From Paraburkholderia sp. (GTDB lineage Bacteria; Pseudomonadota; Gammaproteobacteria; Burkholderiales; Burkholderiaceae): DNA of 64,000 nt. The stretch spans positions 41,280-105,279 of the forward strand of contig NZ_SCRP01000031.1 of NCBI RefSeq assembly GCF_004298475.1. Direction: 5' to 3'. The notes under the pieces were generated by a model. That model had not been told where the DNA came from, did no database searches, and was given only the letters and a program-made list of their open reading frames with translations. The position numbers were made by a program, and so were the translations under genes. Positions 1 through 64,000 of this stretch are shown here, one piece after another. Position 1 is the first letter of the stretch; every line of letters begins with the position of its first letter.

Positions 1-298
1 GCCAGTGAATGAGCGTGAGGTCCACTTCGTCGGTGCGCAGCTTTTTCAGGCTTTCCTTGAGGCTCGGCACCAGCTTTTCACGGGCGTAGTTGTCGATCCA
101 GATTTTGGTCGTGAGGAAGAGGTCTTTGCGTGCGATGCCGGATGCCGCAATTGCCTCGCCGACTTCGGCTTCGTTGCCGTAAATCTGCGCGGTGTCGATG
201 GCGCGGTAGCCCGCTTCAAGACCGTTGCGCACCGAATCGATAACGACCTGGCCTTGCAGACGGAACGTGCCGAGGCCGAATGCGGGAATGTTGCTCAT
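1..298 (-). CDS. Aldo/keto reductase, 3' part outside window
   Basis: The visible 99 N-terminal residues read as an NAD(P)H-dependent aldo/keto reductase of the 2,5-diketogluconate reductase (Dkg) type. The opening [16 protein letters not shown] is followed by the family motif [18 protein letters not shown], which carries the catalytic Asp and Tyr of the tetrad, and then by LFLTTKIW with the start of the Lys strand. The ATG is at 298 on the minus strand and the gene runs off the left edge. Substrates of this family are small aldehydes and ketones such as methylglyoxal; the exact substrate cannot be told. A palindromic LysR-type site about 92 bp upstream suggests control by the lysR gene at 2357. 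Confidence 0.88.
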
Positions 299-389
299 GA
301 GGTTCTCCGGGGCAGTGAGGGAAAGGAGATGTCGATGGAGGAATTGTGCTGAATCCGATCTATGCGAAAAAGATCGATAAACGCTAAAT

Positions 390-412
390 ACATTTGAATA
401 AAAATCAAATGT
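390..412. promoter_or_regulatory. Candidate LysR operator upstream of the aldo/keto reductase
   Basis: Perfect inverted repeat ACATTTGA-N7-TCAAATGT. Its core TTTGA-N7-TCAAA is identical in sequence and spacing to the core at 2339-2355 in front of lysR. It overlaps the stop codon of the small membrane protein gene. It has the symmetry and size of a T-N11-A LysR box. A terminator is less likely because the arms are AT-rich and no U-tract follows. Confidence 0.6.
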
Positions 413-659
413 TGACCGGCGGAAGATCGCGTGCCGAATTGCGCTGTGGATACCGGCGCTGCAGGGCGATCTGCAGGAACACCAGCGCGAGGCCCGATGC
501 GGCGATCAGCGCGCCGACGATGGGCACCGCGGCATAACTGAAGCCCGCGGAAATCGCCGCGCCGCCTGCCGCCGCGCCCATGGCGAGCGCCAGCAACGAA
601 AGCCATGCGCTGCCGGGTTGCCCTGACTGATCGGGCTTCGATAGTTGCGCCGCGTTCAT
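405..659 (-). CDS. Small two-helix membrane protein
   Basis: An 84-residue protein starting at ATG 659 ([13 protein letters not shown]), with two hydrophobic stretches rich in Ala, Gly and Leu at about residues 17-43 and 45-62, then a basic tail ([12 protein letters not shown]). It has the look of an MFS-adjacent small inner-membrane protein, but I do not recognise a named family. It lies 23 bp downstream of the MoaF-like gene and in line with the MFS exporter, so it is probably the last gene of that transcript. A longer in-frame upstream start at 845 would run into the preceding gene and is not used. Confidence 0.6.
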
Positions 660-682
660 GCCGTTTTCTCCGTCATGTCTCT

Positions 683-1018
683 TCAGACTGCGCTCAGACT
701 GCCTTCGAGCCGGTAGAAGTCGAGCGACGGCGCGGTGAAGAACGATCGCGACGTACCGGCCGCGAAGTCGTCGATATGCACGACTGTCGCCCTGTTGGCT
801 TCCTGCCACGAGATCGCATAGATCTCGCCGGTGACGTGCTGCCACGTATAGGCGACTTCGCCCGTTGCGCCCGCGAAATCGCCTTCGGTGATCTCGTAGC
901 GCATGTGGATGCCGTCCTCGGCATAGGCGTTGATTGCCGTGAGGCCGTCGTAGCGGACTTCGAAGGACTTGCCTGCGAACGGGGGACGTGACTGGGTAGG
1001 GTGAATCGATGCATTCAT
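683..1018 (-). CDS. MoaF-related small calycin-like protein
   Basis: A 111-residue soluble protein. The pattern of beta strands with YTWQHVTGEIYAISWQEAN followed by ATVVHIDDF resembles the MoaF-related domain (lipocalin-like barrel), in which a W/E and a VxHxxDF segment recur. No signal peptide is visible, so it is probably cytoplasmic. It sits 32 bp downstream of the MFS exporter in the same direction. Proteins of this type often accompany reductases and may bind a small hydrophobic ligand; no reaction can be assigned. The family call rests on motif resemblance only. Confidence 0.6.
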   Translation of the reverse strand: MNASIHPTQSRPPFAGKSFEVRYDGLTAINAYAEDGIHMRYEITEGDFAGATGEVAYTWQHVTGEIYAISWQEANRATVVHIDDFAAGTSRSFFTAPSLDFYRLEGSLSAV

Positions 1019-1050
1019 GCCGGTGGTCTCCTGCTAACTGGGAAAAGGGT

Positions 1051-2253
1051 TTAGTGCGCGACTTTCACGATTTCGGCCGTGCGCTCGGGCAGACCTTCGC
1101 GCCGATCGAGACGGCCGCTCAGCGCGGTGAGTGCGAATGCGCCGAGCGTCACGACCGCGGCGATCCACGGCGTATGGCCGATGCCGATGTGCGCAACGAT
1201 CAGTCCGCCGAGCGACGAGCCGCCCGCCACGCCGAGATTGAATGCGGCGATGTTGAAGCCCGATGCGAGGTCGGCCGCCTCGGGTGCGAAATGACGCGCC
1301 TGCTTGACGACGTACACCTGCAGGGCGGGCACGTTGCCGAACGCAACCGCGCCCCAGCAGAGCATGGTGATCACAGCGAGCCACGGGTTGTGTACCGTGA
1401 ACGTCAGGGCGAACAGCACGGCGGCGAGCAGCAGGAAGATGAGTTTGAGCGCCCGCACCGGGCCCGCACGGTCGGCGAGTTTGCCGCCCCACATGTTGCC
1501 GACCGCGACGGACACGCCATAGGCAACCAGCACGATGCTGACCTCGGAGGGCGTGAAGCCCGCAATCTGTTCGAGCAACGGCGCCATGAACGTGAACGCG
1601 ATGAGCGAACCGCCGTAACCCACCGCAGTCATGGCATAAACCAGCGCGAGACGCGGCTCGCCGAGCACGCGGAACTGCCGGAGCAGTCCTGCGGGACGCG
1701 TATGCGCGAGTTGTCGCGGCACGAAGGCGACGGCGCCGGCAAACGCGATCAAGCCAAAGCCGGCGACGATGAGGAACGTGGCGCGCCAGCCGAAGTGCTG
1801 ACCGATCAAGGTGCCGAGCGGAATACCGGCGACGAAGGCGACCGTCATGCCGCTGAACATGGTTGCGATTGCGCTGGCCGCTTTGTCCTTCGGCACGAGC
1901 GTCGTTGCGATGACCGAGCCCACGGAGAAAAAGACGCCATGTGCGAGGCCGGTCAGGACCCGGGCCACGATCAACGACTCGTAACTCGGGGCGCGCCAGG
2001 CGACGAGGTTGCCGACGGTGAACAGCGCCATCAGTCCCGCGAGCAGCAGCTTGCGCGGCACGCGCCCGGTCAGCGCGGTGAGCACGGGCGCGGCGACCGC
2101 GACGCTGAGCGCATACAGGCTCACGAGAAGACCGGCAGAGGGCAGGCTGACGCCGAGATCGGATGAAATCGTCGGTATCAGACCCACGATGACGAACTCG
2201 GTCGTGCCGATGGCAAAAGCGCTGATGGTGAGCGCGAGGAGGGCGAGGGGCAT
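1051..2253 (-). CDS. MFS exporter, DHA1 family (AraJ/YdhP-like)
   Basis: A 400-residue major facilitator with twelve hydrophobic segments. The N-terminal FAIGTTEFVIVGLIP (helix 1) and the helix 4-5 region RVLTGLAHGVFFSVGS are characteristic of the AraJ/YdhP/NepI group of the DHA1 drug and sugar efflux transporters. The loop 2-3 sequence GRVPRKLLLAG is the usual MFS motif A variant. It is predicted to export small molecules by proton antiport from the inner membrane. It is first in a minus-strand transcript with the MoaF-like and small membrane genes and divergent from lysR. A palindromic candidate operator lies 85 bp upstream of its ATG. Confidence 0.9.
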   Translation of the reverse strand: MPLALLALTISAFAIGTTEFVIVGLIPTISSDLGVSLPSAGLLVSLYALSVAVAAPVLTALTGRVPRKLLLAGLMALFTVGNLVAWRAPSYESLIVARVLTGLAHGVFFSVGSVIATTLVPKDKAASAIATMFSGMTVAFVAGIPLGTLIGQHFGWRATFLIVAGFGLIAFAGAVAFVPRQLAHTRPAGLLRQFRVLGEPRLALVYAMTAVGYGGSLIAFTFMAPLLEQIAGFTPSEVSIVLVAYGVSVAVGNMWGGKLADRAGPVRALKLIFLLLAAVLFALTFTVHNPWLAVITMLCWGAVAFGNVPALQVYVVKQARHFAPEAADLASGFNIAAFNLGVAGGSSLGGLIVAHIGIGHTPWIAAVVTLGAFALTALSGRLDRREGLPERTAEIVKVAH

Positions 2254-2337
2254 GACGTGCTGTCCTGGCTTCGATGAAGACGGGACGGAGTGTGCGCCCT
2301 TTACTTTTGCCGAAAAAGTCGCTTATAAAGGAAATTG

Positions 2338-2356
2338 TTTTGATTTGAAATCAAAA
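2338..2356. promoter_or_regulatory. Palindromic LysR operator between MFS gene and lysR
   Basis: TTTTGATTTGAAATCAAAA is a perfect 19-bp palindrome around a single central G. It ends at the base before the lysR ATG, so it covers the ribosome-binding region of lysR and would allow autorepression. It is about 85-103 bp upstream of the MFS start codon. The TTTGA-N7-TCAAA core also occurs at 393-409. Confidence 0.65.
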
Positions 2357-3259
2357 ATGAAAATCACACTGGACGAGCTGCAGGCGTTTGTGAGCGTTGT
2401 CGATACCGGCTCCATTACGGCCGCCGCGCAGCAACTCGGTCTGACTATCTCCGCGACGAGCCGCACGTTGGGAAGGCTGGAGGACAAGCTCAAGACCACG
2501 CTGCTGCGCCGGACGACACGCCGCCTGGAGTTGACGGAGGAAGGGCGCGCGTTCCTTGGCGACGCGCGCGCGATCATCGCATCGGTGGAAGGCGCGGAGG
2601 AACAGATGGCCGCGCGCCGCGAGCGGCCATCGGGGCGGCTGCGCGTGGATGCTGCCACGCCGTTCATGCTGCATGTGATCGTGCCGCTCGTGCAGGGCTA
2701 TCGCGAGCGCTTTCCGCAAGTCGAACTGGAACTCAACAGCAACGAAGGGATCATCGATCTGCTGGAGCGTCGTACCGATGTCGCCGTGCGGATCGGCAGG
2801 CTGAAGGACTCCACGCTGCATGGCAAGCCGATAGGCCGCAGCCGCTTGCGTATCCTTGCCAGCCCCGCGTATCTGCAAGCTCATGGCCATCCGAAGCGCG
2901 TGGAAGATCTTTCGAAGCACACGCTGCTGGGATTCAATCAGCCTGAGGCGCTCAACGTCTGGCCGGTAACGGGGCTGGACAACGAGTCGTATCGCATCGC
3001 CCCGGCCATCTGGTCATCGAGTGGAGAGACGTTGCGGCAGCTCGCGCTGGCGGGTGCGGGTATCGTCTGCCTGTCCGACTTCATGACGGCGCATGATCGC
3101 CGCGATGGCGCGCTGGTGCAGCTTTTCGCCCGCCAGACGCAGGATGTGCGGCAGCCAATCAACGCCGTCTATTATCGGAACACCGCGATTTCCACGCGGA
3201 TTGCGTCCTTCGTCGACTATCTGCGCGAAGCGGTGCGCGGAACGGAGTTCGAACGGTAA
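2357..3259 (+). CDS. LysR-type transcriptional regulator
   Basis: A 300-residue regulator. Residues 1-60 form the winged helix-turn-helix (DELQAFVSVVDTGSITAAAQQLGLTISATSRTLGRLE), and from about residue 88 a periplasmic-binding-protein-like effector domain begins (SGRLRVDAATPFMLHVIVP). ATG 2357 is used because it begins at the conserved N-terminus; the open frame extends upstream to 2009 through sequence antisense to the MFS gene. It is divergent from the MFS exporter and is the likely regulator of both the exporter set and the aldo/keto reductase. The inducer is unknown. Confidence 0.93.
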   Translation: MKITLDELQAFVSVVDTGSITAAAQQLGLTISATSRTLGRLEDKLKTTLLRRTTRRLELTEEGRAFLGDARAIIASVEGAEEQMAARRERPSGRLRVDAATPFMLHVIVPLVQGYRERFPQVELELNSNEGIIDLLERRTDVAVRIGRLKDSTLHGKPIGRSRLRILASPAYLQAHGHPKRVEDLSKHTLLGFNQPEALNVWPVTGLDNESYRIAPAIWSSSGETLRQLALAGAGIVCLSDFMTAHDRRDGALVQLFARQTQDVRQPINAVYYRNTAISTRIASFVDYLREAVRGTEFER

Positions 3260-3349
3260 ATCCACCGTCGCGCTTTATAGTCACGCTTTACAGCTAAATT
3301 ACGGTCGATTTACAGTTGCGCCTGTTTTTTATTGAATTGGCGCTGTGTC

Positions 3350-3380
3350 AGCCACCCGCCTTTCAACCGGGCAGGTGGCT
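3350..3380 (+). terminator. Probable intrinsic terminator of lysR
   Basis: AGCCACC at 3350-3356 pairs with GGTGGCT at 3374-3380, with partly complementary inner bases, and TTATCTTGTT follows on the plus strand. It is about 90 bp past the lysR stop codon. Confidence 0.6.
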
Positions 3381-3495
3381 TTATCTTGTTGCGGCTTTGA
3401 GCAACGCCTTCAATCTCAGTGCAATGGCCATTCCGATTGCAGCCATTGCACGTCGATGCGCAAGTTAAACCTGCGGGAGCGTGCCCCGGCTCGCT

Positions 3496-3810
3496 TTACG
3501 CGCTCAGGGTTTTTGCGGTGTGCTCTTTCGCGAGCAGACGTTGAGCCTGCAGGTCGCCGCGTCCAGCTTCCTGCGCGGTTTGCACCGAGGTTTCAGCCGC
3601 TTCAGCGCGCGCAGCGAGCAAGGCTTGTGCGGCGGCGCTGATCTTGACCGTATACGAAGCCTGCGGCGCAGCAGACTGTGCCGACGACGTGGTGCTGCTC
3701 GTCTTCGAGGCCGATGCAGGCTGCGCAGATTGTGCAGCCTGTTGTGCCTGCGTGCTCACACCCGTTGCAGCCGAACTGATCTGCGGGTTATTGACTGCTT
3801 GTACTGACAC
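3496..3810 (-). CDS. Small Ala/Gln/Ser-rich protein of unknown function
   Basis: GTG start at 3810 is preceded by AAGGAG at 8 bases, giving a 104-residue protein MSVQAVNNPQISSAATG. Residues 12-55 are a low-complexity Ala/Gln/Ser stretch, followed by an ordered segment YTVKISAAAQALLAARAEA; 'ISAAAQ' segments are common in small proteins near flagellar and chemotaxis genes. There is no signal peptide or membrane helix. A short hairpin (CGTCGT-CAT-ACGACG, 3831-3845) lies just before the ribosome-binding site. It is next to a chemotaxis receptor gene, but no shared role is proven. I do not recognise a family. Confidence 0.55.
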   Translation of the reverse strand: MSVQAVNNPQISSAATGVSTQAQQAAQSAQPASASKTSSTTSSAQSAAPQASYTVKISAAAQALLAARAEAAETSVQTAQEAGRGDLQAQRLLAKEHTAKTLSA

Positions 3811-3912
3811 GATGTTTTCTCCTTGTGGGACGTCGTCATACGACGACATCACGTATAACGGTTACATCCATCGTATTCTTGATATCTATATTTTTTGTAA
3901 CGACCCCGTCTC

Positions 3913-5514
3913 TTAAGCATCCTTTAAGTAATCGCTTTTATGGGCTCCGCGCTCGGCGCTGCCGAGCACGGCCTGCGAGATCCGGAAGCCCGCCACCGCA
4001 TCCTTCATCTGCCGGGTCTGCTGATGCAGCGACATCGCGGCCGCCGCAGCTTCCTCGACCAGCGCCGCGTTCTGCTGGGTCATCTGGTCCATCTGCGCAA
4101 TTGCCTGATTGACCTGCTCGATGCCGGTGCTCTGTTCGCGCGACGAATCGCTGATGTCGCCGATCATCTGCGCGAGCCGCGAGATCGATTCGGACACTTC
4201 GCGCATCGCGTCGCCCGCAAGTTCGACGCGTTCCGAGCCGCCGCGCACCTGATCGACCGAATCGTCGATCAACGCCTTGATCTCTTTCGCGGCGTTTGCG
4301 CTGCGCTGCGCGAGTGCGCGCACTTCACCTGCGACCACCGCGAAGCCGCGGCCCTGGTCGCCTGCGCGCGCCGCTTCGACCGCCGCGTTCAGCGCAAGGA
4401 TGTTGGTCTGGAACGCGATGCCGTCGATCAGGCCGATAATTTCGGCGATCTTGTTCGAGCTTCGCGCGATTGCCTGCATCCGCTCGACGACGTCGTTGAC
4501 CACGGCGCTGCCGCGCGAGGTCGCGTCGAGTGCGCCGTTTGCGAGTTCGCGTGCCTCGCCTGCATGCTGCGCGTTGCGGCGCACGGTGCCGGTCATCTCG
4601 GCCATGCTCGCGGTCGTCTGTTCGAGCGATGCGGCCTGGTTCTCGGTGCGCGCGGATAGATCGGCATTGCCGGTTGCGATCTCGTCCGCGCCGATGTGGA
4701 TCGAATCGGCCGATTCGCGCACCGTCTGCACCGTGCGCGCGACGCTGCTTTGCATGTGTGCGAGACCGCGCATCAGATGGCCGATTTCGCTCGCGCCGTG
4801 TGCGACGACCGGCTCGTCCAGATGTCCGCGCGCGATGCGTTCGAAGTGGCGGCCCGCTTCCTCGAGCGGCGCGACGACGCCGCGCTTGAGCGACAGGTAC
4901 ACGCTGAACGCGAGCACGACCAGCACGACCAGAATGCCGATGCCAACGCCGCGAAAGACCGCGAGACGGCTGTCGATCGAATCGAGCGAGGCGCGGCTCG
5001 CAGCCGTGCTGAACTGCACGAACGTGTGCAGATCGTTCAGGTACGCGTCCTGAAACGACTGCGTGGGCTGGTCGAGGAACGCCTGAATATTGTTGGCGTC
5101 GAGATACTGGGTCAGTTCGACGAGCGCATCGTGATAGGCGCGATAGGTCTTCGCAATCGCATCCATGCGCGCGCGGTTCTCGTCGTTGACGGGCGGCGTG
5201 TTCGCGAACTTCGCAAACGACTGATCGGCGAGCTGCAATTGCTCGCGAGCGTGGTTGACGATGTCGGCGGGCTCGGTGCCGCCGCGCACCATCCGCGTGC
5301 CCGCGCGCGACGTGTTGATGCGCGCGTCCATGAGATGCTGGGTCGTTTCGTTAATTGCGGTTTCCTGGCGGAGCGCGACGCGCGTCAGATCGCCGACGTC
5401 GTCGTGCGTGCGCACGAGCGACCAGAAACCCAGGCCGGCGGTGACCAGTTGCAATACGCAGAAAGCGGCGAGCACGCATAGCATGCCGACGGCCACTTGG
5501 ATTTTGCTGAACAT
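3913..5514 (-). CDS. Methyl-accepting chemotaxis protein, Tar/Tsr type
   Basis: A 533-residue receptor starting at ATG 5514. Transmembrane helix 1 spans about 8-30, a periplasmic four-helix ligand domain (TarH-like, with RINTSRAGTRM) 31-188, and helix 2 about 189-210. A HAMP domain (RGVVAPLEEAGRHFERIARG) follows to about 262 and then a long cytoplasmic coiled coil. The hairpin tip at 355-385 (IIGLIDGIAFQTNILALNAA) binds CheA and CheW. The C-terminus lacks an NWETF-like CheR tether. The ligand is unknown. It is monocistronic by spacing, with 184 bp to the next gene upstream. Confidence 0.95.
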   Translation of the reverse strand: MFSKIQVAVGMLCVLAAFCVLQLVTAGLGFWSLVRTHDDVGDLTRVALRQETAINETTQHLMDARINTSRAGTRMVRGGTEPADIVNHAREQLQLADQSFAKFANTPPVNDENRARMDAIAKTYRAYHDALVELTQYLDANNIQAFLDQPTQSFQDAYLNDLHTFVQFSTAASRASLDSIDSRLAVFRGVGIGILVVLVVLAFSVYLSLKRGVVAPLEEAGRHFERIARGHLDEPVVAHGASEIGHLMRGLAHMQSSVARTVQTVRESADSIHIGADEIATGNADLSARTENQAASLEQTTASMAEMTGTVRRNAQHAGEARELANGALDATSRGSAVVNDVVERMQAIARSSNKIAEIIGLIDGIAFQTNILALNAAVEAARAGDQGRGFAVVAGEVRALAQRSANAAKEIKALIDDSVDQVRGGSERVELAGDAMREVSESISRLAQMIGDISDSSREQSTGIEQVNQAIAQMDQMTQQNAALVEEAAAAAMSLHQQTRQMKDAVAGFRISQAVLGSAERGAHKSDYLKDA

Positions 5515-5698
5515 TACGAATACCTGACTGAAGGGGCGGTGGAGCGAACGGGGCCATGGAGACGATGTGCCTACCCGTCGTTTACGGCGCTGGAAGCAGG
5601 GGCTTGAGGCTGGGCGGGTGCGAATTGCAAAGCGACAACTCAAACTTTTGAGGCGTCGCTTATTTTTCGAGCTGTCATTTACGGTAAATAAACCGCTG

Positions 5699-6640
5699 CT
5701 ACCTGGCCGGAGCACACGCGGCCGATTCGCGTAGCGGCGGAATCGTTGCCTGCTGCAACGTCTGGATCGCGCCGTCCGTGATGAACGGCACGATGCCGTC
5801 GGCGGATATGCGCGCGGCAGTCTCGCGCGCGCACGCGGCATCGTCCGGCGCGCAATAGTCGATTGAAATCACCGGCAGGCCATAACGCGTCTTCACCGTG
5901 TGCGCCATGGCCAGCAGCCAGTCTCTGTCCGCCTGGGGCACATCGACATAACGCGAATGCGCCTGGTCCCAGCCGCGATAGAGCGATTCGAACGCAACGG
6001 CGCTCACGTCGTCGTGTATCTGCGGCAGCAATTCGAAGCCGCGATTGAGGATCAACTTTGCCGCGGGGTGGCTCTTCCTGATCGCATGGATGACGCGCAC
6101 GATGCCGTCGCGCTGGCGTTCGCGTTCGGCGTCGCTCGACGTCACGAGCTGGTACGAATCGAGCGTGTCGAGAAAGAAGCCGCGATAGCCGCGCGCCCAC
6201 AGCGGATCGATGACGTGGCGCACGAAGAACGCCGGCCAGCCTGCACGGCTTTGATCGACCACGTGTGACGCCCAGTTGTTGTTGCGGCCTTTCAGCCAGT
6301 CTTTCGGCAATTGCGCGAAGTACGGCCGCTGCGGGGTCATCTCGCCGACGCTCGCATAGGCAAACCACTGCGTGCAGGGCAGCGGATGCTCGCCCGGCTG
6401 GAATCCGCTGTCCGGTTCCAGGACCGCGATGTCGTAGTGGGCGAGCAGCGCGGTGGGCGGCGTCGTGCCGTAGAAGAACGCCACGCGCAGATCGGGCGCG
6501 ATTGTGTCGCCGTCGGTGCCCGCGTGCGCGGCGGAAGCCGTGCCGAATGCGCACAACACGGCGGAGATCAACCGTGCGCCGCGCGAGAGCAGGCGTCGCG
6601 CGGACCGCTGGTTTTGAGCCTTGTCGAGGCCGTTATTCAT
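5699..6640 (-). CDS. GH114-type endo-alpha-1,4-polygalactosaminidase, last gene of pel operon
   Basis: A 313-residue secreted protein with a long signal peptide cut near residue 40 (SAAHA). The body is a GH114 TIM barrel as in the hydrolase domain of PelA and in fungal Ega3. Asp158 in RGFFLDTLDSY and Glu218 in AVAFESLYRGW sit 60 residues apart, matching the spacing of the catalytic Asp/Glu pair of this family. The gene lies 52 bp after pelG on the same strand, so it probably belongs to the operon and trims or releases Pel, a galactosamine-rich exopolysaccharide. It may replace the hydrolase function that seems lost in the PelA of this locus. Confidence 0.85.
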   Translation of the reverse strand: MNNGLDKAQNQRSARRLLSRGARLISAVLCAFGTASAAHAGTDGDTIAPDLRVAFFYGTTPPTALLAHYDIAVLEPDSGFQPGEHPLPCTQWFAYASVGEMTPQRPYFAQLPKDWLKGRNNNWASHVVDQSRAGWPAFFVRHVIDPLWARGYRGFFLDTLDSYQLVTSSDAERERQRDGIVRVIHAIRKSHPAAKLILNRGFELLPQIHDDVSAVAFESLYRGWDQAHSRYVDVPQADRDWLLAMAHTVKTRYGLPVISIDYCAPDDAACARETAARISADGIVPFITDGAIQTLQQATIPPLRESAACAPAR

Positions 6641-6692
6641 GTGAAGAGGCCCTTGTATGCCGGCTTGAATGGTGTTTTCAGCTGCTGAACGT

Positions 6693-8063
6693 TCATTGGA
6701 GCATGTACGTTTCGTATTCGAGGATGGCGAACCTGGCGTCGAGCGCGCGTATGGCGAGGATCGTCGCGATCAGCAGCGCCGCCGCGAACCCGTAACCATA
6801 CGCGGCCGGCCCGAGGCGGATCGACACCATCGTCAAGATCGCATTGAGCACGATGAAGAGGGTGGCGAGCCGCAGCACGTCGCGGCGCGTGTCGAGATAG
6901 AACATGACGTTGAAAAGGCCGAGCAACAGCACCTGCAGGCTCGCGGCGATGACGTCGACGAGCAGCAGCGGCAGGTACAGCGAAGAGATGTGCAGCGCGC
7001 CGAGCAGCAGCGCGCCGAACGCGAGCATCAACAGCACCACGACAATCTGGACCTTGACGATTTCGGCCAGACCGGTGCGCACGCTGCGCACCATCATGTC
7101 GCGCATCGCGTTGATGCGCTGCAGGGTGGCGCCGGTGCGCACCGCGTCGTAGAACGCGTCGTAGTAGCCCGCGAAGTCGGCTTCGATGCGCACGAGGAAT
7201 GCCGCCATGGCCGGCATCACGCACACGTAAGCGAGAAACACGGGAATGTCGTAGATGACCGATGCGTGGAACCAGCCCACCACGCGCGTGCCCGTGACGT
7301 CCGAGAACCAGAAGACGAACTTGTCGATCCACACGCCGAGGTTGAACATCAGCCCGACCCAGGCGAGGCTCGGATAGAGGAGGCGTCGGTCGAACACTTC
7401 GAACGAGATGTAGCGCGTACCCGGATACTGGCGGTGCACGATCGTCGAAAGGCACAGGAACAGCAACGCGTGGCCCGCGACGAAACCGCCGAGCAGGCCG
7501 GTCAGCCCGTAATGGTTCAGCCCGAGCGCAAGACCGACCACGGCGCTGTAGCCGATCGCGAACGACCACAGCACCTGCCGGTATTGCTTGATGCTCGAAA
7601 GGAAAATCACGGCGATCCAGATATTGCTCGCAATCACGAAGCCCGCGATCATCAGCAGCCGGTAGGCGAGCGGTGTGGCGTCGAAGCCGAAGCTCATCGC
7701 GAGGATGCCGATCGTGCCCGACACGGCCGAGCAGACGAGCTGGATCGCACGGTAATTCGGCAGCACGAGGTCGTCGCGGTGCTCGTAGAGCCGGTCTGAG
7801 ACGAAGCGCGTGAACGAGAGTTGCAGCGGCCCCGTCACGATCAGGCTGAACGCGATCATGTAGGTCACCGATACCTGAAACTGTGTGATGAGCACAGTCG
7901 GTATCACGACGGCAAAACTCAGCGTGCCGATGATCAGAATGCCGAAGCATGAAAGGATCATCGGCCCTGAGCTGATGAGGCCCGCATAGAGGTACGCGCG
8001 CGCGACGCCGGTCAGCGTATCGCGGGCCATCAGCTTGCGCAGTTCGAATCCGATACCGGCCAT
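6693..8063 (-). CDS. pelG: PelG, inner-membrane Pel polysaccharide transporter
   Basis: A 456-residue polytopic membrane protein, the usual PelG length, with about twelve hydrophobic helices (for example MILSCFGILIIGTLSFAVV) and the conserved N-terminus MAGIGFELRKLMARD. PelG is a member of the MOP flippase-like group and forms the synthase complex with PelD, PelE and PelF that moves the growing polymer across the inner membrane. The ATG at 8063 overlaps the pelF stop codon (TGATG), indicating translational coupling; longer upstream starts would lie inside pelF. Confidence 0.95.
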   Translation of the reverse strand: MAGIGFELRKLMARDTLTGVARAYLYAGLISSGPMILSCFGILIIGTLSFAVVIPTVLITQFQVSVTYMIAFSLIVTGPLQLSFTRFVSDRLYEHRDDLVLPNYRAIQLVCSAVSGTIGILAMSFGFDATPLAYRLLMIAGFVIASNIWIAVIFLSSIKQYRQVLWSFAIGYSAVVGLALGLNHYGLTGLLGGFVAGHALLFLCLSTIVHRQYPGTRYISFEVFDRRLLYPSLAWVGLMFNLGVWIDKFVFWFSDVTGTRVVGWFHASVIYDIPVFLAYVCVMPAMAAFLVRIEADFAGYYDAFYDAVRTGATLQRINAMRDMMVRSVRTGLAEIVKVQIVVVLLMLAFGALLLGALHISSLYLPLLLVDVIAASLQVLLLGLFNVMFYLDTRRDVLRLATLFIVLNAILTMVSIRLGPAAYGYGFAAALLIATILAIRALDARFAILEYETYMLQ

Positions 8064-9757
8064 CAGCGACTCCGGGTGAAGAGCGCGCGCAGCGCGGCAA
8101 GCGTGCCGCCGCGCGTCGTTGCGTGTGCAAGGGTTTGCGTTTTTGCGTGGAACGGGCAGCCGCGCGCGGCATGAGCGGGCGGCGGCGACCCGGCGACCGC
8201 CGCAGGTCCGTCGTGCGCGCGCTCCGGTTGCGCGCTGGCGCGCGCGTAGATGGATTCGTAACGCTCGATCATCTGGCTGCGCCGGTAATAACGTTGCGCG
8301 CGCGCCATTCCGGCACGTTGTGCCGCAAGCCAGCGTGGTTCGTCGGTCAGCAGGTCGATTGCCGCGCTCGCGAGCCCGGCGGGATTGGCGATCTGCACGA
8401 CCGCGCCGGCCGAGCCGAGCGCGCGGTCTTCCGGCTGCCCGCCTTCGATCAGCTCGCGGCATGCGCCGACGTCGGTCGTGATCGCCGGTATGCCCGCCGC
8501 GAAGCCTTCCAGCACCACGAGGGGCAGGGCTTCGCTGATCGAGCTGAGCGCGAGCACGTCGATCTCGGGCAGGACTTCGCTGATGCGCCTGAAGCCGAGG
8601 AACTTCAGGTTGCGCTCCAGCCCGAGGCTTTGCGCGAGCGCGTGGCATTCGTGCGCGTAGTCCGGATCTTCGTCCTCGGGGCCGACGATCCAGCCTTCGA
8701 TGTCGGGCATCGTGCGCGCGGCGATAAAAATCGCGCGGATAAACGTCTTGATGTCCTTGATCGGCACGACCCGGCCAATCAGCGCGACCACGCGCCGCGT
8801 ACGGGCCGTGCGTTGTTCGACGAGCGGCATCAGCGCATCGACGTCGATGCCGTTCGGGATCGTGCGGGTCAGCGCCGCACGCGCGCCATCGGCGATCTGG
8901 CGCTGGCGGTTGCCCTCGTACAGCGCGACGATCTCGTCGGCGGCGTCATAGGCAAGACGCCCCAGCGCTTCGAAAAAGCGCAGCCACAGGTCGCGGAAAT
9001 AGCTCACGTCCGACATGTCGCGCTCGAACACGCCGCGGTTGTCGCGAATCCAGCGGCTTTGCAGCAGGTCGATCTTGCGTTCCTTCGTATAGATGCCGTG
9101 CTCGCTGACGACGAGCGGTCGCCCGGTGCGGTGATGCAGCAACGCGCCGAGATAGCCTGCATAGCCGGTCGATATCGTGTGGTAGACCTTGGCCTGCACG
9201 GTCTGGGCCGCCACGTTGGCAAGCTGCCAGAGCGGCTGGTGCATGTTGCGCACGGTCCAGAAGTAATCGGTAAACGACGGGTCGGTGCAGCGCTCGAGAT
9301 ACTCCTGCTCGATGTATTCCCACGATTCGCGGCTGTGCAGGAACTGGTCGGCGTCGAGTTTTCCGCCCTGCGCGAGCATCGAGATCAGTTCCACCATCAT
9401 GGCGCTGATTTCCGGCTGCCGGTCGCGCTCGCGCAGCAGCTCATGGAACGTGGCGGAGAGTGCGAAGGCTTCGCGGTCGCCGCGCACCTTGCGGCGATGC
9501 CGCCTGGGTTCGACCGGCGCGGCGCCGTAGAGAAAGTGCTCTTCGAAGTGCACGACGTTCTCCGGCAGCGGGTAGGCGGGCTTCGGGTAGTCCTCCTTGC
9601 GTCCGCCGATAAAGACGATGCCGAACTTCCGCTGCGGATAGGCGCGGATCATGTCGTTGACCCAGCTCGATACGCCGCCGCGCACGTAGGGAAACGTGCC
9701 TTCGAGCAGCAGGCAGATATCGGTTTGCGCGGCGCGGCGCTGCAGCGAGGTGTTCAT
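8063..9757 (-). CDS. pelF: PelF, cytoplasmic GT4 glycosyltransferase
   Basis: A 564-residue GT-B glycosyltransferase that polymerises Pel from UDP-linked amino sugars. The N-terminus ICLLLEGTFPYVRGGVSSWV is diagnostic of PelF. The donor-binding half holds ALIGRVVPIKDIKTFIRA and the GT4 E-x7-E motif in SISEALPLVVLEGFAAGIPA. After about residue 510 there is an Ala/Pro/His-rich tail of some 50 residues (PPPAHAARGCPFHAKTQ) longer than in the Pseudomonas protein; its role is unknown. The start overlaps the pelE stop by ATGA. Confidence 0.96.
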   Translation of the reverse strand: MNTSLQRRAAQTDICLLLEGTFPYVRGGVSSWVNDMIRAYPQRKFGIVFIGGRKEDYPKPAYPLPENVVHFEEHFLYGAAPVEPRRHRRKVRGDREAFALSATFHELLRERDRQPEISAMMVELISMLAQGGKLDADQFLHSRESWEYIEQEYLERCTDPSFTDYFWTVRNMHQPLWQLANVAAQTVQAKVYHTISTGYAGYLGALLHHRTGRPLVVSEHGIYTKERKIDLLQSRWIRDNRGVFERDMSDVSYFRDLWLRFFEALGRLAYDAADEIVALYEGNRQRQIADGARAALTRTIPNGIDVDALMPLVEQRTARTRRVVALIGRVVPIKDIKTFIRAIFIAARTMPDIEGWIVGPEDEDPDYAHECHALAQSLGLERNLKFLGFRRISEVLPEIDVLALSSISEALPLVVLEGFAAGIPAITTDVGACRELIEGGQPEDRALGSAGAVVQIANPAGLASAAIDLLTDEPRWLAAQRAGMARAQRYYRRSQMIERYESIYARASAQPERAHDGPAAVAGSPPPAHAARGCPFHAKTQTLAHATTRGGTLAALRALFTRSR

Positions 9758-10764
9758 CGTGTCCAGTAATCGATCACGGGTTTGAGCGCCGGGGTGCTGG
9801 CGTGCCGCGCAAGTTCACCGACGATAGCGGCGGCTTCGGCGTGATGTCCTTGCCGGAAGGCTGCTTCGGCGAGCCACGGCAGCAGTCGATCGCGCGGAAA
9901 GTTGAGTTCGCGTGCGCGCTCGAGGAGCGGTGAAGCTTCGTCGGCGCGGTCGCGCGCGAGCGCGAGGCGCGCCAGCAGCAGGCAGAGCGCGGCGTCGCGC
10001 TCGCCGTTGGCGAGCGATTGCGCCGTGCGCGCGTGCTTTTCGGCTTCGGCGATGGCGTGGCGGTACACATCGCCTTGCGCGAGCCGCTGATAGACCAGTT
10101 CGAAATGCAGTTCGGCGAGCCGCCGGTGCAGTGCCTGCTGCTCCTCTTCGGTGCGCTCGTGTTCGAGCGCGTCGCGGCAGGCAAAGATCTGGTTCACGAT
10201 CTCGTTCTCGGCCTGGTCGAGCATGCCGTACGCGAGCAGGCGCAGATCGTCGACCGGGTCGGCGAGCAGATTGCGCAGCAGCGCGCCGGTGGTCCGGGTC
10301 GGCAATTGCTGGATCGAGACGAGTGCGGCGAGGCGGTCGTCCGTCGCGCCATGCCGGTTCGTGAGACGCGCCTGCACGCGCGCGCCTGCGGCGTGCGAGA
10401 CGCGCGAAACGAGGTGCGAGACGAACTCGGGCCGTCCCACGACGTCGAGCGCGCGCGACGGCCGCACGATCGCCAGCCATGCCCCGGCGTAGCTTGCGAT
10501 CACTTCGAGCAGCCCGCCCACGCACGGCACGAAAAACGACACGGCCCAGAGATGGAGGAGCGCGCCGCGCCGTGGTTCGCGCTTCGCGGTGGGCAGCATG
10601 CGGCGGAACACGACGGCCTCGGCGGCGGCGGCCGGCGCCTGGAGCAGCAAAAAGTACGCGAGCGTGCCGATTCCGGCGGGCGGATGCAACGCGCCCCACA
10701 CGGCCAGGCCTTGCAGCAGCGCGGCAACCGGCGTGGCGAGAAGGAGCACGACCGCGTTAAGCAT
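9754..10764 (-). CDS. pelE: PelE, membrane-anchored TPR scaffold
   Basis: A 336-residue protein from ATG 10764, whose first bases overlap the end of pelD (ATGCTTAA). Two hydrophobic helices at about 3-25 and 36-53, and a third near 70-95, precede a cytoplasmic region of helical TPR-like repeats (DALEHERTEEEQQALHRRL, AEAEKHARTAQSLANG, LLERARELNFPRDRLLPW). PelE joins PelD, PelF and PelG in the synthase complex. An ATG at 10794 is in frame but would extend into pelD without a ribosome-binding site. Confidence 0.92.
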   Translation of the reverse strand: MLNAVVLLLATPVAALLQGLAVWGALHPPAGIGTLAYFLLLQAPAAAAEAVVFRRMLPTAKREPRRGALLHLWAVSFFVPCVGGLLEVIASYAGAWLAIVRPSRALDVVGRPEFVSHLVSRVSHAAGARVQARLTNRHGATDDRLAALVSIQQLPTRTTGALLRNLLADPVDDLRLLAYGMLDQAENEIVNQIFACRDALEHERTEEEQQALHRRLAELHFELVYQRLAQGDVYRHAIAEAEKHARTAQSLANGERDAALCLLLARLALARDRADEASPLLERARELNFPRDRLLPWLAEAAFRQGHHAEAAAIVGELARHASTPALKPVIDYWTR

Positions 10765-12190
10765 GGCCCATCGCCCGTTGCAGCAGTTCGGCAAGATTCG
10801 TGTTCCCCGAATCGCCCGTCACGAACAACGTGTGCACGCCGATGTGCGCGCGCTCGAAATCGGTGTCGAACTGGTTGCGCAGGTTCGACTCGATGCGGTT
10901 GAGATAGCCGGAGACGCCGGTCGCATCGGCAATCGGCATCAAGTTCAGGAGCACGGAGCGTTGCGGCGTTTGCAGCGTCCAGGCGAGATCCGCCGAGCGT
11001 CCGCGGCGCAGGACGTGCTCGAACAGCGAGTCGCGCTCTTCGTCGCGCGGGAAGGCGAGGGCGACCACCGACGATGCGACGCCGCTGCGCCGGTGTAGTC
11101 GCACGAGACGGCCGTATTCGAGGCCGAAGTCGGTCGGACAGCCCGGCACGGCTTCGATGAGTTCGCGCGTTGCCCGGGCGTATTCGAGCCCGTCGCCGTA
11201 GTAGCCGAGCAGGACGAAGAGCAATTGCAGGTTGTCGTGATTGAGCGACAGGAACGGCATGCGCTGCACGACGAGCAGCGCGCGGGTCTCGCCGGTGGCC
11301 GAGATGAGCGGCGCGCAGGCGATATACCGGCTGTCGCGCACGGGACCGTCCGCCGACTTGAGATGGGCGAGCTGCCCGGTCGAAAGGGCGAGTGCGGGCA
11401 GCGGGTCGGCGGCGTCCAGATCGAAGGGCTCTCCGGCCGTTGCGAGGGGCGTGAGTCCGAGCTTGCCGTTGTGCACAGGGTAAAGCGCCGCGACCTCGAT
11501 CTGGCAGGACCGTGCGATGAATTCGACGAGCCGCGCCGTGCCCGGCAACGATGCCCCGGCGGGCGCGGCGGACTCGCCCGTGGCCGCGTCGGCGGCGTTG
11601 CCCGCCGCGAGCTGGCGCAGTTCGTGGATCGAGTCGCGCAGCGTGGTCGGACGCGTGAGCAGGTCGCGTTCGAGCCGCTCGTGCGAGAGCCGCAGCAGGT
11701 AGTGATTGTCGGTGAGCGCCGTGAGCCGCTCGTTCAGATAGTCGTTGACCGCATTGGCGCGGTCGGCGCGCACGTTCCAGGTGTCGGCGAAGTGTCCGGT
11801 GAGGATCACGAGGACCCCGCCGCCGACAAAGAAGGGCGTAGGCCACGGCGTCCCGGCCGGGTACGAGACCACCCATGTCAGGGCGAACAACAGGGCTGAC
11901 GTGAACCCGGGCGCGACGCCGTAGCGCAGCGCGACGAGCGTCGGAACGAGCCAGAGCCAGGGGAAGCCGCGGCCCAGCAGGAGCGGGTCGGCGCGATTGA
12001 CGAGCCAGGAGAGCGCGAGCGGCACGATCGTGACGACTGCGGCCTCGACCCATGCGAAGCGCCGCCGCGCGACCGGCGCGAGCAGGCTGCGCAGCCGGCC
12101 GGGGTTGCCGTGGGAGCGCTCGTACAGGTGCCGCCGGCCGGCGGCTTTGCGCGCGGTCTTTTCGCCGGGGCTAACGGTCTGCGTGTCCAT
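10757..12190 (-). CDS. pelD: PelD, cyclic-di-GMP receptor of the Pel synthase
   Basis: A 477-residue protein. Four hydrophobic helices lie between about residues 48 and 135, a coiled coil at 145-195, a GAF domain at about 215-335 and a degenerate GGDEF domain at 350-465. The RSAD sequence at 398-401 fits the RxxD inhibitory-site motif through which PelD proteins bind cyclic-di-GMP; no GGDEF catalytic motif is present. Binding switches on Pel synthesis after translation, so the operon output should respond to the diguanylate cyclase/phosphodiesterase encoded at 23754. Confidence 0.94.
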   Translation of the reverse strand: MDTQTVSPGEKTARKAAGRRHLYERSHGNPGRLRSLLAPVARRRFAWVEAAVVTIVPLALSWLVNRADPLLLGRGFPWLWLVPTLVALRYGVAPGFTSALLFALTWVVSYPAGTPWPTPFFVGGGVLVILTGHFADTWNVRADRANAVNDYLNERLTALTDNHYLLRLSHERLERDLLTRPTTLRDSIHELRQLAAGNAADAATGESAAPAGASLPGTARLVEFIARSCQIEVAALYPVHNGKLGLTPLATAGEPFDLDAADPLPALALSTGQLAHLKSADGPVRDSRYIACAPLISATGETRALLVVQRMPFLSLNHDNLQLLFVLLGYYGDGLEYARATRELIEAVPGCPTDFGLEYGRLVRLHRRSGVASSVVALAFPRDEERDSLFEHVLRRGRSADLAWTLQTPQRSVLLNLMPIADATGVSGYLNRIESNLRNQFDTDFERAHIGVHTLFVTGDSGNTNLAELLQRAMGHA

Positions 12191-12242
12191 CTACGTCTCG
12201 CATTGAGCGGTATTGGGCGGTATGGGTCGGTATTGGGCGCGT

Positions 12243-12788
12243 TCAGCCATGCGCGCCGAGCGGCGCGAGCAGCTTGCCGACCAGGCTCTGCGCCGTACCG
12301 CCGAGCGCCGAGCGGCTCCAGCCGCTGCGCGAACCCGTTGCGCTCCAGACGACGCGCCCCGAGGGCACCTCGCGCAGTTCGAACGACAAGGCGACGACAG
12401 GTTCGCCATCCACGCCGACCTTGTAGCGCCACTCTTCCACGGCGCCGCTCAGGACGAATTTCGCGTGGTGCGCGCGGGCCCATTCGAGGCCCTGTTCGAT
12501 GCCCGGCTGCGTGGTGGTGTCGAAGGCGACGCCGTTGTCGGCGGCGGGCATCGCCGCCACATTCGCGAAGCCGTGCTTGCGCAGCGTGTTCGCCGCGATG
12601 GCCTGGGCAGCGCGCCCGGCATCGGGCGTCTCCGTGAAATTCGCGAGCGGCAGCACGGCGACGCTGTCCGGCGCAGCGATTGCCGGTGCGGGCGTCGATT
12701 CTACGCTCGCACACGCGGCGAGGCCCAGCATGCATGCAGCGGCCAGCGCGTGCGCCCAGTTCCTGCGGATGCGTGCGATTGCATTCAT
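12243..12788 (-). CDS. pelC: PelC, outer-membrane lipoprotein of Pel export
   Basis: A 181-residue lipoprotein from ATG 12788 with GGAAGAACG just upstream. The signal sequence ends in the lipobox LAAC (MLGLAACAS), and the mature part (VAVLPLANFTETPDAGRAAQ, WRYKVGVDGEPVVALSFEL) matches the PelC alpha/beta fold. PelC forms a dodecameric ring below the PelB channel and funnels the cationic polymer out. A longer frame from 12863 lacks a signal peptide at its start and is not used. Confidence 0.93.
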   Translation of the reverse strand: MNAIARIRRNWAHALAAACMLGLAACASVESTPAPAIAAPDSVAVLPLANFTETPDAGRAAQAIAANTLRKHGFANVAAMPAADNGVAFDTTTQPGIEQGLEWARAHHAKFVLSGAVEEWRYKVGVDGEPVVALSFELREVPSGRVVWSATGSRSGWSRSALGGTAQSLVGKLLAPLGAHG

Positions 12789-12866
12789 GTGCGTTCTTCC
12801 TTTTCGATTCGTCAGTTGTCTATTGTCGGTTATCTGTCGGGTCATACCGGCGGCGTGTGCCATGCC

Positions 12867-12910
12867 GCTTCAAATCGCGCTTCAAATCGCGCTTCAAATC
12901 GCACTTCAAT
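12867..12910. repeat. 12-bp tandem repeat in pelB-pelC spacer
   Basis: Three perfect copies of GCTTCAAATCGC (12867-12902) run into a degenerate fourth copy that overlaps the pelB stop codon. It probably arose by slippage. The 117-bp spacer between pelB and pelC is the largest gap inside pelA-pelG. Confidence 0.8.
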
Positions 12911-15900
12911 ACAGCCAGCGATAGCGCGCGCCGAGCAGCGTGACGGCCGTTCCGTTCTGGGCGACTTGCTCACGCTGGAAATAGAGCGCGGCCTGGTCGC
13001 CGCCGAACACCGATCCCGCGATGCCGAGATTGGCGTCCACGCCCCATCCCTGGACGGTGTCGTGCACGATGCCGACGTCCATATACGGCCGCCACGCGTG
13101 CGTGTAGCGCTCGGCCAGATCGTTGCCGAAACCCGCGTAGAGGGCGAACTGCGTGTAGCTGTTCGGCATGAACGCCGTGACGCCGGGCCCGGCGTCGCCG
13201 AGCGGCACGAGCCGCGCAAGCAGGGCGTCCGGATGGCCGCTGTCCTTGTAGCCGCCGTGCGCGCCGACAAGGCGCAGCGTGTAGTCCGGGTAATCGGTGC
13301 GGATCTTGTAGTCGATTTCCGCCTGCTGGACGACGCCCGTGCCGACGAAGTTGCGCGCCTGGCTGTAGAAACGGTCGGCTTCGACGTTCGCGTTGAACGA
13401 CCAGCGCGAATCGATCTGCCAGGCGAAACCGGCCGTTGCCAGATCCTTCATGCCGCCGATGAGAAGCGTCTGCACTTCGTCGGCTTGCGCGTTGCGCGCA
13501 ATCGAGCCCGTGAGCGTAAGCGACGACGCCTTGCCCGTCGTTCCGTCGAGCCGGAACGTATAGAACGAGTCGAGTCCGTCGCGCCGCCCGAAGGCCGCAT
13601 TCACGGTTGCATCGCGCGTTTGCCGGCGCAGATAGAACGCCGCCGCGCGGTCCACGCTTTCGACGTTGGTGAGCTGCGTCTCGTCGGTGCTGTGCTGGAA
13701 ACGCTGGCGCGCGGTCAAGCCGATCAGGTAATGGTCGGTCAGCTTGAGGCTTGCCGCGAGGGTCTGCTGCACGTAGTCGAGCGGGTGCTCGACATAGCTT
13801 TCGACGGATGCGCCAATCGACTGATTCCAGAAGAGCGACGTGTCGACAAGGCGCGTGTGCAACTGGGTGTCGTCCGGCGCGCCGTCGAGACCGGCGAACG
13901 CGTGCGCTTGCGCGGCGCCCTCGCGGTCGGCGAGGCGCTCGCCGTCGATGCGCGAATAGAGCGACAGCGCCGCACCGTGCGTGTCGAGAATCCGGGTGAC
14001 CTGCCGGGTGTCTTCTTCGGCCAGTGCGATCGTGAGCCGCTCGTTGCGGTCGGCGGCGAGATCGGCTGCATAGCGGCGCGCGAGCCAGCGCCTGGCCACC
14101 TCGTTGCGCTCGCCCGAGAGCGCCCACGCGACGGCGACGTCGCGCGCCACCGCGTGGCGCAGCCGCTGGTACTGCGCGTCGCGCTCGCTCGGCGTGGGCA
14201 GCGGCGCGACACCTTTCGCATTGCCGAGCAGGCTGGCCGCGGAGGGGTCGTCGGGCGCTTTCGCGCCGGGCGCCGAAAGGGCGTCGAGCAGCCGTGCGGC
14301 GGCGTCGCCGTTGGTGAATTCCTGCGCGAGCAGCGCGCGGCGCGCCTGGAGTTGCTGGCGCGCTTCCCATTCGTTGCGCGCTGGCGTCGTGAGGCTCTTC
14401 GCCGGCTTTCCTTCGCCTGGTTTCCCGGCGCCTGGATTCCCTGCGTCGCGCGTCTCGTGCAGCAGCGCGAGCCAGACGCGCCGCCGCACGGCCCACGCCT
14501 GCTCCGTGTGCCCGGCCATATCCTGCGCGTCGGCGTACGTGAGCAGCCACAGCGGATCGTTCTGGTTCGCGGCGGCCTGGCGGCGCAGATAGCGCAAGGC
14601 GGCTTCCGGACGGTTCAGTTGCATTTCCCCGGCGGCATAGGGGCCCCAGAGCGTTTCGTCTTCGAGCGAGCGGTCGCGCCAGCGCTCGAGCGCCGCGCGC
14701 ACTTCATCCACGCTGCCCACATCCACCGCCATCCACAGGTACGCCGCGCGCGTATCGTTGCTCGTGCCCGGCATCGCCACTGCGCGGCGCAGGTCGGCGA
14801 GCGCCGCGCCGGTGTCGCTGAGCTGGCGCTCATATTCGGCGCGCGCGGCGAGAAATTCCGGGTTGCGCCCGGCTGCCGCGCGTTGCGCGGGTGTGAGCGA
14901 GGCGAGCAGCGCACCCGCTTCATCGAGTGCGTGCGCGGCGACGAAATACGTGAGCGCGTCGTGCAGCGCCTGGACGTCGCCCGTCGAGCGGAAGTTGCGC
15001 GTTGCCGTGCGCGCGGCATCGATCGGATACGGGTAGTAGAAAAAGGTCATCGCCGTGAAATCGTCGGCGGTGGTGCCGGGGCTCAGCAGCAGATGCCGGT
15101 AGGCGACGTTGGCATCCGCGTCGTCCTCCAGCAGCCGCGCGAGCTGGGCGTAGGTGCGCCAGTAGAGCGCGTCGGCGTCGCTCTCCGGCAGCGGCACGCG
15201 CTTGAGCGCGGCGAGTGCGCCCGCGTAGTCGCCGCGCTGGTACAGCAGGTTTGCGCTGCGCTCGGCGTACTCGGTGCTGCGCGGCACGGCCTGCTGCAGC
15301 GCCTCGTAGGTCGTGAGCGCCGTGTCGAAGTGGCCGCTGCGCTGCGACAGCCACGCGTAGCGGCGCTCGATGTCCTCCGTGCGTGCGCCGTGCGCGCGCG
15401 CTTTCAGGAAGGCGAGCCCGTCCTCGGGGCGGCCGAGCCGCTCGTACGCGGCGATCACGCCGTCGACCAGCGACAGGTTGGCGGGCTCGGCGTCCGACGC
15501 GTGCACGAGCGACTGCACGTAGGTTTCGTCGTCGTGCAGCATGGGCGCCATGCGCTGGACGTTGCGCCAGCCCTCGGGGTCGTCGGTTGCCTTGGCGTAC
15601 GCGAGCCACGATTGCATTGCCGCCATCGGCTCGTTGTGCCATTCCTGGACCTGCGCGAGGCGCTTGCGCCATTCGGGCTCGCTGCCCGCGCGCTGGACTT
15701 GCTTCGCCGCGACGGTTTCGGCGTCGGCCAGATCGTTCGCTTCGAGAAAGGACTGATAGAGCGTGAGGGCGAGCTTGTCGTTCTGCCGCGGTTCATCGGC
15801 AGTTGCGGGTGCCGATGCCGTTATCCGCATGAGCCGTGGCCGTTGCGCGCTCGCGTAATCGATCTCGACGATGCCGCCCGCTGCGCGGTGCGCAGGCGCG

Positions 15901-16859
15901 GACACAAAGCGGTCGATGCCGGGCAGCCGCAGCCAGACTGAGTGCTGTGTTCCGGGGCTGGCGGACGCGATGTGCGCGGCGACGAGCCGGATCGCGCCAG
16001 CCTCGGGCGCACGTTGCACGACGAACGGCAAGAGTGCGCGCGCGTAGCGTTCGACGAGTTCCGGGCGATTGGCCGCGCGCGCGAGTTCGAGCATGACTTC
16101 GAGCGTGGCGCGGTCTTTGGCGAGTGCGCCGATGTGCGCGCCGCCCTGCGTCAGTGCGTCGTCGAGCAGACTGCCTGCCTGGAGTGCGCGCAGGGCGGCA
16201 ATGAAGTCGCGGCGGGCTTCGTCCGTGGTCGACGCCATGTCTTGCGCGACGAAGTAAGCCGATGCCGCCTCGCGGTACGCACCCGTCGCGAGATCGTAGC
16301 GTGCCGCCTCGCGTTGCCAGTGCAGTTTGTGCGCGGGGTCGGCCGCGACGAGCCGTTCGTCGTAGCGCGCGGCGGTGGCCGGTGCGTTCACGGCGAGCGC
16401 CTGATTCGCAAGCCATTGCAGTTGGGCCGCGGTCCAGGCTTCCGGAACCATGGCCTTGAGCAGCGCCTGCGCATGGGCGATATCGATTTCGCGGCTGGAT
16501 GAACGGGGCTCCGCCGCGAAGGCGCGCGTGAGGTCGCAGCGCAGCAGCAGGTCGTCGGCTTCGCGGCGTTCGTCGGGCGTGCCGAGCGCGGCGAGCCGCG
16601 TGGCGACCCGCTGGGCGTCGTCGAGCCGGCCAAATCCGAGGTACTGGGTGCCGAGCGCCTTCAGGTACGTCGGGTCCCTGGGCGCGCTGCGCAGCCACGC
16701 TTCCAGGTAGGCCGTATTCAGCGCGTTCGGCGTGGAGTCCGCGAGCACGCGCGAGCGCAGATGCGCCGCGTCGTAGGTGCCGGCGAACGCCGCCACGAGC
16801 GCGATCGTCGCGCCCGCGAGCATGGAGGTCGTGGCGATGCGGGGCCGGTCATTGGCCAC
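12906..16859 (-). CDS. pelB: PelB, TPR scaffold and outer-membrane beta-barrel porin
   Basis: A 1317-residue protein, a little longer than Pseudomonas PelB. An N-terminal membrane anchor (about 9-28) leads into a periplasmic superhelix of many TPR repeats spanning roughly 45-850. The last 350 residues form alternating amphipathic strands of a 16-stranded export barrel, ending in the aromatic RYRWLY. An insertion near residue 820 (DAGNPGAGKPGEGKP) is a Gly/Pro/Lys linker. The GTG start at 16859 overlaps the end of pelA by 11 bases. PelB binds PelA through its TPRs and passes Pel out through the barrel. Confidence 0.94.
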   Translation of the reverse strand: MANDRPRIATTSMLAGATIALVAAFAGTYDAAHLRSRVLADSTPNALNTAYLEAWLRSAPRDPTYLKALGTQYLGFGRLDDAQRVATRLAALGTPDERREADDLLLRCDLTRAFAAEPRSSSREIDIAHAQALLKAMVPEAWTAAQLQWLANQALAVNAPATAARYDERLVAADPAHKLHWQREAARYDLATGAYREAASAYFVAQDMASTTDEARRDFIAALRALQAGSLLDDALTQGGAHIGALAKDRATLEVMLELARAANRPELVERYARALLPFVVQRAPEAGAIRLVAAHIASASPGTQHSVWLRLPGIDRFVSAPAHRAAGGIVEIDYASAQRPRLMRITASAPATADEPRQNDKLALTLYQSFLEANDLADAETVAAKQVQRAGSEPEWRKRLAQVQEWHNEPMAAMQSWLAYAKATDDPEGWRNVQRMAPMLHDDETYVQSLVHASDAEPANLSLVDGVIAAYERLGRPEDGLAFLKARAHGARTEDIERRYAWLSQRSGHFDTALTTYEALQQAVPRSTEYAERSANLLYQRGDYAGALAALKRVPLPESDADALYWRTYAQLARLLEDDADANVAYRHLLLSPGTTADDFTAMTFFYYPYPIDAARTATRNFRSTGDVQALHDALTYFVAAHALDEAGALLASLTPAQRAAAGRNPEFLAARAEYERQLSDTGAALADLRRAVAMPGTSNDTRAAYLWMAVDVGSVDEVRAALERWRDRSLEDETLWGPYAAGEMQLNRPEAALRYLRRQAAANQNDPLWLLTYADAQDMAGHTEQAWAVRRRVWLALLHETRDAGNPGAGKPGEGKPAKSLTTPARNEWEARQQLQARRALLAQEFTNGDAAARLLDALSAPGAKAPDDPSAASLLGNAKGVAPLPTPSERDAQYQRLRHAVARDVAVAWALSGERNEVARRWLARRYAADLAADRNERLTIALAEEDTRQVTRILDTHGAALSLYSRIDGERLADREGAAQAHAFAGLDGAPDDTQLHTRLVDTSLFWNQSIGASVESYVEHPLDYVQQTLAASLKLTDHYLIGLTARQRFQHSTDETQLTNVESVDRAAAFYLRRQTRDATVNAAFGRRDGLDSFYTFRLDGTTGKASSLTLTGSIARNAQADEVQTLLIGGMKDLATAGFAWQIDSRWSFNANVEADRFYSQARNFVGTGVVQQAEIDYKIRTDYPDYTLRLVGAHGGYKDSGHPDALLARLVPLGDAGPGVTAFMPNSYTQFALYAGFGNDLAERYTHAWRPYMDVGIVHDTVQGWGVDANLGIAGSVFGGDQAALYFQREQVAQNGTAVTLLGARYRWLY

Positions 16860-19536
16860 AGTCGACCTCGACGGGCTGGTACGTTACCCGCACGCCGGGG
16901 ACGGCCGGCGTGACGATGCGCAGCGTGTCGCCCTGACGTTGCGTGGCGAGCGCGCGGCCAGCGCGACTTGCGCGGCACTGTGCTGCGTGCGCGATGGCGA
17001 CGAACGGCTGGTAGTAGCCGCCGAATTCGAAGCGCAGCCCGTGCGCGGTGCGCGTGAAGTTGCGCACGAAACCGTTGGCCTGAGCGATGTACGGGAGTGC
17101 GCCGTTCGGATCGGGCCGGACGAGCGAGAAACGCGCGCTGCCGCCGTCGATATGGATATAGGTGCCGTCCGGGCCCGGCGCGTAGCCGGTGACGCCTGTC
17201 GCATCGCTCATGCGCGGCACGTCGCTTGCGGCCCAGTGCAATTCGCGCACGTGACCGTTGCCGCGCACGAGCCAGGCATCGCCCTCGCGCGCGACCGCGA
17301 AGGTGTGCCAGTCGAGCACCTTGCGCTCGTAGTCGGCGATCTGCACGGGCAGCACCGGCTGCGCGAGCACGGTGCTGAAGATCGTGTCGAGTGCGCGCAG
17401 CGATGCGAGCTTCGTGCCGCTGTACATGTGGTAATAGACGTCGATCGGCTTGAAGCGCAGTGGCCGGTCGGTCATGTCGAAGGTTTGCAGCACCTGGGTG
17501 AAGCCGTAGAACGGGCCTTGCCAGTCGTTCGTGTAGACGTTTTCGTCCTGATTCGGCGCAAGCACCTGGTACGCGCCCGGACCCTTGTCGATGCTGATGG
17601 GCGCGATGTTCGTCCAGCTGTTGTTGTTGCGCGTGATGACCGTGTCGCCGCCGTTGATATTGAACACGCCCGCATCATACGTGCGCTTCACGGCAACCGC
17701 GGGCGGCATGCAGTCGCCGGACCATTGCAGCACGTCCACCTGCTTGCCGGGGGGCGCCAGGCGCGTGTTGATGTACTTGATCGAGCCGAAGATTTCGCGG
17801 TCGAGATTGAAGCGATAGCCCGGAATGTTCAGCGAGAACGCAGCGTCGGAGCCGCCGCGGTCGGTTTGCGTGCCGCTCTTGCTGTCGATTTCTTCCCAGA
17901 TGAACGGGTGCGAGTACGTGTGTGTGCCGATCTCGACGTACGGCAGCGCGAACATCTTGCGCGCGATAGCTTCGAGACGCGGCGAAATCGCGGGATACAG
18001 GCCGTCGGGACCGACTTCGCCTTCGATGACCGATAGCGTCGCCGGGATCGGATAGCGGGTCCAGATGCGCTGATAAAGCGCCTCGCCCGAATAGTCCGGG
18101 CCGGGAAATTCGGCGCGCGAGGCAAAGCCGTCGCCGTCCACGTGGCTCATGAAAAGACGCCGCCCGTTTTCGGTCGTGACGCTCGGGCCCGGCAGCGCGG
18201 CAAGCCGCAACGCCGCCTTCAGGAAGTCGATTGGCTGGATGACCCAGCGCTCCTGATTGATGCCGTTCAGCGATATCTCGGTGTACTGGTTCAGGGCGAA
18301 ACCGCCCCACGGCATCAGGCCCGCGGCATCCACGCGCGTACCGTTTGCGTCGATGGCGAGCAGCGAGCGGCCCGCGCCTGTCACGCGCACGTTGGGCAGA
18401 TCGCGCGGATCGGGGGCCGGCATCGCTTCGAAGCCGATCATGGGGTCGCGCGCGACGATCGACAGCGGCCCCTTGAGCGGACCGCTCACAGAGACGAGTC
18501 CTGGTAGCACGCTCGAATCGCCCGCGGCGAAACCGAACTGGCCGAGGAAGGCGATCGGCACGTGCGCGCTGCCGACCTGCCGGAGCCAGCGTCGCCACGC
18601 CATCTGATTGTCGACGTCGCCGTGCTGGATCCACACCACCACGCCCGCATATTGGTCGGGCGTGACGTTCGCCGGCAGCGGGCCGGTGATGTCCACATAC
18701 CGGGCTTCGTATCCGAGGTAGTTGAGCGGCGTGGCGAGCACGCGCACGCCCGGCGTGGAGTCGATCTGCTCGTCGGCTTCGCGGTCCTGCACGACCAGCA
18801 CCTTGCGCGGCATCACCTCGATGCGGCCGATGCCGACGACGTCCTGCGCCGCAGCGCTCACGTAGGGATCGAGCCCTGCCGACAGCACTTGCTGTGCGGT
18901 GCGGCGGGCGCACGCGCGGTCGGTTGCCGGGCAGTATTCGAGCGAGACGACCGGAATGCCGGTCTCGTGCGTGAACGCCTGCGCCGCTTGTAGCGCACCC
19001 GGCGCAGCAACGGGTGGCGTGGGGGCCGGCGCTGCGTCGTCGGCCTGCGGCTCGCTGAAAAACGGGCCGGACAGCACGGCATAGATGTCGTTGGCGTGCG
19101 CGCGCGCCGTGTTCAGTGCGTCGTCGCCAGAGAGCACGATCGCGGCGTCGGGATACGCCGCGCGAATTGCGCCGATCGCATCGCGTGCTGTGGGCGTATC
19201 GAGCACGAAGCCGTGAAATCCGCGTTTCCAGAGCGGAGCAATGTCTTGCGCCATGAAACTGGCGACCGGTTCACCGGGCTGCGCCGTCGTGCGCGCGACG
19301 TAAATCGTATGTGCAAGCGGATGCAAGGCTGGATCAAACGTGCGTGCCGGATCGAGCACGACGGCGTCGAACGCCTGCAACAGATCCATCGGCGGATTGT
19401 CGGCGTCGAAAGTGGCGAGATTGACGTGGCGCGGCCCGGTCGTTGCGGCGGCATTCGTGATTGCCGCTTCGGCAGGCGTTGCACAGGCGACATGCGAATA
19501 CGCACTGACCGCGATGCAGGCGGTCAGCGTGCGCAT
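16849..19536 (-). CDS. pelA: PelA, periplasmic Pel deacetylase with degenerate hydrolase domain
   Basis: The 895-residue reading from ATG 19536 begins with a signal peptide (MRTLTACIAVSAYSHVACA). Longer in-frame starts exist (ATG 19587, TTG 19608), and no start has a strong ribosome-binding site. The N-terminal 240 residues are a GH114-like domain that keeps the Asp strand (GFVLDTP), but where relatives have AVAFES it reads YAVLSGPFF, so the catalytic Glu seems missing. A middle Rossmann-like region follows. The deacetylase domain carries HVDGDGF (Asp467, Asp469) and GTHTYSH (His539, His543), the metal and catalytic residues of PelA. It partly deacetylates Pel before export. This is the first gene of the operon. 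Confidence 0.95.
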   Translation of the reverse strand: MRTLTACIAVSAYSHVACATPAEAAITNAAATTGPRHVNLATFDADNPPMDLLQAFDAVVLDPARTFDPALHPLAHTIYVARTTAQPGEPVASFMAQDIAPLWKRGFHGFVLDTPTARDAIGAIRAAYPDAAIVLSGDDALNTARAHANDIYAVLSGPFFSEPQADDAAPAPTPPVAAPGALQAAQAFTHETGIPVVSLEYCPATDRACARRTAQQVLSAGLDPYVSAAAQDVVGIGRIEVMPRKVLVVQDREADEQIDSTPGVRVLATPLNYLGYEARYVDITGPLPANVTPDQYAGVVVWIQHGDVDNQMAWRRWLRQVGSAHVPIAFLGQFGFAAGDSSVLPGLVSVSGPLKGPLSIVARDPMIGFEAMPAPDPRDLPNVRVTGAGRSLLAIDANGTRVDAAGLMPWGGFALNQYTEISLNGINQERWVIQPIDFLKAALRLAALPGPSVTTENGRRLFMSHVDGDGFASRAEFPGPDYSGEALYQRIWTRYPIPATLSVIEGEVGPDGLYPAISPRLEAIARKMFALPYVEIGTHTYSHPFIWEEIDSKSGTQTDRGGSDAAFSLNIPGYRFNLDREIFGSIKYINTRLAPPGKQVDVLQWSGDCMPPAVAVKRTYDAGVFNINGGDTVITRNNNSWTNIAPISIDKGPGAYQVLAPNQDENVYTNDWQGPFYGFTQVLQTFDMTDRPLRFKPIDVYYHMYSGTKLASLRALDTIFSTVLAQPVLPVQIADYERKVLDWHTFAVAREGDAWLVRGNGHVRELHWAASDVPRMSDATGVTGYAPGPDGTYIHIDGGSARFSLVRPDPNGALPYIAQANGFVRNFTRTAHGLRFEFGGYYQPFVAIAHAAQCRASRAGRALATQRQGDTLRIVTPAVPGVRVTYQPVEVDCGQ

Positions 19537-20139
19537 TAGTTTGGAACACCCCGTCGAATGTAGAGCCTCTCGCGTAGAGAGCGCCATCTTATGTGCAAGA
19601 CTTGCCAACTTCCGTACCCGGATAAATTGAATCCTCGGAGATCAGATCGACACGCGCCGTTCAATCTGTGGTAGTGCGGATTTGTCACGAGACGCTGTGC
19701 GCCCGCAAGGTGATTGAATCCGTCTGCAGGAGGCGAAGTTACCACGAATTCCGCGTGAGTTTGAAGTGATTTAAAACCCTGGACGTTAATACGTTGTTCT
19801 AGTCAGACGTCGCCTGATCAATTAAATAAAGGGTGCCGTACCGCCAGAGCTGCTCGCGATTTCGCACGTTCCGACGATATTCGCTGGACTGGTTTTATGG
19901 CAAACGTTTTACCTTTGCAGGCGGGTCCAGTTTTGAAAATGGGTTACCGGATCACGCGGCGGATAAAAGGGGGCAATCCGGGAGTTGATTTACACGCGAA
20001 AATGGTGGCCGATGAATGGTTCTAATGCGCCGTGGTCCACGGAATTATCCATCGTGTATTCGTTCCGGGTATGCGATGCCCGGATGGAATGGCGCAATGA
20101 ATGTCCACCTGCGTCGCCGCGTACCGTGAACGTCGTGTT
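19537..20139. other. Upstream region of the pel operon, no gene seen
   Basis: About 600 bp, more AT-rich than its surroundings in places (for example near 19770-19830), and must contain the pel promoter. I could not identify a -35/-10, sigma-54 or FleQ-type site with confidence. ATTGAATCC occurs twice (near 19628 and 19705). No convincing coding frame is present. Confidence 0.5.
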
Positions 20140-20244
20140 GCGGCTGACCGTTGCCAGCGGCATGTCGAGGTTGCGCGCGGCCGCCGAAAGGCTGCCTGAA
20201 TCGACGATCGCGACGAGGATGGACATGGCTTCGAGGCGATTCAT
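20140..20244 (-). pseudogene. Remnant of a LysR-type regulator gene
   Basis: From ATG 20244 the frame reads MNRLEAMSILVAIVDSGSLS, then AAARNLDMPLATVSR, a textbook LysR helix-turn-helix, for 35 residues. After that the similarity stops abruptly and the frame continues into unrelated sequence until a stop at 19990. The rest of the DNA-binding domain and the whole effector domain are absent. It is probably the stump of a deleted regulator at the upstream edge of the pel locus. Confidence 0.75.
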
Positions 20245-20532
20245 GGAGCCTGCCAATTAGTGGAAGGATGAATTCCGATCCTCATGGATTCTCTTTGCGA
20301 ATGCAAGCGCGTAATATCCAGACCTGCGTTTTGAACCTGACGCCGGAATCGCGGCAGTTCTTTGCTTCAGGTGCAGCGGCGGACATGGAGCCGGTCTGGA
20401 ATGCTGCCGCACTGCGCTTGCCGACCGGTGTGCTGTCAACTAATCTTTCCTACGGGCGCCTGCTCGCTTCGCTGTGGCCGCGGGTGCGGGACAACGGCCT
20501 GATTCGCGCGTCTTTGAAGGGAGACGGGAAAA

Positions 20533-20733
20533 ATGAAGTTCGCGATGAAAACTGAAATCGGTGCAGACGATCGTGCAACGATCGAGCATGCGATGAAGAC
20601 TGTCGATGCCGACGCGAAGGTCGACCTCGACATTGCCGCACAGACGGTCAGTGTCGACTCGTGGCTGATGCCGGAGGAGTTTCTCATCGCGTTCTACGAG
20701 GAAGACTACGACGTCGCTATTGCCGAGTGGTAA
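20533..20733 (+). CDS. Small ferredoxin-fold (HMA-like) protein lacking CxxC
   Basis: A 66-residue protein, MKFAMKTEIGADDRATIEHA onward, with AGGGAG seven to eight bases before the ATG. The order beta-alpha-beta-beta-alpha-beta (DRATIEHAMKTV, AKVDLDIAAQTVSVDS, PEEFLIAFYEEDYDVAI) resembles heavy-metal-associated copper chaperone domains, but the metal-binding CxxC loop is absent and there are no cysteines at all. It is acidic and cytoplasmic. It may be a small regulatory or chaperone module; the function is unknown and it is isolated from other genes. Confidence 0.6.
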   Translation: MKFAMKTEIGADDRATIEHAMKTVDADAKVDLDIAAQTVSVDSWLMPEEFLIAFYEEDYDVAIAEW

Positions 20734-20858
20734 GTTCCCCGAGACTGAAAGCGGTTTTGCGCCGGACAGAAGAAAGACCGAACCGACCGCGCTGCTGCAG
20801 GTGTCGCCACGCAGCCGTCGTCATGACGGGAGGCTGCGCGTGCGTGCCAGGCGTTCAC

Positions 20859-21050
20859 CTACTGGTGACCCACGTGAGACTTGATCGCCCGCCATGTGGC
20901 CTGCCAGATCGGCCAGTGGACATGCTCTGAACCTGCCTGGGTGGCGCGCCAGGCGAGAACCGCCGCCGCGGCGATTGCCGCAATAAACACTGCGGGCGCG
21001 ATTAGCGATCGCCATTCGTTTTTCATCGCTGTTTTCGGATCGGTTGCCAT
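20859..21050 (-). CDS. Small single-pass membrane protein
   Basis: A 63-residue frame, MATDPKTAMKNEWRSLIAPA, with one clear transmembrane helix (about 17-36, Ala/Ile-rich) and a Trp-rich tail (VHWPIWQATWRAI). A weak AAGAG precedes the ATG. No family is recognised. It could be a real small inner-membrane protein; the evidence is only the hydrophobic pattern. Confidence 0.4.
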   Translation of the reverse strand: MATDPKTAMKNEWRSLIAPAVFIAAIAAAAVLAWRATQAGSEHVHWPIWQATWRAIKSHVGHQ

Positions 21051-21444
21051 CGGGTGCTCTTGTTATACCGCGTCCGGCGGCTTTCTTGTGGCTTTCAAGG
21101 GTCTTCTCGTGGCTGCTGGGGAGCGGCGTGACACGCGGCGCGCACGCCTGAGACGGATAGCCAGTGGAATGCGCAAGCATAAAGTTGCGTGGAAGGCATT
21201 GTTCCCTGAATTGAATTCGGCAAGTTAACTGAAATCAAACTGCCAGCGAAAACAGTCCGTAAGATGTAGGGCGCTCGCGTCGGCGCGGCGGAGCGCCAGA
21301 TTGCCCGGTGCCGAAGTCAGGGAATCCCGGAATCTGGGCAGGAGACGCGTAAAGTGATGGAAAGGGCGGGCGGCACAGCGAGGTGTCACCCGGCCCCTGA
21401 CGTTTAGAAATGTGGCAGAAGCCATGGAACGGCAAGGAGTGGAA
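21051..21444. other. Spacer upstream of the CoA-transferase gene
   Basis: Contains the presumed promoter and 5' leader of the CoA-transferase. A GC-rich hairpin can be drawn (GGCGCTC near 21270 with GAGCGCC near 21291). No gene, repeat or named operator is recognised. Confidence 0.45.
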
Positions 21445-22953
21445 ATGGAATCGCGAATTCAGAATAACTCGTTCATATCGAAGGTGATGCCAGCCAGCGA
21501 GGCCGCTGCGCTGATTCAACCGGGCATGACGGTGGGTATGAGCGGGTTTACCGGCGCAGGCTATCCGAAGGCCGTACCGCTCGAACTCGCTCGGGTGATC
21601 GAGGAGGCTCACGCGCGGGGAGAGCGCTTTGCAATTCGCGTGCTTACAGGCGCATCGACTGCGCCGGAACTTGATGGGGCGCTCGCCAAAGTCGGTGGAA
21701 TCGATTTTCGTCTGCCGTATCAGAGCGATCCGGAACTGCGCGCCCGCATCAATCGCGGCGAAATCGAGTACATGGACATCCACCTCGGTCAGGTGGCGCA
21801 GTATGCGTGGTTCGGCTTTCTCGGCGAAATCGACCTGGCGGTGGTCGAGGTTGCCGGCATCCTGCCCGATGGCCGTATGATTCCTTCAACCTCGGTGGGC
21901 AACAACAAGACGTGGCTCGATCTGGCGAAGAAGGTGATCATCGAGGTGAACTCGAATCAGCCGGCTGGACTCGACGGCATGCACGACATTTATTACGGCA
22001 CGGCGCTGCCGCCCGACCGCAAGCCGATTCCGCTCGTCACGCCCGGCGACCGCATCGGCGAGCCGTATCTGCGCGTCGATCCCGCGAAGGTGGTGGCGGT
22101 CGTCGAGACTCACGCGCTGGACCGTCTCGGCCGCTTCGCCCCGGCCGACGATACCAGCGCGCGCATTGCCGGACATCTCGTCGAATTTTTCCGGCACGAG
22201 ATTTCGCGCGGACGACTGCGGCCGGAGCTGCTGCCGCTGCAGTCGGGCGTGGGCAATATCGCCAACGCAGTGCTCACCGGCCTGCGCGACGGCGGTTTTG
22301 AAGGCCTCACCGCATTCACCGAAGTGATTCAGGACGGCATGCTGGACCTGATCCGCACGGACACGATGCGCGTCGCGTCGGCCACTGCACTCTCGTTGAG
22401 CCCCGAGGGCGTCGAAGAATTCCAGCGCAATATCGACCACTATCGCAGCCGTATCGTCCTGCGTCCGCAGGAAATGTCGAACCACGCCGAACTGGTGCGG
22501 CGTCTGGGTTGCATCGCCATCAACGGCATGGTGGAGGCGGATATCTACGGCAACGTCAATTCCACGCACGTCGCGGGCACGGCGATCATCAACGGTATTG
22601 GCGGGTCGGGCGATTTTGCGCGCAATGGCTTCATGTCGTGCTTCGTGACGCCGAGTACCGCGAAAAACGGCGCGATTTCGTGCATCGTGCCGATGGCAAG
22701 CCACGTGGACCACACGGAACATGACGTGACGGTGATCGTGACCGAGCAGGGCCTTGCCGACCTGCGCGGGCTCTCGCCCAAGCAGCGCGCCAAGGCGGTC
22801 ATCTCCCAATGCGCGCATCCCGACTATCGTCCGCTTCTCGAAGACTACTTCGAGCGCGCCAGCCGCGACAGCGCCGGCAAGCATACGCCGCATCTGCTCG
22901 GCGAGGCGCTGTCCTGGCATCAGCACTATATGGCGAACGGCCGCATGCGATAA
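21445..22953 (+). CDS. Acetyl-CoA hydrolase / succinyl-CoA:acetate CoA-transferase
   Basis: A 502-residue class I CoA-transferase of the Ach1/AarC/ScpC group, which moves CoA between succinyl-CoA, propionyl-CoA or acetyl-CoA and acetate or succinate. ATG 21445 is chosen because AAGGAG precedes it by six bases; earlier in-frame starts at 21412 and 21424 have none. The N-terminal oxyanion loop region MSGFTGAGYPKAVP and the catalytic Glu293 in GLTAFTEVIQDGM are present, with GVGNIANAVL before it. It is monocistronic. It would detoxify or recycle acetate, which links loosely with the alcohol-to-acetate genes at the right end of the window. Confidence 0.92.
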   Translation: MESRIQNNSFISKVMPASEAAALIQPGMTVGMSGFTGAGYPKAVPLELARVIEEAHARGERFAIRVLTGASTAPELDGALAKVGGIDFRLPYQSDPELRARINRGEIEYMDIHLGQVAQYAWFGFLGEIDLAVVEVAGILPDGRMIPSTSVGNNKTWLDLAKKVIIEVNSNQPAGLDGMHDIYYGTALPPDRKPIPLVTPGDRIGEPYLRVDPAKVVAVVETHALDRLGRFAPADDTSARIAGHLVEFFRHEISRGRLRPELLPLQSGVGNIANAVLTGLRDGGFEGLTAFTEVIQDGMLDLIRTDTMRVASATALSLSPEGVEEFQRNIDHYRSRIVLRPQEMSNHAELVRRLGCIAINGMVEADIYGNVNSTHVAGTAIINGIGGSGDFARNGFMSCFVTPSTAKNGAISCIVPMASHVDHTEHDVTVIVTEQGLADLRGLSPKQRAKAVISQCAHPDYRPLLEDYFERASRDSAGKHTPHLLGEALSWHQHYMANGRMR

Positions 22954-22956
22954 CCA

Positions 22957-22978
22957 TGTGCGCCCCGATGGGCGCACA
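22957..22978. terminator. GC-rich hairpin after the CoA-transferase gene
   Basis: TGTGCGCCC-CGAT-GGGCGCACA forms a perfect 9-bp stem beginning 4 bases past the stop codon. No U-run follows, so termination would be weak or Rho-assisted. Confidence 0.45.
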
Positions 22979-23088
22979 CGTGCGGCGCTCACGCGACGGC
23001 GGGCTCGATGGTTGGCGCCCGCTTCGTCGTACACTTCGCCGCACACTTCGTCGCCCGCCGTTCGATGCATGAGACTGCAACGCTTCTT

Positions 23089-23170
23089 CCTCGTAGCGAC
23101 GGAATCGTCGCTACGAGGGGGATCGCCAAACGGTGGCGTTTGGCGATCCACGTCCTGATAATTAATCAGG
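23089..23170. repeat. Three consecutive perfect hairpins
   Basis: Three separate perfect inverted repeats lie head to tail. CCTCGTAGCGAC-N6-GTCGCTACGAGG occupies 23089-23118, GGATCGCCAAACG-N4-CGTTTGGCGATCC occupies 23120-23149 and CCTGAT-N5-ATCAGG occupies 23154-23170. The stems are 12, 13 and 6 bp and differ in sequence. They are in the gap between the CoA-transferase and the cyclic-di-GMP gene. They could act as serial terminators, a structured RNA or a repetitive palindromic element. Confidence 0.75.
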
Positions 23171-23613
23171 ATATCTATTAGTTATGAAAACAATAGCGCT
23201 GCCAGATTCTGCCCAAAAAATGCAATGGCTGCGCATTGGAATTGTCAACGTTTTATCTGGTTTGCAGATCATTTCGTGACGTAACGCAAAACACGCTCTA
23301 TTTTCTCCGAACACTTCACGGAGAGGCTTCGTTAACCGAACGGGTGAAGCGTTTCCCTGTATAACTACGTGCATACGCAACCAGCGTGTGCGTGCATGCA
23401 TTTGCCGAAATGACAATTCAGAGGAGAACGGCGAAGCGCCATTGACGGGAAAGAAGTCTCACACCGGGATATCACCCCAGGGTATCGCCCCAGGCTGGCT
23501 GGCGGGGCAGGCAAAAATTGGCATGGACAGATCGATTCAACTGTCATGCGCGCCGGACGGCATCCGGCTGCGCATCAAAAAGGGCCGCGTGCGCCCGGAC
23601 GCTCTGGAGGCGA
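23171..23613. other. Leader region before the cyclic-di-GMP gene
   Basis: About 440 bp with no convincing gene. AT-rich around 23180-23260, which may hold the promoter. Candidate frames here are short, basic and without family resemblance. I could not fit a cyclic-di-GMP riboswitch. Confidence 0.4.
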
Positions 23614-23763
23614 ATGATCATGACCGAAGGACAGCAGGTCAATAAAACTTTGGCACGAACCGGCGCATGGCGTATCCGTGCGTCGATATCGTTACCGATT
23701 CCCCGTGGACACGGGGAAAGTTCGTCCGGCAACAGGCAGGGGCTTGAGGTGAAATGGAATTGA
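23614..23763 (+). CDS. Possible 49-residue leader ORF overlapping the GGDEF-EAL gene
   Basis: ATG 23614 follows GGAGG at the right spacing, and the frame (MIMTEGQQVNKTLARTGAWR...) ends 10 bases inside the next gene. Overlap of this kind would allow translational coupling. The sequence matches nothing I know, and the frame may be chance. Confidence 0.25.
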   Translation: MIMTEGQQVNKTLARTGAWRIRASISLPIPRGHGESSSGNRQGLEVKWN

Positions 23764-26700
23764 ACCTGCTGGCGTTGCAGGACGTCATGTTGTCCGCCAT
23801 GACGGGCAATCCGCCTTTGGGCGAAACGATGTACGTGCTGTGCAGCGAAGTTCAGCGTATTGCGCCCGATGTCGTCGTAGCGGCGGTCAGGCTCGATAGC
23901 GACAGACGCATGCGCCCGATCCCGTCCCCGAGTCTGCCGCCCAGCTACGACGCGGCGCTCGACGGCATGCTGGCCGGACCCGAAACCGGAACCTGCGGCC
24001 CCGCCATGACGTCGGGCGAGGCAGTGCTCACGCGCGATATTCGCGAGGACCCGAACTGGCGCATGCTCGCGCATCTGGTCGAGCCGCTGGGTCTGCGCGC
24101 GTGCTGGTCGCATCCGGTCAAAGATCAAAGCGGCCGGGTACTGGGCAGTCTCGCGTTCTATTTCAGGCAGCCAGGCGAGCCGGGCGACGCTCACGTGAAG
24201 CTCGTCGAGGCGTGCCTTCGGCTGTGCTCGCTGGCCTTCGAGCTTGAGGACACACGCAGCAGCCTGCAGCGGCTCGCGTATTTCGACGCACTGACCGGAT
24301 TGCCGAATCGCGGCATGCTCGAACGGGAGGCCGGGCGCATCCTCGCGCAGACGCGCCGGGCGGGTGCGAGCGTGGGTGTGCTGATGATCGATGTCGATCA
24401 CTTCAAGCGCTACAACGATACCCACGGACATCTGGCCGGCGACAAGGCGCTGCGCCTGATCGCCAACTGCATTGCGGGTGGCGTGCCGCATCCCGGAGAT
24501 ATTGCGGGCCGCTACGGTGGAGAGGAGTTTTGCGTGGTGCTTCAGGACGCCGATCCACGCGAATCGATCGCGGTTGCGGAGTCGATCCGGCTGACGATCG
24601 AGGAGGAGCTGCACGCGAAAGCCCCCGGCGTGAAGACCATGCTGACCGTCAGCATCGGCGTATCGAATTCGGACGAACATGCCGAAGATTCATTCGAGGA
24701 CCTGATCGAACGGGCGGACCGCTGCCTGTATGAAGCCAAACGTACGGGGCGAAACAGGGTGGTCGGGCCGCGGCTCCGGTCGGAGGACGATCCGCAAGGC
24801 CAGTCCGGCGCGACGGGCATCCACGATAGCCGGGAGATGCCGGGCGCGATCGAACTGGATGAGATTGCGTATCTGTATGGCGAAGATCTGGCGCCCGCGA
24901 TGGCGGCGCTCACGGAGGTTCTTCAACCTGACGCCGAGAGCCTTATCGACGAGTTCTACGCGCAGCTCAGTGACTTGAAGGGCGTGGGCAAGCTGATTCG
25001 GAGTCTTGCGCAAACGGAGCTGGTTCATCTGAAACGGCGTCAAACGGGGCACCTGATGCTGTCGGCATCTGCCGGCTTGACCGCCGGCAAGCATCGCGCC
25101 AGCAGCATGCGGGCGGGACGTATCCATACGCTCTTCGGCATGAATGCCCGGGATCTCGCGCACAGCCAGGAACTGCTGCAAGCCGTGGTGAGCCGCCGTG
25201 TCGATGCAAACACGCATCACGTCGCGCTGGCCGTACTGTCCCGGCGGCTGAGCCGCTGTCTGACCTGGAAGATAGAAGCGTCGCGGCTGGTGTGGGACAA
25301 CTCGCGCGAGGTGTTGCTGCGCACGACCGAACTGGCGTGGAGCGCCACCAGCCACACCGATCTGATCGACAAGGCCGCGACCATCCTCGGTGCGCTCGAT
25401 GGCAGCGTCGGCTGTTCGTTTGGCCGTCCGGGCATCGAGGGCATTTTCCGTTTCGAATCCGTTTCCGGCGACCGGCTGAAGGCGTATTTCGCCGACATCG
25501 AGGCCACGGATTCCACCGTGGTCATGAAAGGGGCCGGGCCGCAGGGCCAGGGGCCGACCGGGCGAGCGTGGCTCGGCGGACAGGTCGAGCGCTGCATCAA
25601 TTTCGAAACCGATCAGAGGATGGGGCTGTGGCGCGAAATCGCGCGGCGACACGGCATTCGCTCCAGCGTGGCGATTCCGCTGTGCCCGCCCGATCGCACG
25701 CCGAGCACGGTGCTGTCGTTGTACAGCGAGTTGCCCGGGGGCTATTCGTCGGCTGAGCAGGCCTCGTTTATCCGCCAGTTGCAGGCGGTGATGACGTTTG
25801 CCATTGCGCGCGTCGAGAGCGGCTCGCGAACCTCCCACGCACTGCCGTGGTCGACGCGGCAGCGCTGGGCCGGTCTCATCGGGACATCCGCGCTCGAAAT
25901 GCACTATCAACCGATCCGGGATCTGCGTTCGGGGCGCGTGGATCGTGCCGAAGCGCTGGTCCGCCTGCGTGACGGCGACGATACGCTGTCGCCCGGCAAG
26001 TTCTTTCCGTGCGTGTCGCGTGAAGACTTCGTCGTGGTCTATACGCAGGGGCTGCATCAGGTATTGAGTCAGCAGAATCGCTGGCTGCGCGAAGGGCTCG
26101 ACATCCTGGTTTCGGCCAACCTGCCGGCCGAGGCGCTGTACGATCCGCGCTATTACGACATTACCCGTGAGGCATTGCGCCGATACGGCAGCCGGCCGCA
26201 GCGGCTGATGCTCGAAGTGCTGGAAACTTCCGGCACGGGCACGACCGATTGCGAACGCTACGGTCTGGAAAAATTCAGATCGCTCGGCATCAAGCTTGCC
26301 GAGGACGACCTGGGTGCCGGGCACAGCAGCCTGGATCGTCTGCGCGCATTGCCGTTCGATGTCATCAAACTCGATCGCAGTCTGATTCAGGGTGTCGAAC
26401 GCACCCCCATCGATGTGCTGAGTTCAATCTACCAGTTGACCAATCTGTGTCATGCGCTCGGCAAGTCCGTTGTCGTGGAAGGTGTCGAGAGCGTTGATCT
26501 GATCGATGCGGTCGCGTTGCTCGGTGCCGATGCGGTTCAGGGTTACGCCGTTGCGCGGCCGATGCCGGCTGCCCGTTTTACCGACTGGATACGGCTGCAT
26601 GGCGCGGCTTACCAGATACCCGACCGGATGTATCCCAGGGGGTACCTCGCGAAGCTTGCGAAGCTGCTGATCTGGGAGTCTCACGTGCAGTTGCTGTTCG

Positions 26701-26876
26701 GATCGGCTCAGTCCCGCGTACTCGAATTTTCCGATGGGCACACACCGGTTTTGCCGTTCAGAATGATTGATCCTGAATTGCAGACCTCGCTTCTGGGGGC
26801 TGCGATGAATCACGGTATTGCGGGCGCGCAATATCATGCCGCTCGCGAGAAACTGATTGCTGTGTTGAGCCGATGA
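23754..26876 (+). CDS. GAF-GGDEF-globin-like-GAF-EAL cyclic-di-GMP enzyme
   Basis: A 1040-residue cytoplasmic protein. It has an N-terminal GAF domain (about 1-165) and a GGDEF domain with RYGGEEF at 253-259 (active-type diguanylate cyclase). The product-inhibition RxxD is replaced by HPGD. Residues 365-510 resemble a globin-coupled sensor (FYAQLSDLKGVGKLI, LKRRQTGHL, RAGRIHTLFGM). A second GAF spans 520-690. The EAL phosphodiesterase domain (700-930) keeps EAL 733-735, the Asn of SANLP, Glu of LEVLE, EDDLGAG, KLDRS, VVEGVES and QGY. A 95-residue C-terminal extension follows. Both making and breaking cyclic-di-GMP look possible, perhaps switched by heme-bound gas. PelD in this window is a plausible downstream target. 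Confidence 0.88.
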   Translation: MELNLLALQDVMLSAMTGNPPLGETMYVLCSEVQRIAPDVVVAAVRLDSDRRMRPIPSPSLPPSYDAALDGMLAGPETGTCGPAMTSGEAVLTRDIREDPNWRMLAHLVEPLGLRACWSHPVKDQSGRVLGSLAFYFRQPGEPGDAHVKLVEACLRLCSLAFELEDTRSSLQRLAYFDALTGLPNRGMLEREAGRILAQTRRAGASVGVLMIDVDHFKRYNDTHGHLAGDKALRLIANCIAGGVPHPGDIAGRYGGEEFCVVLQDADPRESIAVAESIRLTIEEELHAKAPGVKTMLTVSIGVSNSDEHAEDSFEDLIERADRCLYEAKRTGRNRVVGPRLRSEDDPQGQSGATGIHDSREMPGAIELDEIAYLYGEDLAPAMAALTEVLQPDAESLIDEFYAQLSDLKGVGKLIRSLAQTELVHLKRRQTGHLMLSASAGLTAGKHRASSMRAGRIHTLFGMNARDLAHSQELLQAVVSRRVDANTHHVALAVLSRRLSRCLTWKIEASRLVWDNSREVLLRTTELAWSATSHTDLIDKAATILGALDGSVGCSFGRPGIEGIFRFESVSGDRLKAYFADIEATDSTVVMKGAGPQGQGPTGRAWLGGQVERCINFETDQRMGLWREIARRHGIRSSVAIPLCPPDRTPSTVLSLYSELPGGYSSAEQASFIRQLQAVMTFAIARVESGSRTSHALPWSTRQRWAGLIGTSALEMHYQPIRDLRSGRVDRAEALVRLRDGDDTLSPGKFFPCVSREDFVVVYTQGLHQVLSQQNRWLREGLDILVSANLPAEALYDPRYYDITREALRRYGSRPQRLMLEVLETSGTGTTDCERYGLEKFRSLGIKLAEDDLGAGHSSLDRLRALPFDVIKLDRSLIQGVERTPIDVLSSIYQLTNLCHALGKSVVVEGVESVDLIDAVALLGADAVQGYAVARPMPAARFTDWIRLHGAAYQIPDRMYPRGYLAKLAKLLIWESHVQLLFGSAQSRVLEFSDGHTPVLPFRMIDPELQTSLLGAAMNHGIAGAQYHAAREKLIAVLSR

Positions 26877-26935
26877 GCATGAACAACCTGCGGCGAGCAA
26901 CGCGCAGAAAGACGCGTGCATGCTGACCCATCCAA

Positions 26936-26963
26936 AGCCGCATGCGCGAAAGCGCATGCGGCT
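26936..26963. terminator. Bidirectional terminator between convergent genes
   Basis: AGCCGCATGCGC-GAAA-GCGCATGCGGCT is a perfect 12-bp stem with a GAAA tetraloop, followed by TGATTTT on the plus strand and by TTTGG on the minus strand. It separates the cyclic-di-GMP gene from the convergent amino-acid binding protein gene. Confidence 0.85.
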
Positions 26964-27005
26964 TGATTTTGCGGCCTGATTTAGCCAGCTGAACCGGGAT
27001 TCGAT

Positions 27006-28145
27006 TTACATCGAAACCTTGTTGATGAACTGGCGCTTGCCATCCTTATAGCCGTAGATCGAGATGATGCCCTTCTTCAGGTCGCCCTTGGCATCGAACG
27101 TCGTCTCGCCAATCACGCCCTTGTAGTCGGTCGTCGGCATGGCGGCGAGGATCTTCGCCGGTTCGACCGAGTTCGCGCGCTTCATTGCGTCGGCGATGAT
27201 ATAGACGGCATCGTACGTGTACGGCGAATACAGCACGACGTCCTGGCCGTAGCGCTGCTTGTACTTCGACGCGAACGTTGCGCCGCCAGCCATCTGGTCG
27301 AGGCCGATGCCGGCAACCGAGCAGATGATGTTGTCGGCGGCCGCGCCGGCCAGATCGGCGATGTTTGCCGTGCACACGCCGTCGCCCGAGAGAATCTTCG
27401 CGCGCAGACCGAGCTGCTTCGCCTGCTTGGCGAACGGGCCGCCCGTGGCGTCCATCGAGCCGATCATGATTGCGTCGGGGTTTTCGCCCTTGATCTTCGT
27501 CAGAATGGCGCGGAAATCGACGGCCTTGTCGTTCGTCGCGTCATGCGACAGGACGGTCAGGCCCGCGGCTTTCGCGGCCACTTCGAACTGCTGCGCAAGG
27601 CCTTGACCGTAGGCGGTCGAGTCGTCGACGATCGCGACCTTCTTCACGCCCATCGCCTTCGCGGCGTAATTCGCCAGCGCCGGACCTTGCTGCGCGTCGG
27701 TTGCGACAACGCGGTACGTCGTCTTGAAGCCTTGTTGCGTGTACTTCGGATTCGTCGCCGACGGCGAGATCTGGACGATACCGGCATCGCTGTAGATCTG
27801 CGAAGCGGGAATCGACGTGCCCGACGTTTCGTGGCCTACGATGGCAACGACCTTGTCGTCCACCAGCTTCTGCGCAACCTGCGTCGCCTGACGCGGATCG
27901 CCTGCGTCGTCTTGCGGGTCGAGCTGGAGCGTGACTTTCTGGCCGCCGATCACGAGGCCCTTCTTGTTGATCTCCTCGATTGCGAGGCGAGCGCCGTTTT
28001 CGTTGTCCTTGCCTTGGTGGGCCGAGCCACCCGTGAGCGGTGCGACGTGACCGATCTTGACGATCGTGTCGGCCGATGCGGTATTGCACAGTGCGAAAGA
28101 AAGCGCGGTGGCGGCGGCCAGGCTGGTAAGAGGCAACTTGTACAC
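27006..28145 (-). CDS. Branched-chain amino acid ABC transporter, periplasmic binding protein
   Basis: A 379-residue LivJ/LivK-type protein with a GTG start at 28145 (GGGACTCACGAA before it) and a signal peptide cut at NTASA. The mature part opens with DTIVKIGHVAPLTGGSAHQG, the standard Leu/Ile/Val binding-protein strand, and continues with VAIVGHETSGTSIPAS. It binds leucine, isoleucine, valine or related ligands in the periplasm for an ABC importer. No permease or ATPase gene is next to it, so it must use components coded elsewhere. The gene has its own promoter region of 240 bp shared with the divergent desulfidase gene. Confidence 0.93.
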   Translation of the reverse strand: MYKLPLTSLAAATALSFALCNTASADTIVKIGHVAPLTGGSAHQGKDNENGARLAIEEINKKGLVIGGQKVTLQLDPQDDAGDPRQATQVAQKLVDDKVVAIVGHETSGTSIPASQIYSDAGIVQISPSATNPKYTQQGFKTTYRVVATDAQQGPALANYAAKAMGVKKVAIVDDSTAYGQGLAQQFEVAAKAAGLTVLSHDATNDKAVDFRAILTKIKGENPDAIMIGSMDATGGPFAKQAKQLGLRAKILSGDGVCTANIADLAGAAADNIICSVAGIGLDQMAGGATFASKYKQRYGQDVVLYSPYTYDAVYIIADAMKRANSVEPAKILAAMPTTDYKGVIGETTFDAKGDLKKGIISIYGYKDGKRQFINKVSM

Positions 28146-28385
28146 TTCGTGAGTCCCTTATATTGGTTTAGGTGCGCAATGATACTACCGATACTACTTG
28201 GGGCCGTGACGGCTGAATGACGGCGCCCGTACGCGCAGTATCGGGACAGCGCCGGAAGTATGGGGGTAAACGGGCAGAAATAATTTCTATTATTCCGGCT
28301 GCGCGAGGAGGAATTTAGAATAAATATCCTCGGTGAAGAACATATAATTTTGCGCCCAGGGAATAGAAGAAGCAGAAGCACGATC

Positions 28386-29669
28386 ATGGACGCACAAGTA
28401 CTGATTCAGTGGTTGAAACGAGAGGTGTCGCCGGCGCTGGGATGCACGGAGCCGGTCGCAATTGCATTTGCAGCAGCGGTCGCCGCGCAGCACCTGGGTG
28501 AACCTGTCGTGGGGATTACGGGCACGGTGTCCGAGAATCTGTACAAGAACGCGATGGGGGTCACCATCCCGGGCACAGGTTCGAGCGGCGTGGCGCTTGC
28601 GGCAGCCATCGGCTCGATCGCAGGCGACCCGAATGCGGGGCTGGAAGTTTTCCGCAATGTCATGCTTCAGCATGTCGCTCAGGCCAATCTGATGGTGAGC
28701 GACGGCCAGATCACCATCGAGCAAAAAGCAACCCACGAATTTCTCCACGTCGATCTCACGCTGAAAGGCGAGAACAGGCAGTGCAGGGTGATCGTGAATG
28801 GCGGGCACACCAACGTCACGTACCTGGCGGTCGATGATCATGTCCGGATCGATCGTCCCGCGCGCTCGACAGGACGCGCCGACGATGCACTTCCGGCGTT
28901 CACCCTTCGCGATGCTTTTGAGTTCGCCGGGTCGGTCGACTTCGACGACATCGCTTTCATTCTTGAAGCGGCGAAAATGAACAGTGCGCTCTCTGCTGAA
29001 GGGCGACGGGTGCGCTATGGCCTCAACGTAGGCGGAACACTGCGGGATGCCATCTCGCAGGGGCTCATGCAGAACGATCTGCTCAACAGGATCGTGATCG
29101 ATGCGACCAGTGCGTCGGATGCACGCATGGGCGGCGCGACGCTGCCTGCGATGACGAATTTTGGCTCCGGCAATCAGGGCATTACGGCAACGATGCCTGT
29201 CGTCACTGTTGCGGAGCATCTTCAAGCCGATGACGAGACGTTGGCGCGCGCACTTGCGCTCTCGCATCTGGTTGCGATCTCCATTCATGCCCGCTATACG
29301 CGCCTGTCGGCACTGTGCGCCGTGACGACCGCGGCCATGGGCGCTGCGGCGGGAATGAGCTGGCTGTTCTCAAAGGATTTCGGCGTGCTGGAATGCGCGG
29401 TGTCCAATATGGTTGGCGACATCAGCGGGATCATTTGCGACGGTGCGTCCAATACCTGCGCGATGAAGGTTTCGACGTCCGTCAACAGCGCCTTCCGTTC
29501 CGTCTTGCTGGCCGGGCAGAATATTCGCGCGAGTTCGGCGGACGGGATTGTGTGCGAGGACGTTGAGGACACAATCGATAACCTGTGCAGCCTGGTGACG
29601 CAGCCGATGAAACATACCGATCAGGCCATCATCCGGATCATGTCGGATAAGTCGTTGCGCGTGTCCTGA
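28386..29669 (+). CDS. cyuA: L-cysteine desulfidase / UPF0597 family iron-sulfur enzyme
   Basis: A 427-residue member of the CdsB/CyuA (YhaM) family, which splits L-cysteine to pyruvate, ammonia and sulfide using a [4Fe-4S] cluster. ATG 28386 gives the expected N-terminus with Cys20 in SPALGCTEPVAIAF, the proposed catalytic cysteine. Cys311, Cys351 and Cys358 (ALCAVTT and IICDGASNTCAMK) are spaced 40 and 7 residues apart, the pattern of the cluster ligands known for this family. A serine dehydratase function is the main alternative. The gene is alone and divergent from the binding-protein gene. Confidence 0.85.
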   Translation: MDAQVLIQWLKREVSPALGCTEPVAIAFAAAVAAQHLGEPVVGITGTVSENLYKNAMGVTIPGTGSSGVALAAAIGSIAGDPNAGLEVFRNVMLQHVAQANLMVSDGQITIEQKATHEFLHVDLTLKGENRQCRVIVNGGHTNVTYLAVDDHVRIDRPARSTGRADDALPAFTLRDAFEFAGSVDFDDIAFILEAAKMNSALSAEGRRVRYGLNVGGTLRDAISQGLMQNDLLNRIVIDATSASDARMGGATLPAMTNFGSGNQGITATMPVVTVAEHLQADDETLARALALSHLVAISIHARYTRLSALCAVTTAAMGAAAGMSWLFSKDFGVLECAVSNMVGDISGIICDGASNTCAMKVSTSVNSAFRSVLLAGQNIRASSADGIVCEDVEDTIDNLCSLVTQPMKHTDQAIIRIMSDKSLRVS

Positions 29670-29693
29670 ACCGGATTCGTGGATGCAACATTC

Positions 29694-29716
29694 CGCACGC
29701 GCGGATTACGCGTGCG
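29694..29716. terminator. Hairpin after the desulfidase gene
   Basis: CGCACGCG-N7-CGCGTGCG lies 25 bp past the stop codon; GAAATGG follows, so there is no U-tract. A weak terminator candidate. Confidence 0.4.
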
Positions 29717-29741
29717 AAATGGAAGGGCGCGTAATGAATGC

Positions 29742-29780
29742 GCCACTTCGGAACGTGCTACTTCGGAACGTGCCACTTCG
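29742..29780. repeat. 15-bp direct tandem repeat
   Basis: GCCACTTCGGAACGT is followed directly by GCTACTTCGGAACGT (one mismatch) and the first nine bases of a third copy. Lies in the gap between the desulfidase and the convergent short-chain dehydrogenase. Confidence 0.75.
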
Positions 29781-29839
29781 TTGCGGCCGCAAATTCAGAT
29801 GTCGGTTGAACGCAGCGGCACGTGGCGCCGCCGCCATGC

Positions 29840-30685
29840 TCACTGGACGGTGAATCCTTGCTTGCCCGCGAACATCACTGAACTGGCGAGATCCTTTTGG
29901 GCCTGCAGTTCGGCGAGGCTGCGCGTATAGCTCGCTTCGAGCAACGCGTAGGCGTCTCCGCCGAGAACGGTACGCAGCGGCGGCTCCTGCATCTGACTGA
30001 CCGTGTAAATGACGCCGGCCATTTTCATGGGATCGCCGGAAGCATATTCATCGCCGACTTCCTTGATCTGCCGGCGCAGTTTGCCGACGACACCTTCTTT
30101 GTAGGCGTCGATTTCCCTGGCCCAGCGAATATTGGCCACGAAGTCCGTTTTGATGGAGCCCGGCTCGACGATGATGGTCTTGATGCCGAATCCGGCGATT
30201 TCCTGGCTCACGGCTTCGGCAAAACCTTCGAGGCCGAATTTTGCAGCGTGATACATCGAGCCGCTCGGAAAGCCCGCACGTCCGCCGATGCTGGTGACAT
30301 GAATGAACGTGCCTTGTTTTCTCGCGCGCATTGCGCCGAGGAAAGCACGCGTGACATGGATGGGTCCGAGCAGATTCAGCGCGATCTGGTGCTGGATGTC
30401 CGCTTCGCTCAATTCCTCCATCGCGCCGATGACGGCGCCGCCCGCGTTGTTGACGACCACATCGATATCGGAATGGCGTGCCGCGACGGCCAGCACCTGC
30501 TCGGGGCGGGTCACGTCGAGCGACTCCACTTCGAGCCGATCCGGCCAGGCTTGCTTCAGCGACTGCAACGCTTCGACGCGGCGCACGGCTGCGACCACAT
30601 GGTGACCCTCGGCCAGCACTTTCTGCGTAAGCGCAAGCCCGAGACCGCCGGACGCGCCAGTAATAAACCATTTCTGAGCGGACAT
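29840..30685 (-). CDS. Short-chain dehydrogenase/reductase
   Basis: A 281-residue classical SDR from ATG 30685, with AAAGGAG nine bases upstream. The cofactor motif TGASGGLG at residues 10-17, NNAGG in strand 4, the catalytic Ser in HVTSIGG and YHAAK (Tyr/Lys) are all intact. The C-terminal part is longer than in 250-residue SDRs. It resembles oxidoreductases of unknown substrate that are paired with TetR repressors. It lies 53 bp downstream of the tetR gene in the same direction, with a candidate operator in between. Confidence 0.92.
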   Translation of the reverse strand: MSAQKWFITGASGGLGLALTQKVLAEGHHVVAAVRRVEALQSLKQAWPDRLEVESLDVTRPEQVLAVAARHSDIDVVVNNAGGAVIGAMEELSEADIQHQIALNLLGPIHVTRAFLGAMRARKQGTFIHVTSIGGRAGFPSGSMYHAAKFGLEGFAEAVSQEIAGFGIKTIIVEPGSIKTDFVANIRWAREIDAYKEGVVGKLRRQIKEVGDEYASGDPMKMAGVIYTVSQMQEPPLRTVLGGDAYALLEASYTRSLAELQAQKDLASSVMFAGKQGFTVQ

Positions 30686-30704
30686 AATAATTTCTCCTTT
30701 ACGG

Positions 30705-30722
30705 TGAGCGCGTACGCACTCA
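30705..30722. promoter_or_regulatory. Candidate TetR operator in front of the SDR gene
   Basis: TGAGCGCGTACGCACTCA is an imperfect palindrome with TGAG/CTCA ends and a GCGTACGC core. CTCAATTA at its right edge is repeated at the tetR promoter site 31331-31348. Confidence 0.5.
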
Positions 30723-30738
30723 ATTAACAGACAAAATT

Positions 30739-31308
30739 TTATGGCGTGATTGCCCGCCATGCAGCGTGAAATCCCAACTGTCGGTAACGTTCGGCATCGG
30801 CAGGTTGCCTGTCGACGTAGTCGATCGTGGTATCGGCAATGTGCTCGATAATCGAATAAAGAAACGTAATCGGTGCGTTCACCAGAATGCCGCTTTGCAC
30901 GGCATCCTCGATCATCTCCGACACCGGCTGGAACGGCTCCATGCCTTGTGCCCGGGTTCCATCCAGCAACTGCACCGAAGCTGAGAGCCTTGAGACGGCG
31001 AGTCGCGCCGCCGTATTGGTCAGACCCCAGCCCACATAACGCTGAAAGACATGCTCCAACCGATGCCGGTAGTCGGCCTGATGCGGATAGTCGGGCATCA
31101 CGGTTTCGGCCAGTTCGTGCTTGAGGTGCAGATACAGTTCCTGGAACAGCAGTTCTTTGTTCTCGAAGTAGGTGAACAGCGTTCCTTCGGCGACTCCGGC
31201 ACGCCGGGCAATGTTCGCCGTGGTGGCCAGTACGCCCTGTTCGGCGACGGCATGCGTCGCCGAAAGCAATAAGGCATTGCGTTTTTCCGGGCTGAGGGGG
31301 CGGGCCAT
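30739..31308 (-). CDS. TetR-family transcriptional repressor
   Basis: A 189-residue regulator. Residues 8-55 form the TetR DNA-binding domain (ALLLSATHAVAEQGVLATT, IARRAGVAEGTLFTYFENKE) and the rest is an all-helical ligand-binding domain. It probably represses itself and the adjacent SDR, since TGAG...CTCA palindromes lie in front of both genes. The inducer is unknown. Confidence 0.93.
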   Translation of the reverse strand: MARPLSPEKRNALLLSATHAVAEQGVLATTANIARRAGVAEGTLFTYFENKELLFQELYLHLKHELAETVMPDYPHQADYRHRLEHVFQRYVGWGLTNTAARLAVSRLSASVQLLDGTRAQGMEPFQPVSEMIEDAVQSGILVNAPITFLYSIIEHIADTTIDYVDRQPADAERYRQLGFHAAWRAITP

Positions 31309-31330
31309 CGCGTCCTGAATCGATATAGAG

Positions 31331-31344
31331 TGAGTAAGCGCTCA
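31331..31344. promoter_or_regulatory. Candidate TetR operator at its own promoter
   Basis: TGAGTAAGCGCTCA, 23 bp upstream of the tetR ATG, has TGAG/CTCA ends and is followed by ATTATA. It shares the GC-x-CTCAATTA edge with the site at 30705-30726. Confidence 0.5.
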
Positions 31345-31478
31345 ATTATAGTCGCGAGCCAGGCGATGTCAACCATCCGGTTTTTCAGGGGGCGGGCTGC
31401 GGCATTGCTCCATGAACCGAAGGGAAGTTGCAGGTTGCGCAGCCCGGGCGGCGGGCTGCGCAAGATGGCGTGCGGTGT

Positions 31479-31628
31479 TCAGTAACCGCCGCTGGAAGAA
31501 CTGCCTGACGTGCTCGAAGCGCTGTCGCTGCCGCTTTTCATATCGCTGCTCGCGGCCGATGCGGATCCGGTGACCGCGGCGATGACCAGACAGACGAGAC
31601 ATGCAAGAACAACCCGAAACGGCTTCAT
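31479..31628 (-). CDS. Small secreted Ser/Gly-rich protein
   Basis: A 49-residue protein from ATG 31628 with CAGGAG seven bases before it. A clean signal peptide (MKPFRVVLACLVCLVIAAVT, cut near GSASA) leaves a mature peptide of about 22 residues rich in Ser and Gly ending in GGY. Possibly a small periplasmic or surface protein. No family is recognised. Confidence 0.6.
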   Translation of the reverse strand: MKPFRVVLACLVCLVIAAVTGSASAASSDMKSGSDSASSTSGSSSSGGY

Positions 31629-32288
31629 GGTGATCTCCTGTTGGGGAAACGCGCAGACAGTCCCGTGAAGGGATGTCTGGCGAGATTGACCGCACAACCA
31701 CCGACGATGCCGAACCGCCGGTGCATTGCGGACGCATCGCGCGCCTCATCGCGAACGCCGGCGTCGACATAGTCCTAAACGCCGCGCACCGATGCCTTAT
31801 TCCAGGTGCGCAACAACCGTGCCGGTTTTGCTGAAAGTAAAGGCAACGCTGGAAATGCCGATATGTCGTGGAAAGACGCGCGTTAGAAGCACGGCGGATG
31901 GATCGGATCATCCAGATTACGCCAGAGGTTGTTTTTGCAACGGATGTGCCGAGGCCGGAATGGGCAGGAGAACTTCAATCTTCCGCCAAACCAAACCAAA
32001 CGATACGCGGACGCCGACACAAAAATCCGACAGGCCTGGTTGCCTCAATCCCTGCCCTAATCTCCGCCTGAATCGCAGGATAAAGAATAGTCGCCTATAC
32101 GCTCATAGGAGCGTGTGGTACGCTTCGCGACTATTGCGGCGGTCGTCCAGCCGGGATGTACCGGACACCAGTCCGCCGCGATGCCTCAATTGGCAAACTA
32201 ATCGTGCCGCCAACGGCGGCAACGAAGAGCATGTTCCGGTGATTTATCCACGTGACTGCAAATACGTAGTCGTCAACACCAAGAAATA
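31629..32288. other. Upstream region of the type II secretion cluster
   Basis: 660 bp without a convincing gene; the long plus-strand frame ending at 32289 is rich in Arg/Pro/Thr and looks like noise. The gspD promoter must lie here. The last 150 bp are more AT-rich. No ribosome-binding site of note is seen at the gspD ATG. Confidence 0.5.
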
Positions 32289-34514
32289 ATGCGCTATACC
32301 CAACCCGCGCTTCGGCGCCTTTTCAAGTCGCTCATATTCTCAGGTGTACTGACAGTCTGTACAGCAAACGCACAGGTTAATCTCAATTTCGCAAACGCGG
32401 ATATCGATCTGGTCGCCAAGGCAATCGGTGCGGCAACGGGCAATACGATCCTGGTCGACCCGCGCGTCAAAGGCCAGATCAACCTGACGTCCGAAAACTC
32501 CGTTCCGATCGACCAGGCGCTCAAAACGTTGCAGGCGGCGCTGCGCATGCAAGGTTTCGCGCTGGTTCAAGACCACGGCGTATTGAAGGTCGTACCGGAG
32601 GCGGATGCCAAGTTGCAGGGCGTACCAACCTACGTCGGCGATACACCGATAGCGAAGGGCGATCAGGTCATCACGCAGGTATTCACGCTGCGCAACGAAT
32701 CGGCCAACGGCCTCTTGCCGGTCCTTCGCCCGTTGATCTCCCCGAACAACACCATCACGGCATACCCGGCCAACAACACGCTCGTTGTCACGGACTATGC
32801 CGACAACGTGCGGCGCATCGCGTCGATCATCGCGGGCGTGGACACGGCCGCCGGGCAGCAACTGGAGATCGTGCCGTTGCACAACGCCAACGCACTCGAC
32901 ATCGCGGCACAGCTGTCGAAGCTGCTCGAACCGGGTGCGATCGGCGGCTCGGATCCGACGCTGAAAGTGTCGCTCAGCGCCGACGCGCGCACCAATTCGC
33001 TGATCTTGCGCGCCTCGACCCCGCAACGGCTTGCGACGGCGAGAAAACTGGTGAAACAGCTCGATGCGCCCACGGCTCAGCCCGGCAACATGCACGTCGT
33101 GAGGCTGCACAATGCCGACGCCGTGAAGCTCGCCAGAACCCTGCGCGGCATGTTGGGCAGGGGCGGCGATTCGGGTTCGTCGGGTGGCACGGCGAATTTC
33201 TTCAATGAGAACGCGGGCAACGATTCGTCGACCGGCACGTCCGGCCTGCCTCCGTTGCCCGGTTCGTTTGGCGGCAGCAACGCGAAGTCGAGCAATCCGA
33301 TGTCGGGCGGCGCGTCGTCAGGCGGCCACGCCGCTTCGTTACCCGGAAGCGGCGAAGACAACAGCGGCGGCGGCATGATCCAGGCCGACGCGGCAACCAA
33401 CTCGCTCATCGTCACCGCGCCGGAACCCGTCTATCGCAACCTGCGAAGCGTTATCGACCAGCTCGACGTGCGCCGTCCGCAGGTCTATATCGAGGCGCTG
33501 GTCGTCGAGCTTTCCGCGAACACCGGAGCCAATCTCGGCATCCAGTGGCAGGGCGCACTGATGGGCGACAACGGGAATAACGGCGTATACGGCGGCTCGA
33601 ATTTCGGCTCGGGCAGTTCGAGCATCGTCGACCTGACGGCGCGCGGCGCGCTCTTTGCCGCAAACCCAGAGGCGGCCCTGGCTGCAGGGGGGCAGGGTCT
33701 GTTGCCAAACGGGCTGAACATCGGCCTGCTGCACCGCTTCGGCAATGTGTTCGGCCTGGGCGGACTGCTGCAGGCGCTCTCGACGTCGTCCGACGCGAAC
33801 GTGCTTTCCACGCCGAACCTCATCACGCTCGACAACCAGGAAGCGAAGATCGTGGTGGGCCAGAACGTGCCGGTCGTGACGGGCTCGTATGCAACGCCGA
33901 CCGCCAACACGGCAACTTCGGTGACGGCGTTCAACACGTTCGAGCGCATCGACGTGGGCGTGACGCTGCACGTGAGGCCGCAAATCACCGAGGACGGCAT
34001 TCTGAAGCTGCAGATCTACCAGGAAGCCTCGACCGTCGACAAAACGACGATCAACCATCCCGGCGGCGTGACGATCAACAAGCGCTCGATCCAGTCGACG
34101 GTGCTCGCCGACGACGGCGAGATCATCGTGCTCGGCGGGCTGATGCAGGACCAGTATGCGGGCGGCGCGAGCAAGGTGCCGCTGCTTGGCGACATTCCGC
34201 TGCTCGGCCAGTTGTTCCGGTCGGAGAACAAGACGCGTTCGAAGAGCAATCTGATGGTGTTCCTGCGGCCGGTGATCGTGCGCGACGAGGCGACGAGCCG
34301 GGCGATTGCGATGAGCCGCTACGACTACATGCGCGGACTGCAGAACGGCTATCAGACCGACAACCGTCTTATCCGGGACAAAAACGTGCCGATTTTGCCG
34401 CCGGCGCCGCCGGGTCCGAGCCTGGGCGCCGAGCCCGCGCAGAACCTCTTCGACCTGAGCCAGACGACGCGCGAGCCCGGCGAGCCCGATGCCGGCGACG
34501 GAGCGCAACAGTGA
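32289..34514 (+). CDS. gspD: GspD, type II secretion secretin
   Basis: A 741-residue outer-membrane secretin. A signal peptide (about 1-28, ending ANA) is followed by domain N0 (LNFANADIDLVAKAIGAATG) and the N1-N3 ring domains. N3 is interrupted by a 75-residue Gly/Ser/Asn-rich insert at about 293-365. The C-terminal secretin domain includes VPVVTGS and the VPLLGDIPLLGQLFRS motif. The last 60 residues form a Pro-rich tail where a pilotin could bind. It makes the outer-membrane pore for folded exoproteins. It is the first gene of the cluster and overlaps gspE. Confidence 0.97.
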   Translation: MRYTQPALRRLFKSLIFSGVLTVCTANAQVNLNFANADIDLVAKAIGAATGNTILVDPRVKGQINLTSENSVPIDQALKTLQAALRMQGFALVQDHGVLKVVPEADAKLQGVPTYVGDTPIAKGDQVITQVFTLRNESANGLLPVLRPLISPNNTITAYPANNTLVVTDYADNVRRIASIIAGVDTAAGQQLEIVPLHNANALDIAAQLSKLLEPGAIGGSDPTLKVSLSADARTNSLILRASTPQRLATARKLVKQLDAPTAQPGNMHVVRLHNADAVKLARTLRGMLGRGGDSGSSGGTANFFNENAGNDSSTGTSGLPPLPGSFGGSNAKSSNPMSGGASSGGHAASLPGSGEDNSGGGMIQADAATNSLIVTAPEPVYRNLRSVIDQLDVRRPQVYIEALVVELSANTGANLGIQWQGALMGDNGNNGVYGGSNFGSGSSSIVDLTARGALFAANPEAALAAGGQGLLPNGLNIGLLHRFGNVFGLGGLLQALSTSSDANVLSTPNLITLDNQEAKIVVGQNVPVVTGSYATPTANTATSVTAFNTFERIDVGVTLHVRPQITEDGILKLQIYQEASTVDKTTINHPGGVTINKRSIQSTVLADDGEIIVLGGLMQDQYAGGASKVPLLGDIPLLGQLFRSENKTRSKSNLMVFLRPVIVRDEATSRAIAMSRYDYMRGLQNGYQTDNRLIRDKNVPILPPAPPGPSLGAEPAQNLFDLSQTTREPGEPDAGDGAQQ

Positions 34515-36010
34515 ACGCCCTTCAAGCGGGCGAATCGGCCACGCACACGCACACCCGCGAGGCGCCGTCGCCGCTCGCCGCGCGCCTCGTGCCCTACGGC
34601 TTCGCGAAGAGCGGGCAGATCCTCATCGCCCAGCAACATGCGGACGGCCTCGAAGTGTGGATCGGCGAGCGCACGGCCCGTGCCGCAATCGCCGAGGTCG
34701 CGCGCAATTTCGGCGCGCTTCGCTTCGTGCGTCTGCCTGCCGACGACCTCACTCATGCGATCAACCAGGCCTACGCGCGCCAGGACGGCAGCGCGGCGCA
34801 GGTGGTCGGCGAGGTGGAAGGCGAAGTCGATCTGTCGCGTCTGATGCAGGACATTCCCGAGGTGGAGGATCTGCTGGAGTCGGAAGACGACGCGCCGATC
34901 ATCCGCATGATCAACGCGCTGCTCACGCAGGCCGCGCGCGAGCAGGCGTCCGATATTCACATCGAGCCGTTCGAGCATGCGTGCGTCGTGCGCTTTCGCG
35001 TCGACGGCACGCTGCGCGACGTCGTACGCCCGAAGAAGGCGCTGCATGGCGCGCTGATCTCGCGCATCAAGATCATGGCGCAGCTCGACATCGCCGAAAA
35101 ACGTCTGCCGCAGGACGGCCGCATTACGCTGCGCGTGGGCGGTCGGCCCGTGGACGTGCGGGTTTCGACGCTGCCGACCGGTCACGGCGAGCGCGCGGTG
35201 TTGCGTCTGCTCGAAAAGGACGCGCAGCGGCTGAATCTCGAAGCGCTCGGCATGGCAGGGGACACACTGAAGCAGTTCGATGAATTGATCGCGAAGCCGC
35301 ACGGCATCGTGCTCGTTACGGGGCCGACGGGCTCGGGCAAGACGACCACGCTTTACGCGTCGATGTCGCGGCTCGAAACGGCGACCACGAACATCATGAC
35401 CGTCGAGGATCCGATCGAGTACGACCTCGCGGGGATCGGCCAGACCCAGGTGAACGAGCGCATCGGCATGACGTTCGCGCGTGCGCTGCGCTCGATCCTG
35501 CGCCAGGATCCGGACATCATCATGATCGGCGAAATACGCGATCTGGAAACCGCGCAGATCGCCGTGCAGGCGTCGCTGACCGGCCACCTCGTGCTCGCGA
35601 CGCTGCACACGAACGACGCCGCCTCCGCCGTCACGCGTCTCACCGACATGGGGGTCGAGCCGTATCTGCTCGCTTCGTCGCTGCTCGGCGTGCTGGCGCA
35701 GCGGCTCGTGCGGCAGCTCTGCCCCGCGTGCCGGCAAATGCGCGCCGAAACGGAGGGTGGCCAGCGCTGGCATCCGGTGGGGTGCGAGCGCTGTCGCCAG
35801 TCGGGCTACGCGGGGCGGCGCGGCGTGTACGAACTGCTGCCCATCGATGAGCCGATCCGCGCGCTCATCCATCGCCAGGCCGCCGACGCCGAGATTCTCA
35901 CCGCCGCTCGCGCACAAGGCATGCGCACGCTGCGCGAGGACGCCGCGCGCTATCTCGACGCGGGCACGACTTCGCTCGAAGAAGTGCTGCGCGTCACGGG
36001 TGGCGCATGA
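34511..36010 (+). CDS. gspE: GspE, type II secretion ATPase
   Basis: A 499-residue AAA-type secretion ATPase. The Walker A motif GPTGSGKT is at 271-278, the Asp box around 297-303 (TVEDPIEY), Walker B DIIMIGEIRD at 335-344 and the His box in ATLHTNDAA. A zinc-binding insert has Cys404, Cys407, Cys425 and Cys428. The N-terminal domain would contact GspL. GTG 34511 overlaps the gspD stop codon. It powers pseudopilus assembly from the cytoplasm. Confidence 0.97.
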   Translation: MNALQAGESATHTHTREAPSPLAARLVPYGFAKSGQILIAQQHADGLEVWIGERTARAAIAEVARNFGALRFVRLPADDLTHAINQAYARQDGSAAQVVGEVEGEVDLSRLMQDIPEVEDLLESEDDAPIIRMINALLTQAAREQASDIHIEPFEHACVVRFRVDGTLRDVVRPKKALHGALISRIKIMAQLDIAEKRLPQDGRITLRVGGRPVDVRVSTLPTGHGERAVLRLLEKDAQRLNLEALGMAGDTLKQFDELIAKPHGIVLVTGPTGSGKTTTLYASMSRLETATTNIMTVEDPIEYDLAGIGQTQVNERIGMTFARALRSILRQDPDIIMIGEIRDLETAQIAVQASLTGHLVLATLHTNDAASAVTRLTDMGVEPYLLASSLLGVLAQRLVRQLCPACRQMRAETEGGQRWHPVGCERCRQSGYAGRRGVYELLPIDEPIRALIHRQAADAEILTAARAQGMRTLREDAARYLDAGTTSLEEVLRVTGGA

Positions 36011-36042
36011 TGGACTGCAAATAAGCCGGGCCGCCAACAACG

Positions 36043-37260
36043 ATGCCAGCATTCCGTTTTGAAGCAATCGACGCGGCGGGCAAGCCGCAAAAGGGCGTCC
36101 TCGAAGCCGACAGCGCACGCGGCGCACGCACGCAATTGCGCGGCCAGGGGCTCACGCCGCTCGTCGTCGAACCGGCCGCAAGCCGCACGCGCGGCGCACG
36201 CGACGCGCGGCTCGCGCTCGGGCGGCGTCTGTCGCAGCGGGAGCAGGCGATTCTCACGCGCCAGCTTGCGAGCCTGCTGGTTGCGGGTTTGCCGCTGGGC
36301 GAGGCGCTCGCGGTGCTTACCGAACAGGCGGAGCGCGACTACATTCGCGAGTTGATGGCGGCGATCCGCGCCGAGGTGTTGGGCGGCCATTCGTTTGCGA
36401 ACGCGCTCGCGCAACATCCGCGCGATTTTCCGGACATCTATCGCGCGCTCGTCGCCGCGGGCGAGCATACCGGCAAGCTCGGCATCGTGCTTGCGCGGCT
36501 TGCCGATTACATCGAGCAGCGTAACGCGCTCAAGCAGAAGATCGTGCTGGCGTTCACGTACCCGGCGATTGTCACGATCATCGCGTTCGCCATCGTCACG
36601 TTCCTGCTGAGCTACGTGGTGCCGCAGGTCGTCAACGTGTTCGCGAGCACCAAGCAGGCATTGCCGCTGCTCACCGTCGTGATGATGGCGCTCTCGGGGT
36701 TTGTGCGGCAGTGGTGGTGGGTCGTGCTCGTCGCTGCGGCGCTTGCTGCGTGGATCGTGCGCGCAATCCTGCGGCAGCCGGCCGCGCGCCTGGCGTTCGA
36801 CGGCTGGCTCCTTGGCGCGCCGCTCGCGGGCAAGCTCGTGCGCGGCTACAACACGGTGCGCTTCGCGAGCACGCTCGGCATCCTGAGCGCCGCGGGCGTG
36901 CCGATCCTGCGCGCCTTGCAGGCGGCGGGCGAGACGCTGTCGAACAAGGCGATGCGCGCCAACGTCGACGAGGCGATCGTGCGCGTGCGCGAAGGCACGT
37001 CGCTCTCGCGCGCATTGGGCAATACGAAGACGTTTCCGCCGGTGCTCGTCCACCTGATCCGTTCGGGCGAGGCGACCGGCGACGTAACGACGATGCTGGA
37101 CCGCGCAGCCGAAGGCGAAGCGCGGGAGCTTGAGCGCCGCACGATGTTTCTCACGAGCCTGCTCGAACCCCTGTTGATTCTGGCGATGGGCGGCGTGGTG
37201 CTCGTGATCGTGCTGGCTGTGATGCTGCCGATCATCGAGTTGAACAACTTCGTGCGGTAG
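36043..37260 (+). CDS. gspF: GspF, type II secretion inner-membrane platform protein
   Basis: A 405-residue protein with two repeated cytoplasmic helical domains, each containing a LASLLVAGLPLGEALAVL-type motif (second copy ASTLGILSAAGVPILRAL), and three transmembrane helices near 170-195, 220-240 and 375-400. The start MPAFRFEAIDAAGK is the usual one. It is the core membrane platform on which GspE acts. It lies 32 bp after gspE. Short TCGGTTGCCTTG repeats follow its stop codon (37275-37298). Confidence 0.96.
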   Translation: MPAFRFEAIDAAGKPQKGVLEADSARGARTQLRGQGLTPLVVEPAASRTRGARDARLALGRRLSQREQAILTRQLASLLVAGLPLGEALAVLTEQAERDYIRELMAAIRAEVLGGHSFANALAQHPRDFPDIYRALVAAGEHTGKLGIVLARLADYIEQRNALKQKIVLAFTYPAIVTIIAFAIVTFLLSYVVPQVVNVFASTKQALPLLTVVMMALSGFVRQWWWVVLVAAALAAWIVRAILRQPAARLAFDGWLLGAPLAGKLVRGYNTVRFASTLGILSAAGVPILRALQAAGETLSNKAMRANVDEAIVRVREGTSLSRALGNTKTFPPVLVHLIRSGEATGDVTTMLDRAAEGEARELERRTMFLTSLLEPLLILAMGGVVLVIVLAVMLPIIELNNFVR

Positions 37261-37322
37261 CGGTTGCTGCGTTATCGGTTGCCTTGTCGGTTGCCTTGTC
37301 GGTACCGGCGGCGCGCGGAGCG

Positions 37323-37757
37323 TCAGCGCACGTAGATGGTGGGACCGGCGCTGTTGGCGGGCAGAAAGATTTCCGAGTTCGCGCCGTGGCGGTCGATGAC
37401 GATCGAGCGCGGGCGCACTTCGGCGAGCGTGGTGTCTTGACCGAGCGCGCCGCCCAGCGAGACGGCTTTCGCCGGTTCGCCGTCGGTGCTGACGATGGCT
37501 GCGGCGCCTTGCTCAAGTGCGAGGATGCCGAAGAGGTGGATGTTCTGCGTGATGCGCTTCTGTGGCGTGCCGCCGAACAGCCTGGCGGCTTCGTTGAGCG
37601 ATACCGGGGCCTCGGCGGCGGCCGCTTCGACCGGCCGGGCGCGCGTTGTGGCGAGCGTGACGACCCAGTGAGTCGAGGTGGCGCACAGGACCGCGAAGGC
37701 GGCGAGTGTGAGCAGGCGGCGTGATGTCGGGGCCATGAGTCGATTGATAGTTCGCAT
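37323..37757 (-). CDS. gspC: GspC, type II secretion coupling protein, inverted and short
   Basis: A 144-residue protein with one transmembrane helix at about 15-36 and a periplasmic homology region (LNEAARLFGGTPQKRITQNIHLFGILALEQGAAAIVS) that binds the secretin N0 domain. It stops soon after this domain (IFLPANSAGPTIYVR), so there is no PDZ or coiled-coil C-terminus. It is read against the other gsp genes, convergent with gspF and divergent from gspG by 82 bp, which is the known order in Burkholderia. ATG 37757 is used; ATG 37736 is possible. Confidence 0.9.
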   Translation of the reverse strand: MRTINRLMAPTSRRLLTLAAFAVLCATSTHWVVTLATTRARPVEAAAAEAPVSLNEAARLFGGTPQKRITQNIHLFGILALEQGAAAIVSTDGEPAKAVSLGGALGQDTTLAEVRPRSIVIDRHGANSEIFLPANSAGPTIYVR

Positions 37758-37839
37758 GACCTGGAGTATAGCGCCGTAAATTGAGTCGCAATAACCGCGA
37801 TGAAACAGTCAACACCAGTAGTTTCAGGAGTCCGATTCG

Positions 37840-38310
37840 ATGAACGTTTTACATACTGCACGTTTGCGCACAGCATCGGCGCGAGGTCACAAGCGCCGCA
37901 GCCGAGGATTCACGCTGATCGAAATCATGGTCGTGATTACGATTCTGGGCATTCTTGCCGCGTTGATCGTGCCAAAGATCATGAGCCGGCCCGACGACGC
38001 ACGACGTGTCGCCGCGCGCCAGGACATCGGCACGATCATGCAGGCGCTCAAGCTCTACCGACTCGACAATGGCCGCTATCCCACCGGGGAACAGGGCCTT
38101 CAGGCGCTCGTGACGAAACCCTCCACCGACCCCGTGCCCAGCAACTGGAAAGATGGCGGTTACGTCGAACGCCTGCCGAACGATCCGTGGGGCAATGCGT
38201 ACGCGTATCTCAATCCAGGCCTGCACAGCGAGGTTGACGTCTTCAGCTATGGCGCCGACGGCAAGCCCGGAGGCGAAGGCAACAACGCCGACGTCGGATC
38301 CTGGCAATAA
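37840..38310 (+). CDS. gspG: GspG, major pseudopilin
   Basis: A 156-residue pseudopilin. The leader ends at RG and the mature protein begins FTLIEIMVVITILGILAAL with Glu5, the signature recognised by the prepilin peptidase. The C-terminal half has the calcium-loop features NDPWGNAYAYLNPG and DVFSYGADGKPGGEG. CAGGAG stands before ATG 37840. It is the main subunit of the pseudopilus piston. Next to gspH in the same direction. Confidence 0.97.
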   Translation: MNVLHTARLRTASARGHKRRSRGFTLIEIMVVITILGILAALIVPKIMSRPDDARRVAARQDIGTIMQALKLYRLDNGRYPTGEQGLQALVTKPSTDPVPSNWKDGGYVERLPNDPWGNAYAYLNPGLHSEVDVFSYGADGKPGGEGNNADVGSWQ

Positions 38311-38319
38311 GGGCTATCC

Positions 38320-38802
38320 ATGCGCACGCGTTCGATACGGCTCAGGCGCCCGGCGGGCTTTACGCTGCTCGAGATGCTGGTGGTGCTGTTCATTGCGGGT
38401 TTGCTGATTTCGGTCGCGTCGCTGACGGTCTCGCGCAATCCGCGCAGCGATCTGCGTGAGGAGGCCGAGCGCGTGGCGCTGCTGTTCGAATCGGCGGGCG
38501 ACGAGGCCCAGGTGCGCGCAAGGCCCGTTGCGTGGCAGCCCGTTACGGGCGGATTTCGCTTCGATGTGCGCACGGAGGACGGCTGGCGTGCGCTGCGCGA
38601 CGATCTTCTCGGCCCGCGTCAATGGGAAGGCGGCGTGACGGGTGCTGCAATTGCGTATTCCGGCAGCGGCGACGCGACGCACGCGAGTCGTCTCGTGTTC
38701 GGTACCGAAGCCGTGGATGTGCCTGTCGAGGTGACGCTCTTTTCCGCCGCCGGGCGCGTGACGATCGTCGGCACCGGCAGTGGCCGCTTCGAGGTGCGCT
38801 GA
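38320..38802 (+). CDS. gspH: GspH, minor pseudopilin
   Basis: A 160-residue protein with a prepilin leader (RRPAG) and mature start FTLLEMLVVLFIAGLLIS, then a GspH-type beta-rich domain (VAWQPVTGGFRFDV, VPVEVTLFSAAGRVTIVG). It lies 9 bp after gspG and just before gspI. Minor pseudopilins cap and start the pseudopilus. Confidence 0.93.
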   Translation: MRTRSIRLRRPAGFTLLEMLVVLFIAGLLISVASLTVSRNPRSDLREEAERVALLFESAGDEAQVRARPVAWQPVTGGFRFDVRTEDGWRALRDDLLGPRQWEGGVTGAAIAYSGSGDATHASRLVFGTEAVDVPVEVTLFSAAGRVTIVGTGSGRFEVR

Positions 38803-38804
38803 AC

Positions 38805-39245
38805 ATGCCGACCTTCCAACGCTCCTTCGGCGCAGCGCGCATTCAAGGCCACATTCAAGGCCGCATTCGAGACCACATGCAGGGCTTCACGTTGATCGAA
38901 ATGCTTGTCGCGCTGTCGATCATCGCAATCGCGCTTGTTGCGTCGCTGCGCGCCGTGGGCAGTCTTGCCGCGAGCGAGGCGGATCTGCACGAGCGCCTGC
39001 TCGCGGGCTGGAGCGCCGACAACGCACTCGCGCAGCTGCGTCTCGATCACGCGTGGCCCGCGCTCGGCGAGCGGAGCTTCGACTGCTCCCAGGCCGCGCT
39101 GCCGCTCATTTGCACGCAAACGGTGAGCGAGTCGCCCAATCCGGTATTTCGTCGCGTGGAGGTGTCGGTCACGACGCCCGGCCGAACAGGAAATCTTGCA
39201 CAACTCGTTACGGTGCTCGGCAATGAGACGAACCGTTCCCTGTAA
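38805..39245 (+). CDS. gspI: GspI, minor pseudopilin
   Basis: A 146-residue protein. The prepilin motif GFTLIEMLVALSIIAIALVA is preceded by a long 26-residue leader, part of which is coded by three in-frame copies of a 12-bp repeat (RIQG, HIQG, RIRD). The start at ATG 38805, two bases after the gspH stop, is preferred; ATG 38877 would leave only a two-residue leader. The C-terminal domain ends FRRVEVSVTTPGRTGNLAQL. It forms the tip complex with GspJ and GspK. Confidence 0.92.
   Translation: MPTFQRSFGAARIQGHIQGRIRDHMQGFTLIEMLVALSIIAIALVASLRAVGSLAASEADLHERLLAGWSADNALAQLRLDHAWPALGERSFDCSQAALPLICTQTVSESPNPVFRRVEVSVTTPGRTGNLAQLVTVLGNETNRSL
38839..38874 (+). repeat. In-frame 12-bp triplication in the gspI leader
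   Basis: GCATTCAAGGCC, ACATTCAAGGCC and GCATTCGAGACC follow one another without gaps and encode RIQG-HIQG-RIRD in the prepilin leader. Confidence 0.8.
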
Positions 39246-39912
39246 GCGCGCACGCGTCGCACGCGGTAAGCGGGCGTGCGGCTTCACGCTCATCGAGCTG
39301 CTCGTTGCAATCGCCATTCTCGCCGTGGTGGCGATCCTCTCGTGGCGCGGGCTCGACCAGATCATCCGGGGTCGTGAAACGATCACGCGTTCGATGGCCG
39401 ATGAACGCGTGTTCGCGCAGATGTTCGACCAGATGCAGATCGATTGCCGTCGCGCTGCCGACGACGATGAAGCGGGCGTGAGCGCGATCTCGCTCAATGA
39501 GGGTGTTTTGCAGATCGTGCGCACGTTTGCCGTGCCGCCCGGTGCGGCCCCGCGGCTCCAGGTGGTGCGTTATCGCCTGAACGAAGGCCGTGTGGTGCGC
39601 TACGCGTCGCCGCCGCTGGCGAATCGGGGAGAACTGGGGCGCGCGCTTCGCGGCGGCGAGAGCGACGCGTGGAGCGCTTTGCCCATGATGGGCGGCGTCG
39701 ATTCGATCAGCGCCCGGTTCTACGTGCCGAAGATCGGCTGGATCTCGGACATGCAGGACGTGGGCGCGCAACTTGCCGTCAATATCAACAATCTCAAGAT
39801 GCCGTCGCCCGCCCATGCGCCGCTGCCGCGCGCTGTAACGGGGCTGGAGGTGCGCGTGAGCGCTCCGTCGCTTCAGTGGCCCGTTACGCGCGTGTTTCTG
39901 GTGGGGGGATGA
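39223..39912 (+). CDS. gspJ: GspJ, minor pseudopilin
   Basis: A 229-residue pseudopilin from ATG 39223, which overlaps the end of gspI by 23 bp. The leader RRTVPCKRARVARGKRACG is basic, and the mature part begins FTLIELLVAIAILAVVAIL. The C-terminal domain has the GspJ pattern WRGLDQI, RVFAQMFDQMQIDCRRAAD, FYVPKIGWI. A longer frame from 39196 adds nine residues and is possible. Confidence 0.94.
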   Translation: MRRTVPCKRARVARGKRACGFTLIELLVAIAILAVVAILSWRGLDQIIRGRETITRSMADERVFAQMFDQMQIDCRRAADDDEAGVSAISLNEGVLQIVRTFAVPPGAAPRLQVVRYRLNEGRVVRYASPPLANRGELGRALRGGESDAWSALPMMGGVDSISARFYVPKIGWISDMQDVGAQLAVNINNLKMPSPAHAPLPRAVTGLEVRVSAPSLQWPVTRVFLVGG

Positions 39913-41048
39913 CGATGCGTACGCCGAATCTTCACGTCGCGTGTCCCCTGCGGCGTCCCCTGCAGCGGCCCCGCCGCGCCTCGCAGCGCGGCGCCGGGAT
40001 CATCACGGCCATGCTGGTCGTCTCCCTTTCGGCCATCCTCGTTGCGGGCCTGTTATGGCGCCAGCAAGTGCAGTTGCGCCGTATCGAGAATCAGCGGCTC
40101 ATCGCGCAGGCCCAATGGATCTCGCGCGGCGCGCTCGACTGGACGCGGCTCGTGCTGCGCTCGCAAGCCGATACGTCGGCGGCCATCACCTGGCTCGGCG
40201 GCGCGTGGGCCGTGCCGGTCGCGCGGACGCGCCTGTCCGACCTCCTCGGCCAGATCGGCGACGTGCGCGCGCAGCAGGGCGCGGCCACGTATCTCGCCGG
40301 TTCGATCGAGGACGCCCAGGCGCGCCTGAATTTGCGCAACCTCGTGTCGAGCCCCGCGCCCGGTCTGCTCCAGCTCGATCTCAAACAGATCGAGGCGTTC
40401 GCGCGCCTGCTGCAACTGCTCGGCATCAACGGGCAACTGGCGAAGAACACGGCTGTGTATGTGCGCTCGGGGCTGATGCATTCGGCGACGCGCTTTCAGA
40501 CCGACGTGACCTCCGCCGCGCAGCCGCTTCAAGGCGGCGCGGGTGGTGCGGGTGGTGCAGTGAGCGCCTCGACTTTCGCCAGCAACCCGGGACTCGACGA
40601 TGCCGACAGCAACAGCGCAGTCGCGCCGCTCATGATGACGAGCGTCGATGCGCTGCTCGACGTTCCGGGTTTCACGCCGGACGCCGTCGCGAGACTGCGT
40701 CCGTTCGTGACGATCTTGCCGTCCACGACGGCAGTGAACATGAACACAGCGAGCGCGGAAGTGATCGCGGCGACTGTGCCCGGCATGAATCTGTCGAGCG
40801 CGCAGGCGTTCGTGGCGCGACGCCAGCACGTGTTTTTCCGCAATGTGGCCGACGTGCAACTGGCGCTACAGGGTGCAGGCATACCGCAAACGTCGACTGA
40901 TACGAAACAGTGGGACGTCAACACGAGCTATTTCCTCGTTCACTCGCGCGTGGACCACGAGCGCGCCGAGGTGGTCCGCACGACGCTCGTCTGGCGCGAC
41001 CCGCTCACCCATATGACGCGCATCGTGCGCGTGGGCGACGAACCATGA
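39909..41048 (+). CDS. gspK: GspK, tip pseudopilin
   Basis: A 379-residue protein starting at ATG 39909 (overlapping the gspJ stop) or ATG 39915, the latter with GGGGG at better spacing. The N-terminal helix GAGIITAMLVVSLSAILVAG lacks Glu5, as is normal for GspK, which sits at the tip. The large helical domain has the typical SVDALLDVPGFTPDAVARL and LPSTTAVNMNTASAEVIAA motifs. A Gly/Ala-rich loop lies near 225-235. Confidence 0.94.
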   Translation: MTMRTPNLHVACPLRRPLQRPRRASQRGAGIITAMLVVSLSAILVAGLLWRQQVQLRRIENQRLIAQAQWISRGALDWTRLVLRSQADTSAAITWLGGAWAVPVARTRLSDLLGQIGDVRAQQGAATYLAGSIEDAQARLNLRNLVSSPAPGLLQLDLKQIEAFARLLQLLGINGQLAKNTAVYVRSGLMHSATRFQTDVTSAAQPLQGGAGGAGGAVSASTFASNPGLDDADSNSAVAPLMMTSVDALLDVPGFTPDAVARLRPFVTILPSTTAVNMNTASAEVIAATVPGMNLSSAQAFVARRQHVFFRNVADVQLALQGAGIPQTSTDTKQWDVNTSYFLVHSRVDHERAEVVRTTLVWRDPLTHMTRIVRVGDEP

Positions 41049-41082
41049 ATCCGACGCAATCCAATATCGAAGAGAGGTGCGT

Positions 41083-42417
41083 TTGAGCACGCTGATGGTT
41101 TTGATGCCGCCGCGAGATCCGGCGGTGCACTCGCAGGAATGGCAGTTGCCGGAACTGCCGTTCGTGCTGCTCGACAAGGCGGGCAATACGCAACGTACGG
41201 GCCGTGCGGCGCTCGCGCTGCTGCCGCGCGCGTCGTCGACCGTGCTGCTGATCGCCGCGCGCGACCTGCTGATGGTGCAGGTCGCTGTGCCGCCGCTAAA
41301 GGGACCGCGGCTGCGCCAGGCGCTGCCGAACGTCGTCGAGGATCAACTGATCCAGGACCCGCAGACGTGTCATCTTGCACTCGACCCGCAGTCGATGGCC
41401 GATGGCCGGCATACGGTCGCGGCGATCGATCGCGGCTGGTTGCGCTTTCTGGTCGAGGGCTTTTCGGCGGCTGGGCATCGCGCCCTGCGCGCCGTGCCCG
41501 TCGCACGCTGCCTGCCACTGCCCGAAGTGCACACGCCGGAAGCGGCCGTCGAGCCCGTAGTTGAACCTGCTGTCGAGCCCGCAGTTGAACCTGTAATCGA
41601 GCCGGTGATCGCCTGCGTGTTCGGCCACGTCATGTCCACCGCGCCCGCGCTGCTTGCGGGCGACGCGCCCGATCAAGCGCCGTCCGCGCCGGACGCCGCG
41701 CTCGAACTTGCAGTCGTGCGCGGCGTGTCGGAGCAAGGTTTCGCGATCCCTGCCGATGGCGCAGCCGCCACGATTGCGGCGCTGGCCGGCGACGCGCCCG
41801 TCACGCTCTATTCGTTATCGGATCTGCCGGGCGAATCGTCCGCCGCGGTGCTGCCCGGCACGCAAGCGCTCACGCTCGAAGCGATTGCGCGGCGCGCGCT
41901 CGCTTGCCGTTTCGATCTGTGCCAGTTCGAATTCGCCGCGCAGCCGTGGCGTCTCGACCGCGCGACGCTGCGCCGCCTGCGCGTGCCGATCGCGCTCGTG
42001 GCGGCGTCGCTGGCGGTGGCGGTCGTCGGCGCCAATCTTCAATGGCTGATGCTCGCGCGCCAGCGCGACGCCATCGAGGCGCAGATGACCGAAACGCTTC
42101 TTAACGCATTTCCGAAGACCACCGTCGTTCTCGATGCGGCAGGCCAGATGACGCGCGGGTTGCAGCAGTTGCGCACGGCGGCGGGCGAGCCGTCGCCCGA
42201 TGACTTCCTCGCGCTCGCCGACGGTCTCTCACGTTCGCTCGGCCCTGTGCCCGCGAACGCGATCGCCGCACTCGATTATCGCGAGCGCCGCCTCGAAGTG
42301 ACGTTCCAGCCTGGCGTCAATGTCGATACCGGCCTCGCCGGACGGCTTGCGCGCAACGGCCTCGCGGGCACGGCGGACAGCAGCAACGACAAATGGACGA
42401 TCAGGAGCGCATCGTGA
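41083..42417 (+). CDS. gspL: GspL, type II secretion inner-membrane protein
   Basis: A 444-residue protein. TTG 41083 is preferred because GAGAGG lies five bases upstream and gives MSTLMVLMPPRDP; GTG 41077 is an alternative. Residues 1-300 form the actin-like cytoplasmic domain that holds GspE, with an unusual Pro-Val-Glu repeat (VEPVVEPAVEPAVEPV) near 153-170. A transmembrane helix at about 303-325 leads to a periplasmic ferredoxin-like domain (NAIAALDYRERRLEVTFQPG). It overlaps gspM by four bases. Confidence 0.93.
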   Translation: MSTLMVLMPPRDPAVHSQEWQLPELPFVLLDKAGNTQRTGRAALALLPRASSTVLLIAARDLLMVQVAVPPLKGPRLRQALPNVVEDQLIQDPQTCHLALDPQSMADGRHTVAAIDRGWLRFLVEGFSAAGHRALRAVPVARCLPLPEVHTPEAAVEPVVEPAVEPAVEPVIEPVIACVFGHVMSTAPALLAGDAPDQAPSAPDAALELAVVRGVSEQGFAIPADGAAATIAALAGDAPVTLYSLSDLPGESSAAVLPGTQALTLEAIARRALACRFDLCQFEFAAQPWRLDRATLRRLRVPIALVAASLAVAVVGANLQWLMLARQRDAIEAQMTETLLNAFPKTTVVLDAAGQMTRGLQQLRTAAGEPSPDDFLALADGLSRSLGPVPANAIAALDYRERRLEVTFQPGVNVDTGLAGRLARNGLAGTADSSNDKWTIRSAS

Positions 42418-42920
42418 AGGCAACCGTTTTGAGCGGCGCGTGGGCCGGTTTCTGGGAATCGCGCACGGCGCGCGAAAAGGTGCTGCTGACGTGGGGCGGC
42501 GCGGCGCTGGCTGTGGCGATTGGCTGGTCGGTGCTGTGGGCGCCCGCCGCTGACGGCCGCGCGCAGTTGCGCGAGCGTATGCCGCGCTTGCAGCGCGAGC
42601 TTGCGCAGATGACGGCGCAGGCCAACGAGGCGCGCTCGCTCGCGGGCCAGGCGGCAGGCGTAGCGCCGGCCGGTGCGGCGCTCAAGGATGCGATGACGGC
42701 GTCGCTCGGCGAGCACGACCTCCAGGACGCGCAGGTGCGACTGATCGGTACGACGGCGCAGGTGCAGCTTGAGAATGCAGCGTTCGCAGCCGTTACGGCA
42801 TGGCTCAACGACGTACGCAGGCAATTCAAGGTGGAGGTGATCGAGGCGCACGTCATGGCGCAGAAGCCGGATGGCCAGGTCGACCTCAGCGTGTTGCTGC
42901 AACCGGCGAACGTGCAGTGA
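42414..42920 (+). CDS. gspM: GspM, type II secretion inner-membrane protein
   Basis: A 168-residue protein from GTG 42414, chosen because AGGAG stands six bases upstream and the GTGA overlap with gspL is typical; ATG 42393 has no ribosome-binding site. One transmembrane helix at about 27-47 (GGAALAVAIGWSVLWAP) is followed by a coiled coil and a periplasmic domain ending FKVEVIEAHVMAQKPDGQVD. It dimerises and stabilises GspL. Confidence 0.92.
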   Translation: MKATVLSGAWAGFWESRTAREKVLLTWGGAALAVAIGWSVLWAPAADGRAQLRERMPRLQRELAQMTAQANEARSLAGQAAGVAPAGAALKDAMTASLGEHDLQDAQVRLIGTTAQVQLENAAFAAVTAWLNDVRRQFKVEVIEAHVMAQKPDGQVDLSVLLQPANVQ

Positions 42921-42931
42921 GTGCAATCGGG

Positions 42932-43078
42932 CTTTGCATGGGACCCGGGTAAGCGCTAAAGCGCTAACTCTGGTCGACAGCTTTGCATGGGACCAGAGTA
43001 AGCGCTAAAGCGCCAACTCTGGTCGACAGCTTTGCATGGGACCAGAGTAAGCGCTGAAGCGCCAACTCTGGTCGACAG
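42932..43078. repeat. Three-copy 49-bp hairpin repeat between gspM and gspN
   Basis: Three head-to-tail units of exactly 49 bp (42932-42980, 42981-43029, 43030-43078), starting CTTTGCATGG and ending GGTCGACAG, differ at only a few positions. Inside each, ACCAGAGT pairs with ACTCTGGT (imperfect in unit one, which has ACCCGGGT) around an inner GCGCT-AA-AGCGC stem. Each unit also holds a tiny ATG...TAA frame (MGPE or MGPG). It ends 13 bp before gspN. It resembles a repetitive extragenic palindromic array. Confidence 0.9.
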
Positions 43079-43091
43079 GAGATATCAACGT

Positions 43092-43871
43092 ATGACGTAC
43101 TGGATGCGACGCGCGCGAGCGGCATTGCCGTGGCTGCTGGTGGGTGTGGTGTCGAGCGCCGCCGTGCTGCTCGCGCGCCTGCCCGCGGCCTGGATTGCAC
43201 CGCGGTTCGCGCACATGAGCCACGGCCACGTGAACCTGGTCGATCCGGCAGGCTCGCTGTGGAACGGATCGGCGACGCTGATGCTCGCGGCGGGCGCGCA
43301 AGCGAATGGTGCGACGCTGCTGCCGGGCCGCGTCGAGTGGCGGACCGCTTTCTGGCCGCTTTTCGCAGGGCGCGTGCGCATGCAGATGCGCCAGACCGAG
43401 GCGATGCCCGAACCGGTGACCGTCGAGGCGACGCCGCGCGGCGCCACCTTGACAGCGGGCTCGATTGCCGTGCCCGCTTCGTTGCTCGCGGGGCTTGGCG
43501 CGCCGTTCAATACGCTCGATTTCGATGGCAGGGTACGGCTCGCGTGGGGCCCGTGGCGCACGTTTGGCACGGATGCATTCGGACGGCTCACCATCTCGCT
43601 CGCCGACATGAGCTCGCGCGTATCGCTTGTGAAGCCGCTCGGATCGTATGAGGTCGTGGTGCAGGCGAAGGGCGCGTCGTCGTCGCTCGATCTATCGACT
43701 CAGAAGGGGGCGCTGCTGCTGAACGGGCACGGCACACTATCGAGCGCATCGACTTCGTTCGAGGGAACCGCAAGCGCAACGCCCGATCAGCGCGAGAATC
43801 TGGCGGGTTTGCTGAATCTGCTGGGCCGCCCGACCGGGCCGGATACGGTCGCGCTGACCTTCGTCCGCTGA
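43092..43871 (+). CDS. gspN: GspN, type II secretion protein
   Basis: A 259-residue protein from ATG 43092 (AGGAGATATCAACGT upstream). One N-terminal transmembrane helix (about 9-28) is followed by a beta-rich periplasmic domain with VDPAGSLWNGSATL and VEWRTAFWPLFAGRV, typical of GspN. The open frame extends upstream through the 49-bp repeat but that part is not coding. GspN is present in some type II systems only; its role is not settled. It is the last gene of the cluster. Confidence 0.92.
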   Translation: MTYWMRRARAALPWLLVGVVSSAAVLLARLPAAWIAPRFAHMSHGHVNLVDPAGSLWNGSATLMLAAGAQANGATLLPGRVEWRTAFWPLFAGRVRMQMRQTEAMPEPVTVEATPRGATLTAGSIAVPASLLAGLGAPFNTLDFDGRVRLAWGPWRTFGTDAFGRLTISLADMSSRVSLVKPLGSYEVVVQAKGASSSLDLSTQKGALLLNGHGTLSSASTSFEGTASATPDQRENLAGLLNLLGRPTGPDTVALTFVR

Positions 43872-43988
43872 GCGGACACAGGTGTCATCACGGGGCTGGT
43901 TTCAACCACGAGGCGCGCTCATCACACGAGTTTCATGTTCAGGCCATAACCTCGACTTCCCAATTTCAAAGAAGTGAGGAAGTGCGCT

Positions 43989-45686
43989 GTGATTAATCAC
44001 CGTTATTGTTCAATTCGTGTCGCAGTCCTGATCGTAGCTGGCTCGATGTTTCTCGGCGGGTGCGGCAGCGATATCGCCGCAACTGCGCCCGAAACCTGGA
44101 CGATGCCGTCTACGGATGCACCGCTCGGCCCTGCGGGGACCCGTCAATCGATTACAAGCCGGCCGGTGACCGCAGGCGTCACTTACTACCAGATCCAGCG
44201 CGGCGCGCTGAGCCCGAACGACTTCTGGACCGTCAATATCGGTTTTTATCCGACGCAAGATGCGGCACAAGCCGATGCCGACGCGTTGAACGCGTTGGGA
44301 TTCGACACGCGCCTCGACCGGTCCGCCGGAACGGACATCAAGGGCGATGCACTCGGCTATTACCTGTCGGTCGGCAAGTTCGGCACGCAAGACGAAGCGA
44401 CCGCGCACGCCAACCAGATCGCAGAAGCAACAGCCAACAAGTCCAACAAGTTCAAGCCGGGCGTGCGGAACACCGCGTTGGCCGGCAACGGCGCCACCGG
44501 CCCATGGATCATTAACGTTCTGGCGATCAAACCATCGCAGACCACTGCGCGGCTTTCGTTTGCCTTGCCTGGGGGAAACAACCTCGGCGGTACGGGTGAA
44601 ACCGTGTCTGCCGCCGTGTCGCGGCTCGGCGCCGTGGCCGGTATCAACGCCGGATTCTTCTCGAATATCAATCCCTTCCGCACGCCGCAGTCGCCGCAGC
44701 CGCCGCGGTCGCCAGTCGGCACAACGGTGGTTGACGGAAAGCTGGTCGGCACGGCTGCAGGCGGTCGCCCCGGCGTCATGATCACGACGACTGGCGCAGG
44801 TCATCCAAAGGTGACGGTGCTGCCGAAGCTGACGTCGTCGATAACGGTGACCGACGCGCAGAATTCGGCCATCGATGTGAAGAGTATCGACCGTCCAATA
44901 CTCGGCACAGTCGTCAATTGCGGCACGCCGGCCGAAGCGCCGATCACGACGCCGCAGCAGGATTACGTCTGCACCAACTTCGACGATCTCGTGATGTACG
45001 ACGCGCTCTACCTGCAAGGCAAGTCGTCGAACACGCTCGTCAACGCGAATTACAACGGAGCGACGTACGAACTGGTGGTTGACGCAGCCGGTACGGTCGT
45101 CGCGAGTCACGCGACGCTCGGTTCGCCTGCGCCGAAGGGCGGATACGTACTGCAAGGCCTTGGCAAGAGCGCGGCATGGCTCGAGCGTCACGCGGCGGTC
45201 GGTACGAAACTCACCCGGGCGGAGCACGTCTATTCGAACGGAAACGAGATCGCGCTCGCACCAGGTATGGCGATCGTCGAGGCAGGACCGACACTTTCGG
45301 TGGCGAATCTGCTGGAGAACGCCTGGGCCGAAGGTTTCTCGCCGACCCTGAGCGGAATCGGCAATGGTGACCCGGCAAGCACATCCAACAATCGCTGGTA
45401 CGACGGCTGGGTTGTGGCGCGCAACGGGCGCACGGCAATTGGCGTGAGCGGAGACGGCACGATTCTGCTGGTCGAGATCGACGGGCGGCAACCGATGGTC
45501 AGCCTGGGAACCTCGATTCAGGAAACGTCGGCTGTGATGACATGGCTCGGTGCGGCCTCGGCCATCAATCTCGATGGCGGCGGGTCGAGCAACATGGTTG
45601 TGAACGGAGCGACCGTGGGCCATCCGTCTGATGGCAGCGGAGAACGCGCTGTAGGCGGCACGTTGCTGATCGGAGCGAATCAGTAA
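43989..45686 (+). CDS. Lipoprotein with SPOR-like and phosphodiester glycosidase (NAGPA) domains
   Basis: A 565-residue protein from GTG 43989, with AGGAAG six bases before it; GTG 43974 is also in frame. The signal peptide ends in the lipobox LGGC near residue 25. Residues 60-150 (FWTVNIGFYPTQDAAQADAD) resemble a SPOR peptidoglycan-binding repeat. The C-terminal two thirds is the NAGPA domain (GAVAGINAGFFSN and ASAINLDGGGSSNMVVNG), which in relatives cleaves sugar phosphodiesters. It follows gspN after 117 bp and may be unrelated to secretion or be a T2SS-dependent surface lipoprotein. The substrate is unknown. Confidence 0.85.
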   Translation: MINHRYCSIRVAVLIVAGSMFLGGCGSDIAATAPETWTMPSTDAPLGPAGTRQSITSRPVTAGVTYYQIQRGALSPNDFWTVNIGFYPTQDAAQADADALNALGFDTRLDRSAGTDIKGDALGYYLSVGKFGTQDEATAHANQIAEATANKSNKFKPGVRNTALAGNGATGPWIINVLAIKPSQTTARLSFALPGGNNLGGTGETVSAAVSRLGAVAGINAGFFSNINPFRTPQSPQPPRSPVGTTVVDGKLVGTAAGGRPGVMITTTGAGHPKVTVLPKLTSSITVTDAQNSAIDVKSIDRPILGTVVNCGTPAEAPITTPQQDYVCTNFDDLVMYDALYLQGKSSNTLVNANYNGATYELVVDAAGTVVASHATLGSPAPKGGYVLQGLGKSAAWLERHAAVGTKLTRAEHVYSNGNEIALAPGMAIVEAGPTLSVANLLENAWAEGFSPTLSGIGNGDPASTSNNRWYDGWVVARNGRTAIGVSGDGTILLVEIDGRQPMVSLGTSIQETSAVMTWLGAASAINLDGGGSSNMVVNGATVGHPSDGSGERAVGGTLLIGANQ

Positions 45687-45696
45687 ATCCGGACAG

Positions 45697-45724
45697 GCCT
45701 CGGCCATCTTCGTGAGGCCGAGGC
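45697..45724. terminator. Hairpin after the glycosidase gene
   Basis: GCCTCGGCC-N10-GGCCGAGGC, a perfect 9-bp stem starting 10 bp past the stop codon. No long U-tract follows on the plus strand. Confidence 0.55.
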
Positions 45725-45952
45725 TGATTGCGTCAGCGGCGATTCGGAAGTCGCCGCCTGCAGCACGTGGGCGTGGGCAGAACGCCCGTGCGGTGCGACA
45801 AAATGCTTGCGCCGATCAGTGGGCATTGTGCTTATCTCATAAAAGATGTATCGTTCGTCGATGTTAAGCGCAGGCCGGGCCAATTCCGGTACTACCTGAC
45901 ACGTTGGCGCGCCGATAACAAGGTGGCTGACGTGTCGCGATACGAGTACAAA

Positions 45953-46495
45953 ATGACTTCTGATAGCCGCCTGTTCAAGCCAGCGCCCACTTTTGACGAA
46001 CCCATCGAAATGCTGAAGGCGTGCCACGAGCGAATTGCCGCTCAGTGCGCGACGCTCGACAAGCTCACGGCGTACCTCCCCGAGCATGGCTCAGACGCGC
46101 AGGCGCAGCAGGCAGCCAGAAACGTCATGCGCTATTTCGATGTGGCGGGTGCGCATCACCATGCTGACGAGGAGCAGGATCTCTTTCCGATGCTGGTCGA
46201 AGTCGGTCAACGCCAGGGCCAGGCAGTGGGCGAACTGATCGCATCCTTGCTTGGCGAGCATCGATCCATGGAGGCAGCGTGGACGCAATTGCGCGCGGTG
46301 CTGGCCGAAATTGCCGAAGGCAAAGCGCGGCTGCTCGAGCGTGCCTCGGTGGATGACTTCAAGCGTGCTTACGCCGCCCATATCGCCAGGGAAGAGCGCG
46401 ATGTTCTGCCATTCGCCGAAGCGAATCTGGATCGGGAGCAACTGGCCCGGCTCAGCGCGGTCATGGTGGCGCGCCGCTCCGCTACGCATCACTGA
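45953..46495 (+). CDS. Hemerythrin-like (HHE domain) protein
   Basis: A 180-residue protein from ATG 45953. The four-helix bundle shows the di-iron ligand pattern of hemerythrin-like proteins: His in KACHERIA, HHHADEEQDLFP, GEHRSMEAAW and HIAREERDVLPFAE. Such proteins bind oxygen, nitric oxide or iron and often protect against oxidative or nitrosative stress. The longer open frame from 45728 has no sensible start or similarity upstream. The ribosome-binding site is weak. It is isolated, with 390 bp to cytochrome b561. Confidence 0.88.
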   Translation: MTSDSRLFKPAPTFDEPIEMLKACHERIAAQCATLDKLTAYLPEHGSDAQAQQAARNVMRYFDVAGAHHHADEEQDLFPMLVEVGQRQGQAVGELIASLLGEHRSMEAAWTQLRAVLAEIAEGKARLLERASVDDFKRAYAAHIAREERDVLPFAEANLDREQLARLSAVMVARRSATHH

Positions 46496-46889
46496 CGCGG
46501 TTTTACGCGTGTCGTAGCAGGCCGCGTGCGTGACTTCGACCGTATCACGCATTTTCGCCGCGTCTCTCTCCGATACGGCACGCTTGCCTGTGCGTTTGGC
46601 CTGCTGGTGAGAATCCGGGCAACGGTTCTTGTTGCGCGGCCGCAGATCCCGGCCTTCAATCCAATCTGACCTCGAACGGTCCTTTCGTGCGGCTCGTGAG
46701 CACGGCGGACTGTCACTTCTAGCCAACCCAGGGCGACCCGTCAATTCGGCTCGCCCTGTAGCACTTTAGGGCGTCGCGGGCATTTAGAAAGCGTTCATGT
46801 TTTTGTACATCCTCTCATTCGGTGAAGATAATTTTCATCGTTGAGTAATACCGATCAATGGATCGGCCATAGACAAAGGATGTTTAGAC
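46496..46889. other. Spacer upstream of cytochrome b561
   Basis: No gene seen. The last 110 bp (from about 46780) are AT-rich and likely contain the promoter. No operator or hairpin of note. Confidence 0.45.
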
Positions 46890-47441
46890 ATGTCTTCCGC
46901 TTCGCAGGCAAGTGCATGCCCTCGATCGGCGAACGTCGGCCGATATGATCGGCTGTCCCGTGCGCTGCATTGGGTATTTGCGGCCATCATTCTCTACACG
47001 ATGGTTGCAGGCATCTCGCTTCACTTCATCACGAACCAGAAAATCTGGGGTTTTGTGTCGACGCTCAACATGTCGCTCGCGACGTGCCTGATCGTCCTGT
47101 TTCCGATGCGGTATTTGTGGTCGTTCTTCCGCGAGACGCCGCCGGAAATTGATTCGATTCCAGAAAGGCAGCGCGCGATTGCGCATCTGGTTCATTCGCT
47201 CATTTACACGCTTATCGCTGTGGTGCTTCTGAGCGGATTCATGATGGTGCCTGATGGATACTGGCTGTTCTGGACTGTATTCGTGAAAACGCCGTTCTCC
47301 GCCGGGCCGGTCACGGAGCAGTGGTTTGCGGTGCACAAGGTTGCGTGCTACACGCTGGCCGTTCTGGTGGCGGCCCATGCCGGCGCCGCACTGAAGCATC
47401 ACTTCGTCTCGAAGAACAATGTTCTGAAGCGCATGCTGTGA
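46890..47441 (+). CDS. Cytochrome b561
   Basis: A 183-residue four-helix membrane cytochrome of the CybB type. RYDRLSRALHWVFAAII opens helix 1 with the first heme-ligand His; further candidate ligands are the His pair in AIAHLVHSLIYTLIAVV, His of FAVHKVACYTLAVLVAAH and the final AAH. It binds two b hemes and passes electrons between ubiquinol and periplasmic acceptors, often dealing with superoxide. It stands alone. The C-terminus KHHFVSKNNVLKRML is the usual cytoplasmic tail. Confidence 0.92.
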   Translation: MSSASQASACPRSANVGRYDRLSRALHWVFAAIILYTMVAGISLHFITNQKIWGFVSTLNMSLATCLIVLFPMRYLWSFFRETPPEIDSIPERQRAIAHLVHSLIYTLIAVVLLSGFMMVPDGYWLFWTVFVKTPFSAGPVTEQWFAVHKVACYTLAVLVAAHAGAALKHHFVSKNNVLKRML

Positions 47442-47584
47442 TTCTTGCCGAAACCGGTGAGCGCTTCGATAGACTTCGTATGGCTCACTTCTGCGAGTTG
47501 CACAGCTTGAGCGCAATGTCGAGCTTCGCAATCCAGCCGGATTCGTCGAGGCGCGCGCCGAGAATGCTTTCGATGCGCTCCATC

Positions 47585-47834
47585 ACGGCGCGGCGCACGA
47601 CCTGGGTGCCTGCCATACAGGCCTGCCAGACGTTCACTGGCGAAGCGGGTTTGCCATGTGGTAATGAAACGCGAATCGCATCGCAATTCGTTCATGATCG
47701 CCCCGCGCGAGGCCCCTTCGTCGAGCAGCAGGATCAGCCGCCGCTCGCCTTACTTGGCCAACGGCCATCGTTCGGCTGCGCTGCATCGACAGCAGTGCTT
47801 CGCGCTCGGCTTCACTCAGATTCATTTTTCCCAT
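47585..47834 (-). pseudogene. IS630-family transposase fragment with frameshift
   Basis: From ATG 47834 the frame reads MGKMNLSEAEREALLSMQRS and on to GQVRRA. It then continues in the next frame, after one extra base at about 47741, as RLILLLDEGASRGAIMNELR and RLAGLYGRHPGRAP. Together these give the N-terminal helix-turn-helix of IS630 transposases. The DDE catalytic domain is missing. It is a decayed insertion sequence abutting a truncated ompW. Confidence 0.75.
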
Positions 47835-47872
47835 GCACCTTTAGATCGGTGCAATTTCATTGGTTCAATGGA

Positions 47873-48463
47873 CTAGTCGTCGGCGGTCAATCGATTGCCA
47901 ATACCGGAGCGGATGTCGACAATGCCGATACGCTGGGAATCACATTCACGCATTTCTTTACCGATAGCATTGCGCTTGAAACGGTAACCGGAATTCCGCC
48001 CAAATTCAAATTCTCAGGTACGGGAGTTCTTGCGTCGCCTTCAATTAACCCACTCGGAGACGTTCGGCAATGGAGTCCGGCGCTGTTGCTGAAGTACTAT
48101 TTTCTGCAACCTGAGGGGAGATGGCGACCCTGGCTGGGCCTCGGCGTCAGCTACATCTGGTTTACCCATGCTCACGTGTCGGCTGCTTTTCAGCAGGCAC
48201 TGAGTATGCAGTTGACCCGCGGTGCAACAGCGGGGCTGCCAACCCGCGCGCATGTCGATAGCGAATGGTCTCCCGTGTTCAACGGAGGGATTGCGTACCA
48301 ATTCGATAAACACTGGTCGGCCGCGTTTTCGATCTCTTATCTTCCGTTTTCGACCAGGGCCAGCCTGACCACCCCGCTCCCGGCAGGAGAGACGGTTAAA
48401 AGCGTCGCGAAGATCACGCTTGATCCATTGGTAACGCTTGTCTCCGTAAATCACTGGTTCTGA
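47873..48463 (+). pseudogene. 5'-truncated OmpW-family outer-membrane protein gene
   Basis: The frame LVVGGQSIANTGADVDNADT and on through TLGITFTHFFTDSIALETV, ALLLKYYFLQPEGRWRPWLG and VSVNHWF is the C-terminal four fifths of an OmpW eight-stranded barrel with the normal Phe terminus. The signal peptide and first strand are absent; the upstream sequence is the IS630 remnant region, and no start codon with a ribosome-binding site precedes it. Probably inactivated by insertion or deletion. No internal stop codon is seen, so the loss may be recent. Confidence 0.75.
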
Positions 48464-48867
48464 GGGCCGAAAAACCGGTCAATAGATCATCCGCAGGCGG
48501 TAAGGCTGATGTTCTACCGCCCACATCCTGGTTAGCGATTCCGGTGGGAAGTGCCGATTCCCGGCGATCAATGCTCGCGGTGACCATCGTTCTGGTGGTC
48601 GCCGCTCGTCATTTCTGCCTCATCCAACTAATGGCTGTCATCCGGCGTTCAACATCGACAATCAGACCACTGCCCATTGCATCTCCCGTAGCGCTCAGCA
48701 ACCCGCTGTTTGCGGGTGCTCCACGCAGCAGTGTCCTGTTTGGTGACATGTGAAACGAGGGGTGTGACGAAATGCGACAGATGCAGTCATCTATCGTGCT
48801 CGGGCAAACCCTGACTTGAACGTCGGAAAATCTCAAGATAGCTTGATCTTTGTGATGTGCGGCATTC
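48464..48867. other. Upstream regulatory region of the alcohol dehydrogenase
   Basis: No gene. It contains TGTGACGAAATGCGACA at 48763-48779, which closely resembles a sequence upstream of acs (63511-63526) and is placed about 90-105 bp before the -24 element, as an enhancer site for a sigma-54 activator would be. TGTC-N9-GACA also occurs at 48732-48748. Confidence 0.45.
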
Positions 48868-48882
48868 TGGCACGGAGTGTGC
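48868..48882 (+). promoter_or_regulatory. Sigma-54 promoter of the PQQ alcohol dehydrogenase
   Basis: TGGCACGGAGTGTGC has the invariant GG (-24) and GC (-12) ten bases apart and differs from the consensus TGGCAC-N5-TTGC at one base. It is 84 bp upstream of the dehydrogenase ATG. A near-identical element precedes acs. Confidence 0.75.
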
Positions 48883-48965
48883 TTTAACGATGTCAGTTGA
48901 ATCGGTGCCTGCCTGGGTGTCCGGTTTATCTGCCTGTCACGCCAATCCAAAATCTGGAGACGAAA

Positions 48966-50693
48966 ATGAGAAAACGTGCTGTTTATGCACACCGAATGAC
49001 GAAGTTGGCAATCGGAATCGCTGCCGTTGCAACGCTGGCCGGCGGCATGGCCCGGGCGGCTTCGGACTATCAGGACGTGACCTTCGAGCGGCTGGAAAAC
49101 GCGCAGAGCGATCCGGGCTGGCTGACCTACTACCGCACGTACAACGGTCAATCGCACTCGTCCCTCAATCAGATCACCGCAGCGAATGTGGGCGATCTCA
49201 AGGCGGCGTGGACCTATAAGTTTCCCGAGGCATTGAAGCAGGGCTTCGAAGCGACGCCGATCGTCAACGGTAATTATCTGTTCATCACCACGCCGAAGAA
49301 CAACGTCTACGCATTCGACGCAAAAACCGGCGAAAAACTCTGGAACTACGAACCGAAGCTGGGCGCCGAGTCGTTCAAGACGGCCTGCTGTGACGTGGTT
49401 AATCGCGGTGTCGCCCTGTACGGCAAGAACGTCTATATCGCGATGCTGAGCGGCGAAGTGGCTGCGCTCGACGCGAAAACCGGCGATCTGGTGTGGAAGA
49501 AGCAGATGTTCGATCCCGGCCTCGGCTACGCGTTCTCGCTGGCGCCGCTCGCGCTGAACGATTCGATTCTCGTGGGCACGTCGGGCGGCGAGTATGGGAT
49601 TCGCGGCTATATCGCGGCGCTGAGCCCGAAGGATGGTTCGATCCAGTGGAAGCGCTACACGATCCCGGGCAAGGGCGAGAAGGGCAGCGAAACGTGGCCC
49701 GACGGCATGCAGGAGCACGGCGGCGGTGCCGCGTGGCTGACGGGTACGTACGACCCGAAATCGAAGACGCTGTATTGGGGCGTGGGTAACCCCGGCCCGT
49801 GGCTGGCGGCGCTGCGCCCGGGCGACAACCTGTACTCGGATTCGCTGCTCGCGCTCAATCCGGCGAACGGCGATCTCAAGTGGCATTACCAGTACACGCA
49901 GAACGATACGTGGGACTACGACGGCGTGAACACGCCGATCCTCGCCAAAATCAACTATGAAGGCAAGGATCACAACGCAATCATCCACGCCGACCGCAAC
50001 GGCTTTTTCATTGCCATCGATCGCGACACCGGCAAGCTGATTTACGCGAAGCCGTTCGTCAAGGCGACCTCGGTCACCGGCTACACGGACGATGGCCGCC
50101 CGGTTGCGGACGCAAGCAAGTATCCGAAGGCGGGTACGACGATCGATACGTGCCCGAGCTTTCTCGGTGGCAAGAACTGGTGGTCGATGTCGTACGACCC
50201 GGTTCGCCATATCGCCGTGGTGCCGACCCTGCATGCTTGCATGAGCTTGTCCGGCAAACGGGTCAGCTATATGGAAGGGCTGCCGTATCTGGGCGAGGGC
50301 TTCGAGATCAAGCCTGAACCGGGTAGCGAAGGCTTCGGCGAACTGCAGGCCATCGACGTGAATACGGGCAAGAAGCTCTGGAGCCACTGGACCAAGATGC
50401 CCTGGAATGGCGGCGTAGCGACGACGTCGACCGGTCTGTCGTTCAGCGGTTCGCTCGACGGTCACCTGTACGCGTTCGATACCGCAACCGGCAAGATCCT
50501 CTGGACGAGCCCGCAACTCGCAAGCGGCGTCATCGCGCAGCCTTCGGTGTTCGCAGTCGACGGCAAGGAATATGTCGCGGTGGTGGCCGGCTACGGCGGC
50601 GCGAATCCGATCTGGGGTGGCCCGATGGCCGACATCGCCAAGGATGTTCCGCGCGGCGGCACGCTGTACGTGTTCGCGCTTGGCCAGAACTGA
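48966..50693 (+). CDS. PQQ-dependent alcohol dehydrogenase, lanthanide type
   Basis: A 575-residue periplasmic quinoprotein with an eight-bladed propeller. The signal peptide ends near residue 31 (GMARA). Adjacent cysteines Cys141-Cys142 form the disulfide ring over PQQ. Glu209 (GTSGGEYGIRG), Asn275 (GVGNPGPW) and the catalytic Asp317 correspond to the active site of methanol dehydrogenases. Asp319 two residues later (WDYDG) is the extra ligand found in XoxF, ExaF and PedH enzymes that use La/Ce/Nd instead of calcium. It oxidises primary alcohols and passes electrons to a cytochrome c. CTGGAG precedes the ATG; it leads an operon with the next two genes. Confidence 0.93.
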   Translation: MRKRAVYAHRMTKLAIGIAAVATLAGGMARAASDYQDVTFERLENAQSDPGWLTYYRTYNGQSHSSLNQITAANVGDLKAAWTYKFPEALKQGFEATPIVNGNYLFITTPKNNVYAFDAKTGEKLWNYEPKLGAESFKTACCDVVNRGVALYGKNVYIAMLSGEVAALDAKTGDLVWKKQMFDPGLGYAFSLAPLALNDSILVGTSGGEYGIRGYIAALSPKDGSIQWKRYTIPGKGEKGSETWPDGMQEHGGGAAWLTGTYDPKSKTLYWGVGNPGPWLAALRPGDNLYSDSLLALNPANGDLKWHYQYTQNDTWDYDGVNTPILAKINYEGKDHNAIIHADRNGFFIAIDRDTGKLIYAKPFVKATSVTGYTDDGRPVADASKYPKAGTTIDTCPSFLGGKNWWSMSYDPVRHIAVVPTLHACMSLSGKRVSYMEGLPYLGEGFEIKPEPGSEGFGELQAIDVNTGKKLWSHWTKMPWNGGVATTSTGLSFSGSLDGHLYAFDTATGKILWTSPQLASGVIAQPSVFAVDGKEYVAVVAGYGGANPIWGGPMADIAKDVPRGGTLYVFALGQN

Positions 50694-50812
50694 TCCCCGC
50701 TTAGTTACGCCTAGTTAGTTTAGTCACGTTTGTTTTTGTTTGGTCTTGTTTGATCCGTGCCCTGCCCTGCTGCACGCAGGGCACGGCTTGCTTGCCTCAA
50801 TCGGAACGCATC

Positions 50813-52045
50813 ATGAAGAATATTCGATCGACCTCCCTGATTTTTGCCTCCCTGGTCGCTGCAGGGGCGGCATGTGTGCCCTCAATTGCCTCTGCACGGA
50901 CTGTTCGGGTTTGCATGTTTCCTGGCAACCCTACGACAGCGCTGGACACGTCCGTGGCGCGCGAAGTGTTTCGTGTTGCTGGTATCGAAGCAACGATCGG
51001 CGAAAAGGGCATCAAGGACGGTGACGACGATGGCGTTTCGACGCATGAGCTCGCAAAATCGCTGGCGCACAATTGCGACGTGGTCGCCGGATTCCCGGTG
51101 TCGTCGGACGCCGACAGCCACGGAACGTCCATGCTGTACTCGCAGCCTTACCTGCACTCCGGCTATGTGAGCATTGCGCCGCACGGCGCGGGCGCCGCGG
51201 CGCCGGAACATGAAACGATTGCCGCAACTTATTCCAGCCCGTCCCAACTGATCGCAGTCCAGCAGCGATATGCACACTACGATCTGGAGAACACCTCGGA
51301 GCAAACGGTCAACGCTGTGGCGACGAAGCGTGCTCAACGCGCCATCGTCTGGTATCCGGCGGTCGTGGCTTATGAGCGCGCGCATCCGCATCAGCGCTTC
51401 GATGTGGCGCCGGTGGCTTCCGACTATTCGGACTGGACCCTCGTGTTCGCGCTGAACTCGGGCAGCGAGGACCTGCGCCAACGTATCGATGCGGCGCTGA
51501 CGAAATTGCGCGAGAGCGGCGCACTGGCCAGGCTCACGCGTGAGTGGGCGCTGCCCGACAACCTGCGGGCAGCGGCGGTCAGCCGGCCGGTCCATGCGCG
51601 GCCTGCGTCCGGTGGAATCCGCCTTGCAGGCTATACACCTTCTTCCGGCTCATCCTTCGGCGGCGGTTTTATCAAGGTGGCGGACAGTACGGCCACCGCG
51701 GGGGTGCCGTCGTTCGACAAAGAGCAGGTGGCGCATGGAAAGGCGCTTTATACCAGTTCCTGCGCGAAATGCCACGGCGACAATCTGGAGGGTAACGTTG
51801 GGCCCGCGTTGAGCGGTCCGGCATTCGCTCCCGCCGAGCATTCTCATATCACGGTCAGCGGTATTTTCCAGTACATGTCCAACAACATGCCCGCCGATCA
51901 CCCCGGCCAGATGAAGGACGCGGATTATGCCGACCTGATGGCCTTCCTGCTCTATCAGAACGGTTACAACGCCGGCAAGGGTCACCTGACGGCAGACATC
52001 GCGAACGACTCCACGGCACCGCTCAACGCCGGGCCGCGCAAATAA
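50813..52045 (+). CDS. Fusion of XoxJ-like binding protein and XoxG-like cytochrome c
   Basis: A 410-residue periplasmic protein with a signal peptide cut at SIASA. Residues 30-250 form a type II periplasmic binding fold (RTVRVCMFPGNPTTALD, AKSLAHNCDVVAGFPVSSD) as in XoxJ/MoxJ. After a Gly/Ser linker (about 265-290) a class I cytochrome c follows, with heme motif CAKCH at 317-321 and a likely distal Met359 (NNMPADHP). In methylotrophs XoxJ and XoxG are separate genes next to xoxF; here one chain would both assist the dehydrogenase and take its electrons. It lies 119 bp after the dehydrogenase gene. Confidence 0.88.
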   Translation: MKNIRSTSLIFASLVAAGAACVPSIASARTVRVCMFPGNPTTALDTSVAREVFRVAGIEATIGEKGIKDGDDDGVSTHELAKSLAHNCDVVAGFPVSSDADSHGTSMLYSQPYLHSGYVSIAPHGAGAAAPEHETIAATYSSPSQLIAVQQRYAHYDLENTSEQTVNAVATKRAQRAIVWYPAVVAYERAHPHQRFDVAPVASDYSDWTLVFALNSGSEDLRQRIDAALTKLRESGALARLTREWALPDNLRAAAVSRPVHARPASGGIRLAGYTPSSGSSFGGGFIKVADSTATAGVPSFDKEQVAHGKALYTSSCAKCHGDNLEGNVGPALSGPAFAPAEHSHITVSGIFQYMSNNMPADHPGQMKDADYADLMAFLLYQNGYNAGKGHLTADIANDSTAPLNAGPRK

Positions 52046-52103
52046 CTGAGGATTGTCCAGGCTAACGACTGGACTTCAAACTTTTTTATTGAGGAATGCG
52101 AAA

Positions 52104-52418
52104 ATGATTTCTAAAGCAAGACGAGTGTTCATGATTCAATCGATCGGCGTATGCGCGTCGCTCGCCATTGCGCAAGGCGCGAAAGCGGATGTGCCGCTCG
52201 TCGACGAAAACGATGCGGCTGCCAAGGGTCTGGGTTACCACGCCAACGCAGGCACGGTCGATGCAGCTCACACCCCGAAATACCAGGCCGGCCTGAAGTG
52301 TGCCAACTGCCGCTTCTTTAAAGGGGCGTCGAACGAGGCATCGGGGACTTGCCCGATGTTTCCCGGCAAGAACGTGGCCGCAGAAGGCTGGTGCAACGTC
52401 TACGCGAAGCGCGTCTGA
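52104..52418 (+). CDS. High-potential iron-sulfur protein (HiPIP)
   Basis: A 104-residue protein whose N-terminus KARRVFMIQS fits a Tat signal. Mature HiPIP holds a [4Fe-4S] cluster on Cys66, Cys69, Cys83 and Cys97 (KCANCRFF, GTCPMF, GWCNVY), the standard family spacing. It is a periplasmic electron carrier. Placed 58 bp after the cytochrome fusion, it probably carries electrons from the alcohol dehydrogenase and cytochrome to the terminal oxidase. GAGGAATG precedes ATG 52104. Confidence 0.93.
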   Translation: MISKARRVFMIQSIGVCASLAIAQGAKADVPLVDENDAAAKGLGYHANAGTVDAAHTPKYQAGLKCANCRFFKGASNEASGTCPMFPGKNVAAEGWCNVYAKRV

Positions 52419-52605
52419 TCGAACGTAGCTGCAGGTCTCGACTGTAGCTCGCTGATATCTGACGTTGTCAATTAATATAACAATCAATGTATTCGAGGAG
52501 GCGCGTATAGGAGAACGTGACGTGTCCGATCCCATGTCCTGATTGGAGGGGATGGTGGGAAATCAAACGAAGTGAACCAATATCACTCGAATAACTAGAG
52601 ACATA

Positions 52606-53727
52606 ATGAAAAATAGACATTTTCGAAAGACCTTCCTGTTGGTGGTGCTGGGTGGAGCGTCCGGTGTGGCGTCGGCGCAATCGTCTGTGACCTTGTACGG
52701 AACGATCGATGCCGGTGTGCTGTATCAGAACCGTGCGGCAACGGGATCGGGCAGTCAGGTTCAACTCGCAACCGGCGGCATCGCCCCGAGCATCTGGGGG
52801 TTTAGAGGGGTTGAGGACCTCGGCGGCGGCATGAAGGCCATTTTCAATCTCGAAGGGCATTTCAGCAGCAATAACGGCACGCTGACGAGCGGTCCTGGAT
52901 TCACGTCGGAGATATTCCGGCGCCAGGCCAATATCGGACTCAGCACCCACTGGGGCACGGTCACCCTCGGACGGATGTATAGCCCGTCGCTGCTGGCCGC
53001 CATTTCGACCGAGCCGAGAGGTTTTGCCGAGAATCTCTCGAACCTTTATACGTGGGCATACAACCAGTTGCCTGCGCCGGGCAATGCTGAAGGCGCGGGC
53101 ACCAATCCCGGCAACGACGTTGGCGTGTTCATCGGCAATGCCGTGCAGTATTCGAATACGCTGGGGCCGGTCTGGGTGGGCGGCGCCTGGTCGTTCGGCG
53201 GCGTACCCGGCAGCCTCAAGAACGGAAGCGAAATGTCGTTGGGCGCGACTTATACCGGCCCGTTTACCGCATCGGCGGCGTATCAGTCGATTGCCGACAG
53301 TGTGACGGGGGAAAACGTCAGTCGCCTGTGGAATTTCGGCGTGGCAATGTCGTACGGTCCGCTTACCGGCAAGCTCAACTATCTCGGCGTGATCGATCGC
53401 TCGGTCTTTGGGCCGGACATCTCGAACGTTCGCTCGATCAGCCCCGGCATCGATTACCGGTGGAATTACGCCAATACGCTGACGCTGGCCGGCTATTACA
53501 ACACCTATAGCGGCGCGCACCGAAGCATCACGCGATCACTGGTGTTGAGCAACAATTTTTCATTGTCGAAACGCACCACGTTGTATGCGCAGGTCGCTTA
53601 TGTCGATGCCGGCGTAGTCGGAACAGCCGATCCGCTCGAAGGACTCAAGACGTCCATCGTATCGGGCGGCACTGCAGCGGGTGCGAAGACGGTCCTGGCG
53701 AACGTCGGCATCATGCATCACTTCTGA
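52606..53727 (+). CDS. Gram-negative porin (OmpC-like, Burkholderia type)
   Basis: A 373-residue trimeric porin. The signal peptide ends VASAQ, and the mature start SSVTLYGTIDAGVLYQN is the hallmark of betaproteobacterial porins; the protein ends with the beta-signal GIMHHF. Loop 3 (about 115-150) would set pore size. It is 187 bp after the HiPIP gene and may admit the alcohol substrate or its product. No named ribosome-binding site is obvious (AACTAGAGACATA). Confidence 0.93.
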   Translation: MKNRHFRKTFLLVVLGGASGVASAQSSVTLYGTIDAGVLYQNRAATGSGSQVQLATGGIAPSIWGFRGVEDLGGGMKAIFNLEGHFSSNNGTLTSGPGFTSEIFRRQANIGLSTHWGTVTLGRMYSPSLLAAISTEPRGFAENLSNLYTWAYNQLPAPGNAEGAGTNPGNDVGVFIGNAVQYSNTLGPVWVGGAWSFGGVPGSLKNGSEMSLGATYTGPFTASAAYQSIADSVTGENVSRLWNFGVAMSYGPLTGKLNYLGVIDRSVFGPDISNVRSISPGIDYRWNYANTLTLAGYYNTYSGAHRSITRSLVLSNNFSLSKRTTLYAQVAYVDAGVVGTADPLEGLKTSIVSGGTAAGAKTVLANVGIMHHF

Positions 53728-53771
53728 TCGGCATCTGAATAGAAAGACGAAGTGCCCGGAGGAGAGGCATC

Positions 53772-54851
53772 TTGAGGGGTGGGTATTGGCGCCGTGGTTC
53801 GCGGCACGTTGGTATCCGTATCAGCGTGTCGCAACGTATATATGCGTTCGGCGCGCTGGGCGTATTGCTCGCATTGACGCCCAATGCGCGAGCGCAGGCA
53901 TCGGTCACGCTTTACGGCCTGATGGATACGAGTATTGAGACCACCAATCCGGGCGGCCGGTGGGTGTCCCGAATGGATTCGGGCGCCTACCGCGGGCCGC
54001 GCATCGGGCTGCGCGGCAGCGAGCCGGTCTTCGATGGCACGAGTATTCTGTTCGCGCTCGAGAGCGGTTTTGGTACGACGGATGGGACGCTTTCGACGCC
54101 AGGCACGCTGTTCAGCCGCCAGGCGTGGATTGGCGCTGGCGGCGGATGGGGCCAGGTGCGTGTCGGTCGACAGTACTCGCCGATTTATATCCCGTTCAAG
54201 GGCATGATCGACGCGTTTGGCGCCGGGACGATCGCGTCGGGGATGAACAATTTCTCGAAGATCACGCCTTATCTGAGCGACGCCATGACCTATCTGTCGC
54301 CGACGATCGCGGGTTTTAACGCGACCGTGATGGCGTCGCTGCGGGCAAGCAGCGATAACGACGGCAATGGACTCGCGGGAAATATCGAAACCGTCACATA
54401 TCGGCACGGCCCGGCTCTGCTCGCCTACGCGCACCAGCAGACGCACGGCAGCGGCGCGCTACGTACGAATATCGCCGGTGCTTCATACGAAGTGCAAAAG
54501 GCGACTTTGTTTGCGGACTGGTTCAACGATGCAGGAGCCGGTAAACCCGCTTTTCACAACGACGGCCTTGCGGTGTCGCTGCGCTATGCGTTCACGCCTG
54601 TCTTCGATGCTTCGCTTGGCTACGCGTACGTGCGTGACCGTTCGGGCAAAGCAAACAACGCCGACCAGTTCAGCGCGATGTGCGAGTACAGTCTGTCGAA
54701 GCGGTTGCAGTTCTATGCCAGCGCCGGCTGGTTGCGTAACCGCAATAAGGCGGCGTTTACACTGCGCGGCGTGAACGTTACGGGCCTGCCACCCACCTGG
54801 CCGGGCGCGCCGGTGCGAGGCATGCAGATCGGCATGATCAACCGGTTCTAG
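53772..54851 (+). CDS. Second Gram-negative porin
   Basis: A 359-residue porin of the same family (ASVTLYGLMDTSIETTN; C-terminus GMQIGMINRF). TTG 53772 is used because GGAGGAGAGG lies immediately upstream; it gives a long basic n-region before the hydrophobic signal helix that ends NARAQ. No ATG is available before the signal sequence. It lies 44 bp after the first porin, in the same transcript. The two porins are clearly diverged, so this is not a recent duplication. Confidence 0.88.
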   Translation: MRGGYWRRGSRHVGIRISVSQRIYAFGALGVLLALTPNARAQASVTLYGLMDTSIETTNPGGRWVSRMDSGAYRGPRIGLRGSEPVFDGTSILFALESGFGTTDGTLSTPGTLFSRQAWIGAGGGWGQVRVGRQYSPIYIPFKGMIDAFGAGTIASGMNNFSKITPYLSDAMTYLSPTIAGFNATVMASLRASSDNDGNGLAGNIETVTYRHGPALLAYAHQQTHGSGALRTNIAGASYEVQKATLFADWFNDAGAGKPAFHNDGLAVSLRYAFTPVFDASLGYAYVRDRSGKANNADQFSAMCEYSLSKRLQFYASAGWLRNRNKAAFTLRGVNVTGLPPTWPGAPVRGMQIGMINRF

Positions 54852-54876
54852 CCGGATTGCGAGCAACTGGGACGGC

Positions 54877-55305
54877 TCACGGCCGTCCCTGTGGAACGGT
54901 CACAAAACCGATTTGTGTCATTCCTGCCGCTTGCGCTTGAGCCATCACGTCCGCGACACGCTCGTAGCGCACGGCACGGTCCGCATGAAGACGCAGCTCG
55001 GGACGCGGGCTCGCCGCAGCTGCCGCGATCAGTCGCGCGGAAAGCGCGCCGCTTTCGATACGCGTGCCATTCCAGAAGATCGATCCATCCGCCGCGATGC
55101 CCACGTCCACATGCTGCGCCGCCGTTGCCTCGGGCTGACTGACGACGCGCGGCAAGTCGATCTTCAGCGCATGCTGTAGCGCGGGTATCGTCACCATAAA
55201 CACGATCAACAGTACGAGCATGACGTCGACGAGCGGCGTCATGTTGATCTCGTTCATCAATGCATCGTCGTTGGCGTCGTCGCCGAAAGGTGCATTCATT
55301 GCCAT
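54877..55305 (-). CDS. exbD: ExbD, TonB energising complex
   Basis: A 142-residue protein with one transmembrane helix (about 25-44, VDVMLVLLIVFMVTIPALQ) bearing the proton-channel Asp in TPLVDVMLVLLIV, and a periplasmic domain (ELRLHADRAVRYERVADVMAQAQAAGM). The start at 55305 overlaps the end of exbB by 10 bp. With ExbB it uses the proton gradient to energise TonB. Last gene of the receptor-tonB-exbB-exbD transcript and convergent with the porin gene. Confidence 0.95.
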   Translation of the reverse strand: MAMNAPFGDDANDDALMNEINMTPLVDVMLVLLIVFMVTIPALQHALKIDLPRVVSQPEATAAQHVDVGIAADGSIFWNGTRIESGALSARLIAAAAASPRPELRLHADRAVRYERVADVMAQAQAAGMTQIGFVTVPQGRP

Positions 55306-56048
55306 TCGAGTGCTCCGTTGTTGTCGTCGACGCGCTGTGTGCGCGCCACCGCAGCGCCACGCGAGCCAGGCCGCATGTCCGCCACGAGGTAGGCATGCAA
55401 GTCGTGCGCGAAGCGGTTGAGCTTGTGTACGACGGTGCGATTGGCGCGCGTCAGCGCGTTATAGCCGAGCACGGCCGGGATCGCGACGAAGAGCCCGAAT
55501 GCGGTCATGATCAGCGACTCGCCGACCGGGCCCGCTACATGATCGATCGTGGCCGTCCCGCTTGCGCCGATCGCCATGAGGGCGTGATAAATCCCCCAGA
55601 CCGTGCCGAAGAGGCCCACGAACGGCGCAGTGCTGCCGATGGACGCGAGCATCGCAAGACCGCCCTGCATGCGTGCGATCCACTCGTCGAGCGTGTCTTT
55701 GAGGCAGCGTGTGATCCATTCCGAAGCGTCGATGCGCATGTGGATTTGCGGATTGGCGTCGCGATGATGCGCTGCGGCAGTCTTGCCCGCGCGCGCGAGG
55801 GCGAGTAAAGGGTTGTGCTGTGGGTTCGTCCCGGCAGCGTCCAGGCTTTGTACGCCGGCTTCGAATGAGCCCGCATGCCAGAACGGCGTAACGGCGCTAT
55901 CGACGTAGCGTGCGAGCCGGACGATGCGCACGAGCTTCACGACGATTACGACCCAGGAGAGCACCGACATCGTAAATAGCACGATGAGGATTGAGCGCGA
56001 GACGATATCGCCTTGCGACCAGACGTTTTCAAGTCCGTAATGTTGCAT
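55296..56048 (-). CDS. exbB: ExbB, TonB energising complex
   Basis: A 250-residue MotA/TolQ/ExbB protein from ATG 56048, with GGAGA before it. Three transmembrane helices (about 18-40, 128-150, 170-190) include the conserved SIGSTAPFVGLFGTVWGIYHAL and GPVGESLIMTAFGLFVAIPAVLGYN segments. It forms the pentamer around ExbD in the inner membrane. The frame extends upstream to 56180 but lacks a ribosome-binding site there. Confidence 0.95.
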   Translation of the reverse strand: MQHYGLENVWSQGDIVSRSILIVLFTMSVLSWVVIVVKLVRIVRLARYVDSAVTPFWHAGSFEAGVQSLDAAGTNPQHNPLLALARAGKTAAAHHRDANPQIHMRIDASEWITRCLKDTLDEWIARMQGGLAMLASIGSTAPFVGLFGTVWGIYHALMAIGASGTATIDHVAGPVGESLIMTAFGLFVAIPAVLGYNALTRANRTVVHKLNRFAHDLHAYLVADMRPGSRGAAVARTQRVDDNNGALEWQ

Positions 56049-56101
56049 AACGCGTTCTCCGTGATTCTCCGTGACCGCTGCTGCGGGTTCTTTCGATCGG
56101 A

Positions 56102-56845
56102 TCAGTTCTCCAGCCCGAAGGTGAAGGGCTGTTCGAACGTTACCGGAATGGGCACGCCCGCTTCGAGATACGGGTGACATGTGCTGCCCTGCAACGCGCC
56201 AAGCGCGGCTTCGTCGAGGCGCGGCGAGCCGCTGCTACGCTTTAATTGCGCGTGTTGAATGTGCCCTTCCGTGTCCACGACGAAGCGCACGAGTGCCGTG
56301 CCGGTTTCGCCGCGTCGGCGCGCCGCTTCGGGGTAGTCGGGTTGCGTGATGCTGCAATCGATATGCGAAACCGGTTTCGGGGTGCGTATTTCCTGCGGAG
56401 GCGAAGCCGGTTGTGCTATTGGCGGCGTGGCCGGTTGCGAAGTGGTGGGCGCAGTTGACGGTGGCGGCGCAACATTCGCTTCGCGCTGTGGTGTTGTTTC
56501 GATGTGCTGCGCCGGTTGCGGTAGCGCGGTGTTATTCCGGTTTGCTTTCGGTAATTGGCGCGGTTGCGGTCGCGGCTGCGGTTGCGAGTGGGCGGGTGCG
56601 ATTGCCGGTGTGCGTGCCGGAACGATTGCGCGCTGCGGCGCAGTTGCGACGATGCTCGGCGGCGTAGTCAGCAGGCGCGCGACGATTGTGCGTGGTGTTG
56701 CGAGCGGCACCACGCGCACCGTTTGCGCGCGCATCAACCACAACGCGAGTGCGGCATGGAGCGCGAGGACGGCGGCGAACACGACGACGACTTCGTTCGC
56801 CGGGTATTTTATCCACACGCCTGGCGCACCATTACCTCCAGGCAT
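56102..56845 (-). CDS. tonB: TonB energy-transducing protein
   Basis: A 247-residue protein. The N-terminal transmembrane helix (about 18-38) is followed by a Pro/Ala/Gln-rich periplasm-spanning region (about 75-160) and a C-terminal domain with ITQPDYPEAARRRGETGTAL, VRFVVDTEGHI and LKRSSGSPRLDEAAL, the standard TonB fold. Overlapping the receptor stop codon by 14 bp, it is translated with it. It appears dedicated to that receptor. Confidence 0.95.
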   Translation of the reverse strand: MPGGNGAPGVWIKYPANEVVVVFAAVLALHAALALWLMRAQTVRVVPLATPRTIVARLLTTPPSIVATAPQRAIVPARTPAIAPAHSQPQPRPQPRQLPKANRNNTALPQPAQHIETTPQREANVAPPPSTAPTTSQPATPPIAQPASPPQEIRTPKPVSHIDCSITQPDYPEAARRRGETGTALVRFVVDTEGHIQHAQLKRSSGSPRLDEAALGALQGSTCHPYLEAGVPIPVTFEQPFTFGLEN

Positions 56846-59129
56846 AGCGAAGTCCCACCCATGCGCCGCGCGGTGCGCCCACGCCGACGAACTGTTCGTT
56901 CACGGGATTCGCGGGATCGAACGAGTGGCCCGGTCCGTTGAAGAAGTTTTCTCCCAGTACGCCAAAACTCGCGTATTGCTTGTCGAGCAGGTTAGTCACG
57001 GTTGCGAAGATCTGCAACTGCTTTGTCACATTCCACGTCGCGTCGAGATCGATCAGGAAATAGCTTGCGATCTTGCCATTCGCGTCCTGGTTGTTTTCGT
57101 CGCCGCGCGCAAAGATGCTGCCGCGCCAGGTGAGATTCGTACCGAAATTGACCTGCGAGACCGGCGTGTAATCGAGCCTCAGCTTCACTGAATTGGCCGG
57201 GATGCCCGGAATACGGTCGCCGGATCGCACGACGATGTTGCCGTTCGCATCGGCGCTCGAATTGCTCCGGCTGCGCGAAACAAAAGTCGACTGATAGGTC
57301 GCATCGACGTAGCTATAGTTCGCGCCGATGCCGACCCGCCCGATGCGTGTGCGTGCACCCGCTTCGAAGCCCTGGCGGCGCGTTTTACCGACATTCTGGA
57401 AGTAACCCTGGCTGCTCGCGCCGCTGCTGATGAATTGAATGTCGTCGGAGAGCGTCGTACGCCAGGCCGCCACATTCCATGTGGTGGCCGAGCCGATCCG
57501 CCCGCGCGCGCCGATCTCGAACGTCTTTGCGATCACGGGGCGCAGATCCGGATCGGCGATGAAGTCGTTCGGCAGCGAGCAGGGCGCATTCGGGTCCGCG
57601 CAGGCGAGCTCGATCACCGTGGGCGAGCGCATGCCTTCGTTGTAGGTCGCATATACCGTGAGCGCTGTCGACGGGTTCCAGTTCAGACCGACGGCGGGGT
57701 TGAAGCGCGAGAACGTGTGACGCCCATCGAGCGCGGGCTGCAGGCCGCTTTCGTCGCCGATGTCGGCGCGTGCCCAGTCGTAGCGGCCCGATACCGTGGC
57801 CGAGAGTTGCTGCGTGAGTGAAAGCGTGTCGCTGAAGTAGAAACCGTAGTTCGCGCTATGCGTCTTCGCGTTGGTCTGCAACTGAAAATCGCCGACGCCC
57901 ACTGTCGCACGTGTTGCAGTGAAAGTGGCGTTCTGTACGGATTGCAGATATTGGGAATTCGCAAGGTCCGCGCTTGCGCCGAGCACCAGATCGTTTTTCA
58001 TCCCGAGCAGCTTGCCGAGCAGCGTCAATTGCAGGCTCGAACCGTAGCTGTCGGTTGTCACGTCGGACAGCGCGTTGGTGCCTTCCGGCGAAGTGGGATC
58101 GGTCGGATCGAAATCGTTGTTGATGTTGCTGCTGGTATTCCGGTTGTCGTAGTGGCGATAGTAGATATTGCCGCTCAATTCGACGTTGTCGGTAAAGTAG
58201 TGATCGCCCGAGAGCGTGACCCATGCGGCGCTGTTCTGGTTCTGGTCCGGATAGGTGTACGCCTGACGCGGATTGTCGAGGAACGAGCGCGGGATCGTTT
58301 GCGACCCCTGGAGCGTGTTGTCGGCGCCACCTGCCGAGAGCGAGAGGGTCGTATCGGCGTCCGTGTAACGCAGTTTGCCGAAGCCCTGGCGCACCTTGCT
58401 CGCATTGTGGTCGGCCCAGCCGTTATCGTTCGCGACGTTGCCCGTCACGTAGTAGTCGAGGTTCGGGCCGATCGTGCCGCCCTGTTCGATTTGTGCGGTT
58501 TTTCGTCCCCACGAACCGCCGCTGATTTCGGCGCTGCCCCCCGGATGATTGCGGCCATTCTTCGTCGCCAATGCGAGCGCGCCGCCCAGCGTATTGAAAC
58601 CGTAAGTCGGGTTCGAGCCGGGAATCAGCTGGATCGTGTCGATGGCGGCGAGCGGAATCAGATCCCAGTTGACGACGTCGCCGAACGGTTCGTTCACGCG
58701 CACGCCGTCGAGGAACACCGAAAGCCCTTGTGGCGTGCCGAGCAGCGGCGAGGCCGTGAAGCCGCGATAGTTGACGTCGGTTTGCCACGCGTTGCCCTGA
58801 GCCTCGTTGATATCGACGCTCTGGAGGTTCTTCTCGAAGTAGTCGGAAAGTGTGGCGCGGTGTTGCTGTTCGATGTCGCGCGCGCGTACCGTTTGCACGT
58901 TCGCGGGAACCTGCGTGAGCGGCGTGCCGATGCCGAGCAGCGGTGTCGTGCCGATCACGACGATGGGCGCGAGTTGCTTTGCGGCCGTGTCGTCGCCAGC
59001 CGTGGCAGGCGGAGTGCTCTGTGCCAGGACGAGGTGCGGGACACCTGCAAGCGTCGTGCCGAAGGTAAGGATGAGGCCCACGCGGCGCCTGATGTGCAGC
59101 CGGACAAGATGGCTTTGGAATAGGCGCAT
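56832..59129 (-). CDS. TonB-dependent outer-membrane receptor
   Basis: A 765-residue receptor from ATG 59129 (GTG 59144 is in frame too; neither has a clear ribosome-binding site). The signal peptide ends HLVLAQ; a TonB box-like segment (APIVVIGTT) and plug domain (IPLAAIDTIQLIPGSNPTYGFN, NTLGGALALATKNGR) come before a 22-strand barrel ending GAWVGLRYAWR. The family includes siderophore, cobalamin and lanthanide-chelate receptors. Its ligand is unknown, but it has its own tonB, exbB and exbD and sits beside a lanthanide-type dehydrogenase system, so a lanthanophore receptor is a reasonable guess. Confidence 0.92.
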   Translation of the reverse strand: MRLFQSHLVRLHIRRRVGLILTFGTTLAGVPHLVLAQSTPPATAGDDTAAKQLAPIVVIGTTPLLGIGTPLTQVPANVQTVRARDIEQQHRATLSDYFEKNLQSVDINEAQGNAWQTDVNYRGFTASPLLGTPQGLSVFLDGVRVNEPFGDVVNWDLIPLAAIDTIQLIPGSNPTYGFNTLGGALALATKNGRNHPGGSAEISGGSWGRKTAQIEQGGTIGPNLDYYVTGNVANDNGWADHNASKVRQGFGKLRYTDADTTLSLSAGGADNTLQGSQTIPRSFLDNPRQAYTYPDQNQNSAAWVTLSGDHYFTDNVELSGNIYYRHYDNRNTSSNINNDFDPTDPTSPEGTNALSDVTTDSYGSSLQLTLLGKLLGMKNDLVLGASADLANSQYLQSVQNATFTATRATVGVGDFQLQTNAKTHSANYGFYFSDTLSLTQQLSATVSGRYDWARADIGDESGLQPALDGRHTFSRFNPAVGLNWNPSTALTVYATYNEGMRSPTVIELACADPNAPCSLPNDFIADPDLRPVIAKTFEIGARGRIGSATTWNVAAWRTTLSDDIQFISSGASSQGYFQNVGKTRRQGFEAGARTRIGRVGIGANYSYVDATYQSTFVSRSRSNSSADANGNIVVRSGDRIPGIPANSVKLRLDYTPVSQVNFGTNLTWRGSIFARGDENNQDANGKIASYFLIDLDATWNVTKQLQIFATVTNLLDKQYASFGVLGENFFNGPGHSFDPANPVNEQFVGVGAPRGAWVGLRYAWR

Positions 59130-59157
59130 GATTTTTATCGGCACATCAGGAGTGAAC

Positions 59158-59178
59158 GATGGCCCCTAGGGGGCCATC
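59158..59178. terminator. Perfect hairpin between aldehyde dehydrogenase and receptor genes
   Basis: GATGGCCCC-TAG-GGGGCCATC, a 9-bp perfect stem in the 77-bp gap. No U-tract follows on the minus strand, so it may attenuate rather than stop readthrough into the receptor operon. Confidence 0.5.
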
Positions 59179-59206
59179 GTGCCATCGTGTTACCGGGCAA
59201 TCGGAA

Positions 59207-60751
59207 TCAGAAGAAACCGAGTGCGTCGGCGTCGTAACTCACCAGCAGGCACTTCGTCTGCTGATAGTTCGACAGTGCCATCTTGTGCGTCTCGCGTCCA
59301 ATGCCGGATTGCTTGTAGCCACCGAACGCCGCGTGCGCGGGATACAGGTGATAGCAATTGGTCCACACGCGCCCGGCTTCGATCTCGCGGCCCATGCGAT
59401 ACGCGCGGGAGCCGTCACGCGACCAGACGCCCGCACCCAGTCCGAAGTAGGTGTCGTTCGCGATCTCGATGGCTTCCTCTTCGTTCTTGAACGTCATCAC
59501 CGATGCGACCGGGCCGAAAATTTCCTCCTGGAACACACGCATCTTGTTGTTGCCGAGCAGCATCGTCGGCTTGACATAGAAGCCTGCGTCCAGATCGGAT
59601 GCGGGCGTAGCCCGTGCGCCGCCGGTCAGGCATTGCGCGCCTTCATTGCGTCCGATGTCGATATACGAAAGGATTTTATCGAGCTGTTGCTTCGATGCCT
59701 GCGCACCGATCATCGTCTGCATGTCGAGCGGATTGCCGGCCTTGATGCGTTCGACGCGGGCCACCGCGCGTTCGATGAATTTCTCGTAGATCGATTCCTG
59801 AATCAGGATACGCGACGGGCAGGTGCAGACTTCACCTTGATTCAGGGCGAACATCGCAAGGCCTTCCAGTGCCTTGTCGAGGAACGCGTCGTCATGGTCG
59901 AGCACGTCGGCGAAGAAGATGTTCGGGCTCTTGCCGCCCAGTTCGACGGTCGAGGGAATCAGGCTTTCGGCTGCCGCGCGCAGAATGCGCTTGCCGACCG
60001 GCGTCGAACCCGTGAACGCGATCTTGGAGATGCGCGTGCTGGTGACCAGTGCTTCGCCAGCTTCCTTGCCAAAACCGTTCACGATATTGATCACGCCCGG
60101 CGGGAACAGATCGCCGATCAATTCCATCAGGACGAGAATCGATGCCGGTGTCTGCTCGGCGGGCTTCATCACGATGCAACAACCTGCTGCCAGTGCGGGC
60201 GCGAGTTTCCAGGCCGCCATCAGCAGCGGGAAATTCCAGGGAATGATCTGGCCGACCACGCCGATCGGCTCGTGGAAGTGATACGCGACGGTGTTGTCGT
60301 CGATTTCCGAAATGCCGCCTTCCTGCGCGCGGATGCAGCCCGCGAAGTAGCGGAAGTGATCGATGGCGAGCGGCACGTCGGCAGCCATCGTCTCGCGCAG
60401 CGGCTTGCCATTGTCGATGGTCTCCGCTACTGCCAGAAGCTTGAGATTCTGTTCCATCTTGTCGGCCGCTGCGAGCAGCAGGTTCGCGCGATTGGCGACC
60501 GACGTCTTGGCCCACTTGCGGCGGGCGGCGTGTGCGGCATCGAGAGCGGCATCGATATCGGCAGCGTTCGAGCGCGGGATCTCACAGAACACGCGGCCAT
60601 TGATCGGCGAGATGTTTTCGAAATATTCCTGGCTGATCGGTGCGACCCATTTGCCGCCGATGTAGTTGTCGTACCGGTTGCGATAGGGGTATTCGATATC
60701 GATGCCAAGCTGTTTCAGATCGAAGGGATTCAATTGGTATCTCCGGTTCAT
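59207..60751 (-). CDS. NAD-dependent aldehyde dehydrogenase (ExaC/AcoD-like)
   Basis: A 514-residue class 3-type aldehyde dehydrogenase that would oxidise acetaldehyde or longer aldehydes to acids. Glu270 ([14 protein letters not shown]) is the general base, and Cys309 (NQGEVCTCP) the nucleophile; FTGSTPVGK is the NAD-binding segment. ATG 60751 has no strong ribosome-binding site; TTG 60733 ([10 protein letters not shown]) has CGGAGA six bases before it and may be the true start. A sigma-54 promoter lies 42-57 bp upstream. It performs the second step after the PQQ alcohol dehydrogenase. Confidence 0.95.
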
Positions 60752-60792
60752 TGTTTGGAGGAGAACAACGTGAGTGTCGCAAGGGCATCTCA

Positions 60793-60808
60793 AGCAATAT
60801 GCGTACCA
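60793..60808 (-). promoter_or_regulatory. Sigma-54 promoter of the aldehyde dehydrogenase
   Basis: On the minus strand TGGTACGCATATTGCT matches TGGCAC-N5-TTGCW with one mismatch and correct GG/GC spacing. Transcription would start near 60782, about 30 bp before the ATG. AcoD/ExaC-type genes are commonly sigma-54 dependent. Confidence 0.78.
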
Positions 60809-61173
60809 TGATTAAAGAACACCGATCTGGCAGCGTTATCTGCGAACCCGGATCGTGATCGGGCAGCAGGCATGTGTTGCAATTTGGTTCAGGTGGCGCA
60901 TCTTGCTGGACAATTATGGCGCAATTGCAGACATATTTATATTTCGGAGCGCTGATTTAGATCGCACGGCCTGAATGCCGATTATTCAAAGCGACGCCGC
61001 TTCGAAATCACATTCGCCGGACGTCTTTCGCTGCATTGCAGCGAGATGAGGGAAGCCCACACAATAATGAGGGCCATTGCGGTCACAACAGGTGTTCATT
61101 TATTGAACACCTGTTGTGAATTAGAGCGCTGCGTGTGACAGATGCGCGCAGTGGCTGGCCGGCGATCGATGTG
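60809..61173. other. Enhancer region between activator and aldehyde dehydrogenase genes
   Basis: No gene. It contains TGTTGCA (60875-60881, TGCAACA on the other strand), the small palindrome CGCTGCA-T-TGCAGCG (61029-61043) and the 16-bp palindrome at 61083-61119, all candidates for activator binding. Confidence 0.5.
61083..61119. repeat. 16-bp perfect palindrome
   Basis: TCACAACAGGTGTTCA-TTTAT-TGAACACCTGTTGTGA forms a perfect stem with a 5-base loop. It lies 55 bp past the activator stop codon and about 275 bp upstream of the -24 element of the aldehyde dehydrogenase. It may be the activator's terminator (no U-tract on the minus strand) or an operator. Confidence 0.75.
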
Positions 61174-63210
61174 TCAATGATCGGTCGGCTCGACCGACGG
61201 CATTCGCCGGTAGATGGTGGTGCGCGATACGCCGAGCGCGCGCGCCGCCGCGGATACGTTTCCGCCATGGTGGGTGAGCGCGGAGGCGATTGCTGCCGTC
61301 GCGACGTCCTGCAAGCGCGTGTTAGCCGTGGCCTGGACATCCGCATTGGGCTGCGCAACTGGTGTAACCGGCGTAACCGGTGTACCCGGCGTATCGCACG
61401 GCGTTGGCGTATTGCGGCAACTGACGTTGTCGAAGAAATCGTCGGGCAGATGTTCGCGCCGGATTACGCCATCTTCGTCGACCATGGCCGCAGCCGTGCG
61501 CAGCAGGTTGCAAAGCTGCCGGAAATTGCCCGGCCAGGCACAGCTTTCGAATAGCGCCATCACTTCGGGCTCGATGCTCAGTGACGGCTGGTGCGCGCTC
61601 TCTTGCGCATTTCCGTACGCGTTTCCGTGCGACTCGTACTGCAGCATCTTCTGGACGACGATGGCCAGGTCGGTACGGTCGCGCAACGGTGGCAGCCGCA
61701 CCGTGAGGCCGTTGAGCCGGTAATAGAGGTCCTCGCGGAAACGGTTCTGAGCGATCATGTCGCGCAAGTCGCGGTGCGTTGCGCAGATGATCGAGAGGTT
61801 CACGGGAATGGCCTTCGTCGAACCGAGCGGATTGACGACCCGCTCCTGCAGCACGCGCAACAGCCGCGCTTGTAACGGATGCGGCATGTCGCCGATTTCG
61901 TCGAGGAAAAGCGTGCCGCCGTCGGCCTGCAGCAGTTTGCCGATGGCTCCCTTGCGTCGCGCGCCGGTAAATGCGCCTTCTTCATAGCCGAACAGTTCGG
62001 ATTCGATCAGCGATTCCGGGATCGACGCGCAATTGACTGCCGTGAACGGTCCGTCACGCCGCGACGAATCGTTATGGATCGCCTGCGCGAGCAGTTCCTT
62101 GCCCGTGCCGGTTTCGCCGGTGATCAAGATCGGGATGTCCTTGTCGATGACCTTGCGCACCTTGGTGATCACCGACGCGACCTGCGGGTCTCCGGTATCG
62201 AGATATTTGAGCCGCGATAATCCTGCCGCCGCGCCCTGAGCCTGAGCGCCGGTCGCGCGTGCGGATGGATTAGCCGTGTCGTGCACCTCGGGCGGTCGGT
62301 TGCCGGGCATTTGTGCGGCGCGCCGGAACTGCACGCGTGCGCACACCACCGCACTATTGCCGAGGTTCAGCATCAGATGCTGGTCGGCGCTGGTGCGCAT
62401 GCGTTCGATCAGTTGCGCGCACGTCACGTCGAACAGCGACGGCAGCGTGTGCGCGCGCAACGCGGCGAGCGGCATACCGAGCTGGAATTGCGCGCTGCGG
62501 TTCGCGGACAGGAACCGGCCGTCTGCCGTGAACGCGACGATCCCTTCCATCAACGTACCGAGGAACTCGGGCCGTCCATGGAAGGACACGCGCAGGGCTT
62601 CCCGAAAGGTTGCCGTAAACAGATGGTTCTCGATCATCTGCACGGACATCCTGGCGAGCGCCATCGTGTGCTGGTGATAACTGCGGTGGTCGCCGGTTAC
62701 GTCGAGTACGCCGGCCACATCGCCGTACGGGTCGAGGATCGGCACGCTCGAACAGGTCATGAAGTGATTCGCGGCGAGGTAGTGCTGATCGCCGTGGACG
62801 ACCATCGGGCGCAATTCGGCGAGCGCCGTGCCGATCGCGTTGGTGCCCTGCTGGTCTTCAGCCCAGTTCGCACCGGCTAGCAGTGCGACCTTCGCGGCGC
62901 GGGGAAGAAAGTCGTCGTCGCCGATCGAGTGCAGGATCAGGCCTTGTGCGTCGGTGAGCACGATCATGCTGTGCGTGTTGGCGATCTGTTCGTGCAGCGT
63001 CTCCATCACCGGCATTGCTTGCATGCACAACACGTGGTTCTGCTCGCGCTTGAGTTCGAGCGCCGTGCTCGAAAGGACGTCGTAGTCGGGTCGTGTGCCC
63101 ACCAGCAGGCCGAACGTCTCGGATCGCTCGTGGGCCTTCTTGATTTCCGCTGGTGGCCGGTTAGCCGGCGTGCCGCCTGCCGCGGCCGCCTGAGGAACGT
63201 CATCGCGCAT
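61174..63210 (-). CDS. Sigma-54-dependent activator, AcoR family
   Basis: A 678-residue enhancer-binding protein from ATG 63210 with GGAGGAGACA upstream. A GAF-type sensor domain spans about 70-200 ([20 protein letters not shown] is typical of AcoR) and a PAS-like segment about 215-290. The AAA+ domain has Walker A GETGTGKE 365-372, the sigma-54 contact loop GAFTGA 412-417 and Walker [11 protein letters not shown] Fis helix-turn-helix ends the protein ([21 protein letters not shown]). [13 protein letters not shown] linker precedes the helix-turn-helix. It probably senses an alcohol or aldehyde signal and activates the three -24/-12 promoters in this window. Confidence 0.93.
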
Positions 63211-63851
63211 TGTCTCCTCCGGAGAATGTGGCCGGTCGTTTTCCGGACTGTTTTCAATCCATAAAGCAAGTACCGGGCCAAACAAGCACGCGGCATACGC
63301 GATTTTCCAGGGCAGGTGGCGAGCAAGGTACCGATGAACGGACCCGCGCCTTGGCTGCTGTCTGCGCGCAATACAAAACAAATCAAATCAAATCAATTGC
63401 GGCTCGCTGCGAAATACCGGGAGCGGCATCGTCGAAACTGAAAATCAGAAGATTAGGTCCATTCAGACAAACGAATCACAGCGTCGTTAGTTCAGTCACG
63501 CGCCTGGGGTTGTGTCGAATGCAACAAGAGGGCCAACGTGCGATTCGGTCGGACTCGCGCCAAAGAATAGTTTTCGTGCGGTTGTTTGGCAGCGCAACGG
63601 CTATCGAAATCACGGGTATGGCGTGCAACTGTTCAGAAAATGATCAGGGTGCGTCGTATTTGGGCAGTGGGGGAGCGCGTCTTTACTCCTTTCCCTTGGA
63701 ATCAGGCGCTTTCAGACTTTGGCACGGTTCGTGCTGTCAGTTATTCGGGTCACTTCGAGCCGCAGAATCAATGGAGATTTTTCTAAACAGTTTCACCATG
63801 TTCAGGCCGCGAAACGGCCGGAATATGCAGTGAAGGAGACAGGGAGAGAAG
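63211..63851. other. Divergent regulatory region between activator and acs
   Basis: 641 bp without a convincing gene. It holds TGTGTCGAATGCAACA at 63511-63526, similar to the site upstream of the alcohol dehydrogenase, and the sigma-54 promoter at 63720. Confidence 0.5.
63720..63734 (+). promoter_or_regulatory. Sigma-54 promoter of acs
   Basis: TGGCACGGTTCGTGC matches the -24/-12 consensus with one mismatch (GTGC for TTGC) and correct spacing. It shares TGGCACGG and GTGC with the element before the alcohol dehydrogenase. 118 bp upstream of the acs ATG. Confidence 0.7.
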
Positions 63852-64000
63852 ATGTCTACGATTGAATCAGTTCTTCAAGAGCACCGCGTGTTCGCGCCGT
63901 CCGCGCAAATGGTGGCGAATGCGACGGTGTCGGGCATGGATGCCTACAACGCACTGTGCGCGGAAGCCGAGCGCGATTACGAGGGCTTCTGGGCGCGTCT
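63852..64000 (+). CDS. acs: Acetyl-CoA synthetase, 3' part outside window
   Basis: The first 49 residues, [20 protein letters not shown] onward through [20 protein letters not shown], are the typical N-terminus of AMP-forming acetate-CoA ligase. AGGGAGAGAAG precedes ATG 63852. The enzyme converts acetate, ATP and CoA to acetyl-CoA, the last step of alcohol use coded in this region. The gene runs off the right edge, so the catalytic Lys region cannot be seen. Confidence 0.9.

Follow-up and report, generated by a model that had tools for sequence, protein, structure and literature searches.

What XoxJ contributes to lanthanide-dependent alcohol oxidation is unsettled, and a review names regulator, chaperone and docking aid as candidate roles (PMC12997753). 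PedG, XoxJ and MxaJ are thought there to aid either maturation of the dehydrogenase or its contact with the cytochrome, and in M. extorquens both XoxJ and the cytochrome XoxG are described as required for XoxF-dependent growth (PMC7391723). The window, the whole stretch of 64,000 nucleotides from Paraburkholderia sp. analyzed here, encodes a binding-protein-like part (J) and a cytochrome c (G) in one chain behind a PQQ-dependent alcohol dehydrogenase. Is this fusion genuine, how do its two parts relate to XoxJ and XoxG, and may it reveal what XoxJ does? Its host is a soil bacterium.

The fusion is genuine. It is encoded by a single intact open reading frame (50813-52045, + strand) of 410 aa without internal stop, which begins 119 bases downstream of the end of the dehydrogenase frame (50693) on the same strand; both the single 410-residue chain and its place right after the dehydrogenase, as given in the preliminary description, are thus confirmed. 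The translation opens with a signal peptide (residues 1-28, 50813-50896), recognized by eye from an ASA cleavage motif, followed by a divergent J domain of SBP_3/XoxJ-like fold (residues 29-253, 50897-51571), a variable linker (residues 254-298, 51572-51706) and a cytochrome c domain (residues 299-410, 51707-52042), all on the + strand. PF13442 matches residues 305-379 of the latter with 49.6 bits against a Pfam cut-off of 27, which together with the heme c attachment motif CAKCH at residues 317-321 (51761-51775, + strand) identifies it as a cytochrome c; CAKCHG is kept in 49/49 orthologues. The linker ranges from 32 to 63 residues in the 49 orthologues, carries GGFIKV close to its end in the window protein and a FIKV-like motif in 38 of the 49, and is the least conserved part (mean identity to 47 orthologues 22% over residues 251-298, 57% for J and 66% for G). 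It had been described as a Gly/Ser linker; a variable linker does exist, but Gly and Ser make up 33% of it in the window protein and only 24% (median) over the 49 orthologues.

Fusions of this kind recur in the family to which the window belongs. Among 299 sampled family genomes, one of which is the window's own (match cut-off E 1e-10), 80 match the fusion and 77 cover both domains, the matches spreading over 7 of the 25 genera. Three genomes (G114, G251, G232) match in the cytochrome part only, one (G171) has its fusion reported as two overlapping pieces of a single frame, as checked for L050, and one (G044) holds the fused as well as a free form. A scan of genome contigs found only two relatives. 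The protein of a Paraburkholderia MAG (L031) is 92% identical in amino acids to the window fusion. In a wider sample of 399 genomes of the order, nine match the fusion at E 1e-20 or better: two, from the same family, over both domains, while the matches of the other seven are confined to the cytochrome region or its vicinity. Two plasmid records label the Burkholderia multivorans and Caballeronia proteins just 'transporter substrate-binding domain-containing protein' and 'c-type cytochrome'.

The adjoining dehydrogenase (48966-50693, + strand; 575 aa) passes the cut-off of TIGR03075 with 564.2 bits and has the vicinal CysCys pair and a WDYDG motif. Its nearest solved chains are 6zcw (411.7 bits), a quinoprotein ethanol dehydrogenase in the PDB, 6zcv (407.9), 1flg (349.2) and 1kb0 (343.9); we take 6zcw and 6zcv to be PedH and 1flg to be ExaA. 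As the best XoxF, 6dam, stands further down the PDB list with 322.3 bits, an identity as XoxF is not supported, and by sequence the enzyme is nearer PedH than XoxF. WDYDG contains the extra Asp of lanthanide enzymes, presumably the residue two past the catalytic Asp. A role in lanthanide binding is described for this Asp (PMC8170126). All dehydrogenases of the window's own fusion group (group I) for which the comparison covered those places have both motifs. Of the preliminary description, then, a single chain of J-type periplasmic binding domain and cytochrome c immediately behind a PQQ dehydrogenase with the lanthanide-type Asp is supported; the metal in the enzyme would be a lanthanide and not calcium.

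A high-potential iron-sulfur protein (HiPIP; 52104-52418, + strand; PF01355, 80 bits) is encoded next and may be the next electron carrier. On the - strand are genes for ExbD, ExbB and TonB (54877-56845; Pfam), an adjoining TonB-dependent receptor (56832-59144; PF00593) that is a candidate receptor for lanthanide or other metal or for a metallophore, the acetaldehyde dehydrogenase ExaC (59207-60793; NF050026, 902.5 bits against a cut-off of 900) and a sigma-54 activator with a GAF domain (61174-63381; Pfam), a candidate regulator. Because a PedH-like dehydrogenase and ExaC occur together, the locus is probably of the ethanol type, with ethanol or a similar alcohol, not methanol, as substrate.

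The arrangement was followed through 35 wide loci (L031-L063, L068 and L069, L063 being the window itself), 31 with a full-length fusion and four (L051-L054) with the cytochrome part only; two pairs, L032/L061 and L036/L068, look like the same locus twice. In 30 of the 31, a same-strand dehydrogenase immediately precedes the fusion. In the exception, L057, the fusion is full length (L057:6002-7195) and no recognizable dehydrogenase was found in the 2.7 kb fetched upstream. Relatives of the HiPIP occur in at least 14 of the 35 loci, of the TonB receptor in at least 22, of the sigma-54 activator in at least 19 and of ExaC in at least nine, all lower bounds as the loci mostly extend about 6 kb per side and some are ended by contig ends. 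The window's genome encodes pqqE (532.7 bits, over the cut-off). It also encodes, on contig C20 (L065), a second PQQ dehydrogenase, 85% identical and with WDYDG, with neither J nor cytochrome found within its 1.5 kb flanks, so that the partner specificity of the fusion is less clear.

How closely the J domain is related to XoxJ depends on the comparison used. SBP_bac_3 (PF00497) matches it with 22.4 bits, below the cut-off of 26.4. The best NCBIfam SBP family, the quinoprotein-dehydrogenase-associated TIGR03871, gives 30.1 bits against a curated cut-off of 212.15, and this score does not discriminate, as proteins that are presumably ordinary SBPs score up to about 33 bits. When 23 J domains are combined into a profile and searched against the PDB, generic SBPs lead the hits, and MxaJ (9ism) follows only at E 0.0054. 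What connects J to XoxJ is a second group of fusions (group II), to whose J domains (5 rows) those of group I (47 rows) align in hhalign at 98.6% (E 7e-16, score 106.7). Scores fall to 88.7 for separate J proteins (L105-L109, 5 rows), 49.0 for canonical J (25 rows) and 40.9 (76%) for six generic SBPs, all from the window's genome, so by this measure J proteins are closer to group I J than generic SBP_3 proteins are. Group II J scores 219.6 with canonical J but, as a caution, also 110.9 with generic SBPs; searched against the PDB, the J of one member (L150) finds the solved XoxJ 6onp first (55 bits).

In a tree, fused group I, fused group II, the separate J of L105-L109 and canonical J form distinct lineages, in an order that the tree leaves open, apart from the six generic SBPs (support 100/98), and group I sits on a very long stem, so that a long-branch warning limits the tree. 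An AlphaFold2 model built from three rows is of low confidence (pLDDT 43 for the whole protein, 54 for the J domain), and Foldseek with the latter ranks MxaJ 5sv6 third amid amino-acid SBPs, which is weak evidence. Across 23 rows, 46 J positions are invariant, including both cysteines and three positions of the acidic loop described below; an ordinary SBP of the window's genome (L116) likewise has both cysteines. No other J was found in this genome. Taken together, the sequence comparisons make group I J a distant XoxJ relative, linked mainly through the bridging group II; the XoxJ label of the preliminary description survives as such kinship, but not as membership of TIGR03871 or as the closest resemblance in the PDB.

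The J domain has a conserved acidic loop (residues 68-80, 51014-51052, + strand; KDGDDDGVSTHEL), EF-hand-like but one residue short, which in group I is placed between the second strand and the helix running to CDV. Its motif [DN]G[VI]S occurs in 49/49 orthologues and the longer DDG[VI]S..EL in 45/49. No such loop was seen at that place in the other J proteins examined, and in L101-L104 a short acidic stretch lies elsewhere, just before CD, reading NGEDG in three of them. The DG[VI]S loop would be a new detail of J proteins. Identity as a Pfam EF-hand was rejected, since no Pfam model matched any of five fragments at E up to 10 with HMMER filters on, and metal binding at the loop is a guess.

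The cytochrome domain is less easily connected to XoxG. TIGR03872 (XoxG/cytochrome cL) scores 29.1 bits against a cut-off of 147.8, and a separate partner cytochrome (that of L105) also stays below it with 36.7 bits. For comparison, cytochromes encoded between dehydrogenase and J, counted as XoxG-like by this position and not by name, were taken from 31 other loci in two sets of 17 and 14; the G domain aligns with these over only 18 and 25 columns round the heme, while the alignment between the sets themselves extends over 108 columns. XoxG ancestry, implied by the name first given to the fusion, was accordingly discarded. Group I cytochromes do align over 104 columns (99.8%, E 3e-28) with those of L072-L076, a likeness that is partly due to selection as these were found with a profile of the window fusion. 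The L072-L076 cytochromes occur near other PQQ-type proteins, and in L072 the cytochrome is N-terminal to a PQQ-type propeller in one open frame, presumably the reverse of the usual quinohemoprotein order.

Fusions of J to a cytochrome recur in several bacterial groups. In a sample of 398 genomes of the phylum, 41 have a TIGR03871 match (cut-off E 1e-12), and among the frames fetched and checked, from a part of the match places, at least five (L146-L150) run from J into CxxCH. A sixth (L171) comes from another class; of 289 genomes sampled there, three matched a fusion profile over its length, and two of these had been known beforehand. These group II fusions, from at least six other genomes, are J-first and carry another type of cytochrome. 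A WDYDG dehydrogenase lies ahead of the fusion in 5/5 (L146-L150, L171 standing outside this count), and that of L150, the only one compared, is nearest to 4mae (438.4 bits; presumably the XoxF of SolV), with 6zcv at 380.3 bits. Searching plasmids with the L150 fusion gave no match that spanned 80% of the query. Separate genes in the order dehydrogenase, J, cytochrome are found at five loci (L105-L109). At two further places (L155:3944-5707 and L156:3782-5605), adjoining WDYDG PQQ dehydrogenases, J is followed by apparent ankyrin repeats, recognized from below-cut-off model matches in L155 and by eye in L156.

Between the two groups, the cytochromes can be aligned over just 29 columns round the heme, which suggests that their G parts differ in type. 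On this basis, and counting the published Methylacidiphilum fusion discussed below, J has probably become fused to a cytochrome on more than one occasion. A clade uniting the J domains of groups I and II is not rejected (AU p = 0.31) in a tree limited by its long branches. The linker motif was set aside as proof of a single fusion origin, since it is FIKV-like in L146, L148 and L150 and absent from L147 and L149.

J can apparently also be lost. At L051-L053, the dehydrogenase is accompanied by a free cytochrome, and the roughly 12 kb fetched around each showed no J, and G114 and G251 give no other match to the fusion beyond the cytochrome part; since the cytochrome part occurs in these without J, J may be dispensable. 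In a quick dehydrogenase tree of 24 rows, L051-L053 fall in two places amid fused loci (supports 99 and 89, the second modest), which suggests two losses of J if the fused state is the older one.

Given the above, the most likely reading, held with moderate confidence, is that the fusion is the periplasmic partner of a lanthanide-type, probably ethanol-oxidizing PQQ alcohol dehydrogenase, in which J docks and the tethered cytochrome accepts electrons. Under this scenario, the protein would be exported to the periplasm, where the N-terminal J, with its XoxJ/MxaJ-related binding-protein fold, would dock on the dehydrogenase and so hold the C-terminal cytochrome c near the PQQ site. The cytochrome would then take two electrons, one at a time, and hand them on; the HiPIP encoded next may be the recipient. 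This reading is favored by the dehydrogenase ahead of the fusion in 30 of 31 full-length loci, the WDYDG and CysCys motifs, the kinship of J through group II, the separate genes in like order at L105-L109, the group II fusions behind WDYDG dehydrogenases and the acceptor role named for the published Methylacidiphilum fusion. Against it count the cytochrome-only loci, L057, the second dehydrogenase with neither J nor cytochrome in its 1.5 kb flanks and the indirectness of the J kinship. Since the J domains of group II resemble generic SBPs well too, docking is favored slightly less firmly.

J may instead be a tethered maturation chaperone that binds the apo-dehydrogenase and helps to insert PQQ and metal, the cytochrome taking over once the enzyme is active, so that maturation is coupled to electron acceptance with no standing complex. 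MxaJ and XoxJ have been proposed to bind partly folded apo-enzyme and aid such insertion (PMC12997753), and loss of xoxJ in M. extorquens is described as mirroring loss of xoxF1 and xoxF2 when La is given (PMC7391723). However, dehydrogenases remain well conserved at the cytochrome-only loci, where no J was found in the vicinity, and a chaperone would not need to be produced one-to-one with the electron acceptor. The conserved acidic loop could bind metal, yet it matches no Pfam family. This account is possible, though clearly less probable than docking.

A more elaborate version, in which the D-D-G-[VI]-S loop of J is a Ca or lanthanide site and the fusion a combined metallochaperone and electron acceptor, first loading metal (perhaps PQQ as well) and then taking electrons through one docking surface, appears unlikely. 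It is likewise unlikely that only the cytochrome matters and that J persists as a passive, all but vestigial anchor serving for tethering or stability. The lower conservation of J relative to G (57% against 66%), its long stem branch and the cytochrome-only loci in two places amid fused loci, as two losses would give, all agree with it, but the 46 invariant J positions, with both cysteines and three loop residues among them, do not. Nor does the dN/dS of J against L031, which is 0.18, as for the whole protein, with 0.12 for the linker (residues 254-298) and 0.16 for G; purifying selection acts on the conserved fusion. Because the linker too is under such selection and 77 of 299 family genomes, with matches in 7 of 25 genera, hold the fusion at full length, a frame or assembly error joining two genes, which the preliminary description had raised against itself, is rejected as wholly improbable.

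The locus may also bear on what XoxJ does. The joining of J to cytochromes of different types, in group I, group II and the Methylacidiphilum protein, argues for J acting at the interface of dehydrogenase and cytochrome, and the cytochrome-only relatives L051-L053 are natural comparisons for its role.

Fusion of the two partners is not without precedent. The preliminary description treats XoxJ and XoxG as separate proteins throughout the known lanthanide systems, which is contradicted by the XoxG:J protein (cytochrome cGJ) published for Methylacidiphilum (PMC8498564, PMC6688271, PMC8170126) and called the physiological electron acceptor of XoxF (PMC7082304). No description of the Burkholderiaceae fusion was found in the literature covered, which consisted mostly of titles and the starts of abstracts, with subscription papers largely outside its scope. 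As described, cGJ of M. fumariolicum SolV and strain Kam1 shares with the window fusion a cytochrome c and a XoxJ-type part in one chain beside a PQQ dehydrogenase. The order of cGJ would be G:J, judging from its notation, and its J is truncated and accompanied by a separate xoxJ (PMC6688271), whereas the window fusion is J-first, its J measures about 225 residues, and the genome yielded no further J. Unlike cGJ, it adjoins a PedH-like enzyme.

With XoxJ, MxaJ and PedG (TIGR03871, TIGR03870), the window J shares an SBP_3-type sequence, the Cys in RVC..P and CDV, the W.P motif and a dehydrogenase neighbor, but it differs in its acidic loop, its fusion to a cytochrome and a TIGR03871 score of only 30 bits against a cut-off of 212. 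Similarly, the window G is, like XoxG/cytochrome cL, a small cytochrome c beside a PQQ alcohol dehydrogenase, but differs in its 29.1 bits on TIGR03872 and in resembling XoxG-position cytochromes only round the heme. With the lanthanide-dependent ethanol dehydrogenase PedH and its ped cluster, the locus has in common a dehydrogenase nearest 6zcw, the extra Asp, the CysCys pair and an aldehyde dehydrogenase nearby. In P. putida, however, PedF (cytochrome) and PedG (binding protein) are described as products of separate genes (PMC12997753), whereas J and G are fused in the window. The window fusion is thus a useful variant and not a first, since cGJ precedes it, and it moves the XoxJ question into ethanol-type lanthanide enzymes, in one protein with separable halves.
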